Origin: Ignavibacteriota bacterium | GTDB lineage: Bacteria; Bacteroidota; Ignavibacteria; UBA10030 | NCBI GenBank assembly: GCA_022616555.1 | Contig: JAKEEG010000007.1 | Span: forward strand, 1-64,000 | DNA length: 64,000 bases | Reading direction: 5' to 3' | Shown here: positions 1-64,000 of the stretch, in pieces | Layout of the letters: each line of letters begins with the position of its first letter | Position numbering within the stretch: position 1 is the stretch's first letter | Notes under the pieces: generated by a model | Database searches by the model: none | Told to the model about the DNA's origin: nothing | What the model saw: the letters and a program-made list of their open reading frames with translations, nothing else | Program-made: the position numbers and the translations under genes

Positions 1-38
1 AAATGAAAAATGAAAAATGAAAAATGAAAAATGAAAAA
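1..38. repeat. 7-bp tandem repeat
   Basis: Five consecutive copies of TGAAAAA, preceded by AAA, sit at the window edge downstream of the leftward ftsE gene. No gene is visible in bases 1-86. The following 45 bases hold only text-like sequence (CTCATCACTCTGCATTCATT). Confidence 0.8.
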
Positions 39-86
39 ACAAGCCCCCACTAATTAATTCCACAGTCCGCACTCATCACTCTGCAT

Positions 87-764
87 TCATTTCCGTTCCC
101 TTAATTCTACTTCCAACAACTTTCCATCCTTCAGCTGCACAATGCGCGCTGGGTAGCGGCGGACTAATTCATAATTGTGCGTTGCCATAAGCACGGCTGT
201 GCCGCGCACGTTAATAGTGCGCAGTAACTCGATAATTTCCGCCGAAGAAGCCGGGTCGAGATTGCCGGTCGGCTCATCAGCAAGGAGCAGGGAGGGAGAA
301 TTTACCAGCGCGCGGGCGATGACGACGCGCTGCTGCTCACCGCCGGAAAGCTCGTGCGGCATCTGGTTCCGCTTATGGCTCAGCCCCACGTCGCCCAGTG
401 CCATCAACACCTTCTTTTTGATTTCGCTGCGAGGCGTACTGGTGACGTAGAGAGCGAAGGCGACATTCTCATATACATCGCGATCAGGCAACAACTTGAA
501 ATCCTGAAACACCACGCCCAGCTTTCGGCGAAGTTTGGGTATCTCCCGCGATTTTATCCGATGCGCATCGAAACCAGCGACGCTGACTCTGCCTTCGTGA
601 GGTTGTAAGTCCACATAGATCAGCCTGAGTAGAGAACTCTTGCCGGCGCCCGTTTGTCCCACAAGGTAAACAAACTCCCCGCTTTTCATCGCAAAATTGA
701 CGCTGTGCAGTACATGCTGATTGTCAAAAGAGACGGTGACGTTTTGGAGGTCGATGATGGCCAT
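87..764 (-). CDS. ftsE: Cell-division ABC transporter ATP-binding protein FtsE
   Basis: ATPase subunit of the FtsEX complex, which acts at the inner face of the cytoplasmic membrane and controls septal peptidoglycan hydrolases. The 225-residue protein has all ABC ATPase motifs: Walker [10 protein letters not shown] near residue 36, Q-loop, signature LSGGEQQRV, Walker [14 protein letters not shown] and the H-loop ATHN. The frame is open further upstream, but that would run into pdxA, so the ATG at 764 ([13 protein letters not shown]) is chosen. The short length and the sequence around Walker B fit FtsE better than a LolD-type exporter. The partner ftsX would lie to the left, outside the window, if the usual order holds. 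Confidence 0.88.
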
Positions 765-789
765 AAAGTGTGATGCAGTTAGAATTGTA

Positions 790-1782
790 CTATTTCTTAT
801 TGGCACCTGACGCGAATTTTGCAGCGAGCTTGAGAGCTTCGAGCATGCTCGAGATATTTGCTTTGCCTTTTCCGGCGATATCGAACGCGGTTCCGTGATC
901 GGGCGAAGTCCGAATGATATTCAGCCCGGCAGAAAAATTTACCCCCGTTTCAAACGAGCTCATTTTCAACGGAATCAGCCCCTGGTCGTGGTACATCGCC
1001 AGGACGGCATCGTAGCGTCTATAGGATTTCGTGCCGAAAAAAGCGTCCGCGGCAAATGGGCCCTCGGCTGTGATGCCCGATTTCTTTATCTCTTCCAAAG
1101 CTGGAATGATAAGATTTTTCTCTTCGTCTCCGAGAACGCCGTTCTCGCCCGCGTGGGGGTTGAGCCCTAGCACGGCGATTTTCGGCGCAACGATTTTGTA
1201 GTTTTTGACAAGTGCATCTCGAACGACAGATGCTTTTTCTACGATCTTTTCCTTTGTGATGTTCGGTGTGACACCCCGCAATGGAACATGAATCGTCACA
1301 AGCCCAACGCGCAATGCGTCCGAGACGAGCATCATCGCAACGCGCTGGGAACGACTGAGCAGGGCAATCATTTCGGTTTGACCGGGAAAATCATATCCCG
1401 CGAGCCGCAGCGCTTCTTTTGAGACCGGGGCGGTGACCATCGCTTTCGCTTCACCACGGAGACACAGATTTACTGCATGTTCGATTGACACCCCAGCGGA
1501 TTTTCCCGCAGCTCTGGAGATTGTTCCCGGCTGCACATCCGCCCAAATTCCGTCACTGACATCATTCACATACGTGACAGTATTATGAGGGACAGGAAAG
1601 ATTGCTTTTTGAAGCTTGGCTTTTATCTTGAATTGCTTTGCAACATGCTCAAACACGTTGAGTGGGCCAACCAGCAACGGCGTACAGACCTTGCGAATGG
1701 ATGGATGGACGGCTGCTTTCAGCGCTATTTCCGGACCGATGCCGTTAAAGTCACCTATGGTAATCGCGATGGTTGGTTTCAC
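790..1782 (-). CDS. pdxA: 4-hydroxythreonine-4-phosphate dehydrogenase PdxA
   Basis: NAD-dependent enzyme that oxidises 4-phosphohydroxy-L-threonine in the DXP-dependent pyridoxal 5'-phosphate pathway. The 330-residue length is normal. The N-terminus carries the family motif as GDFNGIGPEI. The three metal-binding histidines lie in HVPLRGVTPNIT, GLNPHAGENG and MYHDQGLIPLK. The usual GHTE motif reads GQTE. The gene sits 25 bp upstream of ftsE, and its start overlaps the stop of the GWxTD gene by four bases, so co-transcription with both is likely. Confidence 0.95.
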   Translation of the reverse strand: MKPTIAITIGDFNGIGPEIALKAAVHPSIRKVCTPLLVGPLNVFEHVAKQFKIKAKLQKAIFPVPHNTVTYVNDVSDGIWADVQPGTISRAAGKSAGVSIEHAVNLCLRGEAKAMVTAPVSKEALRLAGYDFPGQTEMIALLSRSQRVAMMLVSDALRVGLVTIHVPLRGVTPNITKEKIVEKASVVRDALVKNYKIVAPKIAVLGLNPHAGENGVLGDEEKNLIIPALEEIKKSGITAEGPFAADAFFGTKSYRRYDAVLAMYHDQGLIPLKMSSFETGVNFSAGLNIIRTSPDHGTAFDIAGKGKANISSMLEALKLAAKFASGANKK

Positions 1783-3140
1783 AGAGTGTCTGCTGCGATG
1801 AGAAGGAAGTTGCCGTTTTTATACTTGTCGGAAAACACAAACTTGCGCTTGAGCCGCTCGTACACCCAGAGTTCAGAGGGTGCTTCGCCGGGCGGAATAT
1901 ATTTCTCAATGTTTGTCGGTTCGCCGTACAGGATAAAAATCCGCCCTCGGTCGGTTTGGAATCCGTCGGGTGAATTATATGTGGAGAAACGCCGGTTGGC
2001 TTCGTCTACGCGGCGGTAGTATTCTACCATCATTTCGTTGTACGCCGTTGTCGTGTCTGGGTCTTTCGTTTTCCAGAAATCATAAAACGCCTTCACGTTT
2101 CGGTCGAACGAGCCGGTTTGCATTCCCGCGAGTTCATCTTCGGTTGCAATGTGCTTCAGTGCGTCGATGGACATCTGGGAGTTCAGCAGAGCCGCCGGCC
2201 TGTTGAGCCACTGTACCTGAAACGCATAATGCCTTGTGATGTGCTTTTCTCCGCTTGAACATTCCACATCAATATTCCATCCTCCGGGGTCTAATTTTTC
2301 GATTGGGAGAGGTATGTAGAGAAGTTTCCAGCCGGGATCTTTGGCATCGATCACTTTATAGGTAGCCTCTTCCTGCGGATTTAGAGGTGAGAGCGTACCA
2401 AGGAGAAGAGAATACTGATCGCCTGCAAATGTCTGGAACCAATCGGAAAGGAAATCGCCTTGTCGCTGTATGCGCCATCGCACATTAATCGGAGCCGATT
2501 CCGGCAGGTATACTTGATACAGCAATCCGCTCGTTACGCCGAACGTCACGTTTGTTCCCCGGTTCGTTGGGATGACAAATGTTTCGGATCCGCTTCCGCC
2601 ATCATGTTTCACACGGGCGAATATGGGGTTCGAGATTTCTAAGAGCGCATTGCGGGGAAGAGCAGTAACTACTTTTCTCTCGCGGTTGATGAATTTGCGC
2701 CCCGATTCTTTGTCGTCCACACTGACGATAACGGTGTACTCATCTTCGGGAACAGGGAATGTGACCGATCCTTGGAGGTCCGACAATTGCTCGTTCTCGA
2801 GCGGCTGGGCATCCCGGTTTAAACGGATTTGGCGGATTTCCCTGCCGACTGCTATATCCTGTTTGTTCCTTAGCTCGACCATCAACTCGCCTTTCGCAAT
2901 GAAGCCCTTTGAGCTGCCCTGGTCGCGTACGAACACGAAGAACCGCTGGCTGATCCGATAATGAAATCGTACCAGCGCGGCAGCAGAATCCACACTGTAA
3001 AAAGGGATGGCTTCGTAGGAAATCAGAAGAGCGCTTTGCCCCTGGCTTTCGCGTTCCTGTTGTGGTTGTGCTAGTATAGTGTTCAGCGCGGCGACTGTTA
3101 GTGCAAGCCCGCAAGCGAAACTATGCCAATGCAAGGTCAT
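1779..3140 (-). CDS. Secreted GWxTD domain-containing protein
   Basis: Exported protein of unknown function in a family typical of Bacteroidota, Chlorobi and related phyla. From the ATG at 3140 the 453-residue product begins MTLHWHSFACGLALTVAALN followed by TILAQ, a Sec signal peptide. A beta-rich middle follows. The C-terminal GWxTD domain is recognised by FWKTKDPDT and by TDRGRIFILYGEPTNIE near the end; the name-giving motif reads GFQTD here. A longer in-frame start at 3296 would lie inside the upstream oxidase gene and remove the signal peptide from the N-terminus, so it was rejected. It overlaps the oxidase gene by 20 bases. Confidence 0.85.
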   Translation of the reverse strand: MTLHWHSFACGLALTVAALNTILAQPQQERESQGQSALLISYEAIPFYSVDSAAALVRFHYRISQRFFVFVRDQGSSKGFIAKGELMVELRNKQDIAVGREIRQIRLNRDAQPLENEQLSDLQGSVTFPVPEDEYTVIVSVDDKESGRKFINRERKVVTALPRNALLEISNPIFARVKHDGGSGSETFVIPTNRGTNVTFGVTSGLLYQVYLPESAPINVRWRIQRQGDFLSDWFQTFAGDQYSLLLGTLSPLNPQEEATYKVIDAKDPGWKLLYIPLPIEKLDPGGWNIDVECSSGEKHITRHYAFQVQWLNRPAALLNSQMSIDALKHIATEDELAGMQTGSFDRNVKAFYDFWKTKDPDTTTAYNEMMVEYYRRVDEANRRFSTYNSPDGFQTDRGRIFILYGEPTNIEKYIPPGEAPSELWVYERLKRKFVFSDKYKNGNFLLIAADTL

Positions 3141-4692
3141 GGAGTATTGTCGAGTGTTGTTTGCCAATAATTTTACCGGGGTTGAGTATCCCGGATGGAT
3201 CAAAGATACGCTTAACTTCTTCAAAAAGCCCATAGATTTTTGCTCCGTACAATTGCTCGAGGAAGGGCGTTCGGACGAAGCCGTCGCCGTGCTCACCGGA
3301 GAGAGTTCCTCCGAGAGAGATTGCCAGTTCGTTCACGTCGGCGGCAATAAGGTCGATTGCCCGGTAGTGCTCCGGGTTGTTCAGGTCAACGAACGCGGCG
3401 CAGTGAATGTTCCCGGAGCCTGCGTGTCCGTATGCCGAATAACGGATGCCGTATTGCGAGAGAATCGAACGCAGCCCGCGAAAATAAGAGGGGAGGTTCT
3501 GGAGCGGCACCGTAATGTCCTCGATAAATGACGCCTTGCCAAAGGTATCCGAAAAGTTAATTCGCTTGGAAATTTCTTCTCGCAAAGCCCAAAAAGCGTC
3601 TCGCTCCGGTTCGGATTTCAATACGAGTATGTCGAGCGGATGGAATGCGAGAAGCCGCTGTTTTAGACGCTCGATAGCGTGTTCCAGTTCTTCTTGGTTG
3701 GCTCCCTCGAACTCAAAATAGAGCATTGTGAGAGCGTCCTGTTTCAGCAGGGTATCAGCCATCGGCCCTAATCCCCTGCCGTGGGAAAAATATGTCTGGT
3801 CGAGAATTTCAATTGCCGCAGGGTCGAGGCTCCGCACGGCAACGGTTGCTTCCACAGTCGATTCGTACTCGGAGAAATATGCCAGCGCTCCGGTTCTGTG
3901 TGCCGGTACTGGAGCGAGCTTCAGCCCTGCTCCAATGACAATGGCAAGCGTTCCCTCCGAGCCAACGATAAGTTTGCGCAGGTCGATTTGGCGGTTCCCG
4001 TTTTGTTTGCCGTCGTGTAGGATCGTTTCTTTAAGATTATATCCCGAAGAATTTTTAGCGACGTCGGGGAATCGCGAGTCGATAAGCTCTTTCTGCGGGA
4101 GCAATAGCTCCGCAATTTGTTGTTCGAGCCGCGTGCGAAGCGGCGACGGCTTGAACGCATCGTTGAGAGTGAGCGCCTCACCGTTTGCGAGCACGAGCGA
4201 TAGATGCTCTATGTGGTCTTTTGTAGCGCCGTACTTAAGTCCCCGGGCGCCCGCCGCGTTGGTTGAAATCATTCCACCGATAGTACAGAGGCTTCCGCTT
4301 GCCGGGTCGACTGGGAAGAACTTCCCCGTGCCTGCCAGACGGTCGTTCAACGTTTTTAGCACAATTCCAGGCTGAACGACGACAACATCATCATGCCGGC
4401 GTATCATGCCATTCAAGTGTCTTGTGAAATCGAGAACAATCCCCATGCCAACGGCTTGACCTGCCAACCCAGTTCCCGCACCCCTTGGAATAATGGGGAT
4501 TCCGTTCTCATTGCAAAACCGGGCGACTGCCTGGACATCGGCAATGTGTTTAGGAAACACAACACCGATGGGCTGAATTTTATACCATGACGCGGCTGTG
4601 CTGTACTGTTCTCGCGTGTCTCTATCGAAGAAACATTCACCTTCGATGAGCGATTTGAGTTCATGCTCAATGCTTGTAAACGGAGCAATCAT
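3121..4692 (-). CDS. FAD-linked oxidase, GlcD/D-lactate dehydrogenase type
   Basis: Cytosolic or membrane-associated FAD enzyme that probably oxidises a D-2-hydroxy acid such as glycolate or D-lactate. In the 523-residue sequence the PCMH-type FAD domain shows PRGAGTGLAGQAVG (about residue 72) and GSEGTLAIVIGAG. The C-terminal FAD-oxidase domain shows YGHAGSGNIHCAAF and GTLSGEHGDGFVRTPFLEQLYG-like sequence, ending with LNPGKIIG. The Fe-S half seen in longer fused relatives is absent and no GlcE/GlcF neighbour is present. The substrate cannot be read from the sequence. It is first in a leftward run of four genes and divergent from the secreted protein gene at 4813. Confidence 0.87.
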   Translation of the reverse strand: MIAPFTSIEHELKSLIEGECFFDRDTREQYSTAASWYKIQPIGVVFPKHIADVQAVARFCNENGIPIIPRGAGTGLAGQAVGMGIVLDFTRHLNGMIRRHDDVVVVQPGIVLKTLNDRLAGTGKFFPVDPASGSLCTIGGMISTNAAGARGLKYGATKDHIEHLSLVLANGEALTLNDAFKPSPLRTRLEQQIAELLLPQKELIDSRFPDVAKNSSGYNLKETILHDGKQNGNRQIDLRKLIVGSEGTLAIVIGAGLKLAPVPAHRTGALAYFSEYESTVEATVAVRSLDPAAIEILDQTYFSHGRGLGPMADTLLKQDALTMLYFEFEGANQEELEHAIERLKQRLLAFHPLDILVLKSEPERDAFWALREEISKRINFSDTFGKASFIEDITVPLQNLPSYFRGLRSILSQYGIRYSAYGHAGSGNIHCAAFVDLNNPEHYRAIDLIAADVNELAISLGGTLSGEHGDGFVRTPFLEQLYGAKIYGLFEEVKRIFDPSGILNPGKIIGKQHSTILHDLALA

Positions 4693-4742
4693 ATGTCAAG
4701 ATAGCGAGAATGTAAAAGAAACGCAAAGAATTCTAGACTGTG

Positions 4743-4771
4743 TTGCAATTGAGCAACGAGTATCATATCTT
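4743..4771 (+). promoter_or_regulatory. Sigma-70-type promoter for the T9SS substrate gene
   Basis: TTGCAA and TATCTT are separated by 17 bases, 41 bases before the ATG at 4813, in the 120-bp divergent intergenic region. GAGG at about 4801 can act as the ribosome binding site. Confidence 0.5.
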
Positions 4772-4812
4772 TTTACGACATTCTAAACGTTCCACAAAAG
4801 AGGAATTTTGTC

Positions 4813-6474
4813 ATGTTAAGAATTACACCATGCTTGAAAATCGTTATTTTCACCTTACTCACGTTTTCTACTTCGTTTCTGCTTTCTGCGCAGAATAAAA
4901 CGGAAGTCAAAGATTCTAAACAAACGTACAAAATCACCGCACTGCCGCGCTACGCCGTGCTTAACATCAACAATGTGAGCACATGGTCAAGGTCCGATGG
5001 CTACAATAACCATTCGCCCAGCAGTGACAACGGACTGTATTTTCCGCGATCAACGGCATGGATGATCTACCTGGATGGTATTCTTTGGGGTGGTAAAGCC
5101 TATGTGGATTCTGGTATGACCGTCCCAGCGCCATATAGTCAATTGATTCGCGTTGGTGGGTCAGCTTATGTAACTGGCACAGTTGAGGGGCGGGTGACAG
5201 GCTTTGGTCAAGCTGCGATAGCAGTTAATCCTGCTGACGCAAGCGCACGCATCTACCGCATACGCCGCGACTATACGACCATGACGGATGATGAATTACG
5301 CGAGGACGCTGCTGAAGTGAATGAGATCGCTGATACGACTGTGACAGAGGAGCAGAAGCAAGCAGTCCTCGCACAATATGAGACAGATTGGAACGCATGG
5401 CCAGTAGCGTACGGCGCGCCGTTTATCGACAGAAACAGCAATGGCGTATACGACCCGCCGCCGGCGTTCAACCCGAGCTTTACGGCAGATGACCTGATCT
5501 CTGGTAACCAAGATGAGCCGGGAATAGCTGGAGCGGATCCTAACCTGCCTGCCGACCAGGTTATTTGGACAGTGTACAATGATCTTAATCGGACAGTTGC
5601 TGCCGCTCCCCGTGGCTCTGAGCCGTTTGGTTTGGAGCTTCAGAAAACAGTTTGGGGATACAAGCGCAATGATGCTTTGGGGAACGTCTATTTTACACGT
5701 TTGAAAATTATTAACAAAGGCGGAGTTGATGTTGACGCGAGTGGCACGAAAGGCGCGCTTTATATCGACAGTATGTACGCTACGCTGTGGTCTGACCCAG
5801 ATATCGGTAACGCCGGAGACGATTTAAAAGGATGTGATACACTTTTAGGTGGAGTCTTTACCTATAACGGAGCTGCGACCGATGAAGTATATCTAGACTT
5901 CGGTCTCGCACCGCCATCTGTGGGTTATTATCTCATGGCGGGTGCGACTGTGCCGTATCCGGGCGACACCGCTTTTCGCGATTTCACGATAATCAACGAT
6001 CACCGGAACGTACCGATGACAAGCTTTACGTGGTTTGCTGCAGGCGACCCGTACAGTGACCCTCCAGGTAACTATGCACAGGGCGTCATTCGGTGGTATA
6101 AAATGATGCGTGGGTTTGCGCCTTTCGACGGTCCCGATGTGTATTATACTCACCCACCCGAGCTAGAACCGGGTCCGTTTCCATTATCGGGTGACCCTGT
6201 AGCAGGCACCGGCTGGTTAGACGGACAGGGAACCAATTACTCGTTTTACCCGGGAGACCAGCGCATGCTGCTGAACAGCGGGCCGTTCCAGTTATTTCCG
6301 GGAGATACGCAAGAAGTTGTTTTTGCGACGGTCGTTGGCTTGGGCTCAGATAGGCTATCGAGTATTGCGGTGATGCGTTTTAATGCACAAGCAGCTCGTG
6401 AATTTCATAATTCGCTCTATGCGGATACTTCGTCGATACCTTCTGCAGTGGAGGGGGAATCCTACGCTGTATGA
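4813..6474 (+). CDS. Secreted hypothetical protein, main part of a T9SS substrate
   Basis: Exported protein of unknown function. It starts with a signal peptide (MLRITPCLKIVIFTLLTFST, cleavage probably after LLSAQ). The body of about 520 residues has no enzyme motif I recognise. It is Asp-, Gly- and Tyr-rich with several Ca-site-like stretches such as DRNSNGVYDPPP and DLNRT. The frame ends at a TGA just after a run of five Gs at 6453-6457. Removing one G joins it in phase to the T9SS type A sorting domain encoded next door. Either the deposited sequence carries a one-base insertion or the gene is phase-shifted in this strain. If intact, it would be about 644 residues, exported through Sec and then T9SS. 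Confidence 0.75.
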   Translation: MLRITPCLKIVIFTLLTFSTSFLLSAQNKTEVKDSKQTYKITALPRYAVLNINNVSTWSRSDGYNNHSPSSDNGLYFPRSTAWMIYLDGILWGGKAYVDSGMTVPAPYSQLIRVGGSAYVTGTVEGRVTGFGQAAIAVNPADASARIYRIRRDYTTMTDDELREDAAEVNEIADTTVTEEQKQAVLAQYETDWNAWPVAYGAPFIDRNSNGVYDPPPAFNPSFTADDLISGNQDEPGIAGADPNLPADQVIWTVYNDLNRTVAAAPRGSEPFGLELQKTVWGYKRNDALGNVYFTRLKIINKGGVDVDASGTKGALYIDSMYATLWSDPDIGNAGDDLKGCDTLLGGVFTYNGAATDEVYLDFGLAPPSVGYYLMAGATVPYPGDTAFRDFTIINDHRNVPMTSFTWFAAGDPYSDPPGNYAQGVIRWYKMMRGFAPFDGPDVYYTHPPELEPGPFPLSGDPVAGTGWLDGQGTNYSFYPGDQRMLLNSGPFQLFPGDTQEVVFATVVGLGSDRLSSIAVMRFNAQAAREFHNSLYADTSSIPSAVEGESYAV

Positions 6475-6748
6475 TTTTGTGTTAGATCAAAATTATCCGA
6501 ACCCCTTTAACCCGAGCACAAAGATTCAATTTTCGCTGCTAAAAGCTGCCGACGTATCGCTTAAGATTTATAACATGCTCGGTCAGGAGGTGGCGGAGAT
6601 AATGCACGAGAAATTAAATCCCGGTGCGCATATATATGAGTGGGATGGAACGAGCCGCGAAGGGAAGCCGGTTGCTTCCGGGATGTATTTCTATCGTCTG
6701 ACAGCGGGGCAATTTGTTGAAACAAAGAAGATGGTGTTGTTGAAGTAA
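6458..6748 (+). CDS. T9SS type A sorting domain, out of frame with its gene
   Basis: This frame encodes the C-terminal secretion signal of the preceding protein: LDQNYPNPFNPSTKIQFSL, then KIYNMLGQEVAEI, GMYFYRLTAGQF and the terminal KKMVLLK. It is the canonical C-terminal beta-sandwich of about 80 residues used by the type IX secretion system. The frame is open from 6383 but reads as protein-like only after the G-run; skipping one G gives SAVEGNPTLYDFVLDQNYPN. No ribosome binding site precedes an internal ATG, so it is not a separate gene. Confidence 0.75.
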   Translation, partial: NPTLYDFVLDQNYPNPFNPSTKIQFSLLKAADVSLKIYNMLGQEVAEIMHEKLNPGAHIYEWDGTSREGKPVASGMYFYRLTAGQFVETKKMVLLK

Positions 6749-6762
6749 CATGAGGGGTTACA

Positions 6763-6794
6763 CGTGCGACGCGCTTCAAAAGTGCGTCGCACGG
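6763..6794. terminator. Bidirectional terminator hairpin
   Basis: CGTGCGACGCGC and GTGCGTCGCACG form a stem of about 12 bp with a 7-base loop between the convergent T9SS substrate and pepA genes. Pyrimidine-rich sequence follows on the plus strand. Confidence 0.65.
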
Positions 6795-6804
6795 TTATTT
6801 TCTT

Positions 6805-8304
6805 CTACTTCCAATTCCGCAGGTATTCCGTCAGCAAGCGCACACCGACTCCGGAGCCGCCTCGTTGGGTGTAATCGCCTTTTTCTTCCAAGATAGCCGT
6901 GCCCGCGATATCCAGGTGTGCCCACTTGTAGTTGCCGATGAATTTTTTGAGGAACCATCCCGCTGTAATCGCTCCAGCCCAGCGGCCTCCGACATTCTTC
7001 ACGTCGGCAACATCGCTCTTGATAAGCTTCTCATATTCATCAAACAGTGGGAGAGGCCACACGCGCTCGTAGGTTTTTTCTCCGGCTGATTTTAATTTCT
7101 GCATCAGGACTTCATCATTGCCCATCAAGCCCGTAACGACATGACCAAGCGCCACGACGCATGCGCCAGTGAGAGTGGCAAGGTCAATAACTGCGGCTGG
7201 GTTGTAACGCTCAGCGTAGCCAAGCGCATCCGCGAGGATGAGCCTACCTTCCGCGTCGGTGTTGTCAACTTCCGATGTTTTACCGTTGTAATGCCGAAGA
7301 ATATCGCCCGGTCGCGTTGCAGTACCGCTGGGCATGTTTTCGACTGCAGGGATGAGCCCGACGATGTTAACGGGAAGCTTCAATTTCGCAACGGCCTCGA
7401 ACGTGCCGATGACCGCTGCCGCGCCGGACATGTCCATTTTCATCTCGCCCATTGAGGCAGAGGGCTTGATGGAAATCCCGCCTGTATCGAACGTAACACC
7501 CTTGCCAACAAGCACGACTGGCTGTCCGGCAGCCTTCTTGTACTCCAGTATGATAAACCTCGGCTGGCGCGCGCTGCCTTTGCATACACCTATGATGCCG
7601 CCCATGCCGAGGCTTTTGATGCGCTTTTCGTCGAAGACAGTCACTTTGAAACCGGAGCGCCTGCCGGTTTCCTGCGCAGTTTTGGCTAGAGTTTCGGGAT
7701 AGATTTCATTGCCGGGGGCGTTAGACAAATCGCGAGCGCGGTACGTGCCTTCGACAATCGCTGAAGCAAATGCGACTGACTTAACTCCTGAGTTCTTTAC
7801 CGACTGCTCTTGAGAGCACAGGACAATAGACTCGACAACATGTTTGTTGTTTTCGTTCTTTGTGATGTATTTATCGAACTTATACAATGCGAGCGCAGCA
7901 CCTTCGGCGAACGCGACAATGCCGTCGCTACTGCGCTGTCCAAGTGAGGGCAGGGCAAGTGCAAGGCGTTTTGCTTTTAATGTATAGGCACGCTTTGCAG
8001 CGGCGGCCGCTGCCCTGCGGTACCGTTCAAGCCAGGCGTTGGCATCGTTGTCTGGGATATTCTCACCGAGTCCGACCAGGAGCACGCGCGGAGTTTTAGA
8101 GCCACGGTCTGGATAGGCTAAGGCTGTTTCGCCAATTTTTCCGCTGAAATCCCCCGCCTTCAGAATATCAGAAATCCCCCCGCCAAATTGCGCTTCGAGT
8201 GATTTCATTTCCTTCGTGAAGAGGGTTTTATCTTGACGGATGAATGTCGCTACGACATCGGCGGCGATTGCTTTCGATGCGGCTGATTGAAATGAGAGTT
8301 TCAT
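6805..8304 (-). CDS. pepA: Leucyl aminopeptidase, M17 family
   Basis: Cytosolic two-metal exopeptidase that removes N-terminal residues from peptides. The 499-residue sequence has a variable N-domain and a conserved C-domain. The C-domain carries VGKGVTFDTGGISIKP (metal and catalytic Lys), MKMDMSGAAAVIG and the signature NTDAEGRLILADAL near residue 350. It ends 30 bp from the convergent T9SS substrate gene and begins 10 bp after the nrnA-like gene, so the two are probably one transcript. Confidence 0.95.
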   Translation of the reverse strand: MKLSFQSAASKAIAADVVATFIRQDKTLFTKEMKSLEAQFGGGISDILKAGDFSGKIGETALAYPDRGSKTPRVLLVGLGENIPDNDANAWLERYRRAAAAAAKRAYTLKAKRLALALPSLGQRSSDGIVAFAEGAALALYKFDKYITKNENNKHVVESIVLCSQEQSVKNSGVKSVAFASAIVEGTYRARDLSNAPGNEIYPETLAKTAQETGRRSGFKVTVFDEKRIKSLGMGGIIGVCKGSARQPRFIILEYKKAAGQPVVLVGKGVTFDTGGISIKPSASMGEMKMDMSGAAAVIGTFEAVAKLKLPVNIVGLIPAVENMPSGTATRPGDILRHYNGKTSEVDNTDAEGRLILADALGYAERYNPAAVIDLATLTGACVVALGHVVTGLMGNDEVLMQKLKSAGEKTYERVWPLPLFDEYEKLIKSDVADVKNVGGRWAGAITAGWFLKKFIGNYKWAHLDIAGTAILEEKGDYTQRGGSGVGVRLLTEYLRNWK

Positions 8305-8314
8305 TCACTCCTCA

Positions 8315-9301
8315 TTAAATAAGGTACGACGATGATTGTTCTGTGACTTGTTGTAGCAGTTGCTGCAGATTCCCATTTACGACGCGAGCGCCCGCGGCAT
8401 TCTTATGCCCGTTCCCGCCGAATTCTTTTGCAAGCTTGTTCACTGCAATATCGCCCTTCGATCGGAAGTTGATCTTCACGCCGTCCTCTAATTCGCTGAG
8501 CAGCACGCCAATTTGGACTCCGCTAATGGCAAGCGTATAGTTGACGATATTATCGGCATCCACGCCTGTCGTCTGTGTTTCGTTAAACATCGCTTTGGTG
8601 ATATAGAGCGAAGCGAATTTTCCTTCGTGTGAAAGGACGAGGGTGGAGAGCGTTTTTCCGAGTAATGCGATTCTGCCTGCGCTGCCTTGTTCATACACTT
8701 GCTGGAAAATAGAAACCGGGTCGGCGCCGCATTCGATAAGTTGTGCCGCTTGACGGTGGATATCCGGGTCAGTTTTCGGAAACCGGAACGAGCCTGTATC
8801 TGTCATTATTGCCGTGTAGAGAGCTGTCGCAGTGGTCTTTGTAAATTTGTCACCTTGTAGGTGAACGAGCAAGCGGTAGAGTATCTCTCCCGTCGCGGCG
8901 GATGGCTCGTCGAGAATATACAAATCGGCAAACTCGATTTTATCGAGATGATGGTCTATGCAGACTTTTGTTGCCGGGCTTTTGAGGACGTGTTCTTTCA
9001 GGCTTGCAAGCCTGTCCGGGCTATTGGTATCGAGCACGACGATGGCCTCTGCCTGTTCGATCATTGGAGTATGCTGTACCGGGCTGAATTGTTGTATGTC
9101 GCCGCGCGGGTCGAGGAAACGGTAGTAATACGGTGTTGCGCTGTGGTTGAGAATATGCGTGTGTTTGCCCTGCGAGGTGAGATATTCCGCGAGAGCTATT
9201 TCGCAGCCAAGCCCGTCACCATCCGGATTGACGTGCGTCGTGAGAACGAAGCGCTTCGCGTTCTTGATAATGTCACGGAATTGGTTGAATTGTGCTTGCA
9301 T
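8315..9301 (-). CDS. nrnA: DHH-family phosphoesterase, NrnA-like oligoribonuclease/pAp phosphatase
   Basis: Cytosolic Mn-dependent phosphoesterase predicted to degrade nanoRNAs and/or 3'-phosphoadenosine 5'-phosphate. The 328-residue protein has the DHH domain motifs HVNPDGDGLG near residue 24, VVLDTNSPD, DHHLDKIEF and AIMTDTGSF. The C-terminal DHHA1 motif is GGNGHKNAAGA. The frame is open upstream to 9346, but that stretch is made of a palindromic repeat (9308-9336), so the ATG at 9301 (MQAQFNQFRDIIK) is used. Confidence 0.88.
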   Translation of the reverse strand: MQAQFNQFRDIIKNAKRFVLTTHVNPDGDGLGCEIALAEYLTSQGKHTHILNHSATPYYYRFLDPRGDIQQFSPVQHTPMIEQAEAIVVLDTNSPDRLASLKEHVLKSPATKVCIDHHLDKIEFADLYILDEPSAATGEILYRLLVHLQGDKFTKTTATALYTAIMTDTGSFRFPKTDPDIHRQAAQLIECGADPVSIFQQVYEQGSAGRIALLGKTLSTLVLSHEGKFASLYITKAMFNETQTTGVDADNIVNYTLAISGVQIGVLLSELEDGVKINFRSKGDIAVNKLAKEFGGNGHKNAAGARVVNGNLQQLLQQVTEQSSSYLI

Positions 9302-9307
9302 GGTTGG

Positions 9308-9336
9308 GTAGGGGCAAAATATATTGTGCCCCCTAC
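9308..9336. repeat. GTAGGGGC palindromic repeat, copy 1
   Basis: GTAGGGGCA and TGCCCCCTAC are near-perfect inverted arms around an AATATATT core. The same design occurs at 13032, 49103 and 50600. The copy lies between korB and the nrnA-like gene. Confidence 0.75.
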
Positions 9337-9351
9337 AGACAAACATAATAA

Positions 9352-9385
9352 AAAAGGTGTGACCGACCGAACAGCCACACCTTTT
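9352..9385 (-). terminator. Rho-independent terminator of korAB
   Basis: AAAAGGTGTG and CACACCTTTT are paired across a 14-base loop. On the minus strand the stem is followed by a T-rich run just after the korB stop. Confidence 0.75.
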
Positions 9386-9403
9386 GTGAAGCCTAATATT
9401 ACG

Positions 9404-10453
9404 TTATTGCACAACCCATGTCTCGCCGGAGTTGAGCAGTTTCGACATATCACCTTCGCCTCGTTTTTGTTTGGCGAATTGTATCTGCCGCACCATTTCT
9501 TCTTCATACACCGGGCGGTCGATAGCGAGGAAAATTCCCACCGGACGCGGTAAATGTGGCTTGTATGTCATGTCTGCAAGGATGAACGAGAGCGTCGTAT
9601 CCTTTTCGTCGTGCACAAGCAAATCGTTGACGGAGAACTTGCCATCTTTGAGTGATACGACTTCCGGCGTAAAGCCGTTCAATCGAATGCCTTTATCCTT
9701 TTCTTTGCCGAATACCAGCGGCTTGCCGTGTTCGATAAAGACCACGCTGTCTTCCTTGGTTTCCTTTTCGGTAAACTGGAAGAACGCTCCGTCGTTAAAC
9801 ACATTGCAGTTCTGGTAGATCTCGACGAACGACGTACCTTTGTGGTCAGCGGCGCGCTTCAGTATCGCTTGCATATGCTTGGGGTCGCGGTCAAGCGTGC
9901 GCGCCACAAACGTCGCACTGGCGCCCAAGCAAAGCGACGCAGGGTTAAACGGATAGTCGATAGAGCCGTAGGGTGTCGATTTTGTAACTTTGCCAGTCTC
10001 TGACGTGGGGGAGTATTGTCCCTTTGTTAAACCGTAAATCTGGTTGTTGAAGAGCAGGACGTTAATGTCAAGGTTCCTGCGCATCAAATGAATAATATGG
10101 TTGCCGCCGATACTGAATCCGTCGCCGTCGCCGGTTACAACCCAGACTGAGAGGTCAGGGCGGGCGAGTTTGAGTCCGGAAGCGACCGCCGGCGCGCGTC
10201 CATGGATGCTGTGGAAGCCGTACGTATTCATATAGTACGGAAAGCGGCTCGAGCATCCGATGCCTGAAATGAACACCATCTGGTGTCGCGGAATGCCGAG
10301 ATCCGGCATCACACGCTGTGTCTGTGCGAGAATAGAATAATCGCCGCAGCCCGGGCACCAGCGCACGTCCTGGTCACTCTGGAAATCTTTTGCGGTATAT
10401 TTCTGCTGTGGCGGTTGTGTTTTCGAGATCAGATCTTCTACCTGTGTCGTCAT
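9404..10453 (-). CDS. korB: 2-oxoacid:ferredoxin oxidoreductase beta subunit (KorB type)
   Basis: TPP-binding subunit of a CoA-dependent 2-oxoacid:ferredoxin oxidoreductase, probably acting on 2-oxoglutarate. The 349-residue sequence has CPGCGDYSI near residue 34 (Fe-S/TPP region) and the TPP motif GDGDGFSIGGNHIIHLM followed by NNQIYGLTKGQYSPTS. It lies 110 bp downstream of korA with two hairpins between. Family precedent supports 2-oxoglutarate, but pyruvate cannot be excluded. Confidence 0.92.
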   Translation of the reverse strand: MTTQVEDLISKTQPPQQKYTAKDFQSDQDVRWCPGCGDYSILAQTQRVMPDLGIPRHQMVFISGIGCSSRFPYYMNTYGFHSIHGRAPAVASGLKLARPDLSVWVVTGDGDGFSIGGNHIIHLMRRNLDINVLLFNNQIYGLTKGQYSPTSETGKVTKSTPYGSIDYPFNPASLCLGASATFVARTLDRDPKHMQAILKRAADHKGTSFVEIYQNCNVFNDGAFFQFTEKETKEDSVVFIEHGKPLVFGKEKDKGIRLNGFTPEVVSLKDGKFSVNDLLVHDEKDTTLSFILADMTYKPHLPRPVGIFLAIDRPVYEEEMVRQIQFAKQKRGEGDMSKLLNSGETWVVQ

Positions 10454-10489
10454 GGTTAACCCTTTGTAACTTCCTTTTAGCTGGGTGGG

Positions 10490-10549
10490 ACAGACATTCT
10501 TGTCTGTTATTTTTTTTTGTAAACTACGGACGGGCAGGAATGCCTGTCC
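10490..10549. repeat. Two hairpins between korA and korB
   Basis: ACAGACA/TGTCTGT (10490-10507, 4-base loop) and GGACGGGCA/TGCCTGTCC (10528-10549) are successive stem-loops whose outer sequence is alike (GGACAGACATTCTTG versus GGGCAGGAATGCC). They look like two copies of one small palindromic repeat. They could also tune expression of the downstream gene. Confidence 0.6.
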
Positions 10550-10563
10550 TACTCTTTTATATG

Positions 10564-12399
10564 TTAGCCCTTTACGATTTCGTCAATCTTCTTTTCAATT
10601 TCGATGGCTTTAAACGGCAAGCCCTGAACTTTATTAAACCCTATTGCCGGCACGAGGTACTTTGCTCTCAGAACCTTAACCAATTGACCGAGGTTTAACT
10701 CGGGCACAAGCACGTGTTTGAATTTGTACAGCACCTCGCCCAAGTTTTTTGGGAGTGGATTCAAGTAGCGTAGGTGCAAGTGGGAGACAGAATTGCCCTT
10801 CTCGCGATGGCGGGTGACAGCAGTACGAATTGCTCCGTACGTGCTGCCCCAGCCGACGACGAGGATATCGCCTTCTTTATCGCCTTCGACTTCGGCAAGA
10901 GGAATATCGTTGGTGATACGCTCGATTTTCTCCGCCCGCAGCTTGATCATCAGCTCATGGTTTGCCGGCTCGTAATTGACGTTGCCGGTGATATTCTGTT
11001 TCTCCAATCCGCCGATGCGGTGCTCAAGACCCGGCGTGCCCGGAACCGCCCACGGGCGTGAGAGTGTTGCCTCGTCACGTAGATAGGGCAGGAAACCTTC
11101 CGCCTCGGTTCGGAATTTCGCTGAGATATCAGGCATGGAATTGTAATCGGGAATGAGCCACGGCTCGGAGCCGTTGCCGAGGTAACCATCTGAAAGGAAA
11201 AAGACCGGCGTCATGTACTTGAGGGCAATGCGCGAAGCCTCAAAGACCATCTGGAAGCAATCCGCAGGCGTAGCAGCGGCAACGATGGGAATGGGTGCTT
11301 CGCCGTTTCGTCCGTACAATGCCTGAAGCAGGTCGGCCTGCTCGGTCTTCGTCGGAAGACCTGTGCTCGGGCCGCCTCGTTGGATATTGCAAACCACAAG
11401 CGGGAGTTCCACCATAACAGCCAAACCCAGCGCTTCGCCCTTGAGTGCTACTCCGGGCCCGCTCGTTGTTGTTACTCCGAGCGCTCCTCCAAATGATGCA
11501 CCGATCGCCGAGGTGATGCCAGCGATTTCGTCTTCGGCCTGGAATGTCTTAACGCCGAATTGCTTGTACATCGAAAGCTCGTGCAGAATGTCGCTTGCCG
11601 GAGTAATTGGGTAGCTGCCGAGGAATAAATCCAGCTTGGCTTTTTTGGCTGCAGCCATCAATCCCCACGCTGTTGCCTGGTTGCCGGTGATGTTGCGGTA
11701 CTTGCCGGGCGTGAGTTTCGCCGGGGAAACCTCATAGCGGACGGCAAACATCTCCGTCGTCTCGCCGTAGTTCCAACCCGCCTTCAGCACACGCGTGTTG
11801 GCTTCGAGGATCTCAGGCTTATTGCCGAATTTCTTCTTGAGCCAGTCAAGTGTCGAGTCCATCGGGCGGTTGTAGAGCCAGTACATCAAGCCGAGGGCGA
11901 AGAAGTTCTTTGAACGGTCGACCAACTTGCTGGAAAGCCCGAGGTCTTGCAGTGCCAGAGCAGTGAGTTTGCTGATGTCGACTTCGAAGACCTGGTACTT
12001 CGAGAGAGAGCTATCTTTTAGAGGGTTGTTTTGGTAACTCGCGAGCTTCAAGTTCTTGTCGTTGAAACCATCGGTATTGACGATGATAACGCCGCCGTCA
12101 ACCAGGCTGCCGAGGTTGACCTTCAGCGCTGCCGCATTCATGGCGACGAGGACGTCGCACGAGTCGCCGGGCGTATTGATTTCCGTGCTACCGAAATGTA
12201 TTTGGAAACCGCTCACGCCGAAGAGCGTTCCTTGCGGAGCTCGAATTTCAGCGGGGAAATCCGGAAGCGTGCTCAGGTCGTTGCCGAGGATTGCGGTGGT
12301 GTTGGTGAACTGCGTTCCAGTTAGCTGCATGCCATCGCCGGAGTCTCCGGCGAAGCGTATTGTTACTTCTTCAAGCGTCTTTAAAGTTTTGCCAGCCAT
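10564..12399 (-). CDS. korA: 2-oxoacid:ferredoxin oxidoreductase alpha subunit (fused gamma-alpha, KorA type)
   Basis: Large subunit of the 2-oxoacid:ferredoxin oxidoreductase, with gamma and alpha domains in one 611-residue chain. The N-terminal gamma domain (about 1-190) has [16 protein letters not shown]. The alpha domain begins near residue 215 with [21 protein letters not shown] and [14 protein letters not shown], followed by [19 protein letters not shown] and [18 protein letters not shown]. It pairs with korB immediately downstream. The ATG at 12399 ([11 protein letters not shown]) is chosen over an upstream in-frame Met. The enzyme supports reductive or oxidative TCA flux with ferredoxin in an anaerobe or facultative anaerobe. 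Confidence 0.92.
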
Positions 12400-12508
12400 A
12401 AATCGCTTTAACCTTGTCAAAAAGTAGTAGAGAAAAAGTGATATTCTACTCAAAAATTGCTAAAAATTAGCTCAAAAGTCAAGGAATTGACATTATCATA
12501 GAAAGCAA

Positions 12509-12541
12509 AACGCCAGCTTTCGAGATTGAAAACTGGCGTTT
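12509..12541 (-). terminator. Terminator of the rpsF-rpsR-rplI operon
   Basis: AAACGCCAG and CTGGCGTTT form the stem, extended by partial pairing. On the minus strand it ends in TTTTGCTTT, 24 bp past the rplI stop. Confidence 0.7.
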
Positions 12542-12564
12542 CTTCAACTTTCAGTTGTGTTAAA

Positions 12565-13008
12565 TCACTCCCGCACGACCCATACTTTTACTTTGCCCTG
12601 AACGCCACCGGGGAGTTTTACCGGCACATCGTAGATTCCGAGCGCTTTGATGGGCTCTTCAAGCTCGATGATGCGCTTGTCAATGGTAATGCCTTTCTCC
12701 TGCAAGCCGTCGGCGATCATTTGCGATGTTACTGAGCCGAAGAGCTTGTCGTCTTCACCAACCTTCATCTGGATGTTGAGAGAGACTTTTTCCAGCTCGG
12801 CTGCGAGCTTCTCGGAGCCGACTTTTTCTTTTTCCACGCGCCGGGCGTTCTGCTTCTTTTCCTCATCAAGCATCTTGACGGCGTTGTCGGTAGCGAGGAA
12901 AGCAATGTTGCGGGGAATGAGAAAATTCCGGGCGTAGCCGTCTTTCACATCCAGAACGTCACCCAGCTTCCCGAGCTTCCCGTGATCTTGCCGTAAAATG
13001 ACTTTCAT
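12565..13008 (-). CDS. rplI: 50S ribosomal protein L9
   Basis: Binds 23S rRNA at the base of the L1 stalk. The 147-residue sequence has the L9 N-terminal signature (MKVILRQDHGKLGKLGDVLDVKDGYARNFLIP region), a long connecting helix (residues about 40-80) and the C-domain ending VKVWVVRE. AGAGGAG lies 7 bases before the ATG. It is third in the order rpsF, rpsR, rplI, which is normal for bacteria. Confidence 0.97.
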   Translation of the reverse strand: MKVILRQDHGKLGKLGDVLDVKDGYARNFLIPRNIAFLATDNAVKMLDEEKKQNARRVEKEKVGSEKLAAELEKVSLNIQMKVGEDDKLFGSVTSQMIADGLQEKGITIDKRIIELEEPIKALGIYDVPVKLPGGVQGKVKVWVVRE

Positions 13009-13031
13009 TGTTGTGCTCCTCTAATTTTCAT

Positions 13032-13059
13032 GCAGGGGCAGAATATATTTTGTCCCTAC
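13032..13059. repeat. GTAGGGGC palindromic repeat, copy 2
   Basis: GCAGGGGCAGAATATAT followed by TTTGTCCCTAC is a diverged copy of the palindrome at 9308, located between rpsR and rplI inside the ribosomal-protein operon. Confidence 0.65.
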
Positions 13060-13072
13060 GATAGTAAATGTG

Positions 13073-13414
13073 TTAGCTAACCGCGTCTGCGACGAAGGGC
13101 AGCAGGCCGATATGCCGAGCGCGTTTCAATGCGACGACAAGAATACGCTGGTGCTTTTGACACGTGCCGGAAATTCGGCGTGGAATAATACGCCCCTGCT
13201 CGGAGATAAATCGCGCCAGTCGTTTCTCATTTTTATAATCAATGAAGTATTCCTTACTATCGCAGAAGCGGCAGCGTCGGGGTTTGCGCTGTTGAGCGGC
13301 GCCGCGTGGTCCGCGAGGGCCTCGCGGTCCCCCGGGGCCTCCAGGACCCCGTGAACCTCCGAGACCTCTTGAAGGTCCAGTCGATCTAGAAAAAGATGAT
13401 GTAGTGCGTTTCAC
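13073..13414 (-). CDS. rpsR: 30S ribosomal protein S18 with Gly/Arg/Pro-rich N-terminal extension
   Basis: Small-subunit protein that binds 16S rRNA with S6. The S18 core begins near residue 44 ([20 protein letters not shown]) and continues through [20 protein letters not shown]. The 113-residue product uses a GTG start at 13414. Its first 40 residues are a low-complexity basic tract of [20 protein letters not shown] type, absent from most S18 proteins. Its partner S6, encoded 62 bp upstream, has an acidic tail. No ssb gene lies between rpsF and rpsR, unlike many bacteria. Confidence 0.95.
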
Positions 13415-13476
13415 GTGTGTTCTCCAAATTCGTTCAGGTTGTGGTCGAAAGTCTATATTCAGCTAGGCGAGAGATA

Positions 13477-13935
13477 CTAAGCCTCGTCTTCGTCATCATC
13501 TTCGTCGTCATCGACAACTACGGCGGCAGCAACCGGCTTAGCGGCGACAGGGATGGGAGCCGCAGCAGGAGTAGGACTAGGAGCAGAGGTTGACTCCGCC
13601 ATTGCCAGGTCTTTCGCAACCTGAGCAGCACGCGCTTTCAGCGCTTTCTTGTCGAGCACGATGGTTAAATAACGGATGATGTTTTCGTCGAGTTGGTAAT
13701 GGCGCTCCAATTTGGCGATGGTGTCGCCCGGGGCATTAAACTCGATGACGGCATAGAAGCCGTTGTTCTTTTTCTTGATTGTATACGCGAAGCGCTTGCG
13801 GCCCCACTTAGCAAGGTCTTTCACCTCGCCGCCGTTCTTCACAATAACTTCTTTGGCTTTCTCGATGACCGCGTCAATCTGCGGGTCGTCGAGCCCGGCG
13901 TTCACAATGAACGTCGTCTCGTACGTTCGTACCAT
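13477..13935 (-). CDS. rpsF: 30S ribosomal protein S6 with acidic C-terminal tail
   Basis: Binds S18 and the central domain of 16S rRNA. Residues 1-100 are the S6 fold ([56 protein letters not shown]). Residues 110-152 are an Ala/Pro linker ending in [14 protein letters not shown]. Acidic S6 tails are known in other bacteria. Here the tail could counter the basic extension of S18. It is first in the operon. Confidence 0.97.
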
Positions 13936-14044
13936 GGGTGTTCTCCCTTTGGGCTATGATGTTAAATTGGCCCCAACCTCTTTGTGCGACATGGCGTCGC
14001 GTGTGTTGGAGCAGGGTCTATGTAAATATACTACTTTTTTTGTT

Positions 14045-16099
14045 TTATAGCAAAGGTGCGATCACGAGCGAAACAATGGACATCAGTTTAATTAAGATGT
14101 TCATCGAGGGTCCTGACGTATCTTTAAAAGGGTCGCCGACCGTATCGCCGACAACAGCGGCTTTGTGTGCGTCCGATCCTTTGCGCTCGCCTTCCACTTC
14201 GCCTTTTTCAATTGCTTTTTTCGCGTTATCCCACGCCCCACCGGCGTTTGCCATCATGAGAGCAAGCAATACACCAGTGACAGTCGCTCCGGCGAGCATC
14301 CCTCCGAGAGCCGCTGCGCCGAGCGTGAATCCCACAATCACAGGCGCCGCAACGGCGGAAACACCCGGCAGAACCATTTCTCTCAACGCTCCTCTGGTTG
14401 CGATATCGACGCAGCGTGCGGCGTCAGGTTTTGCATCGGACCTGCCTTCAAGCAAGCCGGGGATTTCGCGGAATTGGCGGCGGATTTCATCAACCATTTT
14501 TCCTGCTGCCCGCCCAACGGCAGTCATCGTCATCGCGGCAACAAGGAAGGGAAACATCCCGCCGATAAACAATCCGATTACAACATATGGATTTGTGATA
14601 ATGATTTGCACGGGAGAGAGGCCTTGGGATAACATCTTGTGATCGACTGCCTGCGAGAACGCAGCAAACAAAGCGAGCGCCGTAAGGGCGGCGGAGCCAA
14701 TGGCAAATCCTTTTCCGATAGCCGCTGTCGTGTTGCCGAGTGAATCCAAGCCGTCCGTGATTTTACGAACTTCCGGACCGAGCCCGGACATTTCTGAGAT
14801 TCCGCCAGCGTTATCGGCAATTGGACCGTATGCATCTACCGACATTGTAATGCCGACCGTCGCAAGCATGCCGACAGCGGCAATACCGATTCCGTACAGT
14901 CCAGCGACCTCGTTGGCGACGTAGATCGCCAAACAAATCGCGATAACCGGAAGAGCAGCAGATTCCAATCCAACTGCAAGACCGTGAATGATGTTTGTCG
15001 CCGACCCTGTCTTGCTCGCCAAACCGATTCGTTTAATTGGAGGGCCAGAGGTATAAAATTCAGTGATTAAGCCGATGGCAATTCCGGCGATAGTTCCCCA
15101 GAAGACTGCCCAGAAAACGTTGTTGCTGACGTCGTAAGTTCTGATGAGCCACAATCCGCCGAGAAGGAAAATTCCGGCGGCGATAAACGTCGAGTACCGC
15201 AAAGCGGCGGCGGGGGAGAATTGCTTAAGAATTCTCATCGACCCAATACCGATAAAAGATGCGATGAGACCAATTCCCGCAAGCACGAGAGGGAGAGCCA
15301 TCAAGATGGATTTGATCTCGGCGTCTCCGACCTCAGGCATAGCTTTGAGAATACCCAGGCCTTCGGGTAGGAGCGTTGCGCCGATGGCGATTGTCGCGAT
15401 AATAGAGCCGACATAGGATTCGAAAATATCAGCGCCCATTCCGGCTACATCGCCCACGTTGTCGCCCACGTTGTCTGCGATAACACCCGGGTTGCGCGGG
15501 TCGTCTTCAGGTATGCCGGCCTCAACTTTGCCGACGAGGTCAGCGCCCACATCGGCAGCTTTGGTGTAGATACCGCCACCAACACGGGCGAAGAGAGCGA
15601 TGGAGCTTGCACCCATAGCGAAACCGTTGATGATGCTCGAATGTTCAGGACTGCCGAACAAGATAAACCAAATCCCAACTCCAATCAGACCCAAGCTTGC
15701 AACGCTTACGCCCATCACAGCTCCGCCATCAAACGCTGTTAAGAGCGCTTTCCCTTGCCCCACAGTGCGGGCTGCCTCGGCTGTACGAACGTTCGCCTTT
15801 GTAGCGGCTTGCATTCCGAAGAATCCTGCAAGGACGGAGCAAATTGCGCCGCTGACAAATGCGGCGGCGGTGTTTGCATTGAGGAAATATCCCAGCAGCA
15901 CTGCAACCACAAGAACAAACACAGCCAGCACCACATATTCGCGTCGGAGAAATGCCATTGCGCCGACGTGAATTTGGTTGGCTATATCTTTCATGCGCTC
16001 AGTGCCTTGCGGCAGTCGGCTGAGCATGAAGTAAATGATAAATGCTCCAAGGAGCCCAGCAGCACCAGCCCAAGGTACGTATTGAATAAATTGTTCCAT
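14045..16099 (-). CDS. hppA: Membrane-bound ion-pumping pyrophosphatase, K+-dependent type
   Basis: Integral membrane enzyme that couples PPi hydrolysis to H+ or Na+ export. The 684-residue sequence has about 16 hydrophobic segments. Substrate motifs are [53 protein letters not shown] and the C-terminal [38 protein letters not shown] has Ala at the position where K+-independent enzymes have Lys, so this is the K+-stimulated class. That class contains both Na+ and H+ pumps, and the ion is not decided here. Pth follows seven bases upstream on the same strand. Confidence 0.95.
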
Positions 16100-16105
16100 T
16101 GCGTG

Positions 16106-16699
16106 TTAGTCTTTCTCGGTCTGCTTAGGTTTCGTGTTGTAGAGATTCATTGCCCGCTCGATTCCATCGCGTGCGATACACAAGCATGCTTCCGCCGCTC
16201 GAGTCACCATGCGCTCTACTTCTTGCCGTTCTGCAGAGGTAAACGGTTCAAGAACGTACTCGGCCATCAAGGATTTGTCCTTGGGGATTGACTCGGAGGC
16301 GATGCCGCATCTGAGGCGAGGAAATGAATCAGACTGCAAATGGTAAATAATAGAATATAAACCGTTATGACCGCCGTCGCTTCCTCTCTGGCGAAGCCTC
16401 AGTGTTCCAAGAGGGAGCTGAAAATCATCGCAAACTACTAACAACTGGTCGGGTGCAATTTCATACCGTTCGGCAAGATCCATCACCGCCGAACCGCTGT
16501 TGTTCATAAACGTAAGCGGTTTTGCGAGATGAACATCGTTTCCTTCAAAAGTTCCCTGCGCTTCGAGATATTCCCCTTTACCCGCTTTCAGATGTACGCG
16601 CAAGGTTCGTGCCAGCACATCGATAACATCAAACCCGATATTGTGCCGTGTTGCGTCGTATTGATTTCCGGGATTCCCAAGACCGATAACGCAGAGCAT
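16106..16699 (-). CDS. pth: Peptidyl-tRNA hydrolase
   Basis: Releases tRNA from prematurely dissociated peptidyl-tRNA in the cytosol. The 197-residue length is normal. GLGNPGNQYDATRHNIGFDV holds the catalytic His and binding Asn, and FMNNSG, VCDDFQLPLGTLRLRQRGSDGGHNG hold the remaining active-site residues. It follows rplY by 26 bp, a common bacterial order (prs, rplY, pth). Confidence 0.97.
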   Translation of the reverse strand: MLCVIGLGNPGNQYDATRHNIGFDVIDVLARTLRVHLKAGKGEYLEAQGTFEGNDVHLAKPLTFMNNSGSAVMDLAERYEIAPDQLLVVCDDFQLPLGTLRLRQRGSDGGHNGLYSIIYHLQSDSFPRLRCGIASESIPKDKSLMAEYVLEPFTSAERQEVERMVTRAAEACLCIARDGIERAMNLYNTKPKQTEKD

Positions 16700-16725
16700 G
16701 TCCGTTTTGCGTTTGTGCGAAACGG

Positions 16726-17448
16726 TTACTTCTTCTCGGCCTTTTTCTCTGCCTTCTCAGGTGCTTTCTTTTCCGCTGCCGGTTTCTCTGCTTCGCCTTC
16801 CGCTCCTTCTTCAGGTTTCTTGCCTTTGGCAATAACTTCCGGTTCGGCTGGTGCGGCCGGTAATGCGCCTTCGGCTGCCGGCGCTGCTTCCGCTTCTTTC
16901 AGGATTGTCGGGGGCACAACAGCAACGACCGTGCTGTTCTCGTTTTCGAGGATTTTGACATTCTCGAGAGTTAAATCTTTCACGTGGACGGAGCGGTTCA
17001 TCAACAAGTTAGTCACATCAACTTCCAGGTGGTCGGGAATAAATTTTGGCAAGCACGAGACACGCACATAGTGCATGATGTGCTGGAGAATTCCGCCATC
17101 CTTCACGCCCTGAGCAGTTCCTTTTATAACAATCGGGACCTGGATGGTGACCGCTTCATCTTCTTTCAGTCCGAAAAAGTCGACGTGAATCGGCTTGTCC
17201 GTTACCGGGTCGTAATCCACATCGCGCAGGATACATGAACGCGTCGAGCCATCATCTAGCTTTAAATTAATGACGTGGGTCGCCGTTGTTCTGATAAGCG
17301 GACGGAGAGCAAGCTCGTTGATAACAACGGGAATATTTGCCTGTCCGTGACCGTAATAAATGCCCGGCACTTTTCCCTGTGCGCGGAGCTGTTTTGTGCG
17401 TTTGCCGAATTCCTTCCGGACTTCAGCAGTGAGTGCTAGTTCTGACAT
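16726..17448 (-). CDS. rplY: 50S ribosomal protein L25/general stress protein Ctc
   Basis: Binds 5S rRNA. The 240-residue form has the N-terminal L25 domain (LTAEVRKEFGKRTKQLRAQGKVPGIYYG) and the TL5/CTC C-domain (residues about 95-185). It ends in a low-complexity Ala/Glu/Lys tail of about 45 residues (EKPAAEKKAPEKAEKKAEKK), as in many two-domain forms. It lies 15 bp downstream of prs. Confidence 0.95.
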   Translation of the reverse strand: MSELALTAEVRKEFGKRTKQLRAQGKVPGIYYGHGQANIPVVINELALRPLIRTTATHVINLKLDDGSTRSCILRDVDYDPVTDKPIHVDFFGLKEDEAVTIQVPIVIKGTAQGVKDGGILQHIMHYVRVSCLPKFIPDHLEVDVTNLLMNRSVHVKDLTLENVKILENENSTVVAVVPPTILKEAEAAPAAEGALPAAPAEPEVIAKGKKPEEGAEGEAEKPAAEKKAPEKAEKKAEKK

Positions 17449-17463
17449 GACTGTTCCTTACTG

Positions 17464-18408
17464 TTAGATTCTATCTTTATCGACGTCGAATAACGTGCTA
17501 ATTGACTCGTGATTATACGTTCTGTTAATTGCTTCGGCAAATAACTTTGCTACTGAACGAAGCTCAATTTTCTTCGATGTTTGACGCAAGGGAATCGTAT
17601 CAGTGACCGTCAAGCTTGTCAGTGCCGAATGATTGATACGCTCTATCGCTTTGCCCGAAAGAATCGGGTGCGTGCATGCACCGTAGATGTCGTTCGCTCC
17701 GTGTTCTTTGAGTGCCACAACGGCGTTGACAAATGTGCCGCCCGTATCAATCAAATCATCAACAATGAGGACATTCTTCCCCTTCGTGTTCCCAATGACG
17801 TTGAGTACCTCCGCTTCGTTCGCCTTCGGCCGGCGCTTGTCGATGAGCACAAGGTCAGCCTCAAGCCGTTTGGCGAAGGAGCGCGCCATCTTCAGTCCGC
17901 CGACGTCCGGCGAGACAACGGCAAGGTTCGGAATATTCATATTCCGAAAATGATCGATGAACACCGCCGACGAGTACAGATGGTCGAGCGGTATATCGAA
18001 GAACCCTTGAATCTGCGGCGCATGCAAGTCCATCGTCAGCACACGGTCTGCTCCCGCACCAGTCAGTAAGTTGGCGACGAGCTTTGCTGTGATCGAAACT
18101 CGCGGCTGGTCTTTTCTGTCCTGCCGGGCATACCCGAAGTAGGGGATAACCGCCGTGACCCGTTCCGCCGATGCCCGCTTTGCTGCATCGAGCATGATGA
18201 GCAACTCGATCAGGTTCTCCGCTGGCGGTTGCGTCGATTGGACAATGAAAACATCGTCCCCGCGGATATTGTCCGCGTACTTCACCCACATCTCGCCATC
18301 ACTAAAGTTCCTCAGCTCGACGTGGCCGAGTTCAAATTTTCCTTCCGCCGCAATTTTTTCGGCGAGGGGTCGGTTTGCTCTTCCGGAAAAAACCTTTAGT
18401 TCGGCCAT
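17464..18408 (-). CDS. prs: Ribose-phosphate pyrophosphokinase
   Basis: Makes PRPP from ribose 5-phosphate and ATP for nucleotide, His and Trp synthesis. The 314-residue protein shows the ATP loop RQDRKDQPRVSITAKL near residue 95, the catalytic flexible loop around LIDKRRPKAN, and the PRPP-binding motif VLIVDDLIDTGGTFVNA near residue 215. It is the first gene of the prs-rplY-pth-hppA run, just downstream of tRNA-Gln. Confidence 0.97.
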   Translation of the reverse strand: MAELKVFSGRANRPLAEKIAAEGKFELGHVELRNFSDGEMWVKYADNIRGDDVFIVQSTQPPAENLIELLIMLDAAKRASAERVTAVIPYFGYARQDRKDQPRVSITAKLVANLLTGAGADRVLTMDLHAPQIQGFFDIPLDHLYSSAVFIDHFRNMNIPNLAVVSPDVGGLKMARSFAKRLEADLVLIDKRRPKANEAEVLNVIGNTKGKNVLIVDDLIDTGGTFVNAVVALKEHGANDIYGACTHPILSGKAIERINHSALTSLTVTDTIPLRQTSKKIELRSVAKLFAEAINRTYNHESISTLFDVDKDRI

Positions 18409-18450
18409 GTACCTTATCGGTGAGGAAAAAAAACTGAGCGTTCTTCTCTG

Positions 18451-18522
18451 CTGGGGTGCCAGGATTCGAACCTGGGAATGACGGCTCCAAAGGCCGTTGC
18501 CTTACCGCTTGGCTACACCCCA
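18451..18522 (-). tRNA. tRNA-Gln (anticodon TTG)
   Basis: On the minus strand a full cloverleaf is visible. The acceptor TGGGGTG pairs with CACCCCA and G is the discriminator. The D arm holds AGCCAAGCGGTAAGGC. The anticodon stem ACGGC/GCCGT encloses CTTTGGA, so the anticodon is TTG. The T arm is CCAGGTTCGAATCCTGG. The CCA end is not encoded. It lies directly upstream of prs. Confidence 0.95.
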
Positions 18523-18542
18523 ATTCCTAGGCGCCTCAAAAT

Positions 18543-18582
18543 AAAGCCCACATTCAAAAAATGGCGAAATGAAGTGGGCTTT
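18543..18582. promoter_or_regulatory. Hairpin between divergent tRNA-Gln and bioY
   Basis: AAAGCCCAC and GTGGGCTTT pair across a 22-base A-rich loop, 20 bp upstream of the tRNA. It reads as a terminator-like stem on the plus strand, although no plus-strand gene ends here. Its role is unclear. Confidence 0.35.
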
Positions 18583-18688
18583 AAATATAGAAAAAAAAAG
18601 CCGCTAAGTCAATGAGTATTTGGCACTTCCAGTCAATCTGTCGGAGAATTATCGCTAAGATTTAGGGACACAAAGTAAACGTTTATCT

Positions 18689-18717
18689 TTGATTCTTGTG
18701 GGAGGATTTAGTATTAT
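18689..18717 (+). promoter_or_regulatory. Probable sigma-70 promoter of bioY
   Basis: TTGATT and TATTAT are separated by 17 bases, 32 bp before the bioY ATG. I see no BirA- or BioR-type operator. Confidence 0.4.
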
Positions 18718-18749
18718 TGCACACGTAAATTTATCACTTGGAGATATAC

Positions 18750-19319
18750 ATGGACAGAATTCAAGGAGCAGTGCTGCACAAACCGTTTAGTCTTGCAGAA
18801 GGAAAATCGCTTGCACAAGCTTTTTGGATCATGACCTTTGCATTGTTGACCGGAATTGGGGCGCAAATACAGATTCCTCACCAGCCTGTTCCGTACACGT
18901 TTCAAACATTTGTCGTATTGTTAGCTGGAGCAACGCTCGGCCCGCGCAATGGGTTTTTGAGCATGATGGCATACATTGCTTTAGGGATGATCGGGTTGCC
19001 CCTGTTCTCGGGCGGTGGGTTTGGGCTTGCGAGAATTCTTGGTCCTACGGGGGGATACCTGATTGCTTTCCCCATTGCAGCATTTGTTATTGGGTATCTT
19101 TTGACGAAACGAGAAGGATATATTTGGACGCTTGTCTCAATGTTTATCGGTCTGCTAATAATTTTTACATTGGGAACAATTCAACTCAATCTTGTCCTTA
19201 TCAAAGATTGGAGTAATGCCTTTGGCGCTGGTTTTTTGATCTTTTCGTGGTGGGATGTTTTGAAGTTGTTTGCCGCAACGACAATTTATCATCAAATGGC
19301 AAAAAGGATACGAAGATAA
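18750..19319 (+). CDS. bioY: Biotin transporter BioY (ECF S component)
   Basis: Membrane substrate-binding component for biotin uptake. The 189-residue protein has about six hydrophobic helices. It carries the BioY features VPYTFQTFVVLLAGATLGPRNG, YIALGMIGLPLFSGGGFG and LGPTGGYLIAFP. The ATG at 18750 with GGAG 7 bases upstream is preferred to an in-frame TTG at 18738. No bioM/bioN energising genes lie nearby, so it works alone or with a shared ECF module encoded elsewhere. Confidence 0.93.
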   Translation: MDRIQGAVLHKPFSLAEGKSLAQAFWIMTFALLTGIGAQIQIPHQPVPYTFQTFVVLLAGATLGPRNGFLSMMAYIALGMIGLPLFSGGGFGLARILGPTGGYLIAFPIAAFVIGYLLTKREGYIWTLVSMFIGLLIIFTLGTIQLNLVLIKDWSNAFGAGFLIFSWWDVLKLFAATTIYHQMAKRIRR

Positions 19320-19337
19320 GCTAATGTAAATTATCAC

Positions 19338-19374
19338 AAACAGAAAACCCGACGTTACGTCGGGTTTTCTGTTT
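19338..19374. terminator. Bidirectional terminator
   Basis: Seventeen-base perfect arms (AAACAGAAAACCCGACG and its complement) with a 3-base loop, flanked by A and T runs, lie between convergent bioY and the arsC-like gene. Confidence 0.9.
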
Positions 19375-19792
19375 TTACGACGGAGGGAAGAAATTCCTTG
19401 ACTCGTTCTTCAAGGGACTTCATGGTCGTTCGAAAAGCCTCAAGGCGTTCCTCGTGAGAAGAGCCGATGAAGCTCGGGTCTGGTGTGCTCCAATGCAGTT
19501 GCTTCTTTGCGCCGGGGAAGAAGGGGCATTCCTGATGGGCATCGTCGCAAACGGTAATAACGTAATCGAACGATTGTCCCTCGAACTGGCTCATCGCTTT
19601 GGACCACTGTTTACTGATGTCGATCCCATGCTCCCTCATCGTCTCGACTGCATCCGGATGCACAATTCCGGCGGGATGCGTGCCGGCGCTGTGGACTTCC
19701 AACGCGTTTCCACCATGATGACGCAGCAGCCCCTCTGTAATTTGACTGCGCGCAGAATTACCTGTGCAAAGAACAAGAATTTTTATGGGCAT
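19355..19792 (-). CDS. arsC: Arsenate reductase, thioredoxin-coupled ArsC / low-MW phosphatase fold
   Basis: Predicted cytosolic arsenate reductase. The 145-residue product starts MPIKILVLCTGNSARSQ, with the P-loop Cys of the LMW-PTP fold. The region TVCDDAHQECPFFPGA supplies the two further cysteines used in the thioredoxin-linked cascade. The ATG at 19792 is chosen because the preceding seven codons are not conserved in type. The C-terminus overlaps the terminator. No arsR or arsenite exporter is adjacent. A tyrosine phosphatase role is less likely given the Cys pair. Confidence 0.85.
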   Translation of the reverse strand: MPIKILVLCTGNSARSQITEGLLRHHGGNALEVHSAGTHPAGIVHPDAVETMREHGIDISKQWSKAMSQFEGQSFDYVITVCDDAHQECPFFPGAKKQLHWSTPDPSFIGSSHEERLEAFRTTMKSLEERVKEFLPSVVKTENPT

Positions 19793-19815
19793 AAGAGATT
19801 TAGAAGAGTGCAAAA

Positions 19816-20484
19816 TTAGATTTTTAGATATTTATCCCATCGTCGAAACAATTCTGCCGTTGCCTTTAGGTCCCCAAGACAATATTCGGCTATCTCACGA
19901 AACCGCTTCTCGTTCCACAAAGTTCCAAGGTCTAACCCGGTAATACCGTGTGACTTCGGACTTTCGATGCCGAATGCCTTACAGTAGAAGTCGAGATTGA
20001 ATTTTCGTACTGCGCCGTAAAATGTGAATTGCTCCAATAAATCGCAATGAATTGAGGCATCGTACCGGTAAGGAAGAAGATTGCGCTTCGGCTGTATTTC
20101 CAGGATTGCAGACCGCATGTGCAGGAAAGGGCAATCGAATCCTCTACCGTTAAAGGTGATAATTTGTTCGTACTTTGTTATATCTTCCCAAAACTGGGCG
20201 ACGATTTCCTTCTCTGTTCCCGAAAGGTAATGCACCATTTCGCTCTCGGAAAATGTATCGACCCGGCCATCGGATTGGAATAAAATCTTTCCGCGTTCGG
20301 TATCCGGATTGTACATGCCGATGGCAATGATTTGTGCCGTTGTCGGGTAGAGATTGAGCTTCAGGAGGGCATCGGTCTTTTCCTCTTCCGTTTTGGCGAA
20401 ACGAAACAAGTAGTCCTTTTGCGTTTCATCAAACGTGTCGAGTGGAAAGGAAAGCGTCTCGATATCCAGAACGACGCGGGCCAT
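19816..20484 (-). CDS. Predicted 3'-5' exonuclease, RNase H-like (DEDD) fold
   Basis: A 222-residue DnaQ-like nuclease of the family related to the PolB exonuclease domain or YprB. Exo I is VLDIETLSF (DxE). Exo II is ITFNGRGFDCPFLHMRS. The last acidic motif is YCLGDLKATAELFRRW. Its substrate in vivo is unknown. Its start overlaps the stop of the AI-2E-type gene (TAATG), so translation is probably coupled. Confidence 0.85.
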   Translation of the reverse strand: MARVVLDIETLSFPLDTFDETQKDYLFRFAKTEEEKTDALLKLNLYPTTAQIIAIGMYNPDTERGKILFQSDGRVDTFSESEMVHYLSGTEKEIVAQFWEDITKYEQIITFNGRGFDCPFLHMRSAILEIQPKRNLLPYRYDASIHCDLLEQFTFYGAVRKFNLDFYCKAFGIESPKSHGITGLDLGTLWNEKRFREIAEYCLGDLKATAELFRRWDKYLKI

Positions 20485-21527
20485 TAAGCGGTAATTCGAT
20501 AGTGTTTAAGTCCCCAGTAGGTTTCTTTTGCAGAGACTTTAAGAATCGTAGCGATTGGAACCGCCAGCAGCATTCCGCCGATTCCCATTAGCTGCCCCCC
20601 GACGAAGAGAACAGCAAACACGGTAACGGGATGCATGTCCACCATTTTGGAAAATGCCAAAGGCTGAATGACAAAATTATCCAGTATCCGTACAATGATT
20701 GTTACAGTAAGAATGGGGATCAACAAATTAAAGTTGCCGTTTTGTGTGACTGAGATGACGGTGGGGGGTATTGTGCTGAGGATTATTCCTAGATAAGGAA
20801 CGAGATCAGCCACCCCGGCGGCAATTCCCAACGGCACGACGTGGTTGAGTCCGATAATCCAATACCCGATAATGCTCAGCATGCAAACGATGACGGCGTC
20901 GAGGATCAACCCCCGCAGATATCCCTTGAGGTCTCTCCGAATTTTGTGTAGTACGTTTAGTGTCATTTCAAAATATTTGTTGGGCACGCGCTCGATGAGT
21001 TTTTTCAACGCGATGTCGCCTTGAGCGAGAATAAACATCGCAACGAGGGAGATGAGAACGAGAGTCAATGAGGCGGAGGCGATATCTTCTCCGGCAGATT
21101 CGAGAGCAGATTCGACGCTGAAGAGGATGCCGACAATCTCACTGCCGACGCTTTGCGCGTTGATGAACGGTATGTTTTCTGCAAGTCCTACGGTTGTTGT
21201 CCAGATTTCCTGTTCAAATGGATACCGCTTGAACTGTTCGTAAAAGCCCGCCGCTCGTTGTACGAGCTCAGGAGCAGCTTCCGCAACAACAAGGTACAGA
21301 GTACCAGCAAGCGGGACAAAAATTGCGACAAGGGCAAAGCCCCGGCGCATGCCGGCGCGTATCTCCAGATATTTCATGATGGGCTTGAGGATAAAAGCGA
21401 GGAGGCCGGAAAAAATCAGAATCCACATCGCCGTGGGGAAGAGCAAGGCGAGAGCAAACCCAATGACAATAAACGAGAGCAGGATGGAAATTTTAAGAAG
21501 GGGACGGTTGGACGGCGGCGCATGCAT
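20484..21527 (-). CDS. AI-2E transporter family (TqsA/PerM-like) membrane protein
   Basis: A 347-residue polytopic protein with about seven or eight hydrophobic segments in the UPF0118 family. The N-terminus has paired helices (ILLSFIVIGFALALLF, MWILIFSGLLAFILKP). The C-half shows YWIIGLNHVVPLGIAAGVADLVPYLG-like sequence and VDMHPVTVFAVLFVGGQLMG, both typical. Members export quorum signals or ions, and the substrate here is not predictable. It sits between recX and the exonuclease on the minus strand. Confidence 0.88.
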   Translation of the reverse strand: MHAPPSNRPLLKISILLSFIVIGFALALLFPTAMWILIFSGLLAFILKPIMKYLEIRAGMRRGFALVAIFVPLAGTLYLVVAEAAPELVQRAAGFYEQFKRYPFEQEIWTTTVGLAENIPFINAQSVGSEIVGILFSVESALESAGEDIASASLTLVLISLVAMFILAQGDIALKKLIERVPNKYFEMTLNVLHKIRRDLKGYLRGLILDAVIVCMLSIIGYWIIGLNHVVPLGIAAGVADLVPYLGIILSTIPPTVISVTQNGNFNLLIPILTVTIIVRILDNFVIQPLAFSKMVDMHPVTVFAVLFVGGQLMGIGGMLLAVPIATILKVSAKETYWGLKHYRITA

Positions 21528-21530
21528 ACG

Positions 21531-22190
21531 TTATGCAGCGCGCCCCTCGGTAGCGCGAGAAAAAACCGTACGAACGGTTTTTGTCGCAATGTCGCTCGAA
21601 AAACCGCGGCGTAAGAGGTATTCAAATAGCCGTCGCTTGCGTTTTGCGGGTTCAAGGTTCGCGAACGAAGAACGCGCATGAGTTAGCCGCTTGCTGGCGA
21701 GTTCTTCCGCGGCGCGTTGCTGGTCTTCGTCGGTGACGATTTCGTGCAGCACGCGCTCGATGATATTCGGTGCGATGCCTCTGCCCATCAGTTGCTGGCG
21801 CAGCAGGGCGGTACCGGTAGGTTTTCGTTTGAGTCTATCGCGTACAAATATTCTCGCGAACTCATTATCGTTGATCATCTCTTTTTTCTGAAGATGAGCA
21901 GCGACTTTACGAGCCAGCTCTACCGCAAATCCCTTTTTCCGGAGATGGGTAACAACTTCTTTTGTCGTGCGCGGGCGATAGGAAAGATAATTCACCGCGA
22001 TTTGTTGCGCACGGTACATGCCTTCACTTGTGATAATCTGCTCGACTTTCTCGTTATCGAGCGTATCGCCGACGTGAAGCGAGAATTTCAGCAATACCTC
22101 GTCGCTGACGTCGAACCCGAAGGAGCCGTCCACGTGCACACCGTAGAGCGGCTTCTTATTCTTCTTCCGTGTAATTTTTGTGATGATCAC
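21531..22190 (-). CDS. recX: Regulatory protein RecX
   Basis: Modulates RecA filament growth. The 219-residue protein has an N-terminal extension (KITRKKNKKPLYGVHVDGSF) and the tandem three-helix RecX repeats. The conserved YRPRTTKEVVTHLRKKGF near residue 70 and RDRLKRKPTGTALLRQQL are visible. It uses a GTG start two bases after the recA stop, the standard recA-recX arrangement. Confidence 0.93.
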   Translation of the reverse strand: MIITKITRKKNKKPLYGVHVDGSFGFDVSDEVLLKFSLHVGDTLDNEKVEQIITSEGMYRAQQIAVNYLSYRPRTTKEVVTHLRKKGFAVELARKVAAHLQKKEMINDNEFARIFVRDRLKRKPTGTALLRQQLMGRGIAPNIIERVLHEIVTDEDQQRAAEELASKRLTHARSSFANLEPAKRKRRLFEYLLRRGFSSDIATKTVRTVFSRATEGRAA

Positions 22191-22192
22191 GG

Positions 22193-23266
22193 TTAAGACG
22201 ATTTTGAAGCCCGTTTTGCTGGCGATGGTTGTTCAGTTTTCGGAGCGGGCGCAGGTTCGCCGGAGAGTCCGAGCTTTTGCCGCAGGGTCTTGTCAATCTC
22301 CTGTGCGGTTTTCGGGTTGGCTTGCAGGAACGCCTTGACGGCGTCTCTTCCCTGGCCGACTCTCTCGTCTCCATACGAAAACCACGAGCCGCTCTTGGCA
22401 ATAATGCTATTTTCGACAGCGGCGTCAATCAAGTCTCCGAGTTTTGAAATACCTTCGTTATAGAGCACGTCGAACTGTGCTTCCCGGAACGGGGGGGCGA
22501 CCTTGTTTTTGACAACCTTTACACGCGTGCGGTTACCGATGACGTTCTGTCCATCTTTAATAGCTTCGATACGGCGGACATCCAGCCGGACGGATGCGTA
22601 GAATTTCAAAGCATTGCCGCCGGTAGTCGTTTCAGGGTTGCCGAACATCACGCCAATTTTCATACGCAATTGGTTTGTGAAGACAACGCACGTTTTCGAT
22701 TTGCTGATGGCGGCTGTGAGTTTCCGGAGTGCTTGCGACATCAAACGCGCCATCACGCCCATGGAGGGGTCTCCCATTTCCCCCTCGATTTCAGCGCGGG
22801 GGGTTAATGCGGCTACGGAATCGATGACAATCACGTCTAGCGCGTTGCTGCGGACAAGCGTCTCAACGATTTCTAAAGCTTGCTCACCGTACTCGGGTTG
22901 CGAGAGCAGTAAATTATTAACATCCACACCTAATTTTTTTGCGTAGGCGATATCGAGCGCATGCTCGGTATCGACGAATGCCGCTACCCCGCCGTTGCGC
23001 TGAGCTTCAGCGATGACGTGCAAGCAGATCGTCGTTTTGCCGGATGATTCAGGCCCGAAGATTTCCAGCACGCGGCCGCGCGGAAAGCCGCCGATGCCTA
23101 ATGCGGCATCGAGAGAGATCGAGCCTGTGGAAATAGCGTCGATCTTGGCAATGGGGCCTTCCGTCAGCTTCATAATGGCGCCCTTGCCGTGCTGTTTTTC
23201 GATCTGGTCGATGGCGATTTTCAGCGCCTGCACTCGCGCTTCTTTATTATTTGTCGTGTCTGTCAT
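22193..23266 (-). CDS. recA: Recombinase RecA
   Basis: ATP-dependent strand-exchange protein and SOS coprotease. The 357-residue protein contains Walker [20 protein letters not shown], Walker [22 protein letters not shown], loop L1 [20 protein letters not shown] and the L2 region [16 protein letters not shown]. The C-terminus is an acidic/Pro-rich tail. I see no LexA gene or obvious LexA box nearby. RecA could in principle act on the prophage repressor module of this window. Confidence 0.98.
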
Positions 23267-23278
23267 GGGAGATTCTAT

Positions 23279-23845
23279 TTATAACGGTTTGAGTGGAATT
23301 GATTTCACCACGGAATATTCTGAACCTGACGGATGAAGAGTACTGCGCATCACGAGAAGTTCAGCGCACAAGAAGTTCGTGGGGTCAAAAGTAAGCTTTT
23401 TTAGTTTCTCTGTCAAGCGCTGAATGTTGCGCGTACTTTTTACTCTGCCGAGTGTGATGTGAGGATGAAAGGCTCGCCCTTCTCTCGCGAATCCAAACTG
23501 CTCACAGATTTTTTCCACGGACTGTTGAAGCGAGATGAGAACGTCATTTGTATTTGTGCCAACCCACACCACACGAGGCTTATCCACATCCGGGAATGCT
23601 CCGACTCCTTGGTAGACGAGTTCGAAGGCTGGATGGCGAGCAGCATCGACGCTCAATGCAGCCATAAGCTTTTCAAGGACTTGAAGCTCAACGTTGCCTA
23701 AAAACTTTAAGGTGATGTGGAATTTGCCGGGCAATTCCCACCTCACATCAGCATGCCCTTGCTGTAATTCTTGTTGTACTCGGCTGATTTTTTCTCTAAG
23801 GACGTCTGAGGCGGGGAGCGCTATAAAAGAGCGAATGGAGGACAT
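23279..23845 (-). CDS. thpR: RNA 2',3'-cyclic phosphodiesterase ThpR
   Basis: Small 2H phosphoesterase that opens 2',3'-cyclic phosphates. In the 188 residues both catalytic HxTx motifs are present: FHITLKFLGNV near residue 42 and FHPHITLGRVKS near residue 128. It lies 12 bp upstream of recA in the same direction, downstream of cinA; cinA-thpR-recA is a common order. Confidence 0.93.
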   Translation of the reverse strand: MSSIRSFIALPASDVLREKISRVQQELQQGHADVRWELPGKFHITLKFLGNVELQVLEKLMAALSVDAARHPAFELVYQGVGAFPDVDKPRVVWVGTNTNDVLISLQQSVEKICEQFGFAREGRAFHPHITLGRVKSTRNIQRLTEKLKKLTFDPTNFLCAELLVMRSTLHPSGSEYSVVKSIPLKPL

Positions 23846-23888
23846 ACAACATCAATACTGAAGAATTCAGAAAAAGACAAACGTTTCT

Positions 23889-25142
23889 TTAAATGCTTAT
23901 TTTCAGCAGTTTTCTTCTCAATAGATCTAATGCGGCCTGCGCTGTTCGTTCCTTTACGCGGCGGCGGTCGTTCACAAAAGTAAACTTCAGGGCCAGTGTT
24001 TCATGTCTATCTGAATATCCAATCCACACCAAGCCTACCGGTTTTTCTGGAGTTCCGCCCGTGGGTCCGGCAATCCCAGTTGTGGAAATACCGATGTCAA
24101 CATTGGACTTCGTTCTCACTCCCAATGCCATTGCTTCGGCGACTTCACGGCTTACCGCTCCGTGTTGCTGTATAAATGAGAGTGGAACGCTTAACTCAGC
24201 CAACTTGGACTCATTACTATAGGTAACTATCCCACGCTCGAAATAACTTGAACTGCCGGGCACATCCGTAATTCTATCAGCAATAAGCCCGCCTGTGCAA
24301 GACTCGGCTACCGCAATCTTTAACTTTCGCTCAGTCAGTAGCTTACCGACGACATGTTCTAATTCTTCTTCACCCGCAGCATAAATATATTTTTCTGCAT
24401 TTGCTCTGATCTTGCGCTCAACCTCTCTAATGGCAGCTTCAGCTCTATCAATAGATGTCTCTTTTACCGTAATTCGCAGCCTGACTCCTAAGAAACTAGG
24501 AAGGTAGGCGAGAGAAATCTTTGAATTTTGCGGAAAAAGGCTTTCCACGCTCCCAATTTTATCGGCAAGGTATGACTCTGGAATTCCCGTTGTTTTGAGC
24601 GTCCTATGCCTAATGACAAGCCCGTGAACATGTTCGGTAAAATACGGAACAACGAAATTCTCCATCATTCCTTTCATTTCAGAGGGCACCCCCGGCATCA
24701 CGATGAAATATTTGCCTTTGCGGTTAAAGAAATATCCGGGAGCCGTTCCGAAGGCATTCTGGATCACCGTACAGCCGCGGGGGACAAGCGCTTGCCCCTC
24801 ATTAATCTTTGTTACTTCCAATCCCCGTCGACCGAAAAGCTGTTTAATGTTCTGTAATGCCGCTGTGTCAAGCACTAAATCGGTTTTGAAAAATTTACAC
24901 ACCACCGCACGAGTGATGTCGTCATGCGTAGGTCCCAACCCGCCGGTTGTAAGGACAATGTCGCTTCGATCGAGGGCCTGCTGGAAAGAGGAAAGGATCG
25001 CTTGTTCTGAATCGCCAATCGTGGTCATGCGAGCGACATCGATACCGACGCCGTTGAGCTGCTCTGCAATAAACGCCTGATTCGAGTTAATGACCTGCCC
25101 GATGAGGAGCTCATCGCCGATACTAACAATTTCAGCCTGCAT
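23889..25142 (-). CDS. cinA: CinA family nicotinamide-nucleotide amidase
   Basis: Two-domain enzyme of the pyridine nucleotide cycle. The N-terminal MoCF-like domain (residues about 1-170) carries VSIGDELLIGQVINSNQAFIAEQL and LTTGGLGPTHDDITR. The C-terminal PncC amidohydrolase domain (about 255-415) carries KIAVAESCTGGLIADRITDVPGSS and GIAGPTGGTPEKPVGLVW. The 417-residue length is standard. Only two bases separate it from pgpA. Confidence 0.95.
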   Translation of the reverse strand: MQAEIVSIGDELLIGQVINSNQAFIAEQLNGVGIDVARMTTIGDSEQAILSSFQQALDRSDIVLTTGGLGPTHDDITRAVVCKFFKTDLVLDTAALQNIKQLFGRRGLEVTKINEGQALVPRGCTVIQNAFGTAPGYFFNRKGKYFIVMPGVPSEMKGMMENFVVPYFTEHVHGLVIRHRTLKTTGIPESYLADKIGSVESLFPQNSKISLAYLPSFLGVRLRITVKETSIDRAEAAIREVERKIRANAEKYIYAAGEEELEHVVGKLLTERKLKIAVAESCTGGLIADRITDVPGSSSYFERGIVTYSNESKLAELSVPLSFIQQHGAVSREVAEAMALGVRTKSNVDIGISTTGIAGPTGGTPEKPVGLVWIGYSDRHETLALKFTFVNDRRRVKERTAQAALDLLRRKLLKISI

Positions 25143-25144
25143 AG

Positions 25145-25708
25145 TTATTCAATTCCGGTGAAAGCGTGTAGGAGGTGTACGAGGAGATGAACGGCTATGA
25201 CTGTATAGACGCCTGCGACGACGTCGTCTAACATGATACCTAAGCCGCCATGGAGATTATCGAATTTTCGGGCAGGGTAAGGCTTAACGATATCAAATAT
25301 CCGAAAAATAAAAAACGCTAACGAAATGGCAACAAGGTCTTTCGGCAACAAGAGGAGGGCGATCCACATCCCGACAACTTCGTCGATGGTTACCTCGGCA
25401 GGGTCGTGCCCGTAGCGCTTCTCCATCAATGCGGATGCTTTGACGCCGAGGAAAAAGGTTACGACAATTGCGGGAAGTATTACCCACAGCGCCTCGAAGC
25501 CCGGGATAGAATAATAAAGGGCAAGACCTACAACACTGCCTATTGTCCCAGAGGCAATCGGCGAGAAGCCAGAATACAACCCCGAGGCGAATAGCTTCAC
25601 CAGCCAGTGTACTTCAGGCCGTGTCGCTGAGAGAGCGGGCGCGCCTGCCTGACCGGCAGGCAGGTCCGCTTGAATGCTACTGTTCGGATTCACGGATTCG
25701 GAAGGCAA
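25145..25708 (-). CDS. pgpA: Phosphatidylglycerophosphatase A
   Basis: Dephosphorylates phosphatidylglycerol phosphate in the membrane. The conserved part begins near residue 35: LFASGLYSGFSPIASGTIGSVVG, then a hydrophobic stretch, then EVTIDEVVGMWIALLLLP and FRIFDIVKPYPARKFDNLHGGLGIMLDDVVAG. The first 30 residues are weakly supported. The longest frame starts at a TTG at 25708 inside pgsA, and a GTG at 25693 is an alternative. A palindromic repeat (25644-25664) encodes the LPAGQAGAP stretch in this N-terminus, so the true start may be later. It follows pgsA, the enzyme of the preceding step. Confidence 0.88.
   Translation of the reverse strand: MPSESVNPNSSIQADLPAGQAGAPALSATRPEVHWLVKLFASGLYSGFSPIASGTIGSVVGLALYYSIPGFEALWVILPAIVVTFFLGVKASALMEKRYGHDPAEVTIDEVVGMWIALLLLPKDLVAISLAFFIFRIFDIVKPYPARKFDNLHGGLGIMLDDVVAGVYTVIAVHLLVHLLHAFTGIE
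25644..25664. repeat. CCTGCC/GGCAGG palindromic repeat inside pgpA
   Basis: CCTGCCTG and its inverted partner flank an ACCG centre (21 bases). The element encodes the LPAGQAG peptide and lies before the conserved enzyme domain. Confidence 0.75.
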
Positions 25709-26309
25709 AGGAGTAAAGTTCCCGGATGGTTTTCCAGTTATCGATAATATACATGATGCCGGTCCAGAGCGTGAAGAGAGCGATTACGACCATCAGCGAG
25801 TAGAGTAACGAATAGTCTAACAGCATTTCTATCGCCGAGGCGTAATTTGCTTTGAAGAATCCGATATCGCGCGCAACATAGAGAAAGAGAATGTAGAAAA
25901 TCGCGATAAACTGCATGAACGTTTTCGTTTTGGCGAGCTTGGATGTATCGAACGCCTTTCCTTTCAGCTCGGAGTAGGTGCGAAAGAATGTCACCAAAAT
26001 ATCCCGGCCGATAATGACCCAGACCGTCCAACCGGGTACCAAATCGAGATAGATGAACGCAACGAGCGTTGCAGAGGTGACGACCTTATCTGCGAGCGGG
26101 TCGAAAAATTTTCCCCAGCGGCTTACGTACCCCCACCGGCGTGCCACCCAGCCGTCGTACCAGTCTGTGAGCAAAGCGATAAAGAAAACGAGTAGCGAGA
26201 GCTGCCTGAGTACAGCATCTGAGGAAAACAAAAAGGCGAGGAAGACCGGCGTGAGGACGATCCTCAAGAGTGTGAGTTGGTTCGGAGGGGAAAATGTAAA
26301 GCTCATCAT
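25677..26309 (-). CDS. pgsA: CDP-diacylglycerol-glycerol-3-phosphate 3-phosphatidyltransferase
   Basis: Membrane enzyme that makes phosphatidylglycerol phosphate. In the 210 residues the CDP-alcohol phosphotransferase signature is complete: TDWYDGWVARRWGYVSRWGKFFDPLADKV near residue 42 (DxxDG..AR...G...D...D). Four or more hydrophobic helices follow. It overlaps pgpA by up to 32 bases. The two form a phosphatidylglycerol synthesis unit. Confidence 0.94.
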   Translation of the reverse strand: MMSFTFSPPNQLTLLRIVLTPVFLAFLFSSDAVLRQLSLLVFFIALLTDWYDGWVARRWGYVSRWGKFFDPLADKVVTSATLVAFIYLDLVPGWTVWVIIGRDILVTFFRTYSELKGKAFDTSKLAKTKTFMQFIAIFYILFLYVARDIGFFKANYASAIEMLLDYSLLYSLMVVIALFTLWTGIMYIIDNWKTIRELYSFAFRIRESEQ

Positions 26310-26388
26310 ACGCCGATTCGTGCAAGTCTGATGAACATCAATGAGTGATGTTTCTTACTTAATCTAACAGTTTTTAGCGGAAATAAAA

Positions 26389-26411
26389 AATCCCGCTCTG
26401 TGAACGGGATT
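26389..26411 (-). terminator. Terminator of rpmB
   Basis: AATCCCG and CGGGATT pair with a 9-base loop. On the minus strand the stem is followed by TTTTTTATTT. It lies 30 bp past the rpmB stop. Confidence 0.75.
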
Positions 26412-26440
26412 CTTGGTGAGGCGTATCAACAATGTTGGCG

Positions 26441-26635
26441 TTATGCTGCTTTTCGGATTTTTCCCGATTTGATGCAATTCGTGCAGACCTGAATGCGCCT
26501 CACGGTGCCGCCTTCAAGAATCACACGGACTTTCTGTAAATTCGGAAGAAAACGCCGCGGGCTGCGGTTGTGAGCGTGGCTCACGTGGTTCCCCGCCATC
26601 GGTTTTTTGCCGCAAACTTCACACATACGTGCCAT
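26441..26635 (-). CDS. rpmB: 50S ribosomal protein L28
   Basis: A 64-residue large-subunit protein. It begins [20 protein letters not shown] and ends [14 protein letters not shown]. The two CxxC pairs form the zinc-binding (C+) version. The ATG at 26635 is preferred over one five codons upstream because L28 normally starts at this motif. It is divergent from tsaD and transcribed alone. Confidence 0.95.
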
Positions 26636-26811
26636 CGAAAATCTCTCCAAGAATCTAAATTGTCGAAATTGAACTCACATAATATAGCAAGAAAAACGGA
26701 CAGAGGCAAGGCGGTTTTTATCATTTCTATGACTATCTTCCGCATTGCAGAAGCCCGTTTTTTTGGTTATCATTTCATAGAGACGATGATGGCATCGTCT
26801 CTATCTACTTT

Positions 26812-27819
26812 ATGACAATCCTTGGAATCGAAACATCCTGTGATGAAACATCTGCGGCGGTATTACGCGATGGGGTGTTGCTGTCGAACATCACCACGTC
26901 TCAGCTCTTTCACTCGCAGTATGGGGGCGTGGTACCGGAGCTTGCCTCCCGCGCCCATCAACGGTTGATTGTACCGATCGTCGAGGAGGCGCTGAAAAAA
27001 GCGGGAGTAAACAAGAGCGAGCTTGATGCCGTTGCCGCAGTGTACGGTCCGGGACTGATTGGTGCAATTCTGGTTGGATTGAGCTTCGGGAAAGCCCTTG
27101 CGATGGGATTGCAGATTCCGTTCGTGGGCGTCAACCACATGGAAGCGCACATTCTATCGAACCTCATCGAAGACCCGAAGCCTGAATTTCCGTTTATTAA
27201 TTTGACTGTCTCCGGCGGACACACGCAACTCGTGCTCGTGAAACACCCGCTCGACTACGAAATGCTTGGTGAAACGAAAGATGACGCCGCAGGTGAGGCG
27301 TTCGACAAAGTTGCGAAAATGTTGGGTATCGGATATCCCGGCGGACCGATGGTGGATAAGCTTGCCGCACAAGGCGACCCGAAGTATGTCGATTTTCCGC
27401 GTCCCTATCTGGACGAGAATTCGTTGGAGTTTAGTTTCAGCGGGTTGAAAACATCCGTTCTGTACCATCTTCGGAAAATCCAATTTGACCCTGCCAAGCA
27501 GAACGGCGCTCTGGTGCAAAATCTCTGCGCGAGTTTTCAGGCGTCAGTGGTGGATGTGCTTATTCATAAACTGATTATGGCGGCAAAAAAATATCGCGTC
27601 CGTGATATTGCCGTTGCCGGCGGTGTCGCGGCAAACAGTGAATTGCGCCGAAGGCTTCTTGAGCGCGCAAAAAAAGAAGGCCTTCGCTTGTTTATACCGA
27701 AGTTTGAATACTGCACTGATAACGGCGCGATGGTCGCGATGGCGGGATATCTCAAAATGGTTGAAGGGAGAACCTCGGACTTGGAACTAACCGCAGAACC
27801 GAATTTAGAGCTGCAATAA
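26812..27819 (+). CDS. tsaD: tRNA N6-adenosine threonylcarbamoyltransferase TsaD
   Basis: Transfers threonylcarbamoyl to A37 of ANN-decoding tRNAs, with TsaB and TsaE. In the 335-residue sequence the ASKHA fold starts with ILGIETSCDETSAAVL. The metal site is NHMEAH near residue 108, with SGGHTQLVLV and GEAFDKVAKMLGIGYPGGP following, and VAGGVAANSELRR near the C-terminus. It opens a rightward run with trpA two bases downstream. Confidence 0.97.
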   Translation: MTILGIETSCDETSAAVLRDGVLLSNITTSQLFHSQYGGVVPELASRAHQRLIVPIVEEALKKAGVNKSELDAVAAVYGPGLIGAILVGLSFGKALAMGLQIPFVGVNHMEAHILSNLIEDPKPEFPFINLTVSGGHTQLVLVKHPLDYEMLGETKDDAAGEAFDKVAKMLGIGYPGGPMVDKLAAQGDPKYVDFPRPYLDENSLEFSFSGLKTSVLYHLRKIQFDPAKQNGALVQNLCASFQASVVDVLIHKLIMAAKKYRVRDIAVAGGVAANSELRRRLLERAKKEGLRLFIPKFEYCTDNGAMVAMAGYLKMVEGRTSDLELTAEPNLELQ

Positions 27820-27821
27820 TA

Positions 27822-28616
27822 ATGAATCGCATCACACAAAAATTTCAAGAACTTTCAAAGGCTAGGAAGAAGGCGATTATTCCGTACATTACGCCAGACT
27901 ATCCCATAGCGGGTGTGACGCTTCCAATTTTGCAAGCGCTGGAGCGTTCAGGTGCTGACCTCATCGAAGTCGGCATCCCATTCTCCGACCCATTGGCGGA
28001 TGGCAAGACAATTCAACACTCGTCCGAAATCGCTTTGCGCCACGGTGCAACGATTCCGAAGATACTCGATGACGTGCGTCGGTTTCGAGCGTCTAGCTCA
28101 TTGCCGTTGTTGCTGATGGGATATATGAATCCAATCCTGCGATATGGAACTGAGAAATTTCTTCAAGATTCAGCCTCGGCTGGCGTTGATGGCGTGATAA
28201 TTCCCGACCTTCCCCCGGAAGAGTCGGCAAGCTTTGTCAGCGAAAGCAATGCGGCAGGTTTGAGCAATGTCTTTTTGATTGCTCCAACGACTTCTTCGGA
28301 ACGCGTCCGGAAAATTGACCAACTTTCAACGGATTTTTCGTATTGTGTGTCCGTCACCGGAGTCACCGGCGCGCGCAGGGAATTGGGAATCAACGGCTCG
28401 CTCGATGCTTTTCTTAAACGAGTCAGGGAGAACACAAAGAAATCATTTGTTGTGGGCTTCGGTATTTCGAATGCCGAACAAGTAAACCGGGTGAGCGCGT
28501 TGGCGGATGGAGTAGTGGTCGGATCCGCATTGCTTCAAGCCATTGGAGAAGCGCGAACAGCAGAAGAGAGTGTCAGCAAAGCCGAAAAATTCTTACATTC
28601 GCTCCGCAAACAGTAA
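27822..28616 (+). CDS. trpA: Tryptophan synthase alpha subunit
   Basis: Cleaves indole-3-glycerol phosphate to indole. The 264-residue TIM barrel has the catalytic pair in DLIEVGIPFSDPLADGKTIQ (Glu and Asp), GVIIPDLPPEES and the phosphate site GFGISNAEQV/ADGVVVGSALL. trpB and the other trp genes are not nearby, so the pathway is dispersed. The next gene encodes chorismate mutase, another aromatic pathway step. Confidence 0.96.
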   Translation: MNRITQKFQELSKARKKAIIPYITPDYPIAGVTLPILQALERSGADLIEVGIPFSDPLADGKTIQHSSEIALRHGATIPKILDDVRRFRASSSLPLLLMGYMNPILRYGTEKFLQDSASAGVDGVIIPDLPPEESASFVSESNAAGLSNVFLIAPTTSSERVRKIDQLSTDFSYCVSVTGVTGARRELGINGSLDAFLKRVRENTKKSFVVGFGISNAEQVNRVSALADGVVVGSALLQAIGEARTAEESVSKAEKFLHSLRKQ

Positions 28617-28644
28617 TTCACACCATATACTAACGGATGGTGCA

Positions 28645-28923
28645 ATGGACCCTTTAGCCGATTGGCGAAAAAAAATCGATGATGTCGATGCCGAACTTGT
28701 CAAATTGTTGAACGCCCGGGCTCAGTATGCTGAGGAGATAGGCAAGGTGAAGCAATCGTTGGGGATGGATGCCTATTCGCCGGAGCGGGAAGAGGAAGTC
28801 ATGAAGCACGTAATGGCGGAAAATCCCGGGCCGCTCTCCGCTCATGCAATTCGACGCCTGTTTGAGCGCATTATCGATGAATCGCGTTCGGTTGAACGTT
28901 TAGCAATGGTAAAGAAGAAGTAA
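28645..28923 (+). CDS. Chorismate mutase, AroQ type
   Basis: Converts chorismate to prephenate for Phe and Tyr. The 92-residue all-helical product begins MDPLADWRKKIDDVDAELVKLLNARAQYA-like, with the conserved Arg, Lys, Asp and Glu spacing (KKIDDVD, RAQYAEEIGKVK). It ends with the typical RRLFERIIDESRSVER. The frame is open upstream into trpA, but the ATG at 28645 matches the family start. It is a stand-alone domain, not fused to prephenate dehydratase or DAHP synthase. Confidence 0.9.
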   Translation: MDPLADWRKKIDDVDAELVKLLNARAQYAEEIGKVKQSLGMDAYSPEREEEVMKHVMAENPGPLSAHAIRRLFERIIDESRSVERLAMVKKK

Positions 28924-28938
28924 CTGAATAAATCCCCT

Positions 28939-30009
28939 ATGCGCATGAATGAACTAGGACAAAAAGCACTCGAATATTCCCGCCAACATCTGTGGCTCGT
29001 TTTGACGCCCGTTGTGTTTGTATTACTGATGCTGATAGGGGCGGCATGGTTGTTTTGGATGCCCAACTCGTTTGACGGATACGAGCGAGTTGTGATCATC
29101 CCGCGAGGAACGAATTTTCCTGCTGTAGTTGATTCTTTAGAGTCAGCCGGAGTTCTTCAGAACAGAAGGTCGTTTGTGTACGCCGCGCGCATTCTGGATG
29201 TTGGAGGTTCAATCCAGTTTGGCAAATACCGGTTCAAGAGCGGAATGTCCAATCTCGCGTTGTTGCGCGACCTGAGCGAAGGGTTATCGAATTATCCCAT
29301 CCCGGTTCTTATTGGAGAAGGAATGCGCATGCGCTTCATCGCGGCGAAATTCAGTCGCGAAGTTGGGACAGACAGCGCGGAGTTTATGGATCTCTGCCAG
29401 AATCCGGTTTTTATCGAGAGCCTCGGTATCGACGCACCGACGCTCGAAGGATATTTACTGCCAGACACGTACGCGTTTAAGTGGCAGAAAGAGGAGCATG
29501 AAATTATCAGTTCATTGGTTGGGGCGTTCAAAAATTTCTATACTGATAGCCTCATCGCCCGTCAAGAGGAAGTCAAAATGTCGCTGAAGCAGGTTCTTAC
29601 ACTGGCATCGATTGTCGAAGGCGAAACGTCTGTCGATTCAGAGAGGGCAACTGTCGCCGGCGTCTATCTGAATCGCTTACGAATCCGCATGCCTCTCCAA
29701 GCTGACCCGACCATTCAATATATTCTTCCGAACGGGCCTCGTCGCTTGTTGTACACCGATCTGCAAATTAATTCGCCGTATAACACTTATCGTTATTATG
29801 GGTTGCCGCCGGGTCCTATCAATAATCCTGGCAGGAAATCGATTCTTGCCGTGCTGTATCCGGAACAGCACAAGTATTTGTATTTTGTCGCCAACGGCAC
29901 AGGCGGGCATACGTTTTCCAAAACATATGGAGAGCACCAGCGAGCTGTCAGAACGTGGAGGCGCGTAAGACGGGAGATTGAATTGAACTCCTCGAGGGTC
30001 GGGGGTTAG
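28939..30009 (+). CDS. mltG: Endolytic murein transglycosylase MltG
   Basis: Inner-membrane lytic transglycosylase that ends nascent glycan strands. The 356 residues have one N-terminal membrane helix (LTPVVFVLLMLIGAAWLFWM, about residues 22-42), a LysM-like segment (IPRGTNFPAVVDSLESAGVL) and the YceG catalytic domain. The catalytic Glu lies in LASIVEGETSVDSERATVAGV, followed by NRLRIRMPLQADPTIQY and SPYNTYRYYGLPPGPINNPG. It lies 15 bp after the chorismate mutase gene. Confidence 0.94.
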   Translation: MRMNELGQKALEYSRQHLWLVLTPVVFVLLMLIGAAWLFWMPNSFDGYERVVIIPRGTNFPAVVDSLESAGVLQNRRSFVYAARILDVGGSIQFGKYRFKSGMSNLALLRDLSEGLSNYPIPVLIGEGMRMRFIAAKFSREVGTDSAEFMDLCQNPVFIESLGIDAPTLEGYLLPDTYAFKWQKEEHEIISSLVGAFKNFYTDSLIARQEEVKMSLKQVLTLASIVEGETSVDSERATVAGVYLNRLRIRMPLQADPTIQYILPNGPRRLLYTDLQINSPYNTYRYYGLPPGPINNPGRKSILAVLYPEQHKYLYFVANGTGGHTFSKTYGEHQRAVRTWRRVRREIELNSSRVGG

Positions 30010-30016
30010 CGCGCCC

Positions 30017-31744
30017 ATGCCACTCCCCAAGGCGGCGAAGGTGTGCATTTCCTTTTGTTCCGCATTCATTGTGTCGGTGTTGTTTGTCTCCTGCGCGGGC
30101 CAGGTACCGCCAAGCGGCGGACCTCCCGATACAGAGCCGCCACGCATTATCTCAACCTACCCTGCGCCTTACACATTGCGATTCTCCGACAACAGAATTG
30201 CGTTCGAGTTCAACGAATATGTAAGGCATGCAGAGACCGAGGGGGCGATTTTCATCTCTCCGCACGTCGGGCAATTGGAGTTCGACTGGAGCGGCAAAGA
30301 GCTTGAAATACTTTTCACGGAGCCTTTGCACGAGAATCGCACGTACGTCGTTACCGTTGGAACCGACGCCGTCGATTACAATAATGGGAACCGGATGGTG
30401 CAGGCGTTTACGCTTGCATTTTCGACTGGCGATGAGATTGATCGCGGAGCAATCGTCGGAAAGGTGTATCCCGCACGTCCAGCCGACTCTCCGGAAGGCG
30501 TCATGATGTTCGCCTATCAGCTCGAACACGGAACGCCTGACACGTTAAACCCTCTGACAAAGCAACCCGATTACATCACCCAAACGGGAAAGAACGGAGA
30601 GTTTGCCTTTCAGCATCTTGCGCTTGGAACGTACCGCGTGTTGGCTGTAAAAGACGAGTTCCGCAATCTTCTCTACGACCCCGAAGCGGATGAATATGGT
30701 GTTCCTCGAACCGATATTGAGTTAACTTCTCAAGATACATTATACGGTGATCTTCTCCTGCGTTTGGCTAAGGAAGACACGACCGGACCGCGGCTCATTC
30801 AGGTTACCGCACAAGACCAAAGACATCTTCTTGCGGAATTCTCGGAGCCTATCGATACATCCACCATCAACGAACAAAACTTTAGTCTTATTGATACCAT
30901 CAGCGGTTCAGCAATAGCGGTGGGCAAAGCTGCATCGGTATTGACAAAGCCAGCGACAGTGTTCCTTTTCACGGATGAACAAATCGCGAAGCATTCATAT
31001 CAATTGAATGTCGAGCGCGTCCGGGACCTTGTCGGCAACACTGCGAACCCTTTGGCGAAGAGTCTCGCTTACGAAGCTTCAGAAGTGCCCGATACCGCCA
31101 AGCCACAAATCGCATCTTTTTCACTCAAGGATAGTGTGCGTGGAGTTGAGCTTCAACCCACTCTTCAACTATCCTTTTCGGATTTTATGGACCGTGAGAG
31201 CGTAGAAAATGCAATCACGTTGAAAGATAGTCAAAGTGTTCGTGTTCAGCATAGTCTCCATTGGCTCAATGACATCACGGTAGCAGTTCGTCCATCGCGC
31301 CCGTTGGTAAGTCAAATGTGGTATGCGTTAACTATTGACCTGCCAAACATCAAAAATTCTCGTGGGCTCCGAGGGGAGGGCGATCCGCGCGTCTTCAAGT
31401 TTGAAACGGTCGATGCCGATGCGTTAAGTTCAATTGAAGGCGTAGTTGTCGACGGAAACGAGAAAGACGCAACAGGTCCGTTCATCCTTACCGCAAGAAA
31501 CACAGCAACGAAGGAAGGGAAGGAACATCTTCTCAAGCTTGAGAAACCGGGAAATTTCGCAATCACAAATTTACCCGAAGGGCAGTATGTCCTCAGTGCA
31601 TTTCGCGACCGCAACAACAACGGCAAATACGATGCTGGCCGCCCGTATCCGTTTTCGTCTTCAGAGCGTTTTGCTGTGTACCCCGATACACTCAAGCTCC
31701 GCGCCCGCTGGCCGTTGGAGGGCGTGAAGGTGGAGTTGAAATAA
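30017..31744 (+). CDS. Lipoprotein with SbsA-type Ig-like domains
   Basis: A 575-residue exported protein. A signal peptide leads to the lipobox FVSC, with the lipid-anchor Cys at about 26, followed by AGQVPPSGGPPDTEPPRI. This opening is typical of an unnamed Bacteroidota family. It has an N-terminal Big_5-like domain (about 35-140), a transthyretin-like segment, another Ig-like pair in the middle, and a C-terminal prealbumin-like region (FRDRNNNGKYDAGRPYPF). It is probably a surface or periplasmic lipoprotein of unknown function. It starts seven bases after mltG. Confidence 0.82.
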   Translation: MPLPKAAKVCISFCSAFIVSVLFVSCAGQVPPSGGPPDTEPPRIISTYPAPYTLRFSDNRIAFEFNEYVRHAETEGAIFISPHVGQLEFDWSGKELEILFTEPLHENRTYVVTVGTDAVDYNNGNRMVQAFTLAFSTGDEIDRGAIVGKVYPARPADSPEGVMMFAYQLEHGTPDTLNPLTKQPDYITQTGKNGEFAFQHLALGTYRVLAVKDEFRNLLYDPEADEYGVPRTDIELTSQDTLYGDLLLRLAKEDTTGPRLIQVTAQDQRHLLAEFSEPIDTSTINEQNFSLIDTISGSAIAVGKAASVLTKPATVFLFTDEQIAKHSYQLNVERVRDLVGNTANPLAKSLAYEASEVPDTAKPQIASFSLKDSVRGVELQPTLQLSFSDFMDRESVENAITLKDSQSVRVQHSLHWLNDITVAVRPSRPLVSQMWYALTIDLPNIKNSRGLRGEGDPRVFKFETVDADALSSIEGVVVDGNEKDATGPFILTARNTATKEGKEHLLKLEKPGNFAITNLPEGQYVLSAFRDRNNNGKYDAGRPYPFSSSERFAVYPDTLKLRARWPLEGVKVELK

Positions 31745-31795
31745 ATCGTATCGTTTGCATTTCAAGCCAATTTTTAACAGATTTTATTAAGAGAA

Positions 31796-32152
31796 ATGCT
31801 CGAAAACTACGTCCCCATATTCCTCATGATTGCCGCCGGGTTCGGTTTCGGCCTCGTCATGATGAAGGTCAACGAGTGGCTCGGACCCAAGAGTCCCAAC
31901 GCCGAAAAGCTTTCCACGTACGAGAGCGGTATGGAGCCGGTACGGAGCGCACGGGAGCGTTTCTCTGTTAAGTACTATATGGTGGCGATGCTGTTCATCA
32001 TTTTTGATATCGAGGTTGTGTTCCTGTACCCGTGGGCGGTGTCGTTCAAAGAGTTGGGGATGGCGGGGTTCATCACGATGACGGTGTTTATTACGATTCT
32101 GCTGGTTGGGTTTTATTATATCTGGCGGAAGGGAGCGTTAGAATGGGATTAG
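31796..32152 (+). CDS. nuoA: NADH-quinone oxidoreductase subunit A
   Basis: Membrane subunit of respiratory complex I. The 118-residue protein has three membrane helices. The conserved [25 protein letters not shown] loop and [16 protein letters not shown] are intact. Its last ten bases overlap nuoB. Confidence 0.96.
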
Positions 32153-32685
32153 AACAAGCATTAGGCGATAGTTTCCTGACGACAAAATTAGAAGACGCAA
32201 TTAACTGGTGCCGCAAGAATTCCCTGTGGCCCATGCCGATGGGTATTTCCTGCTGCGCGATTGAAATGATGGCGTTCGTTGCCCCGCGTTTCGATGCGTC
32301 GCGATTTGGTTCGGAAGTCCTCCGATTCTCTCCGCGGCAGTCCGATGTGATGATCGTGGCTGGGACAACGACTTACAAGATGTCAAAAGTCGTGCGGAAA
32401 ATTTACGACCAGATGCCGGACCCGAAGTGGGTCATTGCGATGGGTGCGTGCACGTCTTCGGGTGGCATGTATCGCAGCTATTCCGTCGTGCAGGGAATTG
32501 ACCAGTTCCTACCTGTCGATGTTTATGTCGCAGGCTGTCCTCCGCGTCCAGATAATTTATTGAATGCGCTGATCTTATTACAAGAGAAAGCCCAGCGTGG
32601 AGAGAGCCGCGGCAGCTCAATGTCGATTATCGGGGATTTCCCGAAGCACAGCCACCCACAAAAACTTCAGGCAGTCGAGCAGTGA
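32143..32685 (+). CDS. nuoB: NADH-quinone oxidoreductase subunit B
   Basis: Carries the terminal [4Fe-4S] cluster N2 next to the quinone site. The ligands are seen in [30 protein letters not shown] and [10 protein letters not shown]. The ATG at 32143 gives 180 residues and overlaps the nuoA stop. The longer frame from 32032 reads through nuoA and is not used. Confidence 0.96.
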
Positions 32686-33164
32686 ACCAACGCGTTCTTG
32701 AAAAAATGAAAGAGCAATTCGGGACTGCCATTCTCGAATCCGCCGAGTTCCGCGGCGAGCTAACCCTCGTAGTTCCAAAAGAGAGCATTGTCGAGATTTG
32801 TCGGTTCCTCAAGTGGGACTCGGAGCTTCGATTCGACTTGCTCGCCGACCTTTGCGGCATCGACATGTACACGCCCGCGAAACGCTTCGGCGTTATCTAT
32901 AATCTGTACTCACTCAAGAGCAAACATCGCATCAGGCTCAAGACGTTTACTGAGGAAGACGACCTCAAGGTCCCAACGGTGACGGGTGTCTGGGCTACGG
33001 CTAACTGGCACGAGCGTGAAACGTTTGATATGTTCGGCATTGTGTTTGAAGGCCACCCGGATTTGCGGCGCATGTATATGCCGGAGGAATTCGAACATTA
33101 TCCGCTCCGAAAAGATTTCCCGTTAATGGGTATTCCTGGTTCGTTGGAGTTACCCAAAAAATAG
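32682..33164 (+). CDS. nuoC: NADH-quinone oxidoreductase subunit C
   Basis: Peripheral-arm subunit at the Q-module interface. The 160-residue protein contains [24 protein letters not shown] and the terminal [10 protein letters not shown]. It starts with GTG overlapping the nuoB TGA, with an ATG eight codons later as alternative. It is separate from nuoD rather than fused. Confidence 0.95.
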
Positions 33165-33291
33165 TGATGCGGATTTCACGGATTACTCGGATTTCGCGGA
33201 TGCGATCTCCGGAATGATATGAATGACTAATGAGTTGCAATCAGTATGAGGTACGAATCCGCGGAAATCAGTGGAATCCGCGAGAATCAGC
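33165..33291. repeat. Inverted GCGGATTTCACGGATT repeats between nuoC and nuoD
   Basis: 33165-33202 reads GATGCGGATTTCACGGATTA then CTCGGATTTCGCGGATGC. 33252-33291 carries the reverse-complement theme, AATCCGCGGAAATCAGTGG then AATCCGCGAGAATC. The pair flanks a 50-bp spacer and sits at the possible start of nuoD, extending its open frame. Confidence 0.7.
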
Positions 33292-33296
33292 ATAGT

Positions 33297-34553
33297 ATGC
33301 AAACGACGATGCACGATATCCCCCGCAAGACGAAAATTCTCCAGGCGTTAGAAGACCAGAACACAAACGTTCAATTCGATGACCCGCTTGAGAATGATAT
33401 GATTCTCAATATGGGTCCCCAGCACCCTGCAACACACGGCGTGTTGCGGCTTCTCGTGCGGTTGGACGGCGAAACGGTCATCGGCTGCGTTCCTGAGCTG
33501 GGCTATCTCCATCGCGGCTATGAGAAGCTTGCAGAAAACTGCACCTTCCACGAATTTATTCCGCATACGGATAGGCTGGATTATCTCTCACCGCTTTCTA
33601 ACAACACAGCGTATGTGCTGGCAGTCGAAAAACTCGCCGGCATCGAAGCGCCACCGCGGGCGCAGTTTCTGAGAGTGATTATCTCCGAGTTGGCGCGTGT
33701 CTCTTCACACTTGCTCTGGCTTGGCACACAGGCGATGGATGTTGGCGCGCTGACGGTGTTTATGTGGACGTTCCGTGAACGCGAGAAACTGTACGATATT
33801 TTCGAGAACCTCACCGGTGCCCGCTTTACAACGAGTTTCGCCCGCATCGGTGGGTTGGCGAACGACATGACGCCCGAAGTGGCGCAGATGATCTGGACAT
33901 ACATTAAGGAATTTCCCGCCAATCTTGCCGAGTGCGAGAAACTGTTGAATACCAACCGGATTTTTGTTGAGCGAACGGATGGCATTGGCATCATTTCCGC
34001 CGGCGAAGCCATCGACCTCGGCGTAACTGGCCCAAACTTGCGCGCATGCGGAGTCGAGCACGACCTGCGCCGCACAAATCCCTACCTGGTGTACGACCAG
34101 ATGGATTTCGACGTGCCTTTCTACGAGGGCGGCGACACGCTTGCGCGCTACTACCAGCGCATGGAGGAAATGAAGGAAAGTACGAAAATCATTCGCCAGG
34201 CGATGGAGAAACTGCCCAAAGGCGACATCCACGCTGGGAAGCCGAAGGAGGTTCTCCCGCGTAAGCAACAAGTGTACACCAAAATGGAAGAGTTGATCCA
34301 CGACTTTATGCTGATTAACTTCGGCATCAACACGCCGACGGGCGAGATTTACCATGCCGTCGAAGCTCCCAAAGGCGAGTTGGGGTTCTATATGTATAGC
34401 AATGGTGATGCGTGCCCGTGGCGGCTCAAGATCCGCTCGCCGTCGTTTGTCAATCTGCAGGCGCTTCCGATTATGCTTAAAGGTACGATGATCTCCGATG
34501 TCGTCGCTATCATCGGCAGCATTGACCCGGTGATGGGAGAAGCGGACAAGTAA
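33297..34553 (+). CDS. nuoD: NADH-quinone oxidoreductase subunit D
   Basis: The 49-kDa-type Q-module subunit that lines the quinone cavity. Features are MGPQHPATHGVLRLLVRLDG, LGYLHRGYEKLAE and the C-terminal SFVNLQALPIMLKGTMISDVVAIIGSIDPVMGE. The open frame starts at 33246, but its first 17 codons are the GCGGATTT-type repeat, so the ATG at 33297 (MQTTMHDIPRKTK) is chosen, giving 418 residues. Confidence 0.95.
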   Translation: MQTTMHDIPRKTKILQALEDQNTNVQFDDPLENDMILNMGPQHPATHGVLRLLVRLDGETVIGCVPELGYLHRGYEKLAENCTFHEFIPHTDRLDYLSPLSNNTAYVLAVEKLAGIEAPPRAQFLRVIISELARVSSHLLWLGTQAMDVGALTVFMWTFREREKLYDIFENLTGARFTTSFARIGGLANDMTPEVAQMIWTYIKEFPANLAECEKLLNTNRIFVERTDGIGIISAGEAIDLGVTGPNLRACGVEHDLRRTNPYLVYDQMDFDVPFYEGGDTLARYYQRMEEMKESTKIIRQAMEKLPKGDIHAGKPKEVLPRKQQVYTKMEELIHDFMLINFGINTPTGEIYHAVEAPKGELGFYMYSNGDACPWRLKIRSPSFVNLQALPIMLKGTMISDVVAIIGSIDPVMGEADK

Positions 34554-34609
34554 AACACATTGACAATTGACGATTTGCAAATTGAAATTTGGCAATTGGA
34601 AATGGTAAT

Positions 34610-35074
34610 ATGCTAAGCCAAGAAAAACTTCAAAAAATAGACGAACTCAAGAAGAAATACCCCACCACCAAAGCACTGGTGTTGCCCGTTCTGTGGATGA
34701 TGCAGGAGGAGCTAGGGCATATTTCCACCGAGGCGATGAAGTATGTTGCCAGCCTGCTCTCCGTGCCCTACAGCCATATCTTCGGCGTGGTGACATTCTA
34801 CACGATGTACCAGTCGAAGCCCATCGGTAAACACCACGTAGAAGTCTGCACGAATATCTCGTGCCTGTTGCGCGGGTCGGGGAAGATCGTCAACCATTTG
34901 GAAAAGCGCCTCGGCATGAAGATGGGCGAGACGTCTAAGGATATGAAATGGACGCTCTCTGAAGTCGAATGCATGGGTTCGTGCGGCACCGCGCCTATGT
35001 TCTGCATCGGCGAGGAGTACCATGAAAACCTGACGACGGAGAAGGTCGATAAAATTTTGGATGGGTTGAAATAA
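34610..35074 (+). CDS. nuoE: NADH-quinone oxidoreductase subunit E
   Basis: [2Fe-2S] N1a subunit of the NADH-input module. The 154-residue protein shows CTNISCLLRG and ECMGSCGTAPM (the four Cys ligands). The ATG at 34610 follows a text-like CAATTGAC/GGCAATTGG repeat that occupies the nuoD-nuoE gap. Confidence 0.95.
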   Translation: MLSQEKLQKIDELKKKYPTTKALVLPVLWMMQEELGHISTEAMKYVASLLSVPYSHIFGVVTFYTMYQSKPIGKHHVEVCTNISCLLRGSGKIVNHLEKRLGMKMGETSKDMKWTLSEVECMGSCGTAPMFCIGEEYHENLTTEKVDKILDGLK

Positions 35075-35092
35075 CTAGAAGTCAACCACCCC

Positions 35093-35216
35093 GTCCCGAC
35101 TTCGTCGGGACACCCCTCCTTGAGTAAGGAGGGGAAAAGCTAACCGCTCTTTTTTGTCCCCTTTACCAAGGGGGACGCGTTCCGATTAGCGAACAGCTAA
35201 GCGGAGCGCAGGGGGT
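35093..35216. repeat. Composite hairpin repeat between nuoE and nuoF
   Basis: Three elements lie in a row: GTCCCGAC/GTCGGGAC (35093-35111), CCCCTCCTT/AAGGAGGGG (35113-35134), and a GTCCCC...GGGGGACGCG unit with an imperfect arm pair and terminal GCAGGGGGTC (35151-35216). The last is a copy of the unit at 36527 and 55961. Confidence 0.75.
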
Positions 35217-35242
35217 CATGACCTTTAGTCCAAAAAAAAGCA

Positions 35243-36514
35243 ATGGAAAACATAATTCTCCCTAATATTCCTGACCTGCATAAAATCGACGTGTACGAGC
35301 TACACGGCGGCTATAAGGCATTGCGCAAAGCGCTGGAGATGAAGCCGGAAGAAGTTACGGACGAGGTCAAGAAGTCCAACCTCCGCGGGCGCGGGGGTGC
35401 ATGTTTCCCGACGGGACTCAAATGGACATTCATGCCGAAGCAGACGATGAAGCCGAAATACCTGTGCGTCAACGGCGATGAGTCGGAGCCGGGCACATTC
35501 AAAGACCGTCAGATTTTTGAGTTCAACCCGCATCTGCTCATCGAGGGAACGCTTATCGCCTGCTACGCGATGGGGATTCACACCGCTTACATTTACATCC
35601 GCGGCGAGTACGGCAAGTGGGTGAAGATGATGGAAAAGGCGCTCGCCGATGCGTACGCCAAGCGTTACGTCGGCACGCAAATTTTGGGAACGGGGTTTTC
35701 AACGGAGATTGTTATCCATAAAGGTGCGGGTGCGTACATCTGCGGCGAGGAATCTGCGCTCATGAATTCGCTCGAAGGCGAGCGCGGCTATCCACGCGTG
35801 AAACCGCCATTCCCAGCGCAGGTCGGAGTGTGGGGCTGTCCAACGACAATTAATAATGTCGAAACTATTTCCAACGTTCCGCACATCATTAACAATGGGT
35901 GGGAGTGGTACTCTAAAATCGGCGCGCCCAAACATCCCGGACCGATTCTCGTCGGCGTGAGCGGCCACGTGAACAAGCCTGGCGTGTACGAAATGCCGAC
36001 GGGCGTTCCGCTCCTCGACATTATCAACAAATACGCGGGCGGGGTGATAGACGGAAAATCTATTAAGGCTGTCATTCCCGGCGGATCTTCGACACCGATT
36101 TTACGCGGCGACCAGCTTGACGGCGTGTGTATGGACGCCGATTCAATGAAAGCCGCGGGCTCAGCTGTCGGCACAGCAGGCGTCATCGTGATGGATGAGG
36201 ACACGGATTTGATTCAGGTGCTGACACGCATCGCGAAATTCTATTACCACGAGTCGTGCGGACAGTGCACCCCATGCCGCGAGGGCACTGGCTGGCTCTG
36301 GAAGATTATGAAGAAATTCGAGCGCTCCGAAGCGCGCAAGGAAGATATCGACTTATTGCTGGATATCGCCAACAACGTCGAAGGCAACACCATCTGTGCG
36401 CTGGGCGACGCGGCGGCGTGGCCTATCCAGGCAATGCTGCGGAGATTCCGCGATGAGTTTGAAAAGCGTGTGAAGCCTGAAATTGTACGCGTCGAAACCG
36501 GCGCAGTGGCTTAG
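35243..36514 (+). CDS. nuoF: NADH-quinone oxidoreductase subunit F
   Basis: NADH- and FMN-binding subunit with cluster N3. The 423-residue sequence has LRGRGGACFPTGLKW (NADH/FMN), GAGAYICGEESALMNSLEG and the Fe-S ligands in ESCGQCTPCREGTGW and NTICALGDAAAWP. It is the last nuo gene here; nuoG and nuoH-N do not follow. Confidence 0.96.
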   Translation: MENIILPNIPDLHKIDVYELHGGYKALRKALEMKPEEVTDEVKKSNLRGRGGACFPTGLKWTFMPKQTMKPKYLCVNGDESEPGTFKDRQIFEFNPHLLIEGTLIACYAMGIHTAYIYIRGEYGKWVKMMEKALADAYAKRYVGTQILGTGFSTEIVIHKGAGAYICGEESALMNSLEGERGYPRVKPPFPAQVGVWGCPTTINNVETISNVPHIINNGWEWYSKIGAPKHPGPILVGVSGHVNKPGVYEMPTGVPLLDIINKYAGGVIDGKSIKAVIPGGSSTPILRGDQLDGVCMDADSMKAAGSAVGTAGVIVMDEDTDLIQVLTRIAKFYYHESCGQCTPCREGTGWLWKIMKKFERSEARKEDIDLLLDIANNVEGNTICALGDAAAWPIQAMLRRFRDEFEKRVKPEIVRVETGAVA

Positions 36515-36526
36515 CAACTTGACAGC

Positions 36527-36592
36527 TTTTTTGTCCCCCTTTTTTCAAGGGGGACGCGATTCGCCAGCCGAAGCTGGCGATTCGCAGGGGGT
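36527..36592. repeat. TTTGTCCCCC repeat, copy 2
   Basis: TTTTGTCCCCCTTTTTTCA, then AGGGGGACGCG, then a CGCCAGC/GCTGGCG stem, then GCAGGGGGTC. It has the same design as the copies at 35151 and 55961. It lies just after nuoF and may also end transcription. Confidence 0.75.
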
Positions 36593-36763
36593 CTGCTTTT
36601 GTGAGAATCATCAAATTAGAACAGGGGCACTTTCACGTGCCCCTCTCCGTTTACAAGGATGCAACCTTCCGCCCCAAAAATAGGTATATAGACAGTGAAG
36701 TGGTGACAGCAGGGTAGAATAGCCCTCTGAATTGGGAACATTTGTGAGCGTTGGCTCGTCTAT

Positions 36764-37462
36764 ATGAGTGAATCAGAAAAAAATGTGAGACAGGCAGTGA
36801 ACCTGGCAGGCGTGGATGCGCCCGCCGCTTTCCGAGGCCTCCGGGCTAACCCGGAATCGCCGGCAGCCCGAAGCAAGAACGGTAACACTCTGGACAGCGC
36901 GTTCGACCAAAAAAGCGACGAGGTGCTCATCACCCTGTTCCAGCAGGGCGACGAGGGTGTATTCCGTATTCTCGTTGACCGGTATCAGGAAAAGCTGCGA
37001 AACCTGATCTTCTCAATTTTCAACGAACCGGCGATTGTAGACGACCTTGCGCAAGAGGTCTTCATCAAAGCGTATGAAGCACTGCCGAACTTCAGGTTTC
37101 AGTCGTCCTTCTACACGTGGCTCTACCGAATAGCCGTTAATCGTGCGCGGGACGAAATGCGCAAGCGAAAAATCCGCAAGTGGCTCCCCTTGGAGTCGAT
37201 GATGGAGTCGAAGGATAGAGAGTTTCACGAGAAGATGACGACGCACCCGGATACGTCGGGGGCCCAGGAGCTTGTGTCGAAAGGTCTGCAGCAGTTACCT
37301 GAGAAATTTAGAGTGGCTGTGGTTCTGAAAGATATTGAAGGATTGTCGTACGAACAAATGGCAGAAGTCTTGCAATGCGAAATCGGCACGGTCAAATCCC
37401 GGCTCTCACGGGCAAGGTCGATGTTGCGCAAAGTCCTCAAACCGCTCTTGGATGAAATCTAA
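36764..37462 (+). CDS. ECF-type RNA polymerase sigma factor
   Basis: A 232-residue sigma-70 family factor of the RpoE/SigW type. Region 2 runs from about residue 68 (YQEKLRNLIFSIF, DDLAQEVFIKAYEALPNF, FYTWLYRIAVNRARDEMRKR). Region 4 runs from about 175 (LPEKFRVAVVLKDIEGLSYEQMA, GTVKSRLSRARSMLRKVL). Regions 1.1 and 3 are absent. The first 50 residues are an unusual poorly conserved Ala/Pro-rich extension. The gene is followed after five bases by its likely membrane anti-sigma factor. Confidence 0.92.
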   Translation: MSESEKNVRQAVNLAGVDAPAAFRGLRANPESPAARSKNGNTLDSAFDQKSDEVLITLFQQGDEGVFRILVDRYQEKLRNLIFSIFNEPAIVDDLAQEVFIKAYEALPNFRFQSSFYTWLYRIAVNRARDEMRKRKIRKWLPLESMMESKDREFHEKMTTHPDTSGAQELVSKGLQQLPEKFRVAVVLKDIEGLSYEQMAEVLQCEIGTVKSRLSRARSMLRKVLKPLLDEI

Positions 37463-37467
37463 ATTGT

Positions 37468-38916
37468 ATGTCAGACAAAGAACTCTCATATAAACTTTCG
37501 CTGTATGTAGACGGAGTGCTCCCCGACGAGGAGGCACGGGCGCTTGAGCAATACATCGCCAAGCATCCTGATGCGGAGCGCGAGCTTCGCGAGTTGAAGG
37601 CGATGAAACAGCTGCTCGCCGAGAAAGAACAACTCAAACCCGACATCGGTTTTTGGACACGGCTCTCCGTCGAGCTTGACCATCTGAAAGAAGAAGAGCA
37701 TAACCTGCTCCCATTCCCAAAGCGATTCGTCCCAGCGATTACCGCCCTTGGGGTCGTGAGCATGGTGGCGGTAGGCGTTATTCTGTTTCAAGAGCGCGAG
37801 CAGGTCATGAGTTTCCTCTCCGAGACGACAGAAGGTGTCCAGCAGGTTTACGAGGGTAATTTTTTGCAGGGTGCAATTACTCCGCTTCTAGGACATCTCG
37901 ACAAAGATAATGTTTTGCAGTTTGCGCTGTTCGGTACGCTCCAGCTCGATGAAGAATCCGAAACCTCTCTGCGCGTGGATGAAACGACGGAAAGGGGATA
38001 TACGATTGAAGTCGGCAGGCCCCTGAAGGCTAACGCCAAAGCCAGCGGTGAACTGGAGCGTAACTTTGCCGCTCTGACGGTGGAGGAGTTTTACAATGAG
38101 ATCAAGCCCACTGTTCAGCAAAAAGAGATGATAGACTCCGTTCTGCGCTTAACGCAGAAACAACTCGTTGCCTCCGTGTTCATGTCGGAAAACGAGGCGC
38201 TGGCAATCGACCCGTCTCTGCCGAAACTGGGCAGGGTCACTGTTTCCGGTATTGCGGCTTGCTTGGAACAAGCTCAGCGCGTGAAATTTGAAAAGCTTCT
38301 CAACGCTCATAATGCTCCTTATACTGTTGTGAAGACGGTCGCTCAGAGCGATGCGAAACGCCGAGTGGAGCAGGCGTTCGCGAAACTGCAGCAAACCAAT
38401 CAGCCCGAGCAGTTTATGATTTTTACACCTGATACATTGATGCTCCAGAAATTGGAAATCAACCTGGATAGCTTGCGTGAGAGTATGCCGAGGATGGCCC
38501 AGCGAACGCGCGTGAACTTCGAGCGTTTTGCAAAACAGTTTGGACGCACGAGGAATGACCAGCAAGTGACTGTCGTTGGCTCGCACCCGATGAAAGTCCG
38601 CACAGGTGATGGGTTCTTCAGCATCGAAGTTGGTATGCAGCCCGAGCCGCCCACTGACGATGTTATGCAAATTGTCCAGCCCCGGCGCCAGCGCCCGAAT
38701 TTCTTTTACTTCGAGCAGCAAATTCCGGGCAGCAACATGGAATTCCACATGGTGGATTCCGTGCCGTATACACAGGAGCGGCTCGATTCCATGATGTACA
38801 TGATGCGCGTCGGCAGGGTGAAATCATACGGTCCAAAGCTTGACAGCCTCATGCGGGAGATGGAACGAAAACGTGCGCAAAACGATGAGTTGAGGGAACA
38901 AGAACCGGGGTTTTAA
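37468..38916 (+). CDS. Predicted membrane anti-sigma factor with large extracytoplasmic domain
   Basis: A 482-residue protein. The N-terminal segment (1-60: LSLYVDGVLPDEEARALEQY, REL motifs) resembles anti-sigma N-domains but lacks a clear HxxxCxxC zinc motif. A single membrane helix lies at about 89-108 (VPAITALGVVSMVAVGVILF). The rest is periplasmic, with helical heavy-metal/Spy-like stretches (VQQKEMIDSVLRLTQKQ) and a Met/Arg-rich C-terminus. Its place directly behind the sigma gene supports the role, while the signal it senses is unknown. Confidence 0.7.
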   Translation: MSDKELSYKLSLYVDGVLPDEEARALEQYIAKHPDAERELRELKAMKQLLAEKEQLKPDIGFWTRLSVELDHLKEEEHNLLPFPKRFVPAITALGVVSMVAVGVILFQEREQVMSFLSETTEGVQQVYEGNFLQGAITPLLGHLDKDNVLQFALFGTLQLDEESETSLRVDETTERGYTIEVGRPLKANAKASGELERNFAALTVEEFYNEIKPTVQQKEMIDSVLRLTQKQLVASVFMSENEALAIDPSLPKLGRVTVSGIAACLEQAQRVKFEKLLNAHNAPYTVVKTVAQSDAKRRVEQAFAKLQQTNQPEQFMIFTPDTLMLQKLEINLDSLRESMPRMAQRTRVNFERFAKQFGRTRNDQQVTVVGSHPMKVRTGDGFFSIEVGMQPEPPTDDVMQIVQPRRQRPNFFYFEQQIPGSNMEFHMVDSVPYTQERLDSMMYMMRVGRVKSYGPKLDSLMREMERKRAQNDELREQEPGF

Positions 38917-39410
38917 AATTTATAGCGCAGAATGATTCGTTAGATAAAAGAGCCCTTACAGAAATCTGTAAGGGCTCTTTGTGTACAACCGCCGCGAAAT
39001 TATTGCACACCTGCCGTACGTATTTTCATTCGTTTACAACTTGCATTTGTAGTCCGAAATTCTTACTCTAAACGCAGAACCTTCGCGGGTGAACGAAGTG
39101 ATGGCAGGTTCTGTGTCATATTTTTTCCGGCAGCGTGTTGCCGGAAATTTCTCTATTCATTCTCCACGGAACAAAAATCACTTCCGTTGTAGATCACGCA
39201 ATGTTCCGTCCTTTTTTCTCCCTCGTCCTACTCTTTCTCTAACTCTCAACAGCAGGTTTTCGTTTAGCAACAACGCGCCTATTCGCCGACTTTCTCGCAG
39301 GCGCTTCAAACTTCCGAAAATAACAACCGCTCGAACTTCTGAATGTTCACTGGTGATCAGGAAGCAGGATCACGCACATCACACAATCACTCAATCTGAA
39401 AGGAGGAAAC
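38917..39410. other. Gene-free interval before the TonB receptor
   Basis: 494 bp. It begins with a strong terminator (38948-38982). No convincing gene is visible: the one longish frame here (39089-39544) is Ser/Arg-rich and overlaps the receptor. AAAGGAGGAAAC before 39411 is a very strong ribosome binding site. The long untranslated leader could hold regulation, but I see no known riboswitch. Confidence 0.6.
38948..38982. terminator. Rho-independent terminator of the sigma/anti-sigma operon
   Basis: AAGAGCCCTTACAG and CTGTAAGGGCTCTT pair perfectly with a loop of about four bases, followed by TTTGTGT. It lies about 30 bp after the anti-sigma stop. Confidence 0.9.
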
Positions 39411-42161
39411 ATGAACACCATGCGATTGGTGTTTTTGAGGAGACCGTTGTTCTTGTTGCAAGCTGGGGTGCTCCTCTTCTCACTTGGGTATTCTGTCGCT
39501 GTTGCGCAGAATTCCGGTGCAGTTACGGGCTCGGTGAAGGATGACGCTGGCGAGCCTATTCCTTTTGCGAACGTTGCCGTGCTAGGCACGCATTTCGGCG
39601 CGGCAGGGGACGCGGAAGGAGTCTATACCATCCGTAACTTGCCGCCAGGCCAGTACACATTAATTGCCAGCGCGGTAGGGTTCCGCCGCGTACAGCAGGG
39701 TGTGTCCGTTGCCGCGGGACAGACCGCGACTCAGAACTTTGTGCTCGCGTCGGACGTCTTGCGTATGGACGCCGTTGTTGTGACCGGAACGATGACGCCT
39801 CGCACGAAACTCGAATCTACCGTCGCCATCAGCACGCTTTCGCCTCAGGATGTGTTTCAAGCGAACCCGCGTAGCACAACGGAGGTATTGCGCTACGTGC
39901 CCGGATTTACGCGTGTGGAAAGCTCCGGAGGAGAGGTGAACCAGAACATCAGTGTGCGCGGCATTATGGGTGTTGAGTACGTCATGTTCATGGAGGACGG
40001 CTTGCCGGTCTTTCCAACGATGCACACGTTCTTTATGAATGCGGATAATCTCTTTAGGCCCGACGAGAATCTCCGCGGTGTGGAAGTCGTTCGCGGAGGA
40101 AATTCAGCGTTGTTCGGGTCGAATACGCCTGGTGCGATTATCAACTTCCTCAACAAGACAGGGGGACCGGAGTTCGCCGGCTCACTCAAAGGCACGATAG
40201 GAACCGAGGGGTTAGCGAGGTATGATTTCAACTTTAACGGCCCGCTGGGCGAGGACTGGCGTTTTAATTTCGGAGGCTTCTATCGGTATGATCAAGGCGT
40301 GCGCAACCCCGGCTATCCTGCCGTGCGCGGTGGCCAGCTTAAGGCGAGCGCAACCCGCTTGTTGGATAAAGGCTTCGTGCGTCTTTCGGCTAAGGTCATC
40401 GATGATAGAAACCAGTTCATTCTCCCGCTTCCGTTCCGCAATCCAGACGACCACGAATTCGTCTCCGGCTTCAGCGAGTACGGAGCGATGAGCACGAACG
40501 AAGGCAACCACGTGCGTATTCCCGTGCCGAATGGCGAGTTGGAATTGCCGCTGGATGACGGCTTGCGCACAAAGGCGTACTGGCTCACATCGAACATCGA
40601 CCTGACGTTCGACGGTGGTTGGAATATTCAGAACATGACCCAGTGGATGGACAATACGCAGGGCTGGAACGCCATCGTGCCCTCCGACGTTGTGCCGCAG
40701 GCCGACTATACCCAACAGGTCATCGGTGCGCTGCAGGATACGACCGGCGGGAAGACGCCTCTTATTCCGTTGAACGCGACAAATTTTCAGGCAGCGTATT
40801 TCTTTACCAATCATTTTGACGCGTTAGGGGATAGAATTCCGTTCAACACGGCGAACAGGCTGCTTGCGCCGGGAGGGGAGTGGCACGTGGAAAAACCCAT
40901 CGCCGCGTTTCAGAACCAATTTATGCTGAAAGTCGGATCGGGTGACCACAAATTCTCCGCAGGGCTCTATTTTGCACACTACACGCAGGACAATACGTGG
41001 TACTTTACCGACATCCTGACAGACGTGAGAGACAACCCGCGGTTTGTTGATCTAGAGCTGACTTACTTCGACCCCAACCTCGGCTCGAATCAAACGATGC
41101 TCGTCACGAAAAACGGCTTCCGCCGGTTTGTCTCCTTGCATGTTCGGAGTTTCGGTCAGACGACGATCTTCTCGCCTGTCATCGGAGCGGAGCTGAAGTT
41201 GATGGATAAACTACGCGCCGACATCGGTTTCCGATGGGAGTACAATAATTTCGTGCAGACCTCGGAAAATTCCGGCAGCATCGACCTCGATGGAAATACA
41301 AGCACTCCGTATGATAACATCAACTGGAGCAACGGAACCTTCCGTCATCTGGATAACTCATTCGAAGAGTGGGCGGCTTCAGTCGGCTTCAACTATTCAC
41401 TTACCGACCAGATTTCACTCTCCCTGCAGGGCAGCCGCGCGTACAAAATGCCCGCGCTGGATGAATACATTTTCCCATCTGTCGAACAAGCGCGTATCTT
41501 CAAACCGCGTCACACACTCATTGCAGAGGGCGGAGTGAAGTATGCTGCCGGCGACCTTGGCCTTGCCGCAAATTTGTTCTGGACCGAAATTCGCGACGCG
41601 GCAGGTCAGGGAGCAGAAGTTGACCCAGTCTCGGGAGGGACAATCTGGGTGCTGGAACCTCAACCGGATTCACGTTCGTACGGGTTGGAATTAGAGCTTT
41701 CCGCGAGTCCTATCCCCGGGTTGAAAATCCTCGGCGCCGGTACGATTGTCAAGCCCCAGACAGTTGAAGCCGCTGGAGCGGCGTTAACGGCTGGCGGAAT
41801 TCCTCCCGCTTTGGTAAATTTAAGCGGAACGTATTCTGCTGGCGGGTTGAGTTTCCTTGCGGACTGGCATTATGTCGGCGAGCGAGACCTTATTAATTCT
41901 CAGTATGACCCGGATGCTGAGGTTTATATAGTGTATGAAAAAATCGGAGTATTGCCGGCATACTCATATGTCAACTTAGGCGTTGCCTACGCGTTTCCGG
42001 GAAATGCCATCACGATTGCGTTGGATGTTCTGAATGCAACCCAGTCGCTTGGTCTGGAAGAAGGCAACCCGCGCCTGCCGGGTGCGCGCACAAGCGACTT
42101 CTTCCTCGCCCGGCCCTTGTTGCCTCGGCGCGTTGTGCTTTCCACGCAGTATCGTTTTTAA
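39411..42161 (+). CDS. TonB-dependent outer-membrane receptor with carboxypeptidase-regulatory N-domain
   Basis: A 916-residue outer-membrane transporter. A signal peptide (LLFSLGYSVAVAQ) is followed by a CarboxypepD_reg-like domain (GAVTGSVKDDAGEPIPFANVAVLG, about 34-115). The plug (about 125-240) contains ETTEVLRYVPG-like and GNSALFGSNTPGAIINFLN sequence. The 22-strand barrel ends RRVVLSTQYRF with a C-terminal Phe. The ligand is unknown. The secreted glycosidase-like gene 62 bp downstream suggests a glycan or glycoconjugate. No SusD partner is present. Confidence 0.92.
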   Translation: MNTMRLVFLRRPLFLLQAGVLLFSLGYSVAVAQNSGAVTGSVKDDAGEPIPFANVAVLGTHFGAAGDAEGVYTIRNLPPGQYTLIASAVGFRRVQQGVSVAAGQTATQNFVLASDVLRMDAVVVTGTMTPRTKLESTVAISTLSPQDVFQANPRSTTEVLRYVPGFTRVESSGGEVNQNISVRGIMGVEYVMFMEDGLPVFPTMHTFFMNADNLFRPDENLRGVEVVRGGNSALFGSNTPGAIINFLNKTGGPEFAGSLKGTIGTEGLARYDFNFNGPLGEDWRFNFGGFYRYDQGVRNPGYPAVRGGQLKASATRLLDKGFVRLSAKVIDDRNQFILPLPFRNPDDHEFVSGFSEYGAMSTNEGNHVRIPVPNGELELPLDDGLRTKAYWLTSNIDLTFDGGWNIQNMTQWMDNTQGWNAIVPSDVVPQADYTQQVIGALQDTTGGKTPLIPLNATNFQAAYFFTNHFDALGDRIPFNTANRLLAPGGEWHVEKPIAAFQNQFMLKVGSGDHKFSAGLYFAHYTQDNTWYFTDILTDVRDNPRFVDLELTYFDPNLGSNQTMLVTKNGFRRFVSLHVRSFGQTTIFSPVIGAELKLMDKLRADIGFRWEYNNFVQTSENSGSIDLDGNTSTPYDNINWSNGTFRHLDNSFEEWAASVGFNYSLTDQISLSLQGSRAYKMPALDEYIFPSVEQARIFKPRHTLIAEGGVKYAAGDLGLAANLFWTEIRDAAGQGAEVDPVSGGTIWVLEPQPDSRSYGLELELSASPIPGLKILGAGTIVKPQTVEAAGAALTAGGIPPALVNLSGTYSAGGLSFLADWHYVGERDLINSQYDPDAEVYIVYEKIGVLPAYSYVNLGVAYAFPGNAITIALDVLNATQSLGLEEGNPRLPGARTSDFFLARPLLPRRVVLSTQYRF

Positions 42162-42163
42162 GT

Positions 42164-42210
42164 TCAGCGACTCACCCCCTTTTTCTTGCTTGAGAAGGGG
42201 GTGAGTCGTA
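42164..42210. terminator. Hairpin between the TonB receptor and the next gene
   Basis: GACTCACCCCCTTTTTCTTG and GAGAAGGGGGTGAGTC form a long stem around CTT. It may partly terminate or stabilise the receptor message. Confidence 0.6.
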
Positions 42211-42223
42211 TCTTCATATCCTG

Positions 42224-44680
42224 ATGAAAAATTTTCAGCGATACGTTACGTTCTTGTGCCTTGTCCTTGTCGCGACAAGCGGCCTCTCTTTTTCTCAAGA
42301 GCGTGCTCCAGTCCTCGAATTTCCCGAAACGGGAATGGACGATCCCGCTGCCTATGGTGGCTACAAAACGAGATTTTTTCGTGATGTTGGAGACAATACG
42401 GTTCAGATTTACGCCGATGCATCGACCGGCCGCATCGTTCATCTCTGGGCGGACGCAGCGAATGAATCGATTTCATTTACGATTCGTGTTGGAGGAAAGC
42501 CTGTCGACGTGCTATGGAAATCGCGAGGCGTGACGGTAAGCAAACAAGGCACGCGCAGGTTTGTGTCGCACATGGTCAGCGTCCCTGGAGGCAAGATCGA
42601 ACTGGGGCACTTCTTGCTTGCTTCAATGCGCAAGGAACGGGATTTTCAGTACCAACAGAAACACTTGCTTCCTTTTGACTCTGACCCATATATCGAGCAC
42701 GAGCTTCCCGCTCTTATCGAGCGTCTAGAGCGGGTTCCCCCGGAAATTCGGTCGGATCATCTTAAACTTCTGCGCGCTCAAAATACTGCCGCACTCCGCG
42801 CCCGTTTGACGCCGAAGATAACAGTCGAACAAAAAAGTGCGGGACGGTTCATTCTCGTACAACAACAGACGTTCGATGGAAGGAACACACTGTTTCTTAG
42901 TTTATCGTTTGACCGCGCAAAAGCATCGGCGCGACTCGTAGGCTCACAAGTTACTATCGAAACAACCGGCAAGGGGGCGCTGGATCTTTCCGTTACCATC
43001 GGAACAGATTCACCGTCGCTCACGCCCCTTATACGCTCGGATATTCTGAGCGATGAGTTCTTCTCATTCCTGAAACAAGTGGAAACTGAAGCGAAGTCCT
43101 CCGGAGAACAACAGCGCTTCAGATGGCTGGAGCGACAAGTGAAGAGCCTGGAGCTTCTCAGCTCGCGTGAGAAGCTTATGGCGGGATTGCCGAACTTCGC
43201 AACATACTTCGGCCGCGATATGATGATGTCCGCTCTGATGATGGAGCCGGTCTGGAAACCGGAAATGCTCCAGTACGTGCTGGCGAGCGTGTTAAAGAAG
43301 CTCCGTCCGAATGGAGAAGTCAGCCACGAAGAAGCACTGGGAGGACAAGCGATTCGTGAGAACGCGGGGGAATATAATTCTTTGCTCGATCAATATATTT
43401 CCCTAAGCCAACGAGGGGAGAACCAGCGCGCCGATAGCACGGTGCGACTCGCGCGAGACATACTGCGGAATTTGCAAAAAGTCCGCGAGAATTACATGAT
43501 GCTGGATGATGACTTCCAGCTCCCTGTGTTGGCGGGGCGATACGTTGCGAGAAATGATATACCTCGGGACCGTAAACGAAATTTTCTCCTTCAGACGATA
43601 GGCGGTCGCGGCAGCCCGACAAGATTATCGCTGTTGCTTATGAATCTCAGTCGTGTGGCCGACCTTGCCGCGCCGTATGCTGAACGACCGGATGCGCTCA
43701 ACCTTATTGCGTTTCCCAAAGTGAACGGGCGTTGGTTCCCCGGCAGTTGGCGCGATAGCAACGCCGGCTATGCTGGAGGGCGATTCGCCTTTGATATCAA
43801 CTGCGTGTGGGTACCTAAGGCCTTAGAAGCGACCTCGGAAATCTTTGCGCTGCTCAAGACAATGAATTATTCGGCAGATTCGTTGGAGCGTATCACCCCT
43901 GAGCTTCGCGGTTCCAAACTCTCTGCGTGGATGCGCAATCCAGCTCTGCTTGATAGTGCCATCACAACGTGGCGTGGAGCGACACGACATTTTTGGGTAA
44001 GCTTGTCCGCAGATGAGGTTCGTTCTCGCGTGAACTCTCGTCTCGCATTATTCCCGGAAGAAGAACTCAGCTTCTGGCAAAGACAATTTGAGGAGACGAA
44101 CCTCCCAACGAATATCGAATTTCTCGCGCTTTCACTGGACTCGCTCGGCAACCCGGTTCACGTGGTGAACACAGACCCCGCAATGCTGCTTTTAGTAGAC
44201 GATTTTTCCAAAACTCAACAAATCACGGATACACGGAAATTCCTCAGCACGTTTTTGATTCCGTACCCCGCCGGATTGTTCGTGGAGAATCTCGGTCCGC
44301 TCGTTGCTAACGACCTCTATGCGTCCGATGCGGTGTGGGAGACGTTCCGGCGCGACCGGTACCACTCTCCGTACACTGTGTGGGGCAGGGAAGTAAACGT
44401 ACTGCTGATAGGTTTGCTGAAGCAATTACAGAACGGACAAAGCGTGCAAGGATTGTTGGAGAGTGGGGAAAAACTAGAACGTGATGAATTGCTGAAGAAT
44501 ACACTGAACACCATCCTAACCGCCGCAGAAGCTTCCGGCTTACAACACCATGAGCTGTGGACATACAAGATCGAGGGAGGGAGGCTCTTCCCGAAGCGTT
44601 ATCCCACAGGATCGGATACTCAGTTATGGAACGTCACCGACTTGTCAGTTCAATTCCTGCTCGACAAGATCAACAGATAA
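42224..44680 (+). CDS. Secreted protein resembling six-hairpin (alpha/alpha) glycosidases
   Basis: An 818-residue exported protein with signal peptide YVTFLCLVLVATSGLSFSQ. Residues about 300-620 look like a helical six-hairpin catalytic domain: LPNFATYFGRDMMMSALMM, LGGQAIRENAGEYNSLLDQY, NGRWFPGSWRDSNAGYAGGRFAFDINCVWVPKALEA. The FGRDxxM and WRDSxxG patterns echo glycogen-debranching and GH63-like enzymes. Candidate acids are the Asp and Glu of these motifs. The first 280 residues are beta-rich. I cannot assign a GH family. It is likely co-expressed with the TonB receptor. Confidence 0.6.
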   Translation: MKNFQRYVTFLCLVLVATSGLSFSQERAPVLEFPETGMDDPAAYGGYKTRFFRDVGDNTVQIYADASTGRIVHLWADAANESISFTIRVGGKPVDVLWKSRGVTVSKQGTRRFVSHMVSVPGGKIELGHFLLASMRKERDFQYQQKHLLPFDSDPYIEHELPALIERLERVPPEIRSDHLKLLRAQNTAALRARLTPKITVEQKSAGRFILVQQQTFDGRNTLFLSLSFDRAKASARLVGSQVTIETTGKGALDLSVTIGTDSPSLTPLIRSDILSDEFFSFLKQVETEAKSSGEQQRFRWLERQVKSLELLSSREKLMAGLPNFATYFGRDMMMSALMMEPVWKPEMLQYVLASVLKKLRPNGEVSHEEALGGQAIRENAGEYNSLLDQYISLSQRGENQRADSTVRLARDILRNLQKVRENYMMLDDDFQLPVLAGRYVARNDIPRDRKRNFLLQTIGGRGSPTRLSLLLMNLSRVADLAAPYAERPDALNLIAFPKVNGRWFPGSWRDSNAGYAGGRFAFDINCVWVPKALEATSEIFALLKTMNYSADSLERITPELRGSKLSAWMRNPALLDSAITTWRGATRHFWVSLSADEVRSRVNSRLALFPEEELSFWQRQFEETNLPTNIEFLALSLDSLGNPVHVVNTDPAMLLLVDDFSKTQQITDTRKFLSTFLIPYPAGLFVENLGPLVANDLYASDAVWETFRRDRYHSPYTVWGREVNVLLIGLLKQLQNGQSVQGLLESGEKLERDELLKNTLNTILTAAEASGLQHHELWTYKIEGGRLFPKRYPTGSDTQLWNVTDLSVQFLLDKINR

Positions 44681-44725
44681 CAAGAGTTTCAATTCGCAAT
44701 TGGCAATCCGAAATTCGAAATTGCC

Positions 44726-45136
44726 TCACCCTTCCATCAATCTCTTCCGCTCAAACTCAATCCGTACTTTTGCTAACTTGGGCGAGACATTGTACCTCTC
44801 GCATAAACTGTCGATCGTATCGTCCTGCCTGACACCATTAATCCTGCACAGTGCCGCAAATAAATCCGCCCGCGCTTCTTCTTTTTTGGATTGCGATGCG
44901 CTCTTCAACACGTGCCATAGCTCATGGAACGCCCAGTCGCGCCGCTCCCAATAGGTCAAATTCTGGTTGAGGACAATCACTTTGTGATTCTTATCGACAA
45001 CTGAAAACGCGTTCACGCCTTCTTCTAAGTTGGCTTTGACGGCAACTATGCCTTCGTCGGTGCAAATCTTGTTGAAGCTAATCACGCCGCCGTACTTCTC
45101 TTTCAATTGCTCGACAAAATCAACGACAGCGCTCAT
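44726..45136 (-). CDS. ImmA/IrrE family metallopeptidase
   Basis: A 136-residue zinc protease of the type that inactivates phage and ICE repressors. WAFHELWHVLKS holds the HExxH zinc motif near residue 71, and KKEEARADLFAAL gives the downstream Glu ligand. The C-terminus is a helical SLCERYNVSPKLAKVRIEF segment. The ATG at 45136 is chosen. It lies 120 bp after the XRE repressor on the same strand, the classic lysogeny pair, and marks the left end of the phage-derived island. Confidence 0.9.
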   Translation of the reverse strand: MSAVVDFVEQLKEKYGGVISFNKICTDEGIVAVKANLEEGVNAFSVVDKNHKVIVLNQNLTYWERRDWAFHELWHVLKSASQSKKEEARADLFAALCRINGVRQDDTIDSLCERYNVSPKLAKVRIEFERKRLMEG

Positions 45137-45184
45137 GGGAATGTGTAACGCTATAGGATTGGTGGTGGAGAAAAAAAATAGGCT

Positions 45185-45211
45185 AAGGCGGCGATGTCCT
45201 CTCGCCGCCTT
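45185..45211 (-). terminator. Terminator between repressor and ImmA genes
   Basis: AAGGCGGCGA and TCGCCGCCTT form a perfect 10-bp stem with a 7-base loop. On the minus strand it is followed by a T-rich tract (TATTTTTTTT). Read-through would set the ImmA level relative to the repressor. Confidence 0.85.
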
Positions 45212-45256
45212 CACCACATAAGGATGTAAACCGCGCGAAAAAGCTCGTGCCTGCGC

Positions 45257-45685
45257 TTACTTCCTGCGCGTGCCGAACACAATGTCGATGATCTCAGCAA
45301 CACGATGGATGTCGCTCGCCGGAATCTCCTTCAGCTTGCGGAGCACTTTTTCATAGCGCTCGCGCTCTGCTTCTGTTACGTGCCCGGGCATGGAGAAATA
45401 CACCGGGTTGACATCCTTCTTGTCCGCCGTCGGGTGCTGTGGACCGCGTTTCTCGATCCGCCATTCACCGTCCTTGCCCAGGTCGATGTAATATCCCAGC
45501 TTCTTCTCAATGGAAGTAATCTGCTTGGGCCTGACGCCGTCGGTGCGGCCAGTGCGCCAGTTGGAGACCGTGCTCGCTCGAATGCCGATTTGTTCGGCAA
45601 GGGCGGAATCGGACTTGTGTTCCATCCTCAGGATTTCGTCCCACAGGATGAGGAACTTTTTCGTCGGTATTTTATTCATTTTCAT
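45257..45685 (-). CDS. XRE-family phage repressor-like regulator
   Basis: A 142-residue DNA-binding protein. The helix-turn-helix lies near residues 20-50 (HKSDSALAEQIGIRASTVSNWRTGRTDG). The C-terminal part is helical (TEAERERYEKVLRKLKEIPA, IHRVAEIIDIVFG) and lacks the Ser/Lys peptidase domain of LexA/CI. Induction would therefore depend on the ImmA protease next door rather than RecA-stimulated self-cleavage. The start is taken at the ATG at 45685, with 45679 as alternative. It faces the rightward promoter at 45757. Confidence 0.88.
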   Translation of the reverse strand: MKMNKIPTKKFLILWDEILRMEHKSDSALAEQIGIRASTVSNWRTGRTDGVRPKQITSIEKKLGYYIDLGKDGEWRIEKRGPQHPTADKKDVNPVYFSMPGHVTEAERERYEKVLRKLKEIPASDIHRVAEIIDIVFGTRRK

Positions 45686-46056
45686 AGTGACTGAATATAC
45701 ATTAGCGAAAGTCAAAAAGCAAGGAAAAAAATAATTAAAAATTTTTCATTTTTCACTTGACTTTTAAAAATGACCGTATTATATTATAATAAAATGTAGT
45801 AATTAAATGTAATTCAATGTCTTTCCATCGAAAAAACACCTGTTTTTATAGCAGTTTTATACTGCCAGCGCCGCATAGCCTTACCCGCTTTCCCGGACTA
45901 TTACCGCTGACTACACAAAACCGCAAAGCAGAATAACCTTAATTTTAGCGGGATTTTGCATCAAAATGTATTCCCTGCCTTCGAGACAGTGTAGGGAGAA
46001 CCTTTTCTATAGCCTTTTATCTATCACCTATTTCCTAACACCTATACCCTAAAGCA
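45686..46056. other. Divergent control region of the phage island
   Basis: 371 bp between repressor and zinc-ribbon gene. The left 120 bp are AT-rich with the rightward promoter and an inverted AAAGTCAA...TTGACTTT pair (about 45708 and 45757), likely operators. The right 220 bp hold no gene I recognise and no good ribosome binding site before 46057. Confidence 0.5.
45757..45785 (+). promoter_or_regulatory. Rightward promoter opposite the repressor
   Basis: TTGACT and TATATT are separated by exactly 17 bases. The -35 overlaps the TTGACTTTT arm of an inverted repeat whose other arm (AAAGTCAAAA, about 45708) lies near the repressor start. This is consistent with repressor operators. Confidence 0.6.
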
Positions 46057-46599
46057 ATGCTCTGGACTTGCGGACAAATTATCGATGGCGTGCAGGAATT
46101 CTGCGACGCGTGCTGGGAGTGCAGCAGTCGCTGTGCTCAATGTAAAGAATGGTTCAATAAAGAGCAGGTAGGTCCGGCCGGACTCTGTGCTGAATGCGAA
46201 AACGAACGAATGCATCAAATGACGTGCTATGAATGCAGCCACGATTGGACTGCGTGGGGATTTTCAATCCGCTGCCCGAAATGCGAGTCGTTCAATATTG
46301 TTGTAGGTCCATTGGACGAGTTGTTTTACGAGAAGATCCTGGAGAAAAAGCAGATCGAGTATCTCGAACGGCTCCAATCCAAGACACTACAAAGCGAGAA
46401 AATGATGAGGGAGACGGGACAGAAGGAAAGAGCAATCGGTAGCCGCAAGGACTTTGCGTTTTCTGCATCCCGCCATCTTGAGCTTGTCGAAGGATCGGCG
46501 GGACAGTCTGCGGCAAAATTACGGGTGGAACCGGCTGAGGAGCGTTGCAGTATAATATTCGAGCGAATCCACTCACCGCAACTAAGAGAACTGCTATGA
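46057..46599 (+). CDS. Zinc-ribbon protein of the phage island, hypothetical
   Basis: A 180-residue protein. The first 85 residues hold many Cys pairs (CDACWECSSRCAQC, GLCAECENERMHQMTCYECS, IRCPKCESFNIV), so two or three zinc ribbons are likely. A helical, charged segment follows. Residues about 137-150 (SASRHLELVEGSAG) are encoded by a dispersed repeat, so the C-terminal 45 residues may be of recent origin. The function is unknown. It could be an early regulator. The stop overlaps the start of the next gene (ATGA). Confidence 0.6.
   Translation: MLWTCGQIIDGVQEFCDACWECSSRCAQCKEWFNKEQVGPAGLCAECENERMHQMTCYECSHDWTAWGFSIRCPKCESFNIVVGPLDELFYEKILEKKQIEYLERLQSKTLQSEKMMRETGQKERAIGSRKDFAFSASRHLELVEGSAGQSAAKLRVEPAEERCSIIFERIHSPQLRELL
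46467..46503. repeat. Dispersed repeat CTTGAGCTTGTCGAAGGAT inside the zinc-ribbon gene
   Basis: TCCCGCC and GGCGGGA arms flank CTTGAGCTTGTCGAAGGAT. It is a widely seen bacterial text-like repeat, here translated as RHLELVEGSAG. Confidence 0.7.
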
Positions 46600-46853
46600 A
46601 AAACCGACTCAAACGCCAACGTAACGAAGAACTCCGGAAGCTCTATTTTGGGCTCATCGACCCAAAACGAGAGGGCGGCAAGCACACAAAAAACGAAGCT
46701 TTTGAGAAAGTGATGGAAGTAGCACGCAATAAATACTTTCTCACCTCAGAGATTACTGTCAGGAGGATAATTTTTAAGTACGGATTCTACAAACAACCCG
46801 AGCAAGAAACTTATGCGGCGGTTGCTCCTGAGGAAAATGTAAAACTTGTATAA
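46596..46853 (+). CDS. Small basic hypothetical protein of the phage island
   Basis: An 85-residue protein starting MKNRLKRQRNEELRKLYFGL, translation-coupled to the zinc-ribbon gene. It is rich in Arg and Lys, with a possible DNA-binding helical region (FEKVMEVARNKYFLTSEITVRRIIF). I do not recognise the family. Its stop lies seven bases before the first operator palindrome at 46860, so it could bind or respond to that array. This is inference from position only. Confidence 0.55.
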   Translation: MKNRLKRQRNEELRKLYFGLIDPKREGGKHTKNEAFEKVMEVARNKYFLTSEITVRRIIFKYGFYKQPEQETYAAVAPEENVKLV

Positions 46854-46859
46854 AGAAAG

Positions 46860-46894
46860 TACCAAAATTGTACAAACAAATTACAAATCTTGTA
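46860..46894 (+). promoter_or_regulatory. Operator cluster 1: two 13-bp palindromes
   Basis: TACCAAAATTGTA (46860-46872) and TACAAATCTTGTA (46882-46894) start 22 bp apart, i.e. two helical turns. They fit the consensus TACAA-N3-TTGTA. Promoter 1 begins immediately after. Confidence 0.7.
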
Positions 46895-46924
46895 TTGCGC
46901 ACCCCGGGTTGCAGTGTGTATATT
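46895..46924 (+). promoter_or_regulatory. Promoter 1 downstream of operator cluster 1
   Basis: TTGCGC and TATATT with an 18-base spacer; the -35 abuts the second palindrome. Its layout copies promoter 2 at 47040. Confidence 0.4.
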
Positions 46925-46982
46925 GGGCAACTGAAAAAATCTTCGCGTTCTTTGCGCCTTTGCGATGCTCTTTTGCTGTCTA

Positions 46983-47039
46983 TACAAAATTTGTACAAAC
47001 AAAATACAAAATTGGTACAAACAAATTACAAATCTTGTA
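46983..47039 (+). promoter_or_regulatory. Operator cluster 2: three 13-bp palindromes
   Basis: TACAAAATTTGTA (46983), TACAAAATTGGTA (47005) and TACAAATCTTGTA (47027) start exactly 22 bp apart. About 30 bp ending in this cluster repeat those of cluster 1 (TACAAACAAATTACAAATCT then TGTATTG). Confidence 0.75.
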
Positions 47040-47068
47040 TTGACAAACGCCTTTTCCTATTGTATATT
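47040..47068 (+). promoter_or_regulatory. Promoter 2, strong sigma-70 type, for the late genes
   Basis: TTGACA and TATATT with a 17-base spacer; the -35 begins at the base after the last palindrome. This is the only strong promoter before the packaging genes. Confidence 0.65.
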
Positions 47069-47102
47069 GGCACATAATTAATTTTTCGTTATTACATTTT
47101 AG

Positions 47103-47294
47103 TGTATTTTTTACAAAAGCCGCAAAATCACCCCGGACACCGACGTTCCTCAAGTCGATCTTGAAGTAACTCCGGTTGTATAACAAGAAATTGCCGCATA
47201 CACAGAAGCGCCTGCCAACGCGTTCAGACGAACGCAGTCCGGGCGCACAATCGTACACAAATGCCGCTCGGGTAGCGCACGAGTCGAAGTCTCC
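47103..47294 (+). pseudogene. Degenerate protein-like stretch
   Basis: One frame reads KITPDTDVPQVDLEVTPVV, then a TAA, then QEIAAYTEAPANAFRRTQ and SGRTIVHKCRSGSARVEVSF before a TGA. It has no start codon. The composition looks coding, so it may be the remnant of a lost gene, or chance. Confidence is low. Confidence 0.25.
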
Positions 47295-47358
47295 TTCTGA
47301 GCTTCGTTTGCCCTCGGGCCCACGGCCCTTCTCCGGGCGGCACTGCGGCTGATCGACT

Positions 47359-47434
47359 TGTCATTCTGAGGAGTCCGCTTTATGGACGACGAAGAATCTC
47401 ACGATAACAAAGGGATTCTTCGCTCAGAATAACA
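47359..47434. repeat. TGTCATTCTGAG inverted repeat
   Basis: TGTCATTCTGAGGAG and the partly complementary CGCTCAGAATAACA enclose GAAGAATCTC and GGGATTCTTC. It is a known text-like dispersed repeat type, lying 28 bp before the small terminase gene. Confidence 0.65.
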
Positions 47435-47461
47435 GTGAATTGCGATTTAGAAAGGAACACC

Positions 47462-47806
47462 ATGCCAAAATCAACTTCAACCCGGCTTCAACGCACGTAT
47501 GCGAAAAAAGTGAAAGCGTTGCGTGAACGAACGACTGCAACCAAACCCAAACGTCTCGTGGGAACCAATATCCGAAAGCTCATCACCGCAAACGACATCG
47601 ACGGCGCGCTCGATGTGATTCGGTACCACATCAAGCAGAAAGACGTGCGCGTGGCGCTGTACCTGCTCGACCAGTACTTCGGCAAGCCCGCGCAGCAAAC
47701 GGAGCTTTCCGAAGCACCCAAGAAACCAGTGAATCTCAGACTGACGAGTGATTTCCTTGACAAGCTCTCTCAAAAATACTTTCCCAAACCTCAGCAAAAC
47801 GATTGA
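47462..47806 (+). CDS. Probable terminase small subunit
   Basis: A 114-residue basic protein (MPKSTSTRLQRTYAKKVKAL). It has a helical middle (NIRKLITANDIDGALDVIRYHIKQKDVRVALYLLDQYFGKP) that could form the oligomerisation part. A position directly before and overlapping the large subunit gene supports a DNA-recognition role in packaging. Sequence evidence alone is weak. AAAGGA lies 7 bases before the ATG. Confidence 0.55.
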   Translation: MPKSTSTRLQRTYAKKVKALRERTTATKPKRLVGTNIRKLITANDIDGALDVIRYHIKQKDVRVALYLLDQYFGKPAQQTELSEAPKKPVNLRLTSDFLDKLSQKYFPKPQQND

Positions 47807-49097
47807 ACACATTGCAGACACAACACTTTTCCAGTATCAACGCGAGTGGCTCTTTGACACCTCACGCTTCAAAATCGCGTGCAAAGCACGGCAAATCGGC
47901 CTCTCGCTTTGCCTCGGCTTGGAAGGGCTTCTGGACGTCCTCAACCGCCAGCCGGTCTTCTACGTCTCGCGCACGGAGAGGCAGAGCATCTACCTGCTGG
48001 AAAAATTTTATCGCTGGTGCGACTATCTGCTGGAGTCTGGCGTGCCTCTGGAGTTCGACTATCGCAATCGCAACGAGTGCCGCTTGCTCGTCGATGGCGT
48101 TGGCGTGGACGTCAAAAGCCTTACGAGCCATGCGGCAGGCGACGAAGGCTATACGGGCAACGTCTATCTCGATGAGTTCGGATTGCACGAGAACGACGAG
48201 CAAATCTTCCGCTCGCTCTTCCCGACGATCTCGTGGGGCTACAAGATCCGCATCGTCTCGCGGCCGTTTGGGCAGTCCAACAAGTTCTACGAAATCTTCA
48301 CCGACGCCGAGCGCTACCCCGACTTCAAGCGCTACCGGTTCGATATTCACCGGGCAATCGGAGACGGACTCAGCATCGACGTCGATGAGCTGCGGCGAAA
48401 TTTTGATGACGAAGGATTTCGAGAAAACTATCTGTGTGAATTCATCGACGAATCAACCAGCTATCTGCCGTATCAGCTCATTCGGAGCTGTGTTGGCGAC
48501 CTGTATGCCGAACCCGATGGAGGACATTCCGGGACAGGCGATTCTCGCGGGGCGCGTTATGTCGGTGTCGATGTTGGAAGAAAACGGGATCGAACGGTGG
48601 TATTCGTTCTGGCTCAACTAGATGACCGGTTTGTTACAACGCGCATCGAGCGATTAAAAGATGAACGATTCGACACGCAGAAGGCATTTATCCGGCATCT
48701 CATCAACGAAGAAGGCATCACGCGCGGCTGCATCGACGCGACGGGATTGGGGATGCAGTTGGCGGAGGAGTTGCAAGATGAGTTCGGATTCATCGAGCCG
48801 GTGACGTTCACCGCCGACTCAAAAGAGCGCATGGCTGTTCGCACCAAGTGCGTGTTTGAGAATCGGCAGATACAAATTCCGGATGACAATGATTTGATTT
48901 CGAGCATTCACTCGATACGCAAGCTCGTTACGCCGTCCAACAACATACGCTTCGACGCCGAGCGCACAGCGGATGGCCACGCGGACGATTTCTGGGCGCT
49001 TGCCCTGGCACTCGAGGCTGCCACCGGACGAGACAACATGCCGCAGTTGAGTTTTATTGAGACGGGGAAACAGGATGTCTTGTGGGATGAGAAATAA
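47748..49097 (+). CDS. Phage terminase large subunit
   Basis: DNA-packaging motor ATPase and nuclease of 449 residues. The ATPase domain begins LFQYQREWLFDTSRFKIACK, with a Walker A-like ARQIGLSLCLG and Walker B VYLDEFGLHENDEQIF. The RNase H-like nuclease carries YVGVDVGRKRDRTVVFVLA, RGCIDATGLGMQLAEEL and HADDFWALALALEA, which hold its acidic residues. It starts with GTG at 47748 inside the small-subunit gene; a slightly later start is possible. Confidence 0.88.
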   Translation: MISLTSSLKNTFPNLSKTIEHIADTTLFQYQREWLFDTSRFKIACKARQIGLSLCLGLEGLLDVLNRQPVFYVSRTERQSIYLLEKFYRWCDYLLESGVPLEFDYRNRNECRLLVDGVGVDVKSLTSHAAGDEGYTGNVYLDEFGLHENDEQIFRSLFPTISWGYKIRIVSRPFGQSNKFYEIFTDAERYPDFKRYRFDIHRAIGDGLSIDVDELRRNFDDEGFRENYLCEFIDESTSYLPYQLIRSCVGDLYAEPDGGHSGTGDSRGARYVGVDVGRKRDRTVVFVLAQLDDRFVTTRIERLKDERFDTQKAFIRHLINEEGITRGCIDATGLGMQLAEELQDEFGFIEPVTFTADSKERMAVRTKCVFENRQIQIPDDNDLISSIHSIRKLVTPSNNIRFDAERTADGHADDFWALALALEAATGRDNMPQLSFIETGKQDVLWDEK

Positions 49098-49102
49098 TTC
49101 GC

Positions 49103-49130
49103 GTAGGGGTTCAATATATTGAACCCCTAC
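49103..49130. repeat. GTAGGGG palindromic repeat, copy 3
   Basis: A perfect 28-bp palindrome: GTAGGGGTTCAAT and its exact complement around an AT centre. It lies six bases past the large terminase stop. Confidence 0.85.
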
Positions 49131-49250
49131 ACAGAACCTGTTTTTCTGTCCCCCTCATAGAGGGGGATAAAGGGGGAGGAGGTTAATAAAGCAGAAATGC
49201 TCGGCGAGACGCCTTCGCGTTAGTTTTTGGGTACTATTAAAAAAGTACTT

Positions 49251-49318
49251 TGTCATGCCCGCAGATTTTAAGCGGCATCCACCAGCTGGATTCCCGCTAA
49301 AAGCATACGGGAATGACA
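49251..49318. repeat. TGTCATTCCCGC-type inverted repeat
   Basis: TGTCATGCCCGCAGAT and the distant GCATACGGGAATGACA form outer arms. The centre holds CAGCTGGATTCCCGCTAAAA. It is a common dispersed text-like element. Confidence 0.65.
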
Positions 49319-49393
49319 TAAAGGGTATTTTCGAGGTCGCTTCTAACAATAAATAATTCTTTGTGCCTTCGTGTCTTAGTGGTGAAAAAATCT

Positions 49394-50596
49394 ATGAATC
49401 TTCTTGAACGAACTAAACTCGCATTTGATGTCTGGTTAAACGGCATCAAAACCATGCCCAACATCTACAGCCTCAACGGCTACGAATCCCAATGGGGGCT
49501 CATGGACCGCAAGGGCGACAAGCGCGCGATGCTCCAGGCATACCGCTCGTGGGTCTTCGCGTGCATAGACGCGCGCGCAAAAGAAATCCAGGCGGCGGAG
49601 TTCCGCATCCTTGCGCGCACCAATCAGAAAGAATCGTACGAGGTCGAGCTGGTTCACCCGCTCGTTGCGCTCCTCAACGACCCCAACCCGTACCTCACCA
49701 AAAGCGAGTTGCTCTATACGACCGTCGCGCACATGGATTTAACGGGCGATTGCTTCTGGTACACGCCGCATAACGGGCTTGGCGTGCCGGGGGAGATATG
49801 GATTTTGCCGCCGGACCGAGTCACCATCGTGCCATCCAAACAAAATTTCATCTCGCACTATGAGGTGCATAACGACAACGGGGATGTGCTGAAATTCGAG
49901 TCCGGCGAAATCGTCCACCTACGCTACCCTAATCCCATCGACCCGTACTACGGCTTCTCGGTGCTGATGGCGGCGGCGTATCTGGCGGATATTGATAAAT
50001 TCCAACACGAGTATCAACGTGAATTCTACCGCAACTGGGCAGTGCCGGAGTTTGCGCTCAAGACCGAAGCAAAGCTGGACAATGATACTCGACGCCGCTT
50101 GCAGCGTGACTGGCAGAAAAATTACAGCGGCGGCAAGAACCGCGGCAAGATTGCCATCCTCGAAGCCGGGCTGGATATTACCCGCCTGGGGGTGAACCCG
50201 AAGGAGCTTAACTGGCTCGCCGAGAACAAAGCGACGATGCAGACGATTGCGGGGATGTTCAAAGTGCCGCCCTCGAAATTGGGACAGGAAGACGTGCCCA
50301 ACCGCGCGGTGGCGGAAGCATCCGATTACGCATTCTCGAAAAATACCATCGAGCCGATATTGCGGATGATCGATGAGCGCCTCACGCAGGATTTGGCAAA
50401 GGATTTCGACGAGCGGCTGGTGATTCAGCACGTCTCAACAGTGCGAGACGACGAAGAGCGCAAGGCGCGCATCCGGCAGATAAACCTGCAGGCGGGATTC
50501 ACCTCGCGCAACGAAGAGCGCCGCAGCGCCGGCCTGCCCGATGTGGAAGGCGGAGACGAAATCCTCGTCCCAACGAATTACGTGCCGTTGAAATAA
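49394..50596 (+). CDS. Phage portal protein (HK97 type)
   Basis: A 400-residue portal that forms the dodecameric DNA entry ring. Typical segments are AYRSWVFACIDARAKEIQAA, ELVHPLVALLNDPNPYLTK, GDCFWYTPHNGLGVPGEIWI, IVHLRYPNPIDPYYGFSVLMAA and a C-terminal MFKVPPSKLGQ with ILRMIDERLTQDL. The ATG at 49394 is used because the 11 codons before it come from the text repeat. Confidence 0.9.
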   Translation: MNLLERTKLAFDVWLNGIKTMPNIYSLNGYESQWGLMDRKGDKRAMLQAYRSWVFACIDARAKEIQAAEFRILARTNQKESYEVELVHPLVALLNDPNPYLTKSELLYTTVAHMDLTGDCFWYTPHNGLGVPGEIWILPPDRVTIVPSKQNFISHYEVHNDNGDVLKFESGEIVHLRYPNPIDPYYGFSVLMAAAYLADIDKFQHEYQREFYRNWAVPEFALKTEAKLDNDTRRRLQRDWQKNYSGGKNRGKIAILEAGLDITRLGVNPKELNWLAENKATMQTIAGMFKVPPSKLGQEDVPNRAVAEASDYAFSKNTIEPILRMIDERLTQDLAKDFDERLVIQHVSTVRDDEERKARIRQINLQAGFTSRNEERRSAGLPDVEGGDEILVPTNYVPLK

Positions 50597-50855
50597 TCTG
50601 TAGGGGCGTTCAATTGAACGCCCTTGAATTCTCCCGCAAAAAAGCGGCGGGATTTCGCAAAATACGCTCAACAAAAATCGCCCCTTGTGTGAGCGGGGAG
50701 TTTCAGGGGTGATTCTCTCCGCACTGCAAGGGGTGTTTTTTTTGGGAAAGAAAAAATTCACCACAAAGTCACCAAGGCACCAAAAAGAACAAAAAATAAT
50801 AAAACCTTCGTGTCTTTGTGTCTTAGTGGTAACAAAACATCACGGAGAACACTGA
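50597..50855. other. Repeat-rich gap between portal and protease genes
   Basis: 259 bp. It holds a 20-bp palindrome (copy 4 of the GTAGGGG family, 50600-50623), a CCCGCAAAAAAGCGGCGGGA repeat (50630-50675) that recurs inside the protease gene, and a CCTTCGTGTCTTTGTGTCTT text repeat (50803-50830). No gene is seen. Confidence 0.7.
50600..50623. repeat. GTAGGGG palindromic repeat, copy 4
   Basis: GTAGGGGCGTTCAATTGAAC followed by GCCC. Its inner 20 bp are a perfect palindrome. Confidence 0.75.
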
Positions 50856-51809
50856 ATGCACCTTCTTAATCTTGAAACCATGCCCGTCGACCAGCGCCGC
50901 CAGGATATTGCTCTGCGCATTCTCCAACAAGAACCGCAGGCGGCTGGACTCGTCAGCCTTTCCTCAAACGAAAAACTGTTTTCTGCGCAGGCCGTGGAGG
51001 CCCGAGCGCGGGCGGTCAACGAGCACGAACGTTCCATCACATACGTGTTCACCTCAAGTGCGATCGACCGGTTTCAAGAGATTGTGGATCCAAACGGCGC
51101 GGACATGCGTTCGTTCAGGCAGGCGAAGCGCACGGTGTTCTGGAATCACAATTACAATTTTCCCATCGGCAGATCGCTCTGGGAAAAGCAGGAAGGCGAG
51201 AAGTGGGTGGGCAAGGTGCAGTTCGCTGGTGAGACCGATATGGCGCGCGACATCTGGAATCTCGCCAAGTCAGGATACGTCGGCATGACCTCCATCGGAT
51301 TCATTCCCGCCGCGCTGGAGATTACCACGCTCGGCGAGTTGAAGGACTTACAACCGGTGAACAGGACGGACTTCGACCCAACGACGAGCATCTGGGTCTG
51401 GCGGAAATGGGAGTTGCTCGAATACTCCATCGTCGGCATAGGCGCGAACCCGGAAGCTGTGGAGTATGAGAAAATCCTGCGCAACGGCCTCGTGCAATCG
51501 GACATTCTGCGCAACATGATGATCGCCGAGATACAGGAGAAAAGGCTATGCGATTTGGAATCCTGTAAAGAGCGGATGACGGAAATGCCGGACATGCTCG
51601 CGCGGCTTTTAAATCGAATTGAAACTCTCGAATCACAAATTACTCCCGCTAAAAAGCAGCGGGATTTCGCAGAAAGCGCTCAACAATTACCAAGTAATCA
51701 GGTGGGGACAGCAGCAGAGACACAGATTCTGACGCGCGAGCAGTTGGAAGAGCTCACGCGCAGCATCGTCCGCGGGGCTGTTAGCCGGATGAAAGGAAGG
51801 GTTTCTTAG
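50856..51809 (+). CDS. Prohead maturation protease (S78/HK97 family)
   Basis: A 317-residue serine protease that processes the procapsid. The His motif is FWNHNYNFPIGRSLWE near residue 97 and the Ser motif GMTSIGFIPAA near 147. The region LLEYSIVGIGANPEA is also typical. The C-terminal 100 residues form a helical scaffold-like tail that includes a stretch (ITPAKKQRDFAESAQQ) encoded by the CCCGCTAAAAAGC repeat. CGGAG lies before the ATG. It is directly upstream of the capsid gene, as in HK97. Confidence 0.88.
   Translation: MHLLNLETMPVDQRRQDIALRILQQEPQAAGLVSLSSNEKLFSAQAVEARARAVNEHERSITYVFTSSAIDRFQEIVDPNGADMRSFRQAKRTVFWNHNYNFPIGRSLWEKQEGEKWVGKVQFAGETDMARDIWNLAKSGYVGMTSIGFIPAALEITTLGELKDLQPVNRTDFDPTTSIWVWRKWELLEYSIVGIGANPEAVEYEKILRNGLVQSDILRNMMIAEIQEKRLCDLESCKERMTEMPDMLARLLNRIETLESQITPAKKQRDFAESAQQLPSNQVGTAAETQILTREQLEELTRSIVRGAVSRMKGRVS
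51641..51687. repeat. CCCGCTAAAAAGC repeat inside the protease gene
   Basis: TCCCGCTAAAAAGCAGCGGG, then ATTTCGCAGAAAGCGCTCAA. It nearly matches 50630-50675 in the gap before this gene. Here it is translated without breaking the frame. Confidence 0.75.
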
Positions 51810-51954
51810 CAGTTGTTATGGCCTTAGCTTTTGTCCCACTCGGTGAGGGGGAAGTCCCGCAAAGCGGGACAGGGGGAGGAGTTAATATCAGGCCAAAGAC
51901 TGGTACTGCTTAGAGACACCAAAGTCGATCACAAGTAGAACAAAGGACAACACA
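51810..51954. other. Short gap with GTCCCAC/GGGGGA hairpin
   Basis: GTCCCACTCGGTGAGGGGGA, then AGTCCCGCAAAGCGGGACAG and GGGGAGGAGTTAA. It is built like 49147-49190 and belongs with the TTTGTCCCCC-type repeats. No gene is present. Confidence 0.55.
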
Positions 51955-53139
51955 ATGGAAAACAAAACACATCCCAATTCTGCTGGACAGGCAGTCCAGT
52001 TGAACATGGGTGAATTTCAAACGCTGATGCAAAACGTCATCGGCTCGGTTATCAAAGAGCTGGGGCTCACGAAAGTCGACCGCAAGCACGGAATTTTCCC
52101 CGGAGCGGTCAACGAAACTGAACTGCTTCAAATGACTAAAGAGCAACGGCTGAATTTGTTCTTGCGGACGATCCTAAGCAAGAATCCCAGCCACCAAAAC
52201 ATCGACCGTATCGCACAGGAATATCAGTCGATGAGCGGCGAAGGTATATTCCAGAAAGCACTCTCCGAAGGCACGGATGCAGACGGTGGCTATTTGGTGC
52301 CCGAGGAATTCCGAGCGGAAGTCGTGCGCGTCGCGGAGGACTACGGATGGGTGCGAAAGAACGCATTCGTGTTTCCGACGGACTCCGACACGCTCAACCT
52401 TACCAGCGAAGTCGATACCGTCGCGGTGGGCTACACCAACGAGCTGGCGCAGATCACGCACGACCAGCCGGTGTTCGGCCGCCCGGTTATAAGCGTCAAA
52501 AAACTCGCGGGCATCACGTCGCTTTCCAACGAGCTGTTTGCGGATTCCAAATTTCCGCTCGTTACGTACCTCACGACGATTTTTGCGGAGGCTATCGCCG
52601 GCGCGGAGGATACGCAGGGTCTCGTCGGCACGGGCTCGCCGTTCACCGGATTGTTAAACGCCGGCACGGTCATTACCACTGCGACAGAGAACACATTTGA
52701 GAACGCCACGACGCCGGATAACCTGCTCACGGTAATCTTTTCGCTCGCAGAAAAATACCGCAAGGGCGCGCGGTTCGTTATGCACCCGACGGTATATAGT
52801 TACTTGCTGAAGAAAAAAGCCTCCGGCTCCGGAGAGTACCACATGGTGCAGCCGGGCACGGGAACGCAGCCGCCCACAGTGTGGAGCTATCCGGTGGATT
52901 TCTCCGAGAAGATGCCGTCATCGACAGCGTTGGATACAAAGTACATCCTGTTCTGCAACCCGAAGCGACTCTGGTTTGCGGACAGGCAGCAGCTTACCGT
53001 AGCGTTAGCGACCGAAGGCACGGTGAACGACGTCAATCTCTTTGAGAAAGACGCTCGCGCAATCCGCGTTACCGAGCGGCACGGCATGGTCGTTACGCCC
53101 GCCGCGGGAGTTGCAGTGCTGAAGACAGCTGCTTCGTAA
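51955..53139 (+). CDS. HK97-fold major capsid protein
   Basis: A 394-residue shell protein. The first 110 residues are a helical scaffold (delta-like) domain expected to be cut by the protease (…IDRIAQEYQSMSGEGIFQKA). The capsid fold starts near GTDADGGYLVPEEFRAEVVRVAEDYG and includes TSLSNELFADS, YRKGARFVMHPTVYSYLLKK and NPKRLWFADRQQ, all HK97-family features. AAAGGA lies 7 bases before the ATG. Confidence 0.92.
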   Translation: MENKTHPNSAGQAVQLNMGEFQTLMQNVIGSVIKELGLTKVDRKHGIFPGAVNETELLQMTKEQRLNLFLRTILSKNPSHQNIDRIAQEYQSMSGEGIFQKALSEGTDADGGYLVPEEFRAEVVRVAEDYGWVRKNAFVFPTDSDTLNLTSEVDTVAVGYTNELAQITHDQPVFGRPVISVKKLAGITSLSNELFADSKFPLVTYLTTIFAEAIAGAEDTQGLVGTGSPFTGLLNAGTVITTATENTFENATTPDNLLTVIFSLAEKYRKGARFVMHPTVYSYLLKKKASGSGEYHMVQPGTGTQPPTVWSYPVDFSEKMPSSTALDTKYILFCNPKRLWFADRQQLTVALATEGTVNDVNLFEKDARAIRVTERHGMVVTPAAGVAVLKTAAS

Positions 53140-53300
53140 GGTGGAGGTGTAAGGGCGGTATAATTCCATCCTCTTAGGGTACCCCTTGGATGAGTGAGAT
53201 AGAATAGCGTGTCTATCCCCCTCCCCGAGGGGGAGGAAATAAAAAAACAAACGTTACGCACCATTAACTATTCACTATTAACTGTTTACTGTTGTTATCC

Positions 53301-54389
53301 ATGCTTACAGAAACCACCAAAAAATTTATCGGCGGTGTGGCGGGAACCGAATCCTCCGAAGAGCCGCTCGTCACGTATGCGCTGCCGAATGGGCAGTATG
53401 CAGATTATAAATTCGAAGGCATACAGGTCCCAAAGTATTACGACAGCATCGCCTCGATAAAGATATTTTACAAGCGTCAACATGCGGGCGACCTCTATCT
53501 GCGGTTTAAGACCGCACATATCGATGTCGATAACCCGCCTGCGTCCAGTATCGCGGATAGTGACAGCTATACTGCTTATGCGGGAGGAGGAGTTGATGAG
53601 AAGATCGCTAGCCTGACCGTTCCGACAGTTGCATACGACGGGCTTACGGCGATCACCGCGGGCGATGTGTTGGCAATCAAAATCGAGCGCGACGCGGCAA
53701 ACGCCAGCGATACGTATGAGTCGGATTTTCAGATAGCATTCGTCGAAATCGTGTTCAACGTCGAGGCCGCGGCGAGTGGGGAGAACGATATCGTGTCACT
53801 CTCCGAGCTGAAAAGCTATCTGCGGAAGACCGACACGAACCAGGATAATTTTCTGCAGGACTGGATCACGATTGTCTCCGGACAAATCGAGCGGTACTGC
53901 GACCGGAAATTCCGCGCGCAAACGATCTCCAACGAAATCCACGACGGCGACGGTACAAACAGGCTTTACACGCACTATTTTCCCATTGCCGGACTTGCCG
54001 GGCAATCGGATGTGGAGAAGCTATCCAGCTTGCAATTCAGCAACACGCCGGACGATGAGTGGGAGGACATCGAAATCAACATCGACCACATTTTCATCGA
54101 CGAACACAAGCCGTACATCGAATTATACGATGAAATCTTTCCCGCAGGCAGGCGAAATATTCGCGTCAGCTATTTCGCGGGATATGCAACGGTTCCCGAA
54201 GACGTCAAACGCATGGCGTGCGAGATGTGCGCGATGGTGTGGAAGGAATCCAACGCCGGCGGAATCTTCCAGCTCGGCGAAGCCTTTCGCCGCACGGAAG
54301 AATCAGGTACGGAATTTACGAAGGAGATTATCGATTTAGATGCACGGTGGAAGAGCGTTCTCGACCGCTATCGAAAGGTGAGTGTTTAA
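53301..54389 (+). CDS. Head-tail connector (gp6-like adaptor) with extra N-terminal beta domain
   Basis: A 362-residue protein. The C-terminal half (about 165-362) is a gp6/HK97-type adaptor: DIVSLSELKSYLRKTDTNQDN, IVSGQIERYCDRKFR, NIRVSYFAGYATVPEDVKRM and a final LDARWKSVLDRYRKV. The N-terminal 150 residues (TETTKKFIGGVAGT, YYDSIASIKIFYKRQHAGDL, LTAITAGDVLAIKIERDA) form a beta-rich domain not normal for this family, perhaps a decoration or receptor-like module. The stop overlaps the next ATG. Confidence 0.72.
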   Translation: MLTETTKKFIGGVAGTESSEEPLVTYALPNGQYADYKFEGIQVPKYYDSIASIKIFYKRQHAGDLYLRFKTAHIDVDNPPASSIADSDSYTAYAGGGVDEKIASLTVPTVAYDGLTAITAGDVLAIKIERDAANASDTYESDFQIAFVEIVFNVEAAASGENDIVSLSELKSYLRKTDTNQDNFLQDWITIVSGQIERYCDRKFRAQTISNEIHDGDGTNRLYTHYFPIAGLAGQSDVEKLSSLQFSNTPDDEWEDIEINIDHIFIDEHKPYIELYDEIFPAGRRNIRVSYFAGYATVPEDVKRMACEMCAMVWKESNAGGIFQLGEAFRRTEESGTEFTKEIIDLDARWKSVLDRYRKVSV

Positions 54390-54898
54390 TGCCCTCGCGC
54401 ACTGAACTAGTGATGAACGACCTCGTGTCGGAGTTCCAGGGCGTTACAATTGCCAACGGATACCGGAACGACGTCAAACACGTCGTCCGAGCCATCCGTC
54501 CGCCGCAGACGATGATGGAGTTTCCGGAAATCGGCATCGAATTCGGCAAATCCGAAATCGTCCCGAAAGATGACCAGCGCTCGCTCTACGATGAAATTGT
54601 GGAAGTGACGGTTGTGGGAGTCGTGGCGGCTGACCTGAATGCCGCGCAGGACCCGGAGAGCGCCAACACACTCTACGATGCGAGCGAATCGTTGGCCCAC
54701 GATATGAGGAAGAAAATCTGTACTGATATCCTCACAAAAAATATCAACGACGCCGGAAACAAATGGAACGTGGAGCTTTCAGATAACAAGCTCACCGTCG
54801 GCAGGGTGATGACGCTCGGCGCTCAGCGGAGCACGGGCACGGTCAAAGCGCAATTTAAAGTCCGCATCAGAAATGTGGATCCGAGTTTTGAGGATTAA
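54389..54898 (+). CDS. Phage tail terminator-like protein
   Basis: A 169-residue protein starting MPSRTELVMNDLVSEFQGVT, with an alpha/beta middle (YDEIVEVTVVGVVAADLN). It sits right after the connector, where head-completion and tail-terminator genes lie in siphophages. Similarity to tail completion proteins is by position and overall character only. It could be a stopper protein. Confidence 0.5.
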   Translation: MPSRTELVMNDLVSEFQGVTIANGYRNDVKHVVRAIRPPQTMMEFPEIGIEFGKSEIVPKDDQRSLYDEIVEVTVVGVVAADLNAAQDPESANTLYDASESLAHDMRKKICTDILTKNINDAGNKWNVELSDNKLTVGRVMTLGAQRSTGTVKAQFKVRIRNVDPSFED

Positions 54899-55003
54899 AG
54901 AACTAAAACATTTCACCGAGGCACACAGAGGACGCATTATTTTCCATAAGTCTTTCTCTGTGGTTCTCAGTGGACCTCTGTGTAACGCTTTTCAACAAAA
55001 ACC
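54899..55003. repeat. Text-like CACCGAGGCACACAGAGGA repeat
   Basis: CACCGAGGCACACAGAGGA and CTCAGTGGACCTCTGTGTAA form loose inverted arms in the gap between two island genes. The same style (CACTAAGGCACAAAGGCAC) recurs at 55812. Confidence 0.55.
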
Positions 55004-55375
55004 ATGAATACAATAACCATCAACAACAAAGAGTACCGCTTCCGGGAGCGGGTTGTCATCGGCAAGGTACTGGAAGCCGAGCGTCTTAGCCGGCAAATTG
55101 ACCTGAGTTTTCTCGCCAAATCCGGCACGGGACTGCTTGCGCGCATCAAAGAGCGGCTGGCGTGGCGGAAGGTTAACCGCCTGTGGCTCTCGCTCTGCAC
55201 GATTATTTTTGAAAATCCCGACAGCGGGCTAAGGCTGGATAGCCTTACGCCCGTGGAGATTCAGGAGGTGCCCCGGCGTTTTTTCGCTTTCATGGAAGAG
55301 ACGCAGAAGCCGTCCGGCGATACCGCCAAGGAGAAGCCTCGCCTATGCAAACGAGCACGAAGGAGTTGTCCTTGA
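55004..55375 (+). CDS. Probable tail assembly chaperone, first frame
   Basis: A 123-residue protein beginning MNTITINNKEYRFRERVVIG. It is helical with conserved-looking RLAWRKVNRLWLSLCTIIFE and LTPVEIQEVPRRFFAFMEE. Its size and place between a terminator-like gene and the fibre gene fit the G protein of tail assembly chaperones. The last dozen codons (LCKRARRSCP) look unlike protein, while another frame is protein-like from about 55335. This suggests a frame change, either programmed or mutational. Confidence 0.5.
   Translation: MNTITINNKEYRFRERVVIGKVLEAERLSRQIDLSFLAKSGTGLLARIKERLAWRKVNRLWLSLCTIIFENPDSGLRLDSLTPVEIQEVPRRFFAFMEETQKPSGDTAKEKPRLCKRARRSCP
55233..55375 (+). promoter_or_regulatory. 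Window for a +1 or -2 frame change
   Basis: Frame 2 (gene at 55004) stays open to the TGA at 55373. Frame 3 is open from 55233 to 55808. Protein-like sequence crosses to frame 3 near AAGGAGAAGCCTCGCCTATG (about 55328-55347), giving SLAYANEHEGVVLENPEEYA after the shift. No classical X XXY YYZ slippery site for -1 is present, and the -1 frame reads as non-protein. Confidence 0.5.
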
Positions 55376-55499
55376 AAACCCTGAGGAGTACGCCAACGAA
55401 TGGCTTGAGGATATCGAGCTGGGGCGGCGGTTTCTTCTCCCGCTCATCAGCGAGGGATTATACAAACAGTGGCCCTTCCAAGCAACGGTAACGGAACTT

Positions 55500-55808
55500 A
55501 TGTATCTCAGGAAAAAAGTGAAAATCGAAGGCACGCAGGCGAGTCCGGAAGGATTCACGACGAATTCCGGCAAGCTCGCTGTGCAGGAAACTGGTGCAGC
55601 ATACCCGGTGTTCAGCGACCTCACGCATGTGTTTACAGTGCAGGTGAACGGCGCACCGTACCAGGACGCGAAGATTAACATCGTCGGTACGCCGTCTATC
55701 AGCGCGGGAAATATCACGTTCCAGCTCGCCGTTTCGGACGCGGGGGCAACATCGAGCGACGGATTTTATTACGCAGACATTGCGATCTTCTTACAGGCTA
55801 TTTTGTAG
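55500..55808 (+). CDS. C-terminal part of the shifted product, or separate small structural protein
   Basis: From the ATG at 55500 this gives 102 residues (MYLRKKVKIEGTQASPEGF, LTHVFTVQVNGAPYQDAKIN, GATSSDGFYYADIAIFLQAI), beta-rich in character. The same frame is open and protein-like upstream to about 55335 (ENPEEYANEWLEDIELGRR, LYKQWPFQATVTE) without a start codon. It is probably made as an extension of the 55004 product. If separately started it could be a small tail or decoration protein. No ribosome binding site precedes 55500. Confidence 0.5.
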   Translation: MYLRKKVKIEGTQASPEGFTTNSGKLAVQETGAAYPVFSDLTHVFTVQVNGAPYQDAKINIVGTPSISAGNITFQLAVSDAGATSSDGFYYADIAIFLQAIL

Positions 55809-56044
55809 AACAAACCACTAAGGCACAAAGGCACGAAGAAAAGCTTTTAACTCTGAACTCTAAACTTGTAACTCTTAATAGTCATGAAACGAACATTCCT
55901 ATATTCCATAATCCAAGTATTCCTGTATTCCGCATTCATCACCCTCACTCCGCAGAACACTTTGTCCCCCTAACCAAGGGGGACGCGAGCGCTTTCTAGC
56001 GAGCAGGGGGTTTCCCTCACCAAACACTATTTATTGAAGCAACC
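55809..56044. other. Gap with tiny ORF and repeats before the fibre gene
   Basis: 236 bp. It holds a CACTAAGGCACAAAGGCACG text repeat (55812-55835), a 29-codon frame at 55884-55973 with a hydrophobic start (MKRTFLYSIIQVFLYSAFIT) that ends inside a repeat, and copy 3 of the TTTGTCCCCC repeat (55961-56013). Confidence 0.5.
55961..56013. repeat. TTTGTCCCCC repeat, copy 3
   Basis: TTTGTCCCCCTAACCAAGGG, then GGACGCG, then a GCGCTTTCTAGCG-type stem and GCAGGGGGTTT. It has the same build as 35151-35216 and 36527-36592, but lies in the phage island. Confidence 0.75.
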
Positions 56045-59000
56045 ATGAAAAAAATAATCTTTCTACTTACTACTTTCTACTTAATACTTGCTACTGCTTC
56101 ACACGCCCAGTATCCCATCCGTAACTACGTGTCGCTGCAGGATAACACCACGCATCTGCACGGAGCAAGCGGCGGATTTCTCATCAAGCAACTCTTGCCG
56201 AACGGAAGCGGTACCCGCTTTACGTCGTTTGCTGCATACCGGGATTCGTCGATCTTTTATGCCGCGGGTAATGAGAAACTCCGCATCGCGGGCACAGCGC
56301 TCACGGCGAGCGATGATATTCTCCCCGGTACGACGGCGGCTTATGATTTCGGCGCAACCGGAACACGTTGGCGGAATCTGTGGCTTTCCGGCAGTGCGAC
56401 GATAGGCGCGGTGGCAGGAACTACCGGACAATTATCGCTGAAAGGCAATCTCCACATCGAAGCGACCGGCAACTCCAATCAGCTTCGATTGCTGCACGAC
56501 GGAACGACGGGCTATCTCAACACGACAAGTGGAGGATTCAACCTTCAGTTTGACGGTTCATCCCAGGTGTTCTTTACTTCAGGCGGTTCAGCTACACTCA
56601 ATGGAACCTTAGCCGTTAACGGGACGGGGTTGAGCACGTTCGCGAGCGACGTGAGGCTCACCAAGACAACCGGTTTCTTCGCCGTCAACTCTGCGGCAGC
56701 CGCGCAGCGGCAGATTTCCTTCGAGACAAATCTCTTGCGCAGGTTCGTCATCGTAGGAGCTAACTCGACTGCCGAGAGCGGCAGCAATACCGGATCGAAC
56801 TTCAACATCGCGAGATATAACGACGCAGGCACGTTCATTGAAAACGCGCTTTCCATCACTCGAAGTGATGGAACGGTTTCAATCGGCCAGAACTTGATCG
56901 CTTCAGGGACCGGCACGAGCAGCTTCAACAGAGACTTACGCATGTTTCCCACAAGCGGAGGGACACATAACGGGAACATTCTCATTAGCTATTCAGACCA
57001 ATACCCGGCAGTTCTTTGGCGAAGCGGCTCGACGAACAAAGCTCAAATTATAGGCGACGTTAACGGTGGGAACATCACGATAGATAGAGTAGGCGGTTCC
57101 TTCACAATTAGAGATGCCATCAATGGAGGAAATTCTGATTTCATAGTTGCGAGCGGCGGGAATGCGACTCTCCGCGGCAATCTGAATGTGAATGGAGGAG
57201 TGTTAACCGTGGGAGGTTCCGCCGGAACCAACACGATTGCTTTAGGTGTGGTGAACGCTCTTGTCCGCAATACGGTTACCGGTGAGACAACGTTCATCAC
57301 GAACAATTCGAATCTCGTCCTTTCTCCGACGAATGGAAATGTCATCGTCAATAGCGACCTCGCGGTGAACGGCGGCGAGGTAACGACAACCGCTGCCAGT
57401 TTACGTCTGATCGCCGGCGGCGGCGGTGTCTTGCGCTTTTTAGGTGAAGCTATTACCTCTGAGATACTTGCTGAGAATAATCACAGCCGATGGGGAAATC
57501 GCCGCGATGACGCTGTACAAGAAAACATCGATATCGGCGTGTATACCAACGGCACGACGTGGAACTCGCGACTGTTGCTGAATTCTACCGGAGCTACCAT
57601 CGCGGGAGATGTAGGAGTGAATGGCGGGGATTTGACTTCGAGCGCGAACACATTCAACCTGCTCAACTCCAGCGTGCAGACGCTCAATCTTGGCGGTGCA
57701 TCGACTGCAACAACAATTGGAGCGACTTCGGGCAGTACGACGGTGCGCAATAATACGTATATCGGCGACCAGAAGAACTTCGGATCCGCTTCGTTTGCGT
57801 CTGGCTTCACCGGCGCGGGATATCAATCGTTCTATAAGGACTCCGAGTACTGGTTTGAAACGGATAACGTGAATATTCGCGGCTCACTCTCCGCATACGG
57901 TCTGTTGATACAGCAAATCCGCGCAACGAACGGCTCAATATATGTGTCCTCTGTGCAAAAGGTCGATACGGTCATCGACGCGACGGCCGGTGCTGAGATA
58001 GTGGATATGGAAGACCCCGGCAGTAATAACGTTGCGTATTTTGCCGAGGGCGATATCGTGCTCACCCAGCGTGTGCGCATTGATGACTCGGATGAACTCA
58101 TCAAGCGCATCGTGCGGGTTGTGGATTCGACGTCCGGCAAGCGGGTGTGGTTTACGAGCGCTACGGGCGGCCCGGCAGATACCGGTATAATAGAGGATGG
58201 CGATGAGTTTGTGCGCATCGGCTCCGAGACTGACGCCGCACGGAGCGGCTCCGTGTATCTCACGGCTGATGATACGGAAGCTCCTTACATCGACGTGGTG
58301 GATGGAGTAGCAAGCTGGACGGATTTCCGTTCTATCGCGAAAAATAAAGTCCGGCTCGGCAAGCTCACGGGCGTTACGGATGCGGACTTCGGCGGCGCGC
58401 TCTCCGGTTACGGGCTCTACACGACGCAGGGATATTTCAAGGGCAACATTCATGTGAAGTCCGGCATCTCGCAAGCCCTACAAAACAACGCCATTCAAAT
58501 TGGCAACATCACCGGCGTCGCGGATTCTGCGATAAAAATTGCCAACACGGGTACGGCAAGCACATCTGGAATCTTCGGTTATAACAGCTCGGGGAATGAG
58601 ACGTTTCGGTTGAGTCTCGCGGATTCAGCAAAAATAGCTGGTTCGTATTTCTCCAACACGCATATTTGGTCCGGTAATCCGGACATCAATAACGCGGCGA
58701 CGAACTTTCTGATTGGCGCGTTTGGGAACGGCAACACGCCGAAATTGTCTTTAGGCGCGAGTGCGTCTGCCGTCACGGTTGCCAATAGCAATCCAGGTTT
58801 CGTAGCGACAGCAAGTGGAGAGTTTAAGGTATATCGTAATGGAAGCAACTTCATACGTATGCAGGGTGACAGCCTTGCCATCAACGCAAGCGACTTCAAC
58901 TTGGTATCCGGCAATTTACAAATGTTCGGCAACGATGAGAGTTCATTTTTTAAATTAGGTACTCTTACGAGCGCGACGAATACCGCAACAACAAACTCCG

Positions 59001-60553
59001 GCTTCCGCGCGGATAACTCCGGCAACGTGCTGATCAAGGGCAGTGCTTCAGGCTCGGACTACGTGAAAATTACGGGCGGCGGAGGAATAGACATTAACGC
59101 GAGCACATTCAAGCTTCTTGCGGGTTCGCCTGCGGGCTATTTGGGAGTGCAATCGGGTACTGGAACTGTGAAAACATTTTTCAGCGGCGCAACGGCACCG
59201 GACGGCACAGGAGCAAACTTCTACGTGCAGGCAAATGGCTTTACCTATGCCGACAGCGGAACGGTAGGAGGATGGACATTAGGGTCAACCTCGCTTACCG
59301 GCGGGCAATCTACACTCAATTCGGCTGGCTGGGCTTCATTCGGCAGCGGGAATGATTTTGCAAGAATTGATGCTACGGACGCCACATACAGATTATGGAT
59401 TGGCAATCAAACAGCAGGAAGCGCTCCGTTTAGGGTAACGAAGGCGGGGGCGGTAACGGCGACGAGTGGAAGCATTGGTGGATGGACGTTGGGAACAAGC
59501 ACTCTTAGCAGTGGTGTTGTGAGCATTAATTCAACTGACAAGTATTTTCAAGCTACCGCAAACGCCGGAACGATGTACGTGAACGTCGGACAAACTCGCA
59601 ACAACTTGGGACAGCTAACTGGCTCCTACGGTATCAGCGTTGTGGAAGAATTGGTCGGGGAGTATTTCAGGCTGGATAATTCTGTAAGAAGGATTGCCGG
59701 ATGGGATTTTACAACTTCACAGTTTTCTGCCACTAACCTAAAGCTGATTTCTGGTGCAGCAAACGTAGCGAGAATGGAAATAGGAACGGGTTCAAATATT
59801 GCTGGAGTGAACTCACCGAATGCCGCTACTGATGTGGCCTTCTGGGCAGGCGCGACTCACACGAACCGGGCTACCGCGCCGTTAAGGATTTACGCGGATG
59901 GGCTTATTTATTCGGAAAACTCACCCTACGACTTGGCAAACACGGCGGAGCTGTATGATGATTTTATTACGGTACCGACAAGCACAGTCGATACCGTCAG
60001 TATTTTCGGATGGGTATCGTTCGGCCTTTCAAGTTTTGGGCCCGGTAATTCTGAAGATACCGAGGGAAGAATCGGAATGGTTGGAATTTACAACAATAGT
60101 TCGAGTCCTGGCGGCTTGCGTATTAGCTCTGCGGGCGTGGATATTAACTTTCCGGCTACCTATTGGTTCTCTGCCAAAACAAATTTTAGCACCTCCTCAA
60201 ACTGGCGTGGTGCGGTAGGGTTGTTTGAAGAGCCTGATACGTGGGAGCCGAATAACGGTATTTATTTTAAAAATGAAGGTGGAAACTGGATAGCAGTAAC
60301 GCGTAACGACGCCACATCGACAACGACAGATACAGGCGTGGGCCAAAGCGTATCATATAAACAATTTAAAATAGTGGTGGAAAGCTCAAGCTCGGTGAAA
60401 TTTTATATCGACGGGAATCTTGAGGCAACACACACAACCAACATCCCAAATGGAATCGGATACGCGTTATTTTCTATTCGGTCGGCGGGCGGCGGAACAC
60501 GCTCTATGGATATTGATTATTTTCAAATGCGGATGACAGGCTTAAATCGTTGA
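56045..60553 (+). CDS. Giant fibre/adhesin-like protein with Sec signal peptide and lectin-like C-terminus
   Basis: A 1502-residue protein. It starts with a clear signal peptide (MKKIIFLLTTFYLILATASH, then AQ), unusual for a phage fibre. The body is built of repeating beta modules: GNLxVNGG-type units (residues about 110-620), a middle domain with VQKVDTVIDATAGAEIVDM and DDSDELIKRIVRVVD, and IGGWTLGTSTLSSG-type repeats (about 1070-1180) known from tail-tip and fibre proteins. The last 220 residues look like a jelly-roll lectin fold (FKIVVESSSSVKFYIDGNLEAT). It is probably trimeric. It may bind a host or an environmental surface. Confidence 0.7.
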   Translation: MKKIIFLLTTFYLILATASHAQYPIRNYVSLQDNTTHLHGASGGFLIKQLLPNGSGTRFTSFAAYRDSSIFYAAGNEKLRIAGTALTASDDILPGTTAAYDFGATGTRWRNLWLSGSATIGAVAGTTGQLSLKGNLHIEATGNSNQLRLLHDGTTGYLNTTSGGFNLQFDGSSQVFFTSGGSATLNGTLAVNGTGLSTFASDVRLTKTTGFFAVNSAAAAQRQISFETNLLRRFVIVGANSTAESGSNTGSNFNIARYNDAGTFIENALSITRSDGTVSIGQNLIASGTGTSSFNRDLRMFPTSGGTHNGNILISYSDQYPAVLWRSGSTNKAQIIGDVNGGNITIDRVGGSFTIRDAINGGNSDFIVASGGNATLRGNLNVNGGVLTVGGSAGTNTIALGVVNALVRNTVTGETTFITNNSNLVLSPTNGNVIVNSDLAVNGGEVTTTAASLRLIAGGGGVLRFLGEAITSEILAENNHSRWGNRRDDAVQENIDIGVYTNGTTWNSRLLLNSTGATIAGDVGVNGGDLTSSANTFNLLNSSVQTLNLGGASTATTIGATSGSTTVRNNTYIGDQKNFGSASFASGFTGAGYQSFYKDSEYWFETDNVNIRGSLSAYGLLIQQIRATNGSIYVSSVQKVDTVIDATAGAEIVDMEDPGSNNVAYFAEGDIVLTQRVRIDDSDELIKRIVRVVDSTSGKRVWFTSATGGPADTGIIEDGDEFVRIGSETDAARSGSVYLTADDTEAPYIDVVDGVASWTDFRSIAKNKVRLGKLTGVTDADFGGALSGYGLYTTQGYFKGNIHVKSGISQALQNNAIQIGNITGVADSAIKIANTGTASTSGIFGYNSSGNETFRLSLADSAKIAGSYFSNTHIWSGNPDINNAATNFLIGAFGNGNTPKLSLGASASAVTVANSNPGFVATASGEFKVYRNGSNFIRMQGDSLAINASDFNLVSGNLQMFGNDESSFFKLGTLTSATNTATTNSGFRADNSGNVLIKGSASGSDYVKITGGGGIDINASTFKLLAGSPAGYLGVQSGTGTVKTFFSGATAPDGTGANFYVQANGFTYADSGTVGGWTLGSTSLTGGQSTLNSAGWASFGSGNDFARIDATDATYRLWIGNQTAGSAPFRVTKAGAVTATSGSIGGWTLGTSTLSSGVVSINSTDKYFQATANAGTMYVNVGQTRNNLGQLTGSYGISVVEELVGEYFRLDNSVRRIAGWDFTTSQFSATNLKLISGAANVARMEIGTGSNIAGVNSPNAATDVAFWAGATHTNRATAPLRIYADGLIYSENSPYDLANTAELYDDFITVPTSTVDTVSIFGWVSFGLSSFGPGNSEDTEGRIGMVGIYNNSSSPGGLRISSAGVDINFPATYWFSAKTNFSTSSNWRGAVGLFEEPDTWEPNNGIYFKNEGGNWIAVTRNDATSTTTDTGVGQSVSYKQFKIVVESSSSVKFYIDGNLEATHTTNIPNGIGYALFSIRSAGGGTRSMDIDYFQMRMTGLNR

Positions 60554-60659
60554 AAAAGCAAAGAAGGACTGGGTTGAACTTGTACACAATCTCATCTATC
60601 ACTCAAAAATCAACCCCGACTGAAAGCGTCGGGACAGATAAAACATGGAGGTCAACACT

Positions 60660-60910
60660 ATGAAAACACTAATTTTACTACTGTTTTTGCCGTTCCCGCT
60701 CTTGCACAGAGTAGTGCGGAGGGTCAATCGGCAATCTCCAATCGCCAATCGGCAATTTCAACTGACACCGTCCTCGTCTCCCGCAAGGTAGTCGAGAGCA
60801 GCATAGAGACGCTCCAGAAGGTGAACGAGCAGGAGCGGGCGGGCGTTGAAGAATTAAAGAAGGAAGTGGTGGTGAGCGTTTTATGCAATCACTTTTTATT
60901 AGCAGAAATA
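60660..60910 (+). pseudogene. Broken first copy of the small secreted coiled-coil gene
   Basis: Starts MKTLILLLFL like the intact gene at 61368, but one base is missing near 60690, so the frame runs into a stop at 60788. Restoring a base gives VPALAQSSAEGQSAISNRQS, then DTVLVSRKVVESSIETLQKV and NEQERAGVEELKKE, which matches the other copy. The match ends at about 60876, where unrelated sequence (VVVSVLCNHFLL) begins. It is a truncated tandem duplicate. Confidence 0.75.
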
Positions 60911-60951
60911 GTAAGATAGCCGAAATACGTTTCGGGATTAGTGCTTGTGTC

Positions 60952-61296
60952 CTAGATGTCCATCTTACCACTAAAAGTTGTTTTGGGGGGATTGACTGTA
61001 CCGGTGATAAGATATCGTTCACCGGGATTGATACCGTCGAGAGTAACTTGGTAAGTCCTGGACACATTGCCACTTAAATTTACTGCTATCAGGCCGGGAA
61101 ACAAAAGAGTAGTTGTAAGTGCGTCTTCCGTTTCTACAAAATTGGCAACACCGGTGAGAGAGCCGCTTGTGCCCCCGAGTGTCATATCCCAGTAGCCACT
61201 CATTGACGGCACTAGTGCTAAGAACGGGTTAGTCTCGTTTGTGCAACCTGATACTAATAGAAGTGCGATTGAGATCAGAAGCAGTAGTCGTTTCAT
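60952..61296 (-). CDS. Small lipoprotein, cargo-like gene inside the island
   Basis: A 114-residue lipoprotein: MKRLLLLISIALLLVSGC has a lipobox ending at Cys 18, followed by TNETNPFLALVPSMSGYWDM. A beta-rich domain follows (GSLTGVANFVETEDALTTTL, TFSGKMDI) of lipocalin-like character, without a clear family. It is the only minus-strand gene between the repressor module and the island end. It is flanked by the two copies of the secreted coiled-coil gene and could be expressed from the lysogen. Confidence 0.65.
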   Translation of the reverse strand: MKRLLLLISIALLLVSGCTNETNPFLALVPSMSGYWDMTLGGTSGSLTGVANFVETEDALTTTLLFPGLIAVNLSGNVSRTYQVTLDGINPGERYLITGTVNPPKTTFSGKMDI

Positions 61297-61367
61297 GAAG
61301 GTCCCTAATAATGGAAAGAACGCACTAAACTAAGCATCATAATAACAAAAATCAACAGGTCAAACCA

Positions 61368-61730
61368 ATGAAAACACTAATTTTACTACTGTTTTTAGCT
61401 GTTCCTGCTTTTGGGCAGAGTAATGCGGAGGGTCAATCGGCAATCTCCAATCGCCAATTGGAAATCGGTTCCGATACTGTCCTCGTCTCCCGCTCGGCGG
61501 TAGAGAGCAGTATTGAAACGCTGAAGAAAGTGAACGAGCAGGAGCGGGCGGGCGTTGAAGAATTAAAGAAGCAAATCGCCAGTCCGGCTCTTACTAGTAA
61601 AGAGCGACTGCAGATGCAAGTGCAAATCGAGACGGCAATTGAGAACATTATGCAGCGCGGCGCGGTCATTTGGACGCTACAAAGCGTGTTGCAGGATACA
61701 ACGCTACAAATTCTAAGCACTAAACGCTAA
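61368..61730 (+). CDS. Small secreted coiled-coil protein
   Basis: A 120-residue protein with signal peptide MKTLILLLFLAVPAFGQ. The mature part is helical: VESSIETLKKVNEQERAGVE, then ELKKQIA, then KERLQMQVQIETAIENIMQR. Residues 19-32 (AEGQSAISNRQLEIG) are encoded by the CAATCGGCAATCTCCAATCG text repeat. It sits before the lysis genes and could be a spanin-like periplasmic helper or a virion-associated protein. Neither role is proven. Confidence 0.6.
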   Translation: MKTLILLLFLAVPAFGQSNAEGQSAISNRQLEIGSDTVLVSRSAVESSIETLKKVNEQERAGVEELKKQIASPALTSKERLQMQVQIETAIENIMQRGAVIWTLQSVLQDTTLQILSTKR

Positions 61731-61808
61731 ATCCGAAACAAGCTCGAAACACTAAATACGAAACTAATAACTGGGAACTGTAAACTGGCAACCGGAAACT
61801 GAGAAGTT

Positions 61809-62051
61809 ATGACGAAGAACGAACTACGCTTACTTGAGGCCGCGCTGGACCGGAAGCTTCGGCCGATACATTCTCTGCTTCAAAAGCACGAGCAGTCGCT
61901 CTACGGCGAAACGGGCGAGAACGGCTTAAAAGGCGACATCAAACAGGCACGCCGGGAAATCAAGCTCCTGCAACGGTTGAGCTGGATGGTCAGCGGCGGA
62001 TTGGTCGTCATCGGCTCGGCGGTATTCTGGAAATTGATCATTAATAACTAG
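61809..62051 (+). CDS. Small coiled-coil membrane protein, XhlA-like lysis accessory
   Basis: An 80-residue protein: an amphipathic helical N-part (MTKNELRLLEAALDRKLRPI, KQARREIKLLQRL) and one C-terminal membrane helix (WMVSGGLVVIGSAVFWKLII). This topology matches hemolysin XhlA-type proteins found next to holins. It lies 48 bp before the holin candidate. Confidence 0.6.
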   Translation: MTKNELRLLEAALDRKLRPIHSLLQKHEQSLYGETGENGLKGDIKQARREIKLLQRLSWMVSGGLVVIGSAVFWKLIINN

Positions 62052-62098
62052 TAGGTGACGTGGCGCCACGTCGCCTTCATTAAATTAAGGAGGTCGTC

Positions 62099-62332
62099 AT
62101 GCAAGAAACAAAACCGTGGTACGAATCCACAACAATTCGGGGCATTATTATTACTGCCCTATCAACCATACTGTCGATCCTCGCGCTGCTGGGAGTCAAT
62201 ATCGGCGTCGGCGAGCCGGAGGTGACGGCGGTTGTTACGGGAGTAACAACTCTGGTCGGCACCGTCGTTGCTGTCATCGGGCGAGTCAAAGCCAGCGCTG
62301 CGATCACTCTTAAAAAAAGATTGAATCACTGA
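62099..62332 (+). CDS. Phage holin candidate
   Basis: A 77-residue protein with two membrane helices (IRGIIITALSTILSILALLG and VTAVVTGVTTLVGTVVAVIG) and a basic C-terminus (KASAAITLKKRLNH). The size, topology and position two genes before the muramidase fit a class II-type holin. GGAGG lies 6 bases before the ATG. Confidence 0.7.
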   Translation: MQETKPWYESTTIRGIIITALSTILSILALLGVNIGVGEPEVTAVVTGVTTLVGTVVAVIGRVKASAAITLKKRLNH

Positions 62333-62420
62333 CGATTTTGCCATTGACGATTGAGAGTCGTTTATTATAAATGATTCAATGACCCCGATGATTAAATCGT
62401 TAATGTCCTTGGAGTCTATC

Positions 62421-62786
62421 ATGAGACCTAATAAGTACGACTACCTCGCCCTCATGTTCTTTGCCTTGGCGGGGTTCCTCAACGCCTGCATGGATAGCAA
62501 AATGTTCATGGGCGAGTCGAGTCCGCTTTATGCGGTATTCGACTGGCTCGGCTGGCGGGATTTCTTCCTTGCCACGGGCGGCAATACCCGTTGGCGGTGG
62601 GCGGTGCTCGTGTGGGATTTTTGGCATATCGCCAAAAACGCCATGTGGCTATCCATAGGCATAGCGACGTATTTTGCCACCCGTGGGGTGTTAAATCCCC
62701 GCGTGTGGATAATCCTTGCCGGGGTTACGGTTGGAGTGTCGTTTATGCTCTTCTTTCATATTGTCCTTGGTGCGAGGTATGTATGA
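62421..62786 (+). CDS. Membrane protein of the lysis cassette, hypothetical
   Basis: A 121-residue polytopic protein with three or four hydrophobic segments (YLALMFFALAGFLNACMD, WRWAVLVWDFWHIAKNAMWLSIGIATYF, VWIILAGVTVGVSFMLFFHI). It is Trp-rich. GGAG lies before the ATG at 62421. Its stop overlaps the muramidase start (ATGA). It may be a second holin, an antiholin or an unrelated membrane protein. Confidence 0.55.
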   Translation: MRPNKYDYLALMFFALAGFLNACMDSKMFMGESSPLYAVFDWLGWRDFFLATGGNTRWRWAVLVWDFWHIAKNAMWLSIGIATYFATRGVLNPRVWIILAGVTVGVSFMLFFHIVLGARYV

Positions 62787-63226
62787 AAGAAATCGAAAAA
62801 ACTCTCAACCACGAAGGCGGCTATGTATCCGACCCGAACGACGCCGGCGGGGAGACGAAATACGGCATCAGCAAACGGGCGTATCCTAAGCTCAATATCA
62901 AGCGGCTCACGCGTGCCCAGGCGGCAGAGATTTTCAAGCAGGATTATTTCGACGCTGTGGGCGCAGAGAAGTTTTCGTACGCGCCCTTCCGCTGGAAGCT
63001 GTTCGATATCGCCGTTAATATGGGCGTTAGCAAGGCTATGGAGTTCCTCTCGCAAGTAAATCACCCCGACACAGCCAGCGGCGTGCTCGAGCTGATGGAC
63101 CAGCAAATCAAGCGCTATGCCGCTATCGTCGCCGCTGACCCGGCGAAGGTGAAGTTCATCAAGGGCTGGGTTGCAAGAGGGCTTGATCGGGGAGACGATC
63201 TTATAGAACACAAACAGCATGTTTGA
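62783..63226 (+). CDS. Muramidase, glycosyl hydrolase 108-like endolysin
   Basis: A 147-residue peptidoglycan hydrolase. The family N-motif is TLNHEGGYVSDPNDAGGETKYGISKRAYP, with the catalytic Glu at about residue 9. This is followed by TRAQAAEIFKQDYFDAVGAEKF and FDIAVNMGVSKAMEFLSQV. No signal peptide is visible, so release depends on the holin. The ATG at 62783 overlaps the previous stop; a longer upstream frame reads through the membrane-protein gene and is rejected. Confidence 0.88.
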   Translation: MKEIEKTLNHEGGYVSDPNDAGGETKYGISKRAYPKLNIKRLTRAQAAEIFKQDYFDAVGAEKFSYAPFRWKLFDIAVNMGVSKAMEFLSQVNHPDTASGVLELMDQQIKRYAAIVAADPAKVKFIKGWVARGLDRGDDLIEHKQHV

Positions 63227-63233
63227 ATTCCAA

Positions 63234-63563
63234 ATGTCAAAATCCAAATCTCAAATAAAAAAGCTACCGACTGCGCAGCCGAAAGATGTGCTTAAGGTAG
63301 AGCTCCCGCCACCGGAGCTGAAGAAGGTCGAGATTCCGCCCAAGAAAACCGTACTTCCGGACATCGGGTTTTGGGACTTGCTGTGGCTGCTGATTAAATC
63401 GGTACTCCGCAATAAAGCCAGGGATGCGATGGGGGGAAAGGAAGACGTAAACCTGCGAGGTTTCCAAAACCTCGCAGGTTTCATTATGGGTGGTGGAAGT
63501 TGGGAGTGGGAATTATTGGAGTTTGTGTATTATTTCTGTTCGTTTACTACATATATAGGTTGA
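63234..63563 (+). CDS. Last small island gene, hypothetical
   Basis: A 109-residue protein: a Lys/Pro-rich N-part (LKVELPPPELKKVEIPPKKT), one amphipathic or membrane helix (GFWDLLWLLIKSVLRNKARD) and a tail (from about residue 73) that begins with a 33-bp palindromic repeat and ends hydrophobic. The natural protein may once have ended near the repeat. The function is unknown. The frame also opens five codons earlier, at 63219, within the muramidase end. Confidence 0.45.
   Translation: MSKSKSQIKKLPTAQPKDVLKVELPPPELKKVEIPPKKTVLPDIGFWDLLWLLIKSVLRNKARDAMGGKEDVNLRGFQNLAGFIMGGGSWEWELLEFVYYFCSFTTYIG
63449..63481. repeat. AAACCTGCGAGGTTT inverted repeat inside the last island gene
   Basis: A perfect 15-bp inverted repeat (AAACCTGCGAGGTTT and its complement) with a CCA centre, translated as NLRGFQNLAGF. 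It is a dispersed repeat type and could also end island transcription. Confidence 0.8.
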
Positions 63564-63626
63564 TTGTTTAGTTTTTCGCCTCGTCCACTTCCCTCTACAC
63601 CCCATTATTTTCCCTTAAAACTTGTC

Positions 63627-63655
63627 TTGACTTTGGTGTTCGAAATCTGTATCTT
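63627..63655 (+). promoter_or_regulatory. Promoter of efp
   Basis: TTGACT and TATCTT with a 17-base spacer, 66 bp before the efp ATG. A CCATTTTT/AAAAATGG hairpin (63662-63681) lies in the leader. Confidence 0.6.
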
Positions 63656-63721
63656 TTTACCCCATTTTTGATAAAAAATGGTCAATTTTTAGCAAAAAGT
63701 ACGCATTTTTGAAAGGGTTTA

Positions 63722-64000
63722 ATGGCAACGACTAATGAATTTAGAGTAGGGATGGTCATCATTTTCAATGGTGAGCTTCATAGGATAGACGAATTTATCC
63801 ACCGGACACCGGGCAATCTCCGGGCTTTCGTTCAAGCCAAGCTCCGCAACCTCCGTAACGGCAGGGTAACCGAAACCCGGTTCCGCTCCGGCGAGGAGGT
63901 GGAGGAGGTTCGGCTGGAGGTTAAGGAATCCCAATACCTCTACCACGACGGCTCGTTCTACCAGTTCATGGACCAAGTGTCGTATGAGCAGGTGGGAGTG
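63722..64000 (+). CDS. efp: Elongation factor P, N-terminal part (cut by window end)
   Basis: Rescues ribosomes stalled at polyproline. The 93 visible residues cover the KOW-like domain I and the start of domain II: MATTNEFRVGMVIIFNGELH, FIHRTPGNLRAFVQAKLRNL, then YLYHDGSFYQFMDQVSYEQV. The tip of the domain I loop reads PGNLRAF, where E. coli has PGKGQAF, so Asn takes the place of the modified Lys34. It is a host gene with its own promoter and limits the phage island on the right. Confidence 0.93.
   Translation, partial: MATTNEFRVGMVIIFNGELHRIDEFIHRTPGNLRAFVQAKLRNLRNGRVTETRFRSGEEVEEVRLEVKESQYLYHDGSFYQFMDQVSYEQVGV

Follow-up and report, generated by a model that had tools for sequence, protein, structure and literature searches.

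The question raised by this locus is what two blocks of evenly spaced palindromes do directly upstream of the DNA-packaging genes of a prophage. The window, that is, the whole stretch of 64,000 nucleotides analysed here, contains between positions 44700 and 63600 a small prophage-like island that encodes packaging, capsid and lysis functions, and the large terminase, portal, protease and capsid genes were confirmed; no integrase or replication gene was recognised among the island proteins scanned. Upstream of the palindromes lie a Cro/CI-type helix-turn-helix (HTH) repressor on the minus strand (45257..45715), a cysteine-rich, zinc-ribbon-like ORF of 180 aa without a confident family (46057..46599, plus strand) and, directly adjoining the first block, an 85-aa ORF without a family match that is a candidate phage-encoded regulator (46596..46853, plus strand). 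Downstream, a non-coding leader of 393 nt (47069..47461, plus strand) extends from the second promoter to the first packaging ORF, a 114-aa protein without a family match that is assigned as small terminase by position only (47462..47806, plus strand), followed by the large terminase (47748..49097, plus strand), whose distant matches include phage B3 (about 30%). A 182-bp direct duplication (60684-60865 and 61393-61574, 84%) lies at the island's right end.

The sequence-only reading of this region had described five TACAA-N3-TTGTA palindromes, spaced exactly 22 bp apart within two clusters, each abutting a promoter of the same direction. Our pattern search returned all five where they had been placed, at 46860 (one mismatch), 46882 (none), 46983 (none), 47005 (one) and 47027 (none), and added a sixth at 46838 (TGTAAAACTTGTA, two mismatches) that had been overlooked. 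The dyads therefore form two triples, 46838/46860/46882 and 46983/47005/47027, with a step of exactly 22 bp in both and an offset of 145 bp between the blocks. Array 1 (46838..46894, plus strand), whose first dyad overlaps the 3' end of the 85-aa ORF, leads into promoter 1 (46895..46924, plus strand), which consists of a weak -35 element, TTGCGC (46895-46900), an 18-bp spacer and TATATT (46919-46924). Array 2 (46983..47039, plus strand) leads into promoter 2 (47040..47068, plus strand), with TTGACA (47040-47045), a 17-bp spacer and TATATT (47063-47068), so both promoters are present as they had been described. The proposed duplication of the unit also held, while its size, given as about 30 bp, grew to 57 bp at 88% identity. 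Shuffling did not reproduce this arrangement: sites with at most one mismatch numbered five in the local 301 bp, where shuffles averaged 0.06 and never exceeded 2, a 22-bp triple appeared in 0 of 2,000 shuffles of the same 301 bp, and in 40 shuffles of the whole window no three sites stood at equal intervals of 15-39 bp.

The arrays can also be read at half this period. In block 2, five consecutive 11-mers all start with TACAA without a mismatch (TACAAAATTTG, TACAAACAAAA, TACAAAATTGG, TACAAACAAAT and TACAAATCTTG, followed by TA and TTGACA), and block 1 carries the same series with 4 mismatches in 25 positions; each 13-bp dyad is then one 11-bp repeat plus the beginning of the next. In both blocks the repeats end 2 bp before the -35 element, with the TATATT -10 element another 17-18 bp on.

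We searched the assembly (2.99 Mb, 99 contigs) with the array pattern and found nine copies at eight loci, namely the two in the window and seven others, all of them intergenic (C83, C11, C49, C53, C59, C60 and C85). Everything reported here comes from this one fragmented assembly and from sequence only. When the nine copies were aligned on the middle dyad, all had one orientation and abutted a -35 element starting with TTG, with TATATT 17-18 bp further. Mean pairwise identity rose along the array, from 0.82 in repeats 1-2 to 0.94 in repeats 3-4 and 0.98 in repeat 5; it was 0.71 in the -35 element, 0.48 in the spacer, 1.00 in the -10 element and 0.43 in the next 18 downstream bases. A conserved array and -10 element beside a diverged spacer and flank form the pattern expected of a working promoter that would require its upstream array, although the copies may be recent duplicates, in which case the conservation partly reflects shared ancestry. 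The last site together with its promoter, in the 18-bp spacer form, matched only at array loci and never without the whole array. Three of the nine copies have a weak -35 element (TTGCGC or TTGCGG), a trait also seen in activator-dependent promoters.

Within the nine copies, all five 11-mers start with TACAA in most cases, and the TAC of the repeat is kept at 45/45, 41/45 and 43/45; a change from TACAA to TACCA recurs in either half of the dyad. The array resembles itself more closely at lag 22 (identity 0.71-0.86) than at lag 11 (0.54-0.65), and odd repeats end in TTG (or TGG), which even repeats do not. Because of these two features, two binding modes may fit, either monomers repeating head to tail every 11 bp or dimers that occupy a dyad every 22 bp. 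Response regulators of the OmpR/PhoB family offer a parallel for the first mode, as the PhoB box consists of two 11-bp direct repeats in 22 bp (PMC2648988) and the RstA box has TACA half-sites, TACATNTNGTTACA (PMC4117788). If our arrays are read at 11 bp, the pho, RstA and ompF sites share with them the head-to-tail repeats and the multiple tandem boxes beside a weak -35 element; unlike them, the array described here has five repeats with superimposed 13-bp dyads, and its 22-bp period is stronger than its 11-bp period.

The reading that we prefer, with a probability of roughly one half, is that array and promoter form an activator-dependent module through which an activator of the host lineage governs a small regulon specific to this lineage, and that the packaging operon of the prophage shares this module. 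Each block would combine a sigma70-type promoter with an adjoining upstream array to which one sequence-specific DNA-binding protein binds. That protein would most likely be an activator encoded by the host lineage; a host origin is favoured because most copies lie outside the prophage. It would occupy a single face of the helix cooperatively, with monomers aligned head to tail on the 11-bp repeats, in the manner of OmpR/PhoB-type regulators, or with dimers on the three 13-bp dyads. The dyad centres fall near -42, -64 and -86 if the spacer is 17 bp and transcription starts 7 nt after the -10 element. An activator at -42 would take up the position typical of class II promoters, from which contact with RNA polymerase at the -35 element is possible. 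The sequence-only reading had proposed a cooperative switch for the packaging genes; a protein that would bind one DNA face at these promoters fits both the geometry and the conservation, whereas a restriction of the switch to the phage does not stand, given the seven chromosomal copies.

The strongest rival explanation takes the array for a long UP element or an intrinsically curved A-tract region, which would raise promoter strength through contact with the alpha subunit of RNA polymerase and without a dedicated regulator. A/T-rich tracts in 11-bp, roughly helical, phasing do adjoin the -35 element, as in UP-element and phased A-tract promoters, and the predicted curvature of the arrays is 62-88 degrees, compared with 31 +/- 15 for shuffles. 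Neighbouring P1 promoters, moreover, differ in sequence (TTCTAAAATTCGAG, TTATAAAACTTAAG and TTTTATAAAACATAAG types) and still keep the 11/22-bp phasing relative to the -35 element, a regularity that counts in favour of the preferred reading as well. Bending alone, however, does not need the fixed TAC and the dyad TTGTA bases, and the TAC appears conserved beyond what an A-tract requires. In addition, the array, at about 55 bp, reaches to about -92, past a normal UP element, and the genome's own 16S rRNA promoter lacks such an array, on which ground an rRNA-like promoter was also rejected. We therefore consider an effect of curvature or of UP-like contacts unlikely, while placing it ahead of the other alternatives. 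As a separate observation, a 22-bp-phased promoter of the TTTTATAAAACATAAG type stands directly before a DinB-like gene in L055 (C23), at about contig position 31971.

All seven chromosomal arrays precede, on the same strand, a long folded RNA-like sequence, and the array promoter is usually in tandem with the other 11/22-bp-phased promoters. The family to which these sequences belong has at least 11 members, each about 110-370 nt long; four (C35, C1, C78 and C18) have another promoter and lack an array. Within the window, a promoter-like TTGACT-17-TATATT after a T-rich stretch (45758-45790) resembles the promoters of these array-less units (TTTTTTACTTGACA). The units were located at L005:4035-4357, L006:3859-4144 (minus strand), L008:2869-3248 (minus strand), L010:4638-4946, L011:4170-4514, L023:1979-2316, L024:2018-2302 (minus strand) and L025:1807-2113, and also in L007, L027 and L084, and the genes flanking them are ordinary chromosomal ones, for example GroEL/DnaG, ComEC and DprA, as judged by their sequences alone. 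A helix of the form TCCTAAC...GAAGGTGT / ACACCTTC...GTTAGGA closes the units; this terminal helix is common to 11 units and, with the arms registered by hand, pairs in nearly all of them, with two-sided changes at 3 of 14 pairs. The unit at C85 folds with z = -8.8 relative to shuffles. No RNA-like stretch, nor the leader in the window, matched Rfam over the gathering score, and a group I intron, a hammerhead or another known RNA was rejected on this basis; an integron attC reading of the TCCTAAC...GTTAGGA ends was likewise rejected, since the 3' GTT is not kept (CTT or ATT in several units).

The prophage packaging operon, which carries the module in duplicate, continues into a folded leader of its own: positions 47073-47462 have a far more stable predicted fold than their shuffles (z = -4.9), with an outer helix that would cover the probable ribosome-binding site of the first packaging ORF. 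The leader contains the box CCGCAAAATCACCCC (47120..47134, plus strand), and the form CCGCAAAATCRCCCC is common to the prophage leader and the leaders of the RNA units. Nine of the 11 RNA-like units (C11, C49, C53, C59, C85, C35, C1, C78 and C18) carry the motif AAAATCRCCC on their sense strand, either in the leader or in the tail, and it recurs at 47124 in the window; the unit tails also have AAACATATCGC in common.

The units are crowded with repeated palindromes, which may be substrates of a RAYT-like transposase, and such a transposase adjoins one of them (C60, L010:3318-3974). Both features would suit an array-promoter that is a dispersed repeat, spread with palindromic mobile sequences and without a regulatory role. 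Against this, the array and the -10 element are kept while spacer and flanks diverge, the order of the modules differs among loci (B-A, A-B-C, A-C and A-A), and the copies have no sharp common ends outside the promoter parts; we regard this explanation as very improbable. Replication iterons of a plasmid or phage type, which the sequence-only reading had offered as its second option, share the short direct repeats at whole-turn spacing, but here eight loci, seven of them chromosomal, carry the array always in one orientation directly upstream of a -35/-10 promoter, and among the island proteins scanned we recognised no replication initiator, so this option can practically be dismissed.

Which protein would bind the array is a further point on which the prophage itself offers candidates. 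It could encode the activator, for instance in the 85-aa ORF, similar to Mor/C of Mu, and the chromosomal RNA units would then be turned on by phage induction or parasitise it. The ORF abuts and overlaps the array, its model has three helices, possibly HTH-like, with pLDDT of about 90 over residues 31-60, and the transposable phage B3 is among the matches of the large terminase. Mor recognises two 5-bp inverted repeats whose centre lies at -43.5 (PMC4390567), and the Mor-dependent middle promoter resembles the present one in its inverted repeats near the -35 element (about -42 here), its A/T-rich upstream DNA, its phage setting and its small adjoining ORF. The array here differs from it, however, in having three phased sites, a recognisable -35 element and seven copies outside the prophage (7 of the 8 loci). 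The 85-aa ORF had no match to Mor/C or any HTH family in sequence or fold, and its model no significant structure match; Pfam gave no Mor/C match for either this or the 180-aa ORF, a search of viral contigs returned no relatives of the 85-aa ORF, and no array was found near related terminases. A phage-encoded activator is thus improbable in our estimation.

Repression is the other possibility that the island suggests, with the array as an operator of CI type or of BlaI/MecI/CopY type (TACA/TGTA) that would shut the promoters. The dyads are indeed short and have TACA...TGTA half-sites, as do BlaI/MecI/CopY operators, and cooperative arrays are common among repressors. BlaI/MecI/CopY operators nevertheless have the spacing RNYKACANNTGTMRNY, as refined for CopY (PMC7253601), with two bases between the half-sites, whereas the dyads here are TACA-N5-TGTA, occur as tandem triples and lie upstream of the -35 element, not over the -10 element or the start, so they were not assigned to this operator class. 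A CI/Cro-type prophage operator was rejected as well: the repressor's own divergent control region (45716-46056) has no array site even at two or fewer mismatches, which also makes the repressor an unlikely binder, although it had been named among the candidates. Overall, a repressor operator seems to us distinctly improbable, and we return to a host-lineage activator as the preferred reading.

The distribution of the array agrees with a lineage-specific element. The two-dyad pattern was absent from 60 relatives and the four-repeat 11-bp pattern gave only stray, unlike matches in 5 of 197 relatives, all of these genomes being from outside the genus. Conservation of the motif in related islands, the lack of which was one half of what the sequence-only reading had named as speaking against it, was likewise missing from the upstream DNA examined for terminase relatives within the class, these being distant (30-36% identical). 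A search for the large terminase in GTDB contigs returned no relatives and a scan of GTDB contigs for the exact array pattern found nothing, while the array DNA had only short weak matches among phages and plasmids; a lone viral contig with the two-dyad pattern was rejected as an AT-rich, unrelated phage. BLAST and covariance-model searches of 60 and 119 relatives with the RNA matched its own genome only, except that BLAST gave five weak matches, 24-32 bases long, in three relatives. Within the reach of these searches, the array appears to be private to this lineage.

If the preferred reading is right, what had been an oddity becomes a testable regulon, with a single array, nine promoters and a family of no fewer than 11 large folded RNA-like sequences, and natural variation among the nine arrays provides a ready mutational series for finding the binding protein. 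We tentatively propose, as a possibility well short of an even chance, that this lineage-private regulon connects the DNA-packaging operon of the prophage with chromosomal genes, at least seven in number, that would encode large structured RNAs of a new family, so that packaging and RNAs would be switched on together. It would be unusual for one control element to couple the packaging of a prophage to chromosomal RNAs in this way. The RNAs themselves would in that case either respond to the phage, in defence or as hitch-hikers, or belong to a host programme tapped by the phage.
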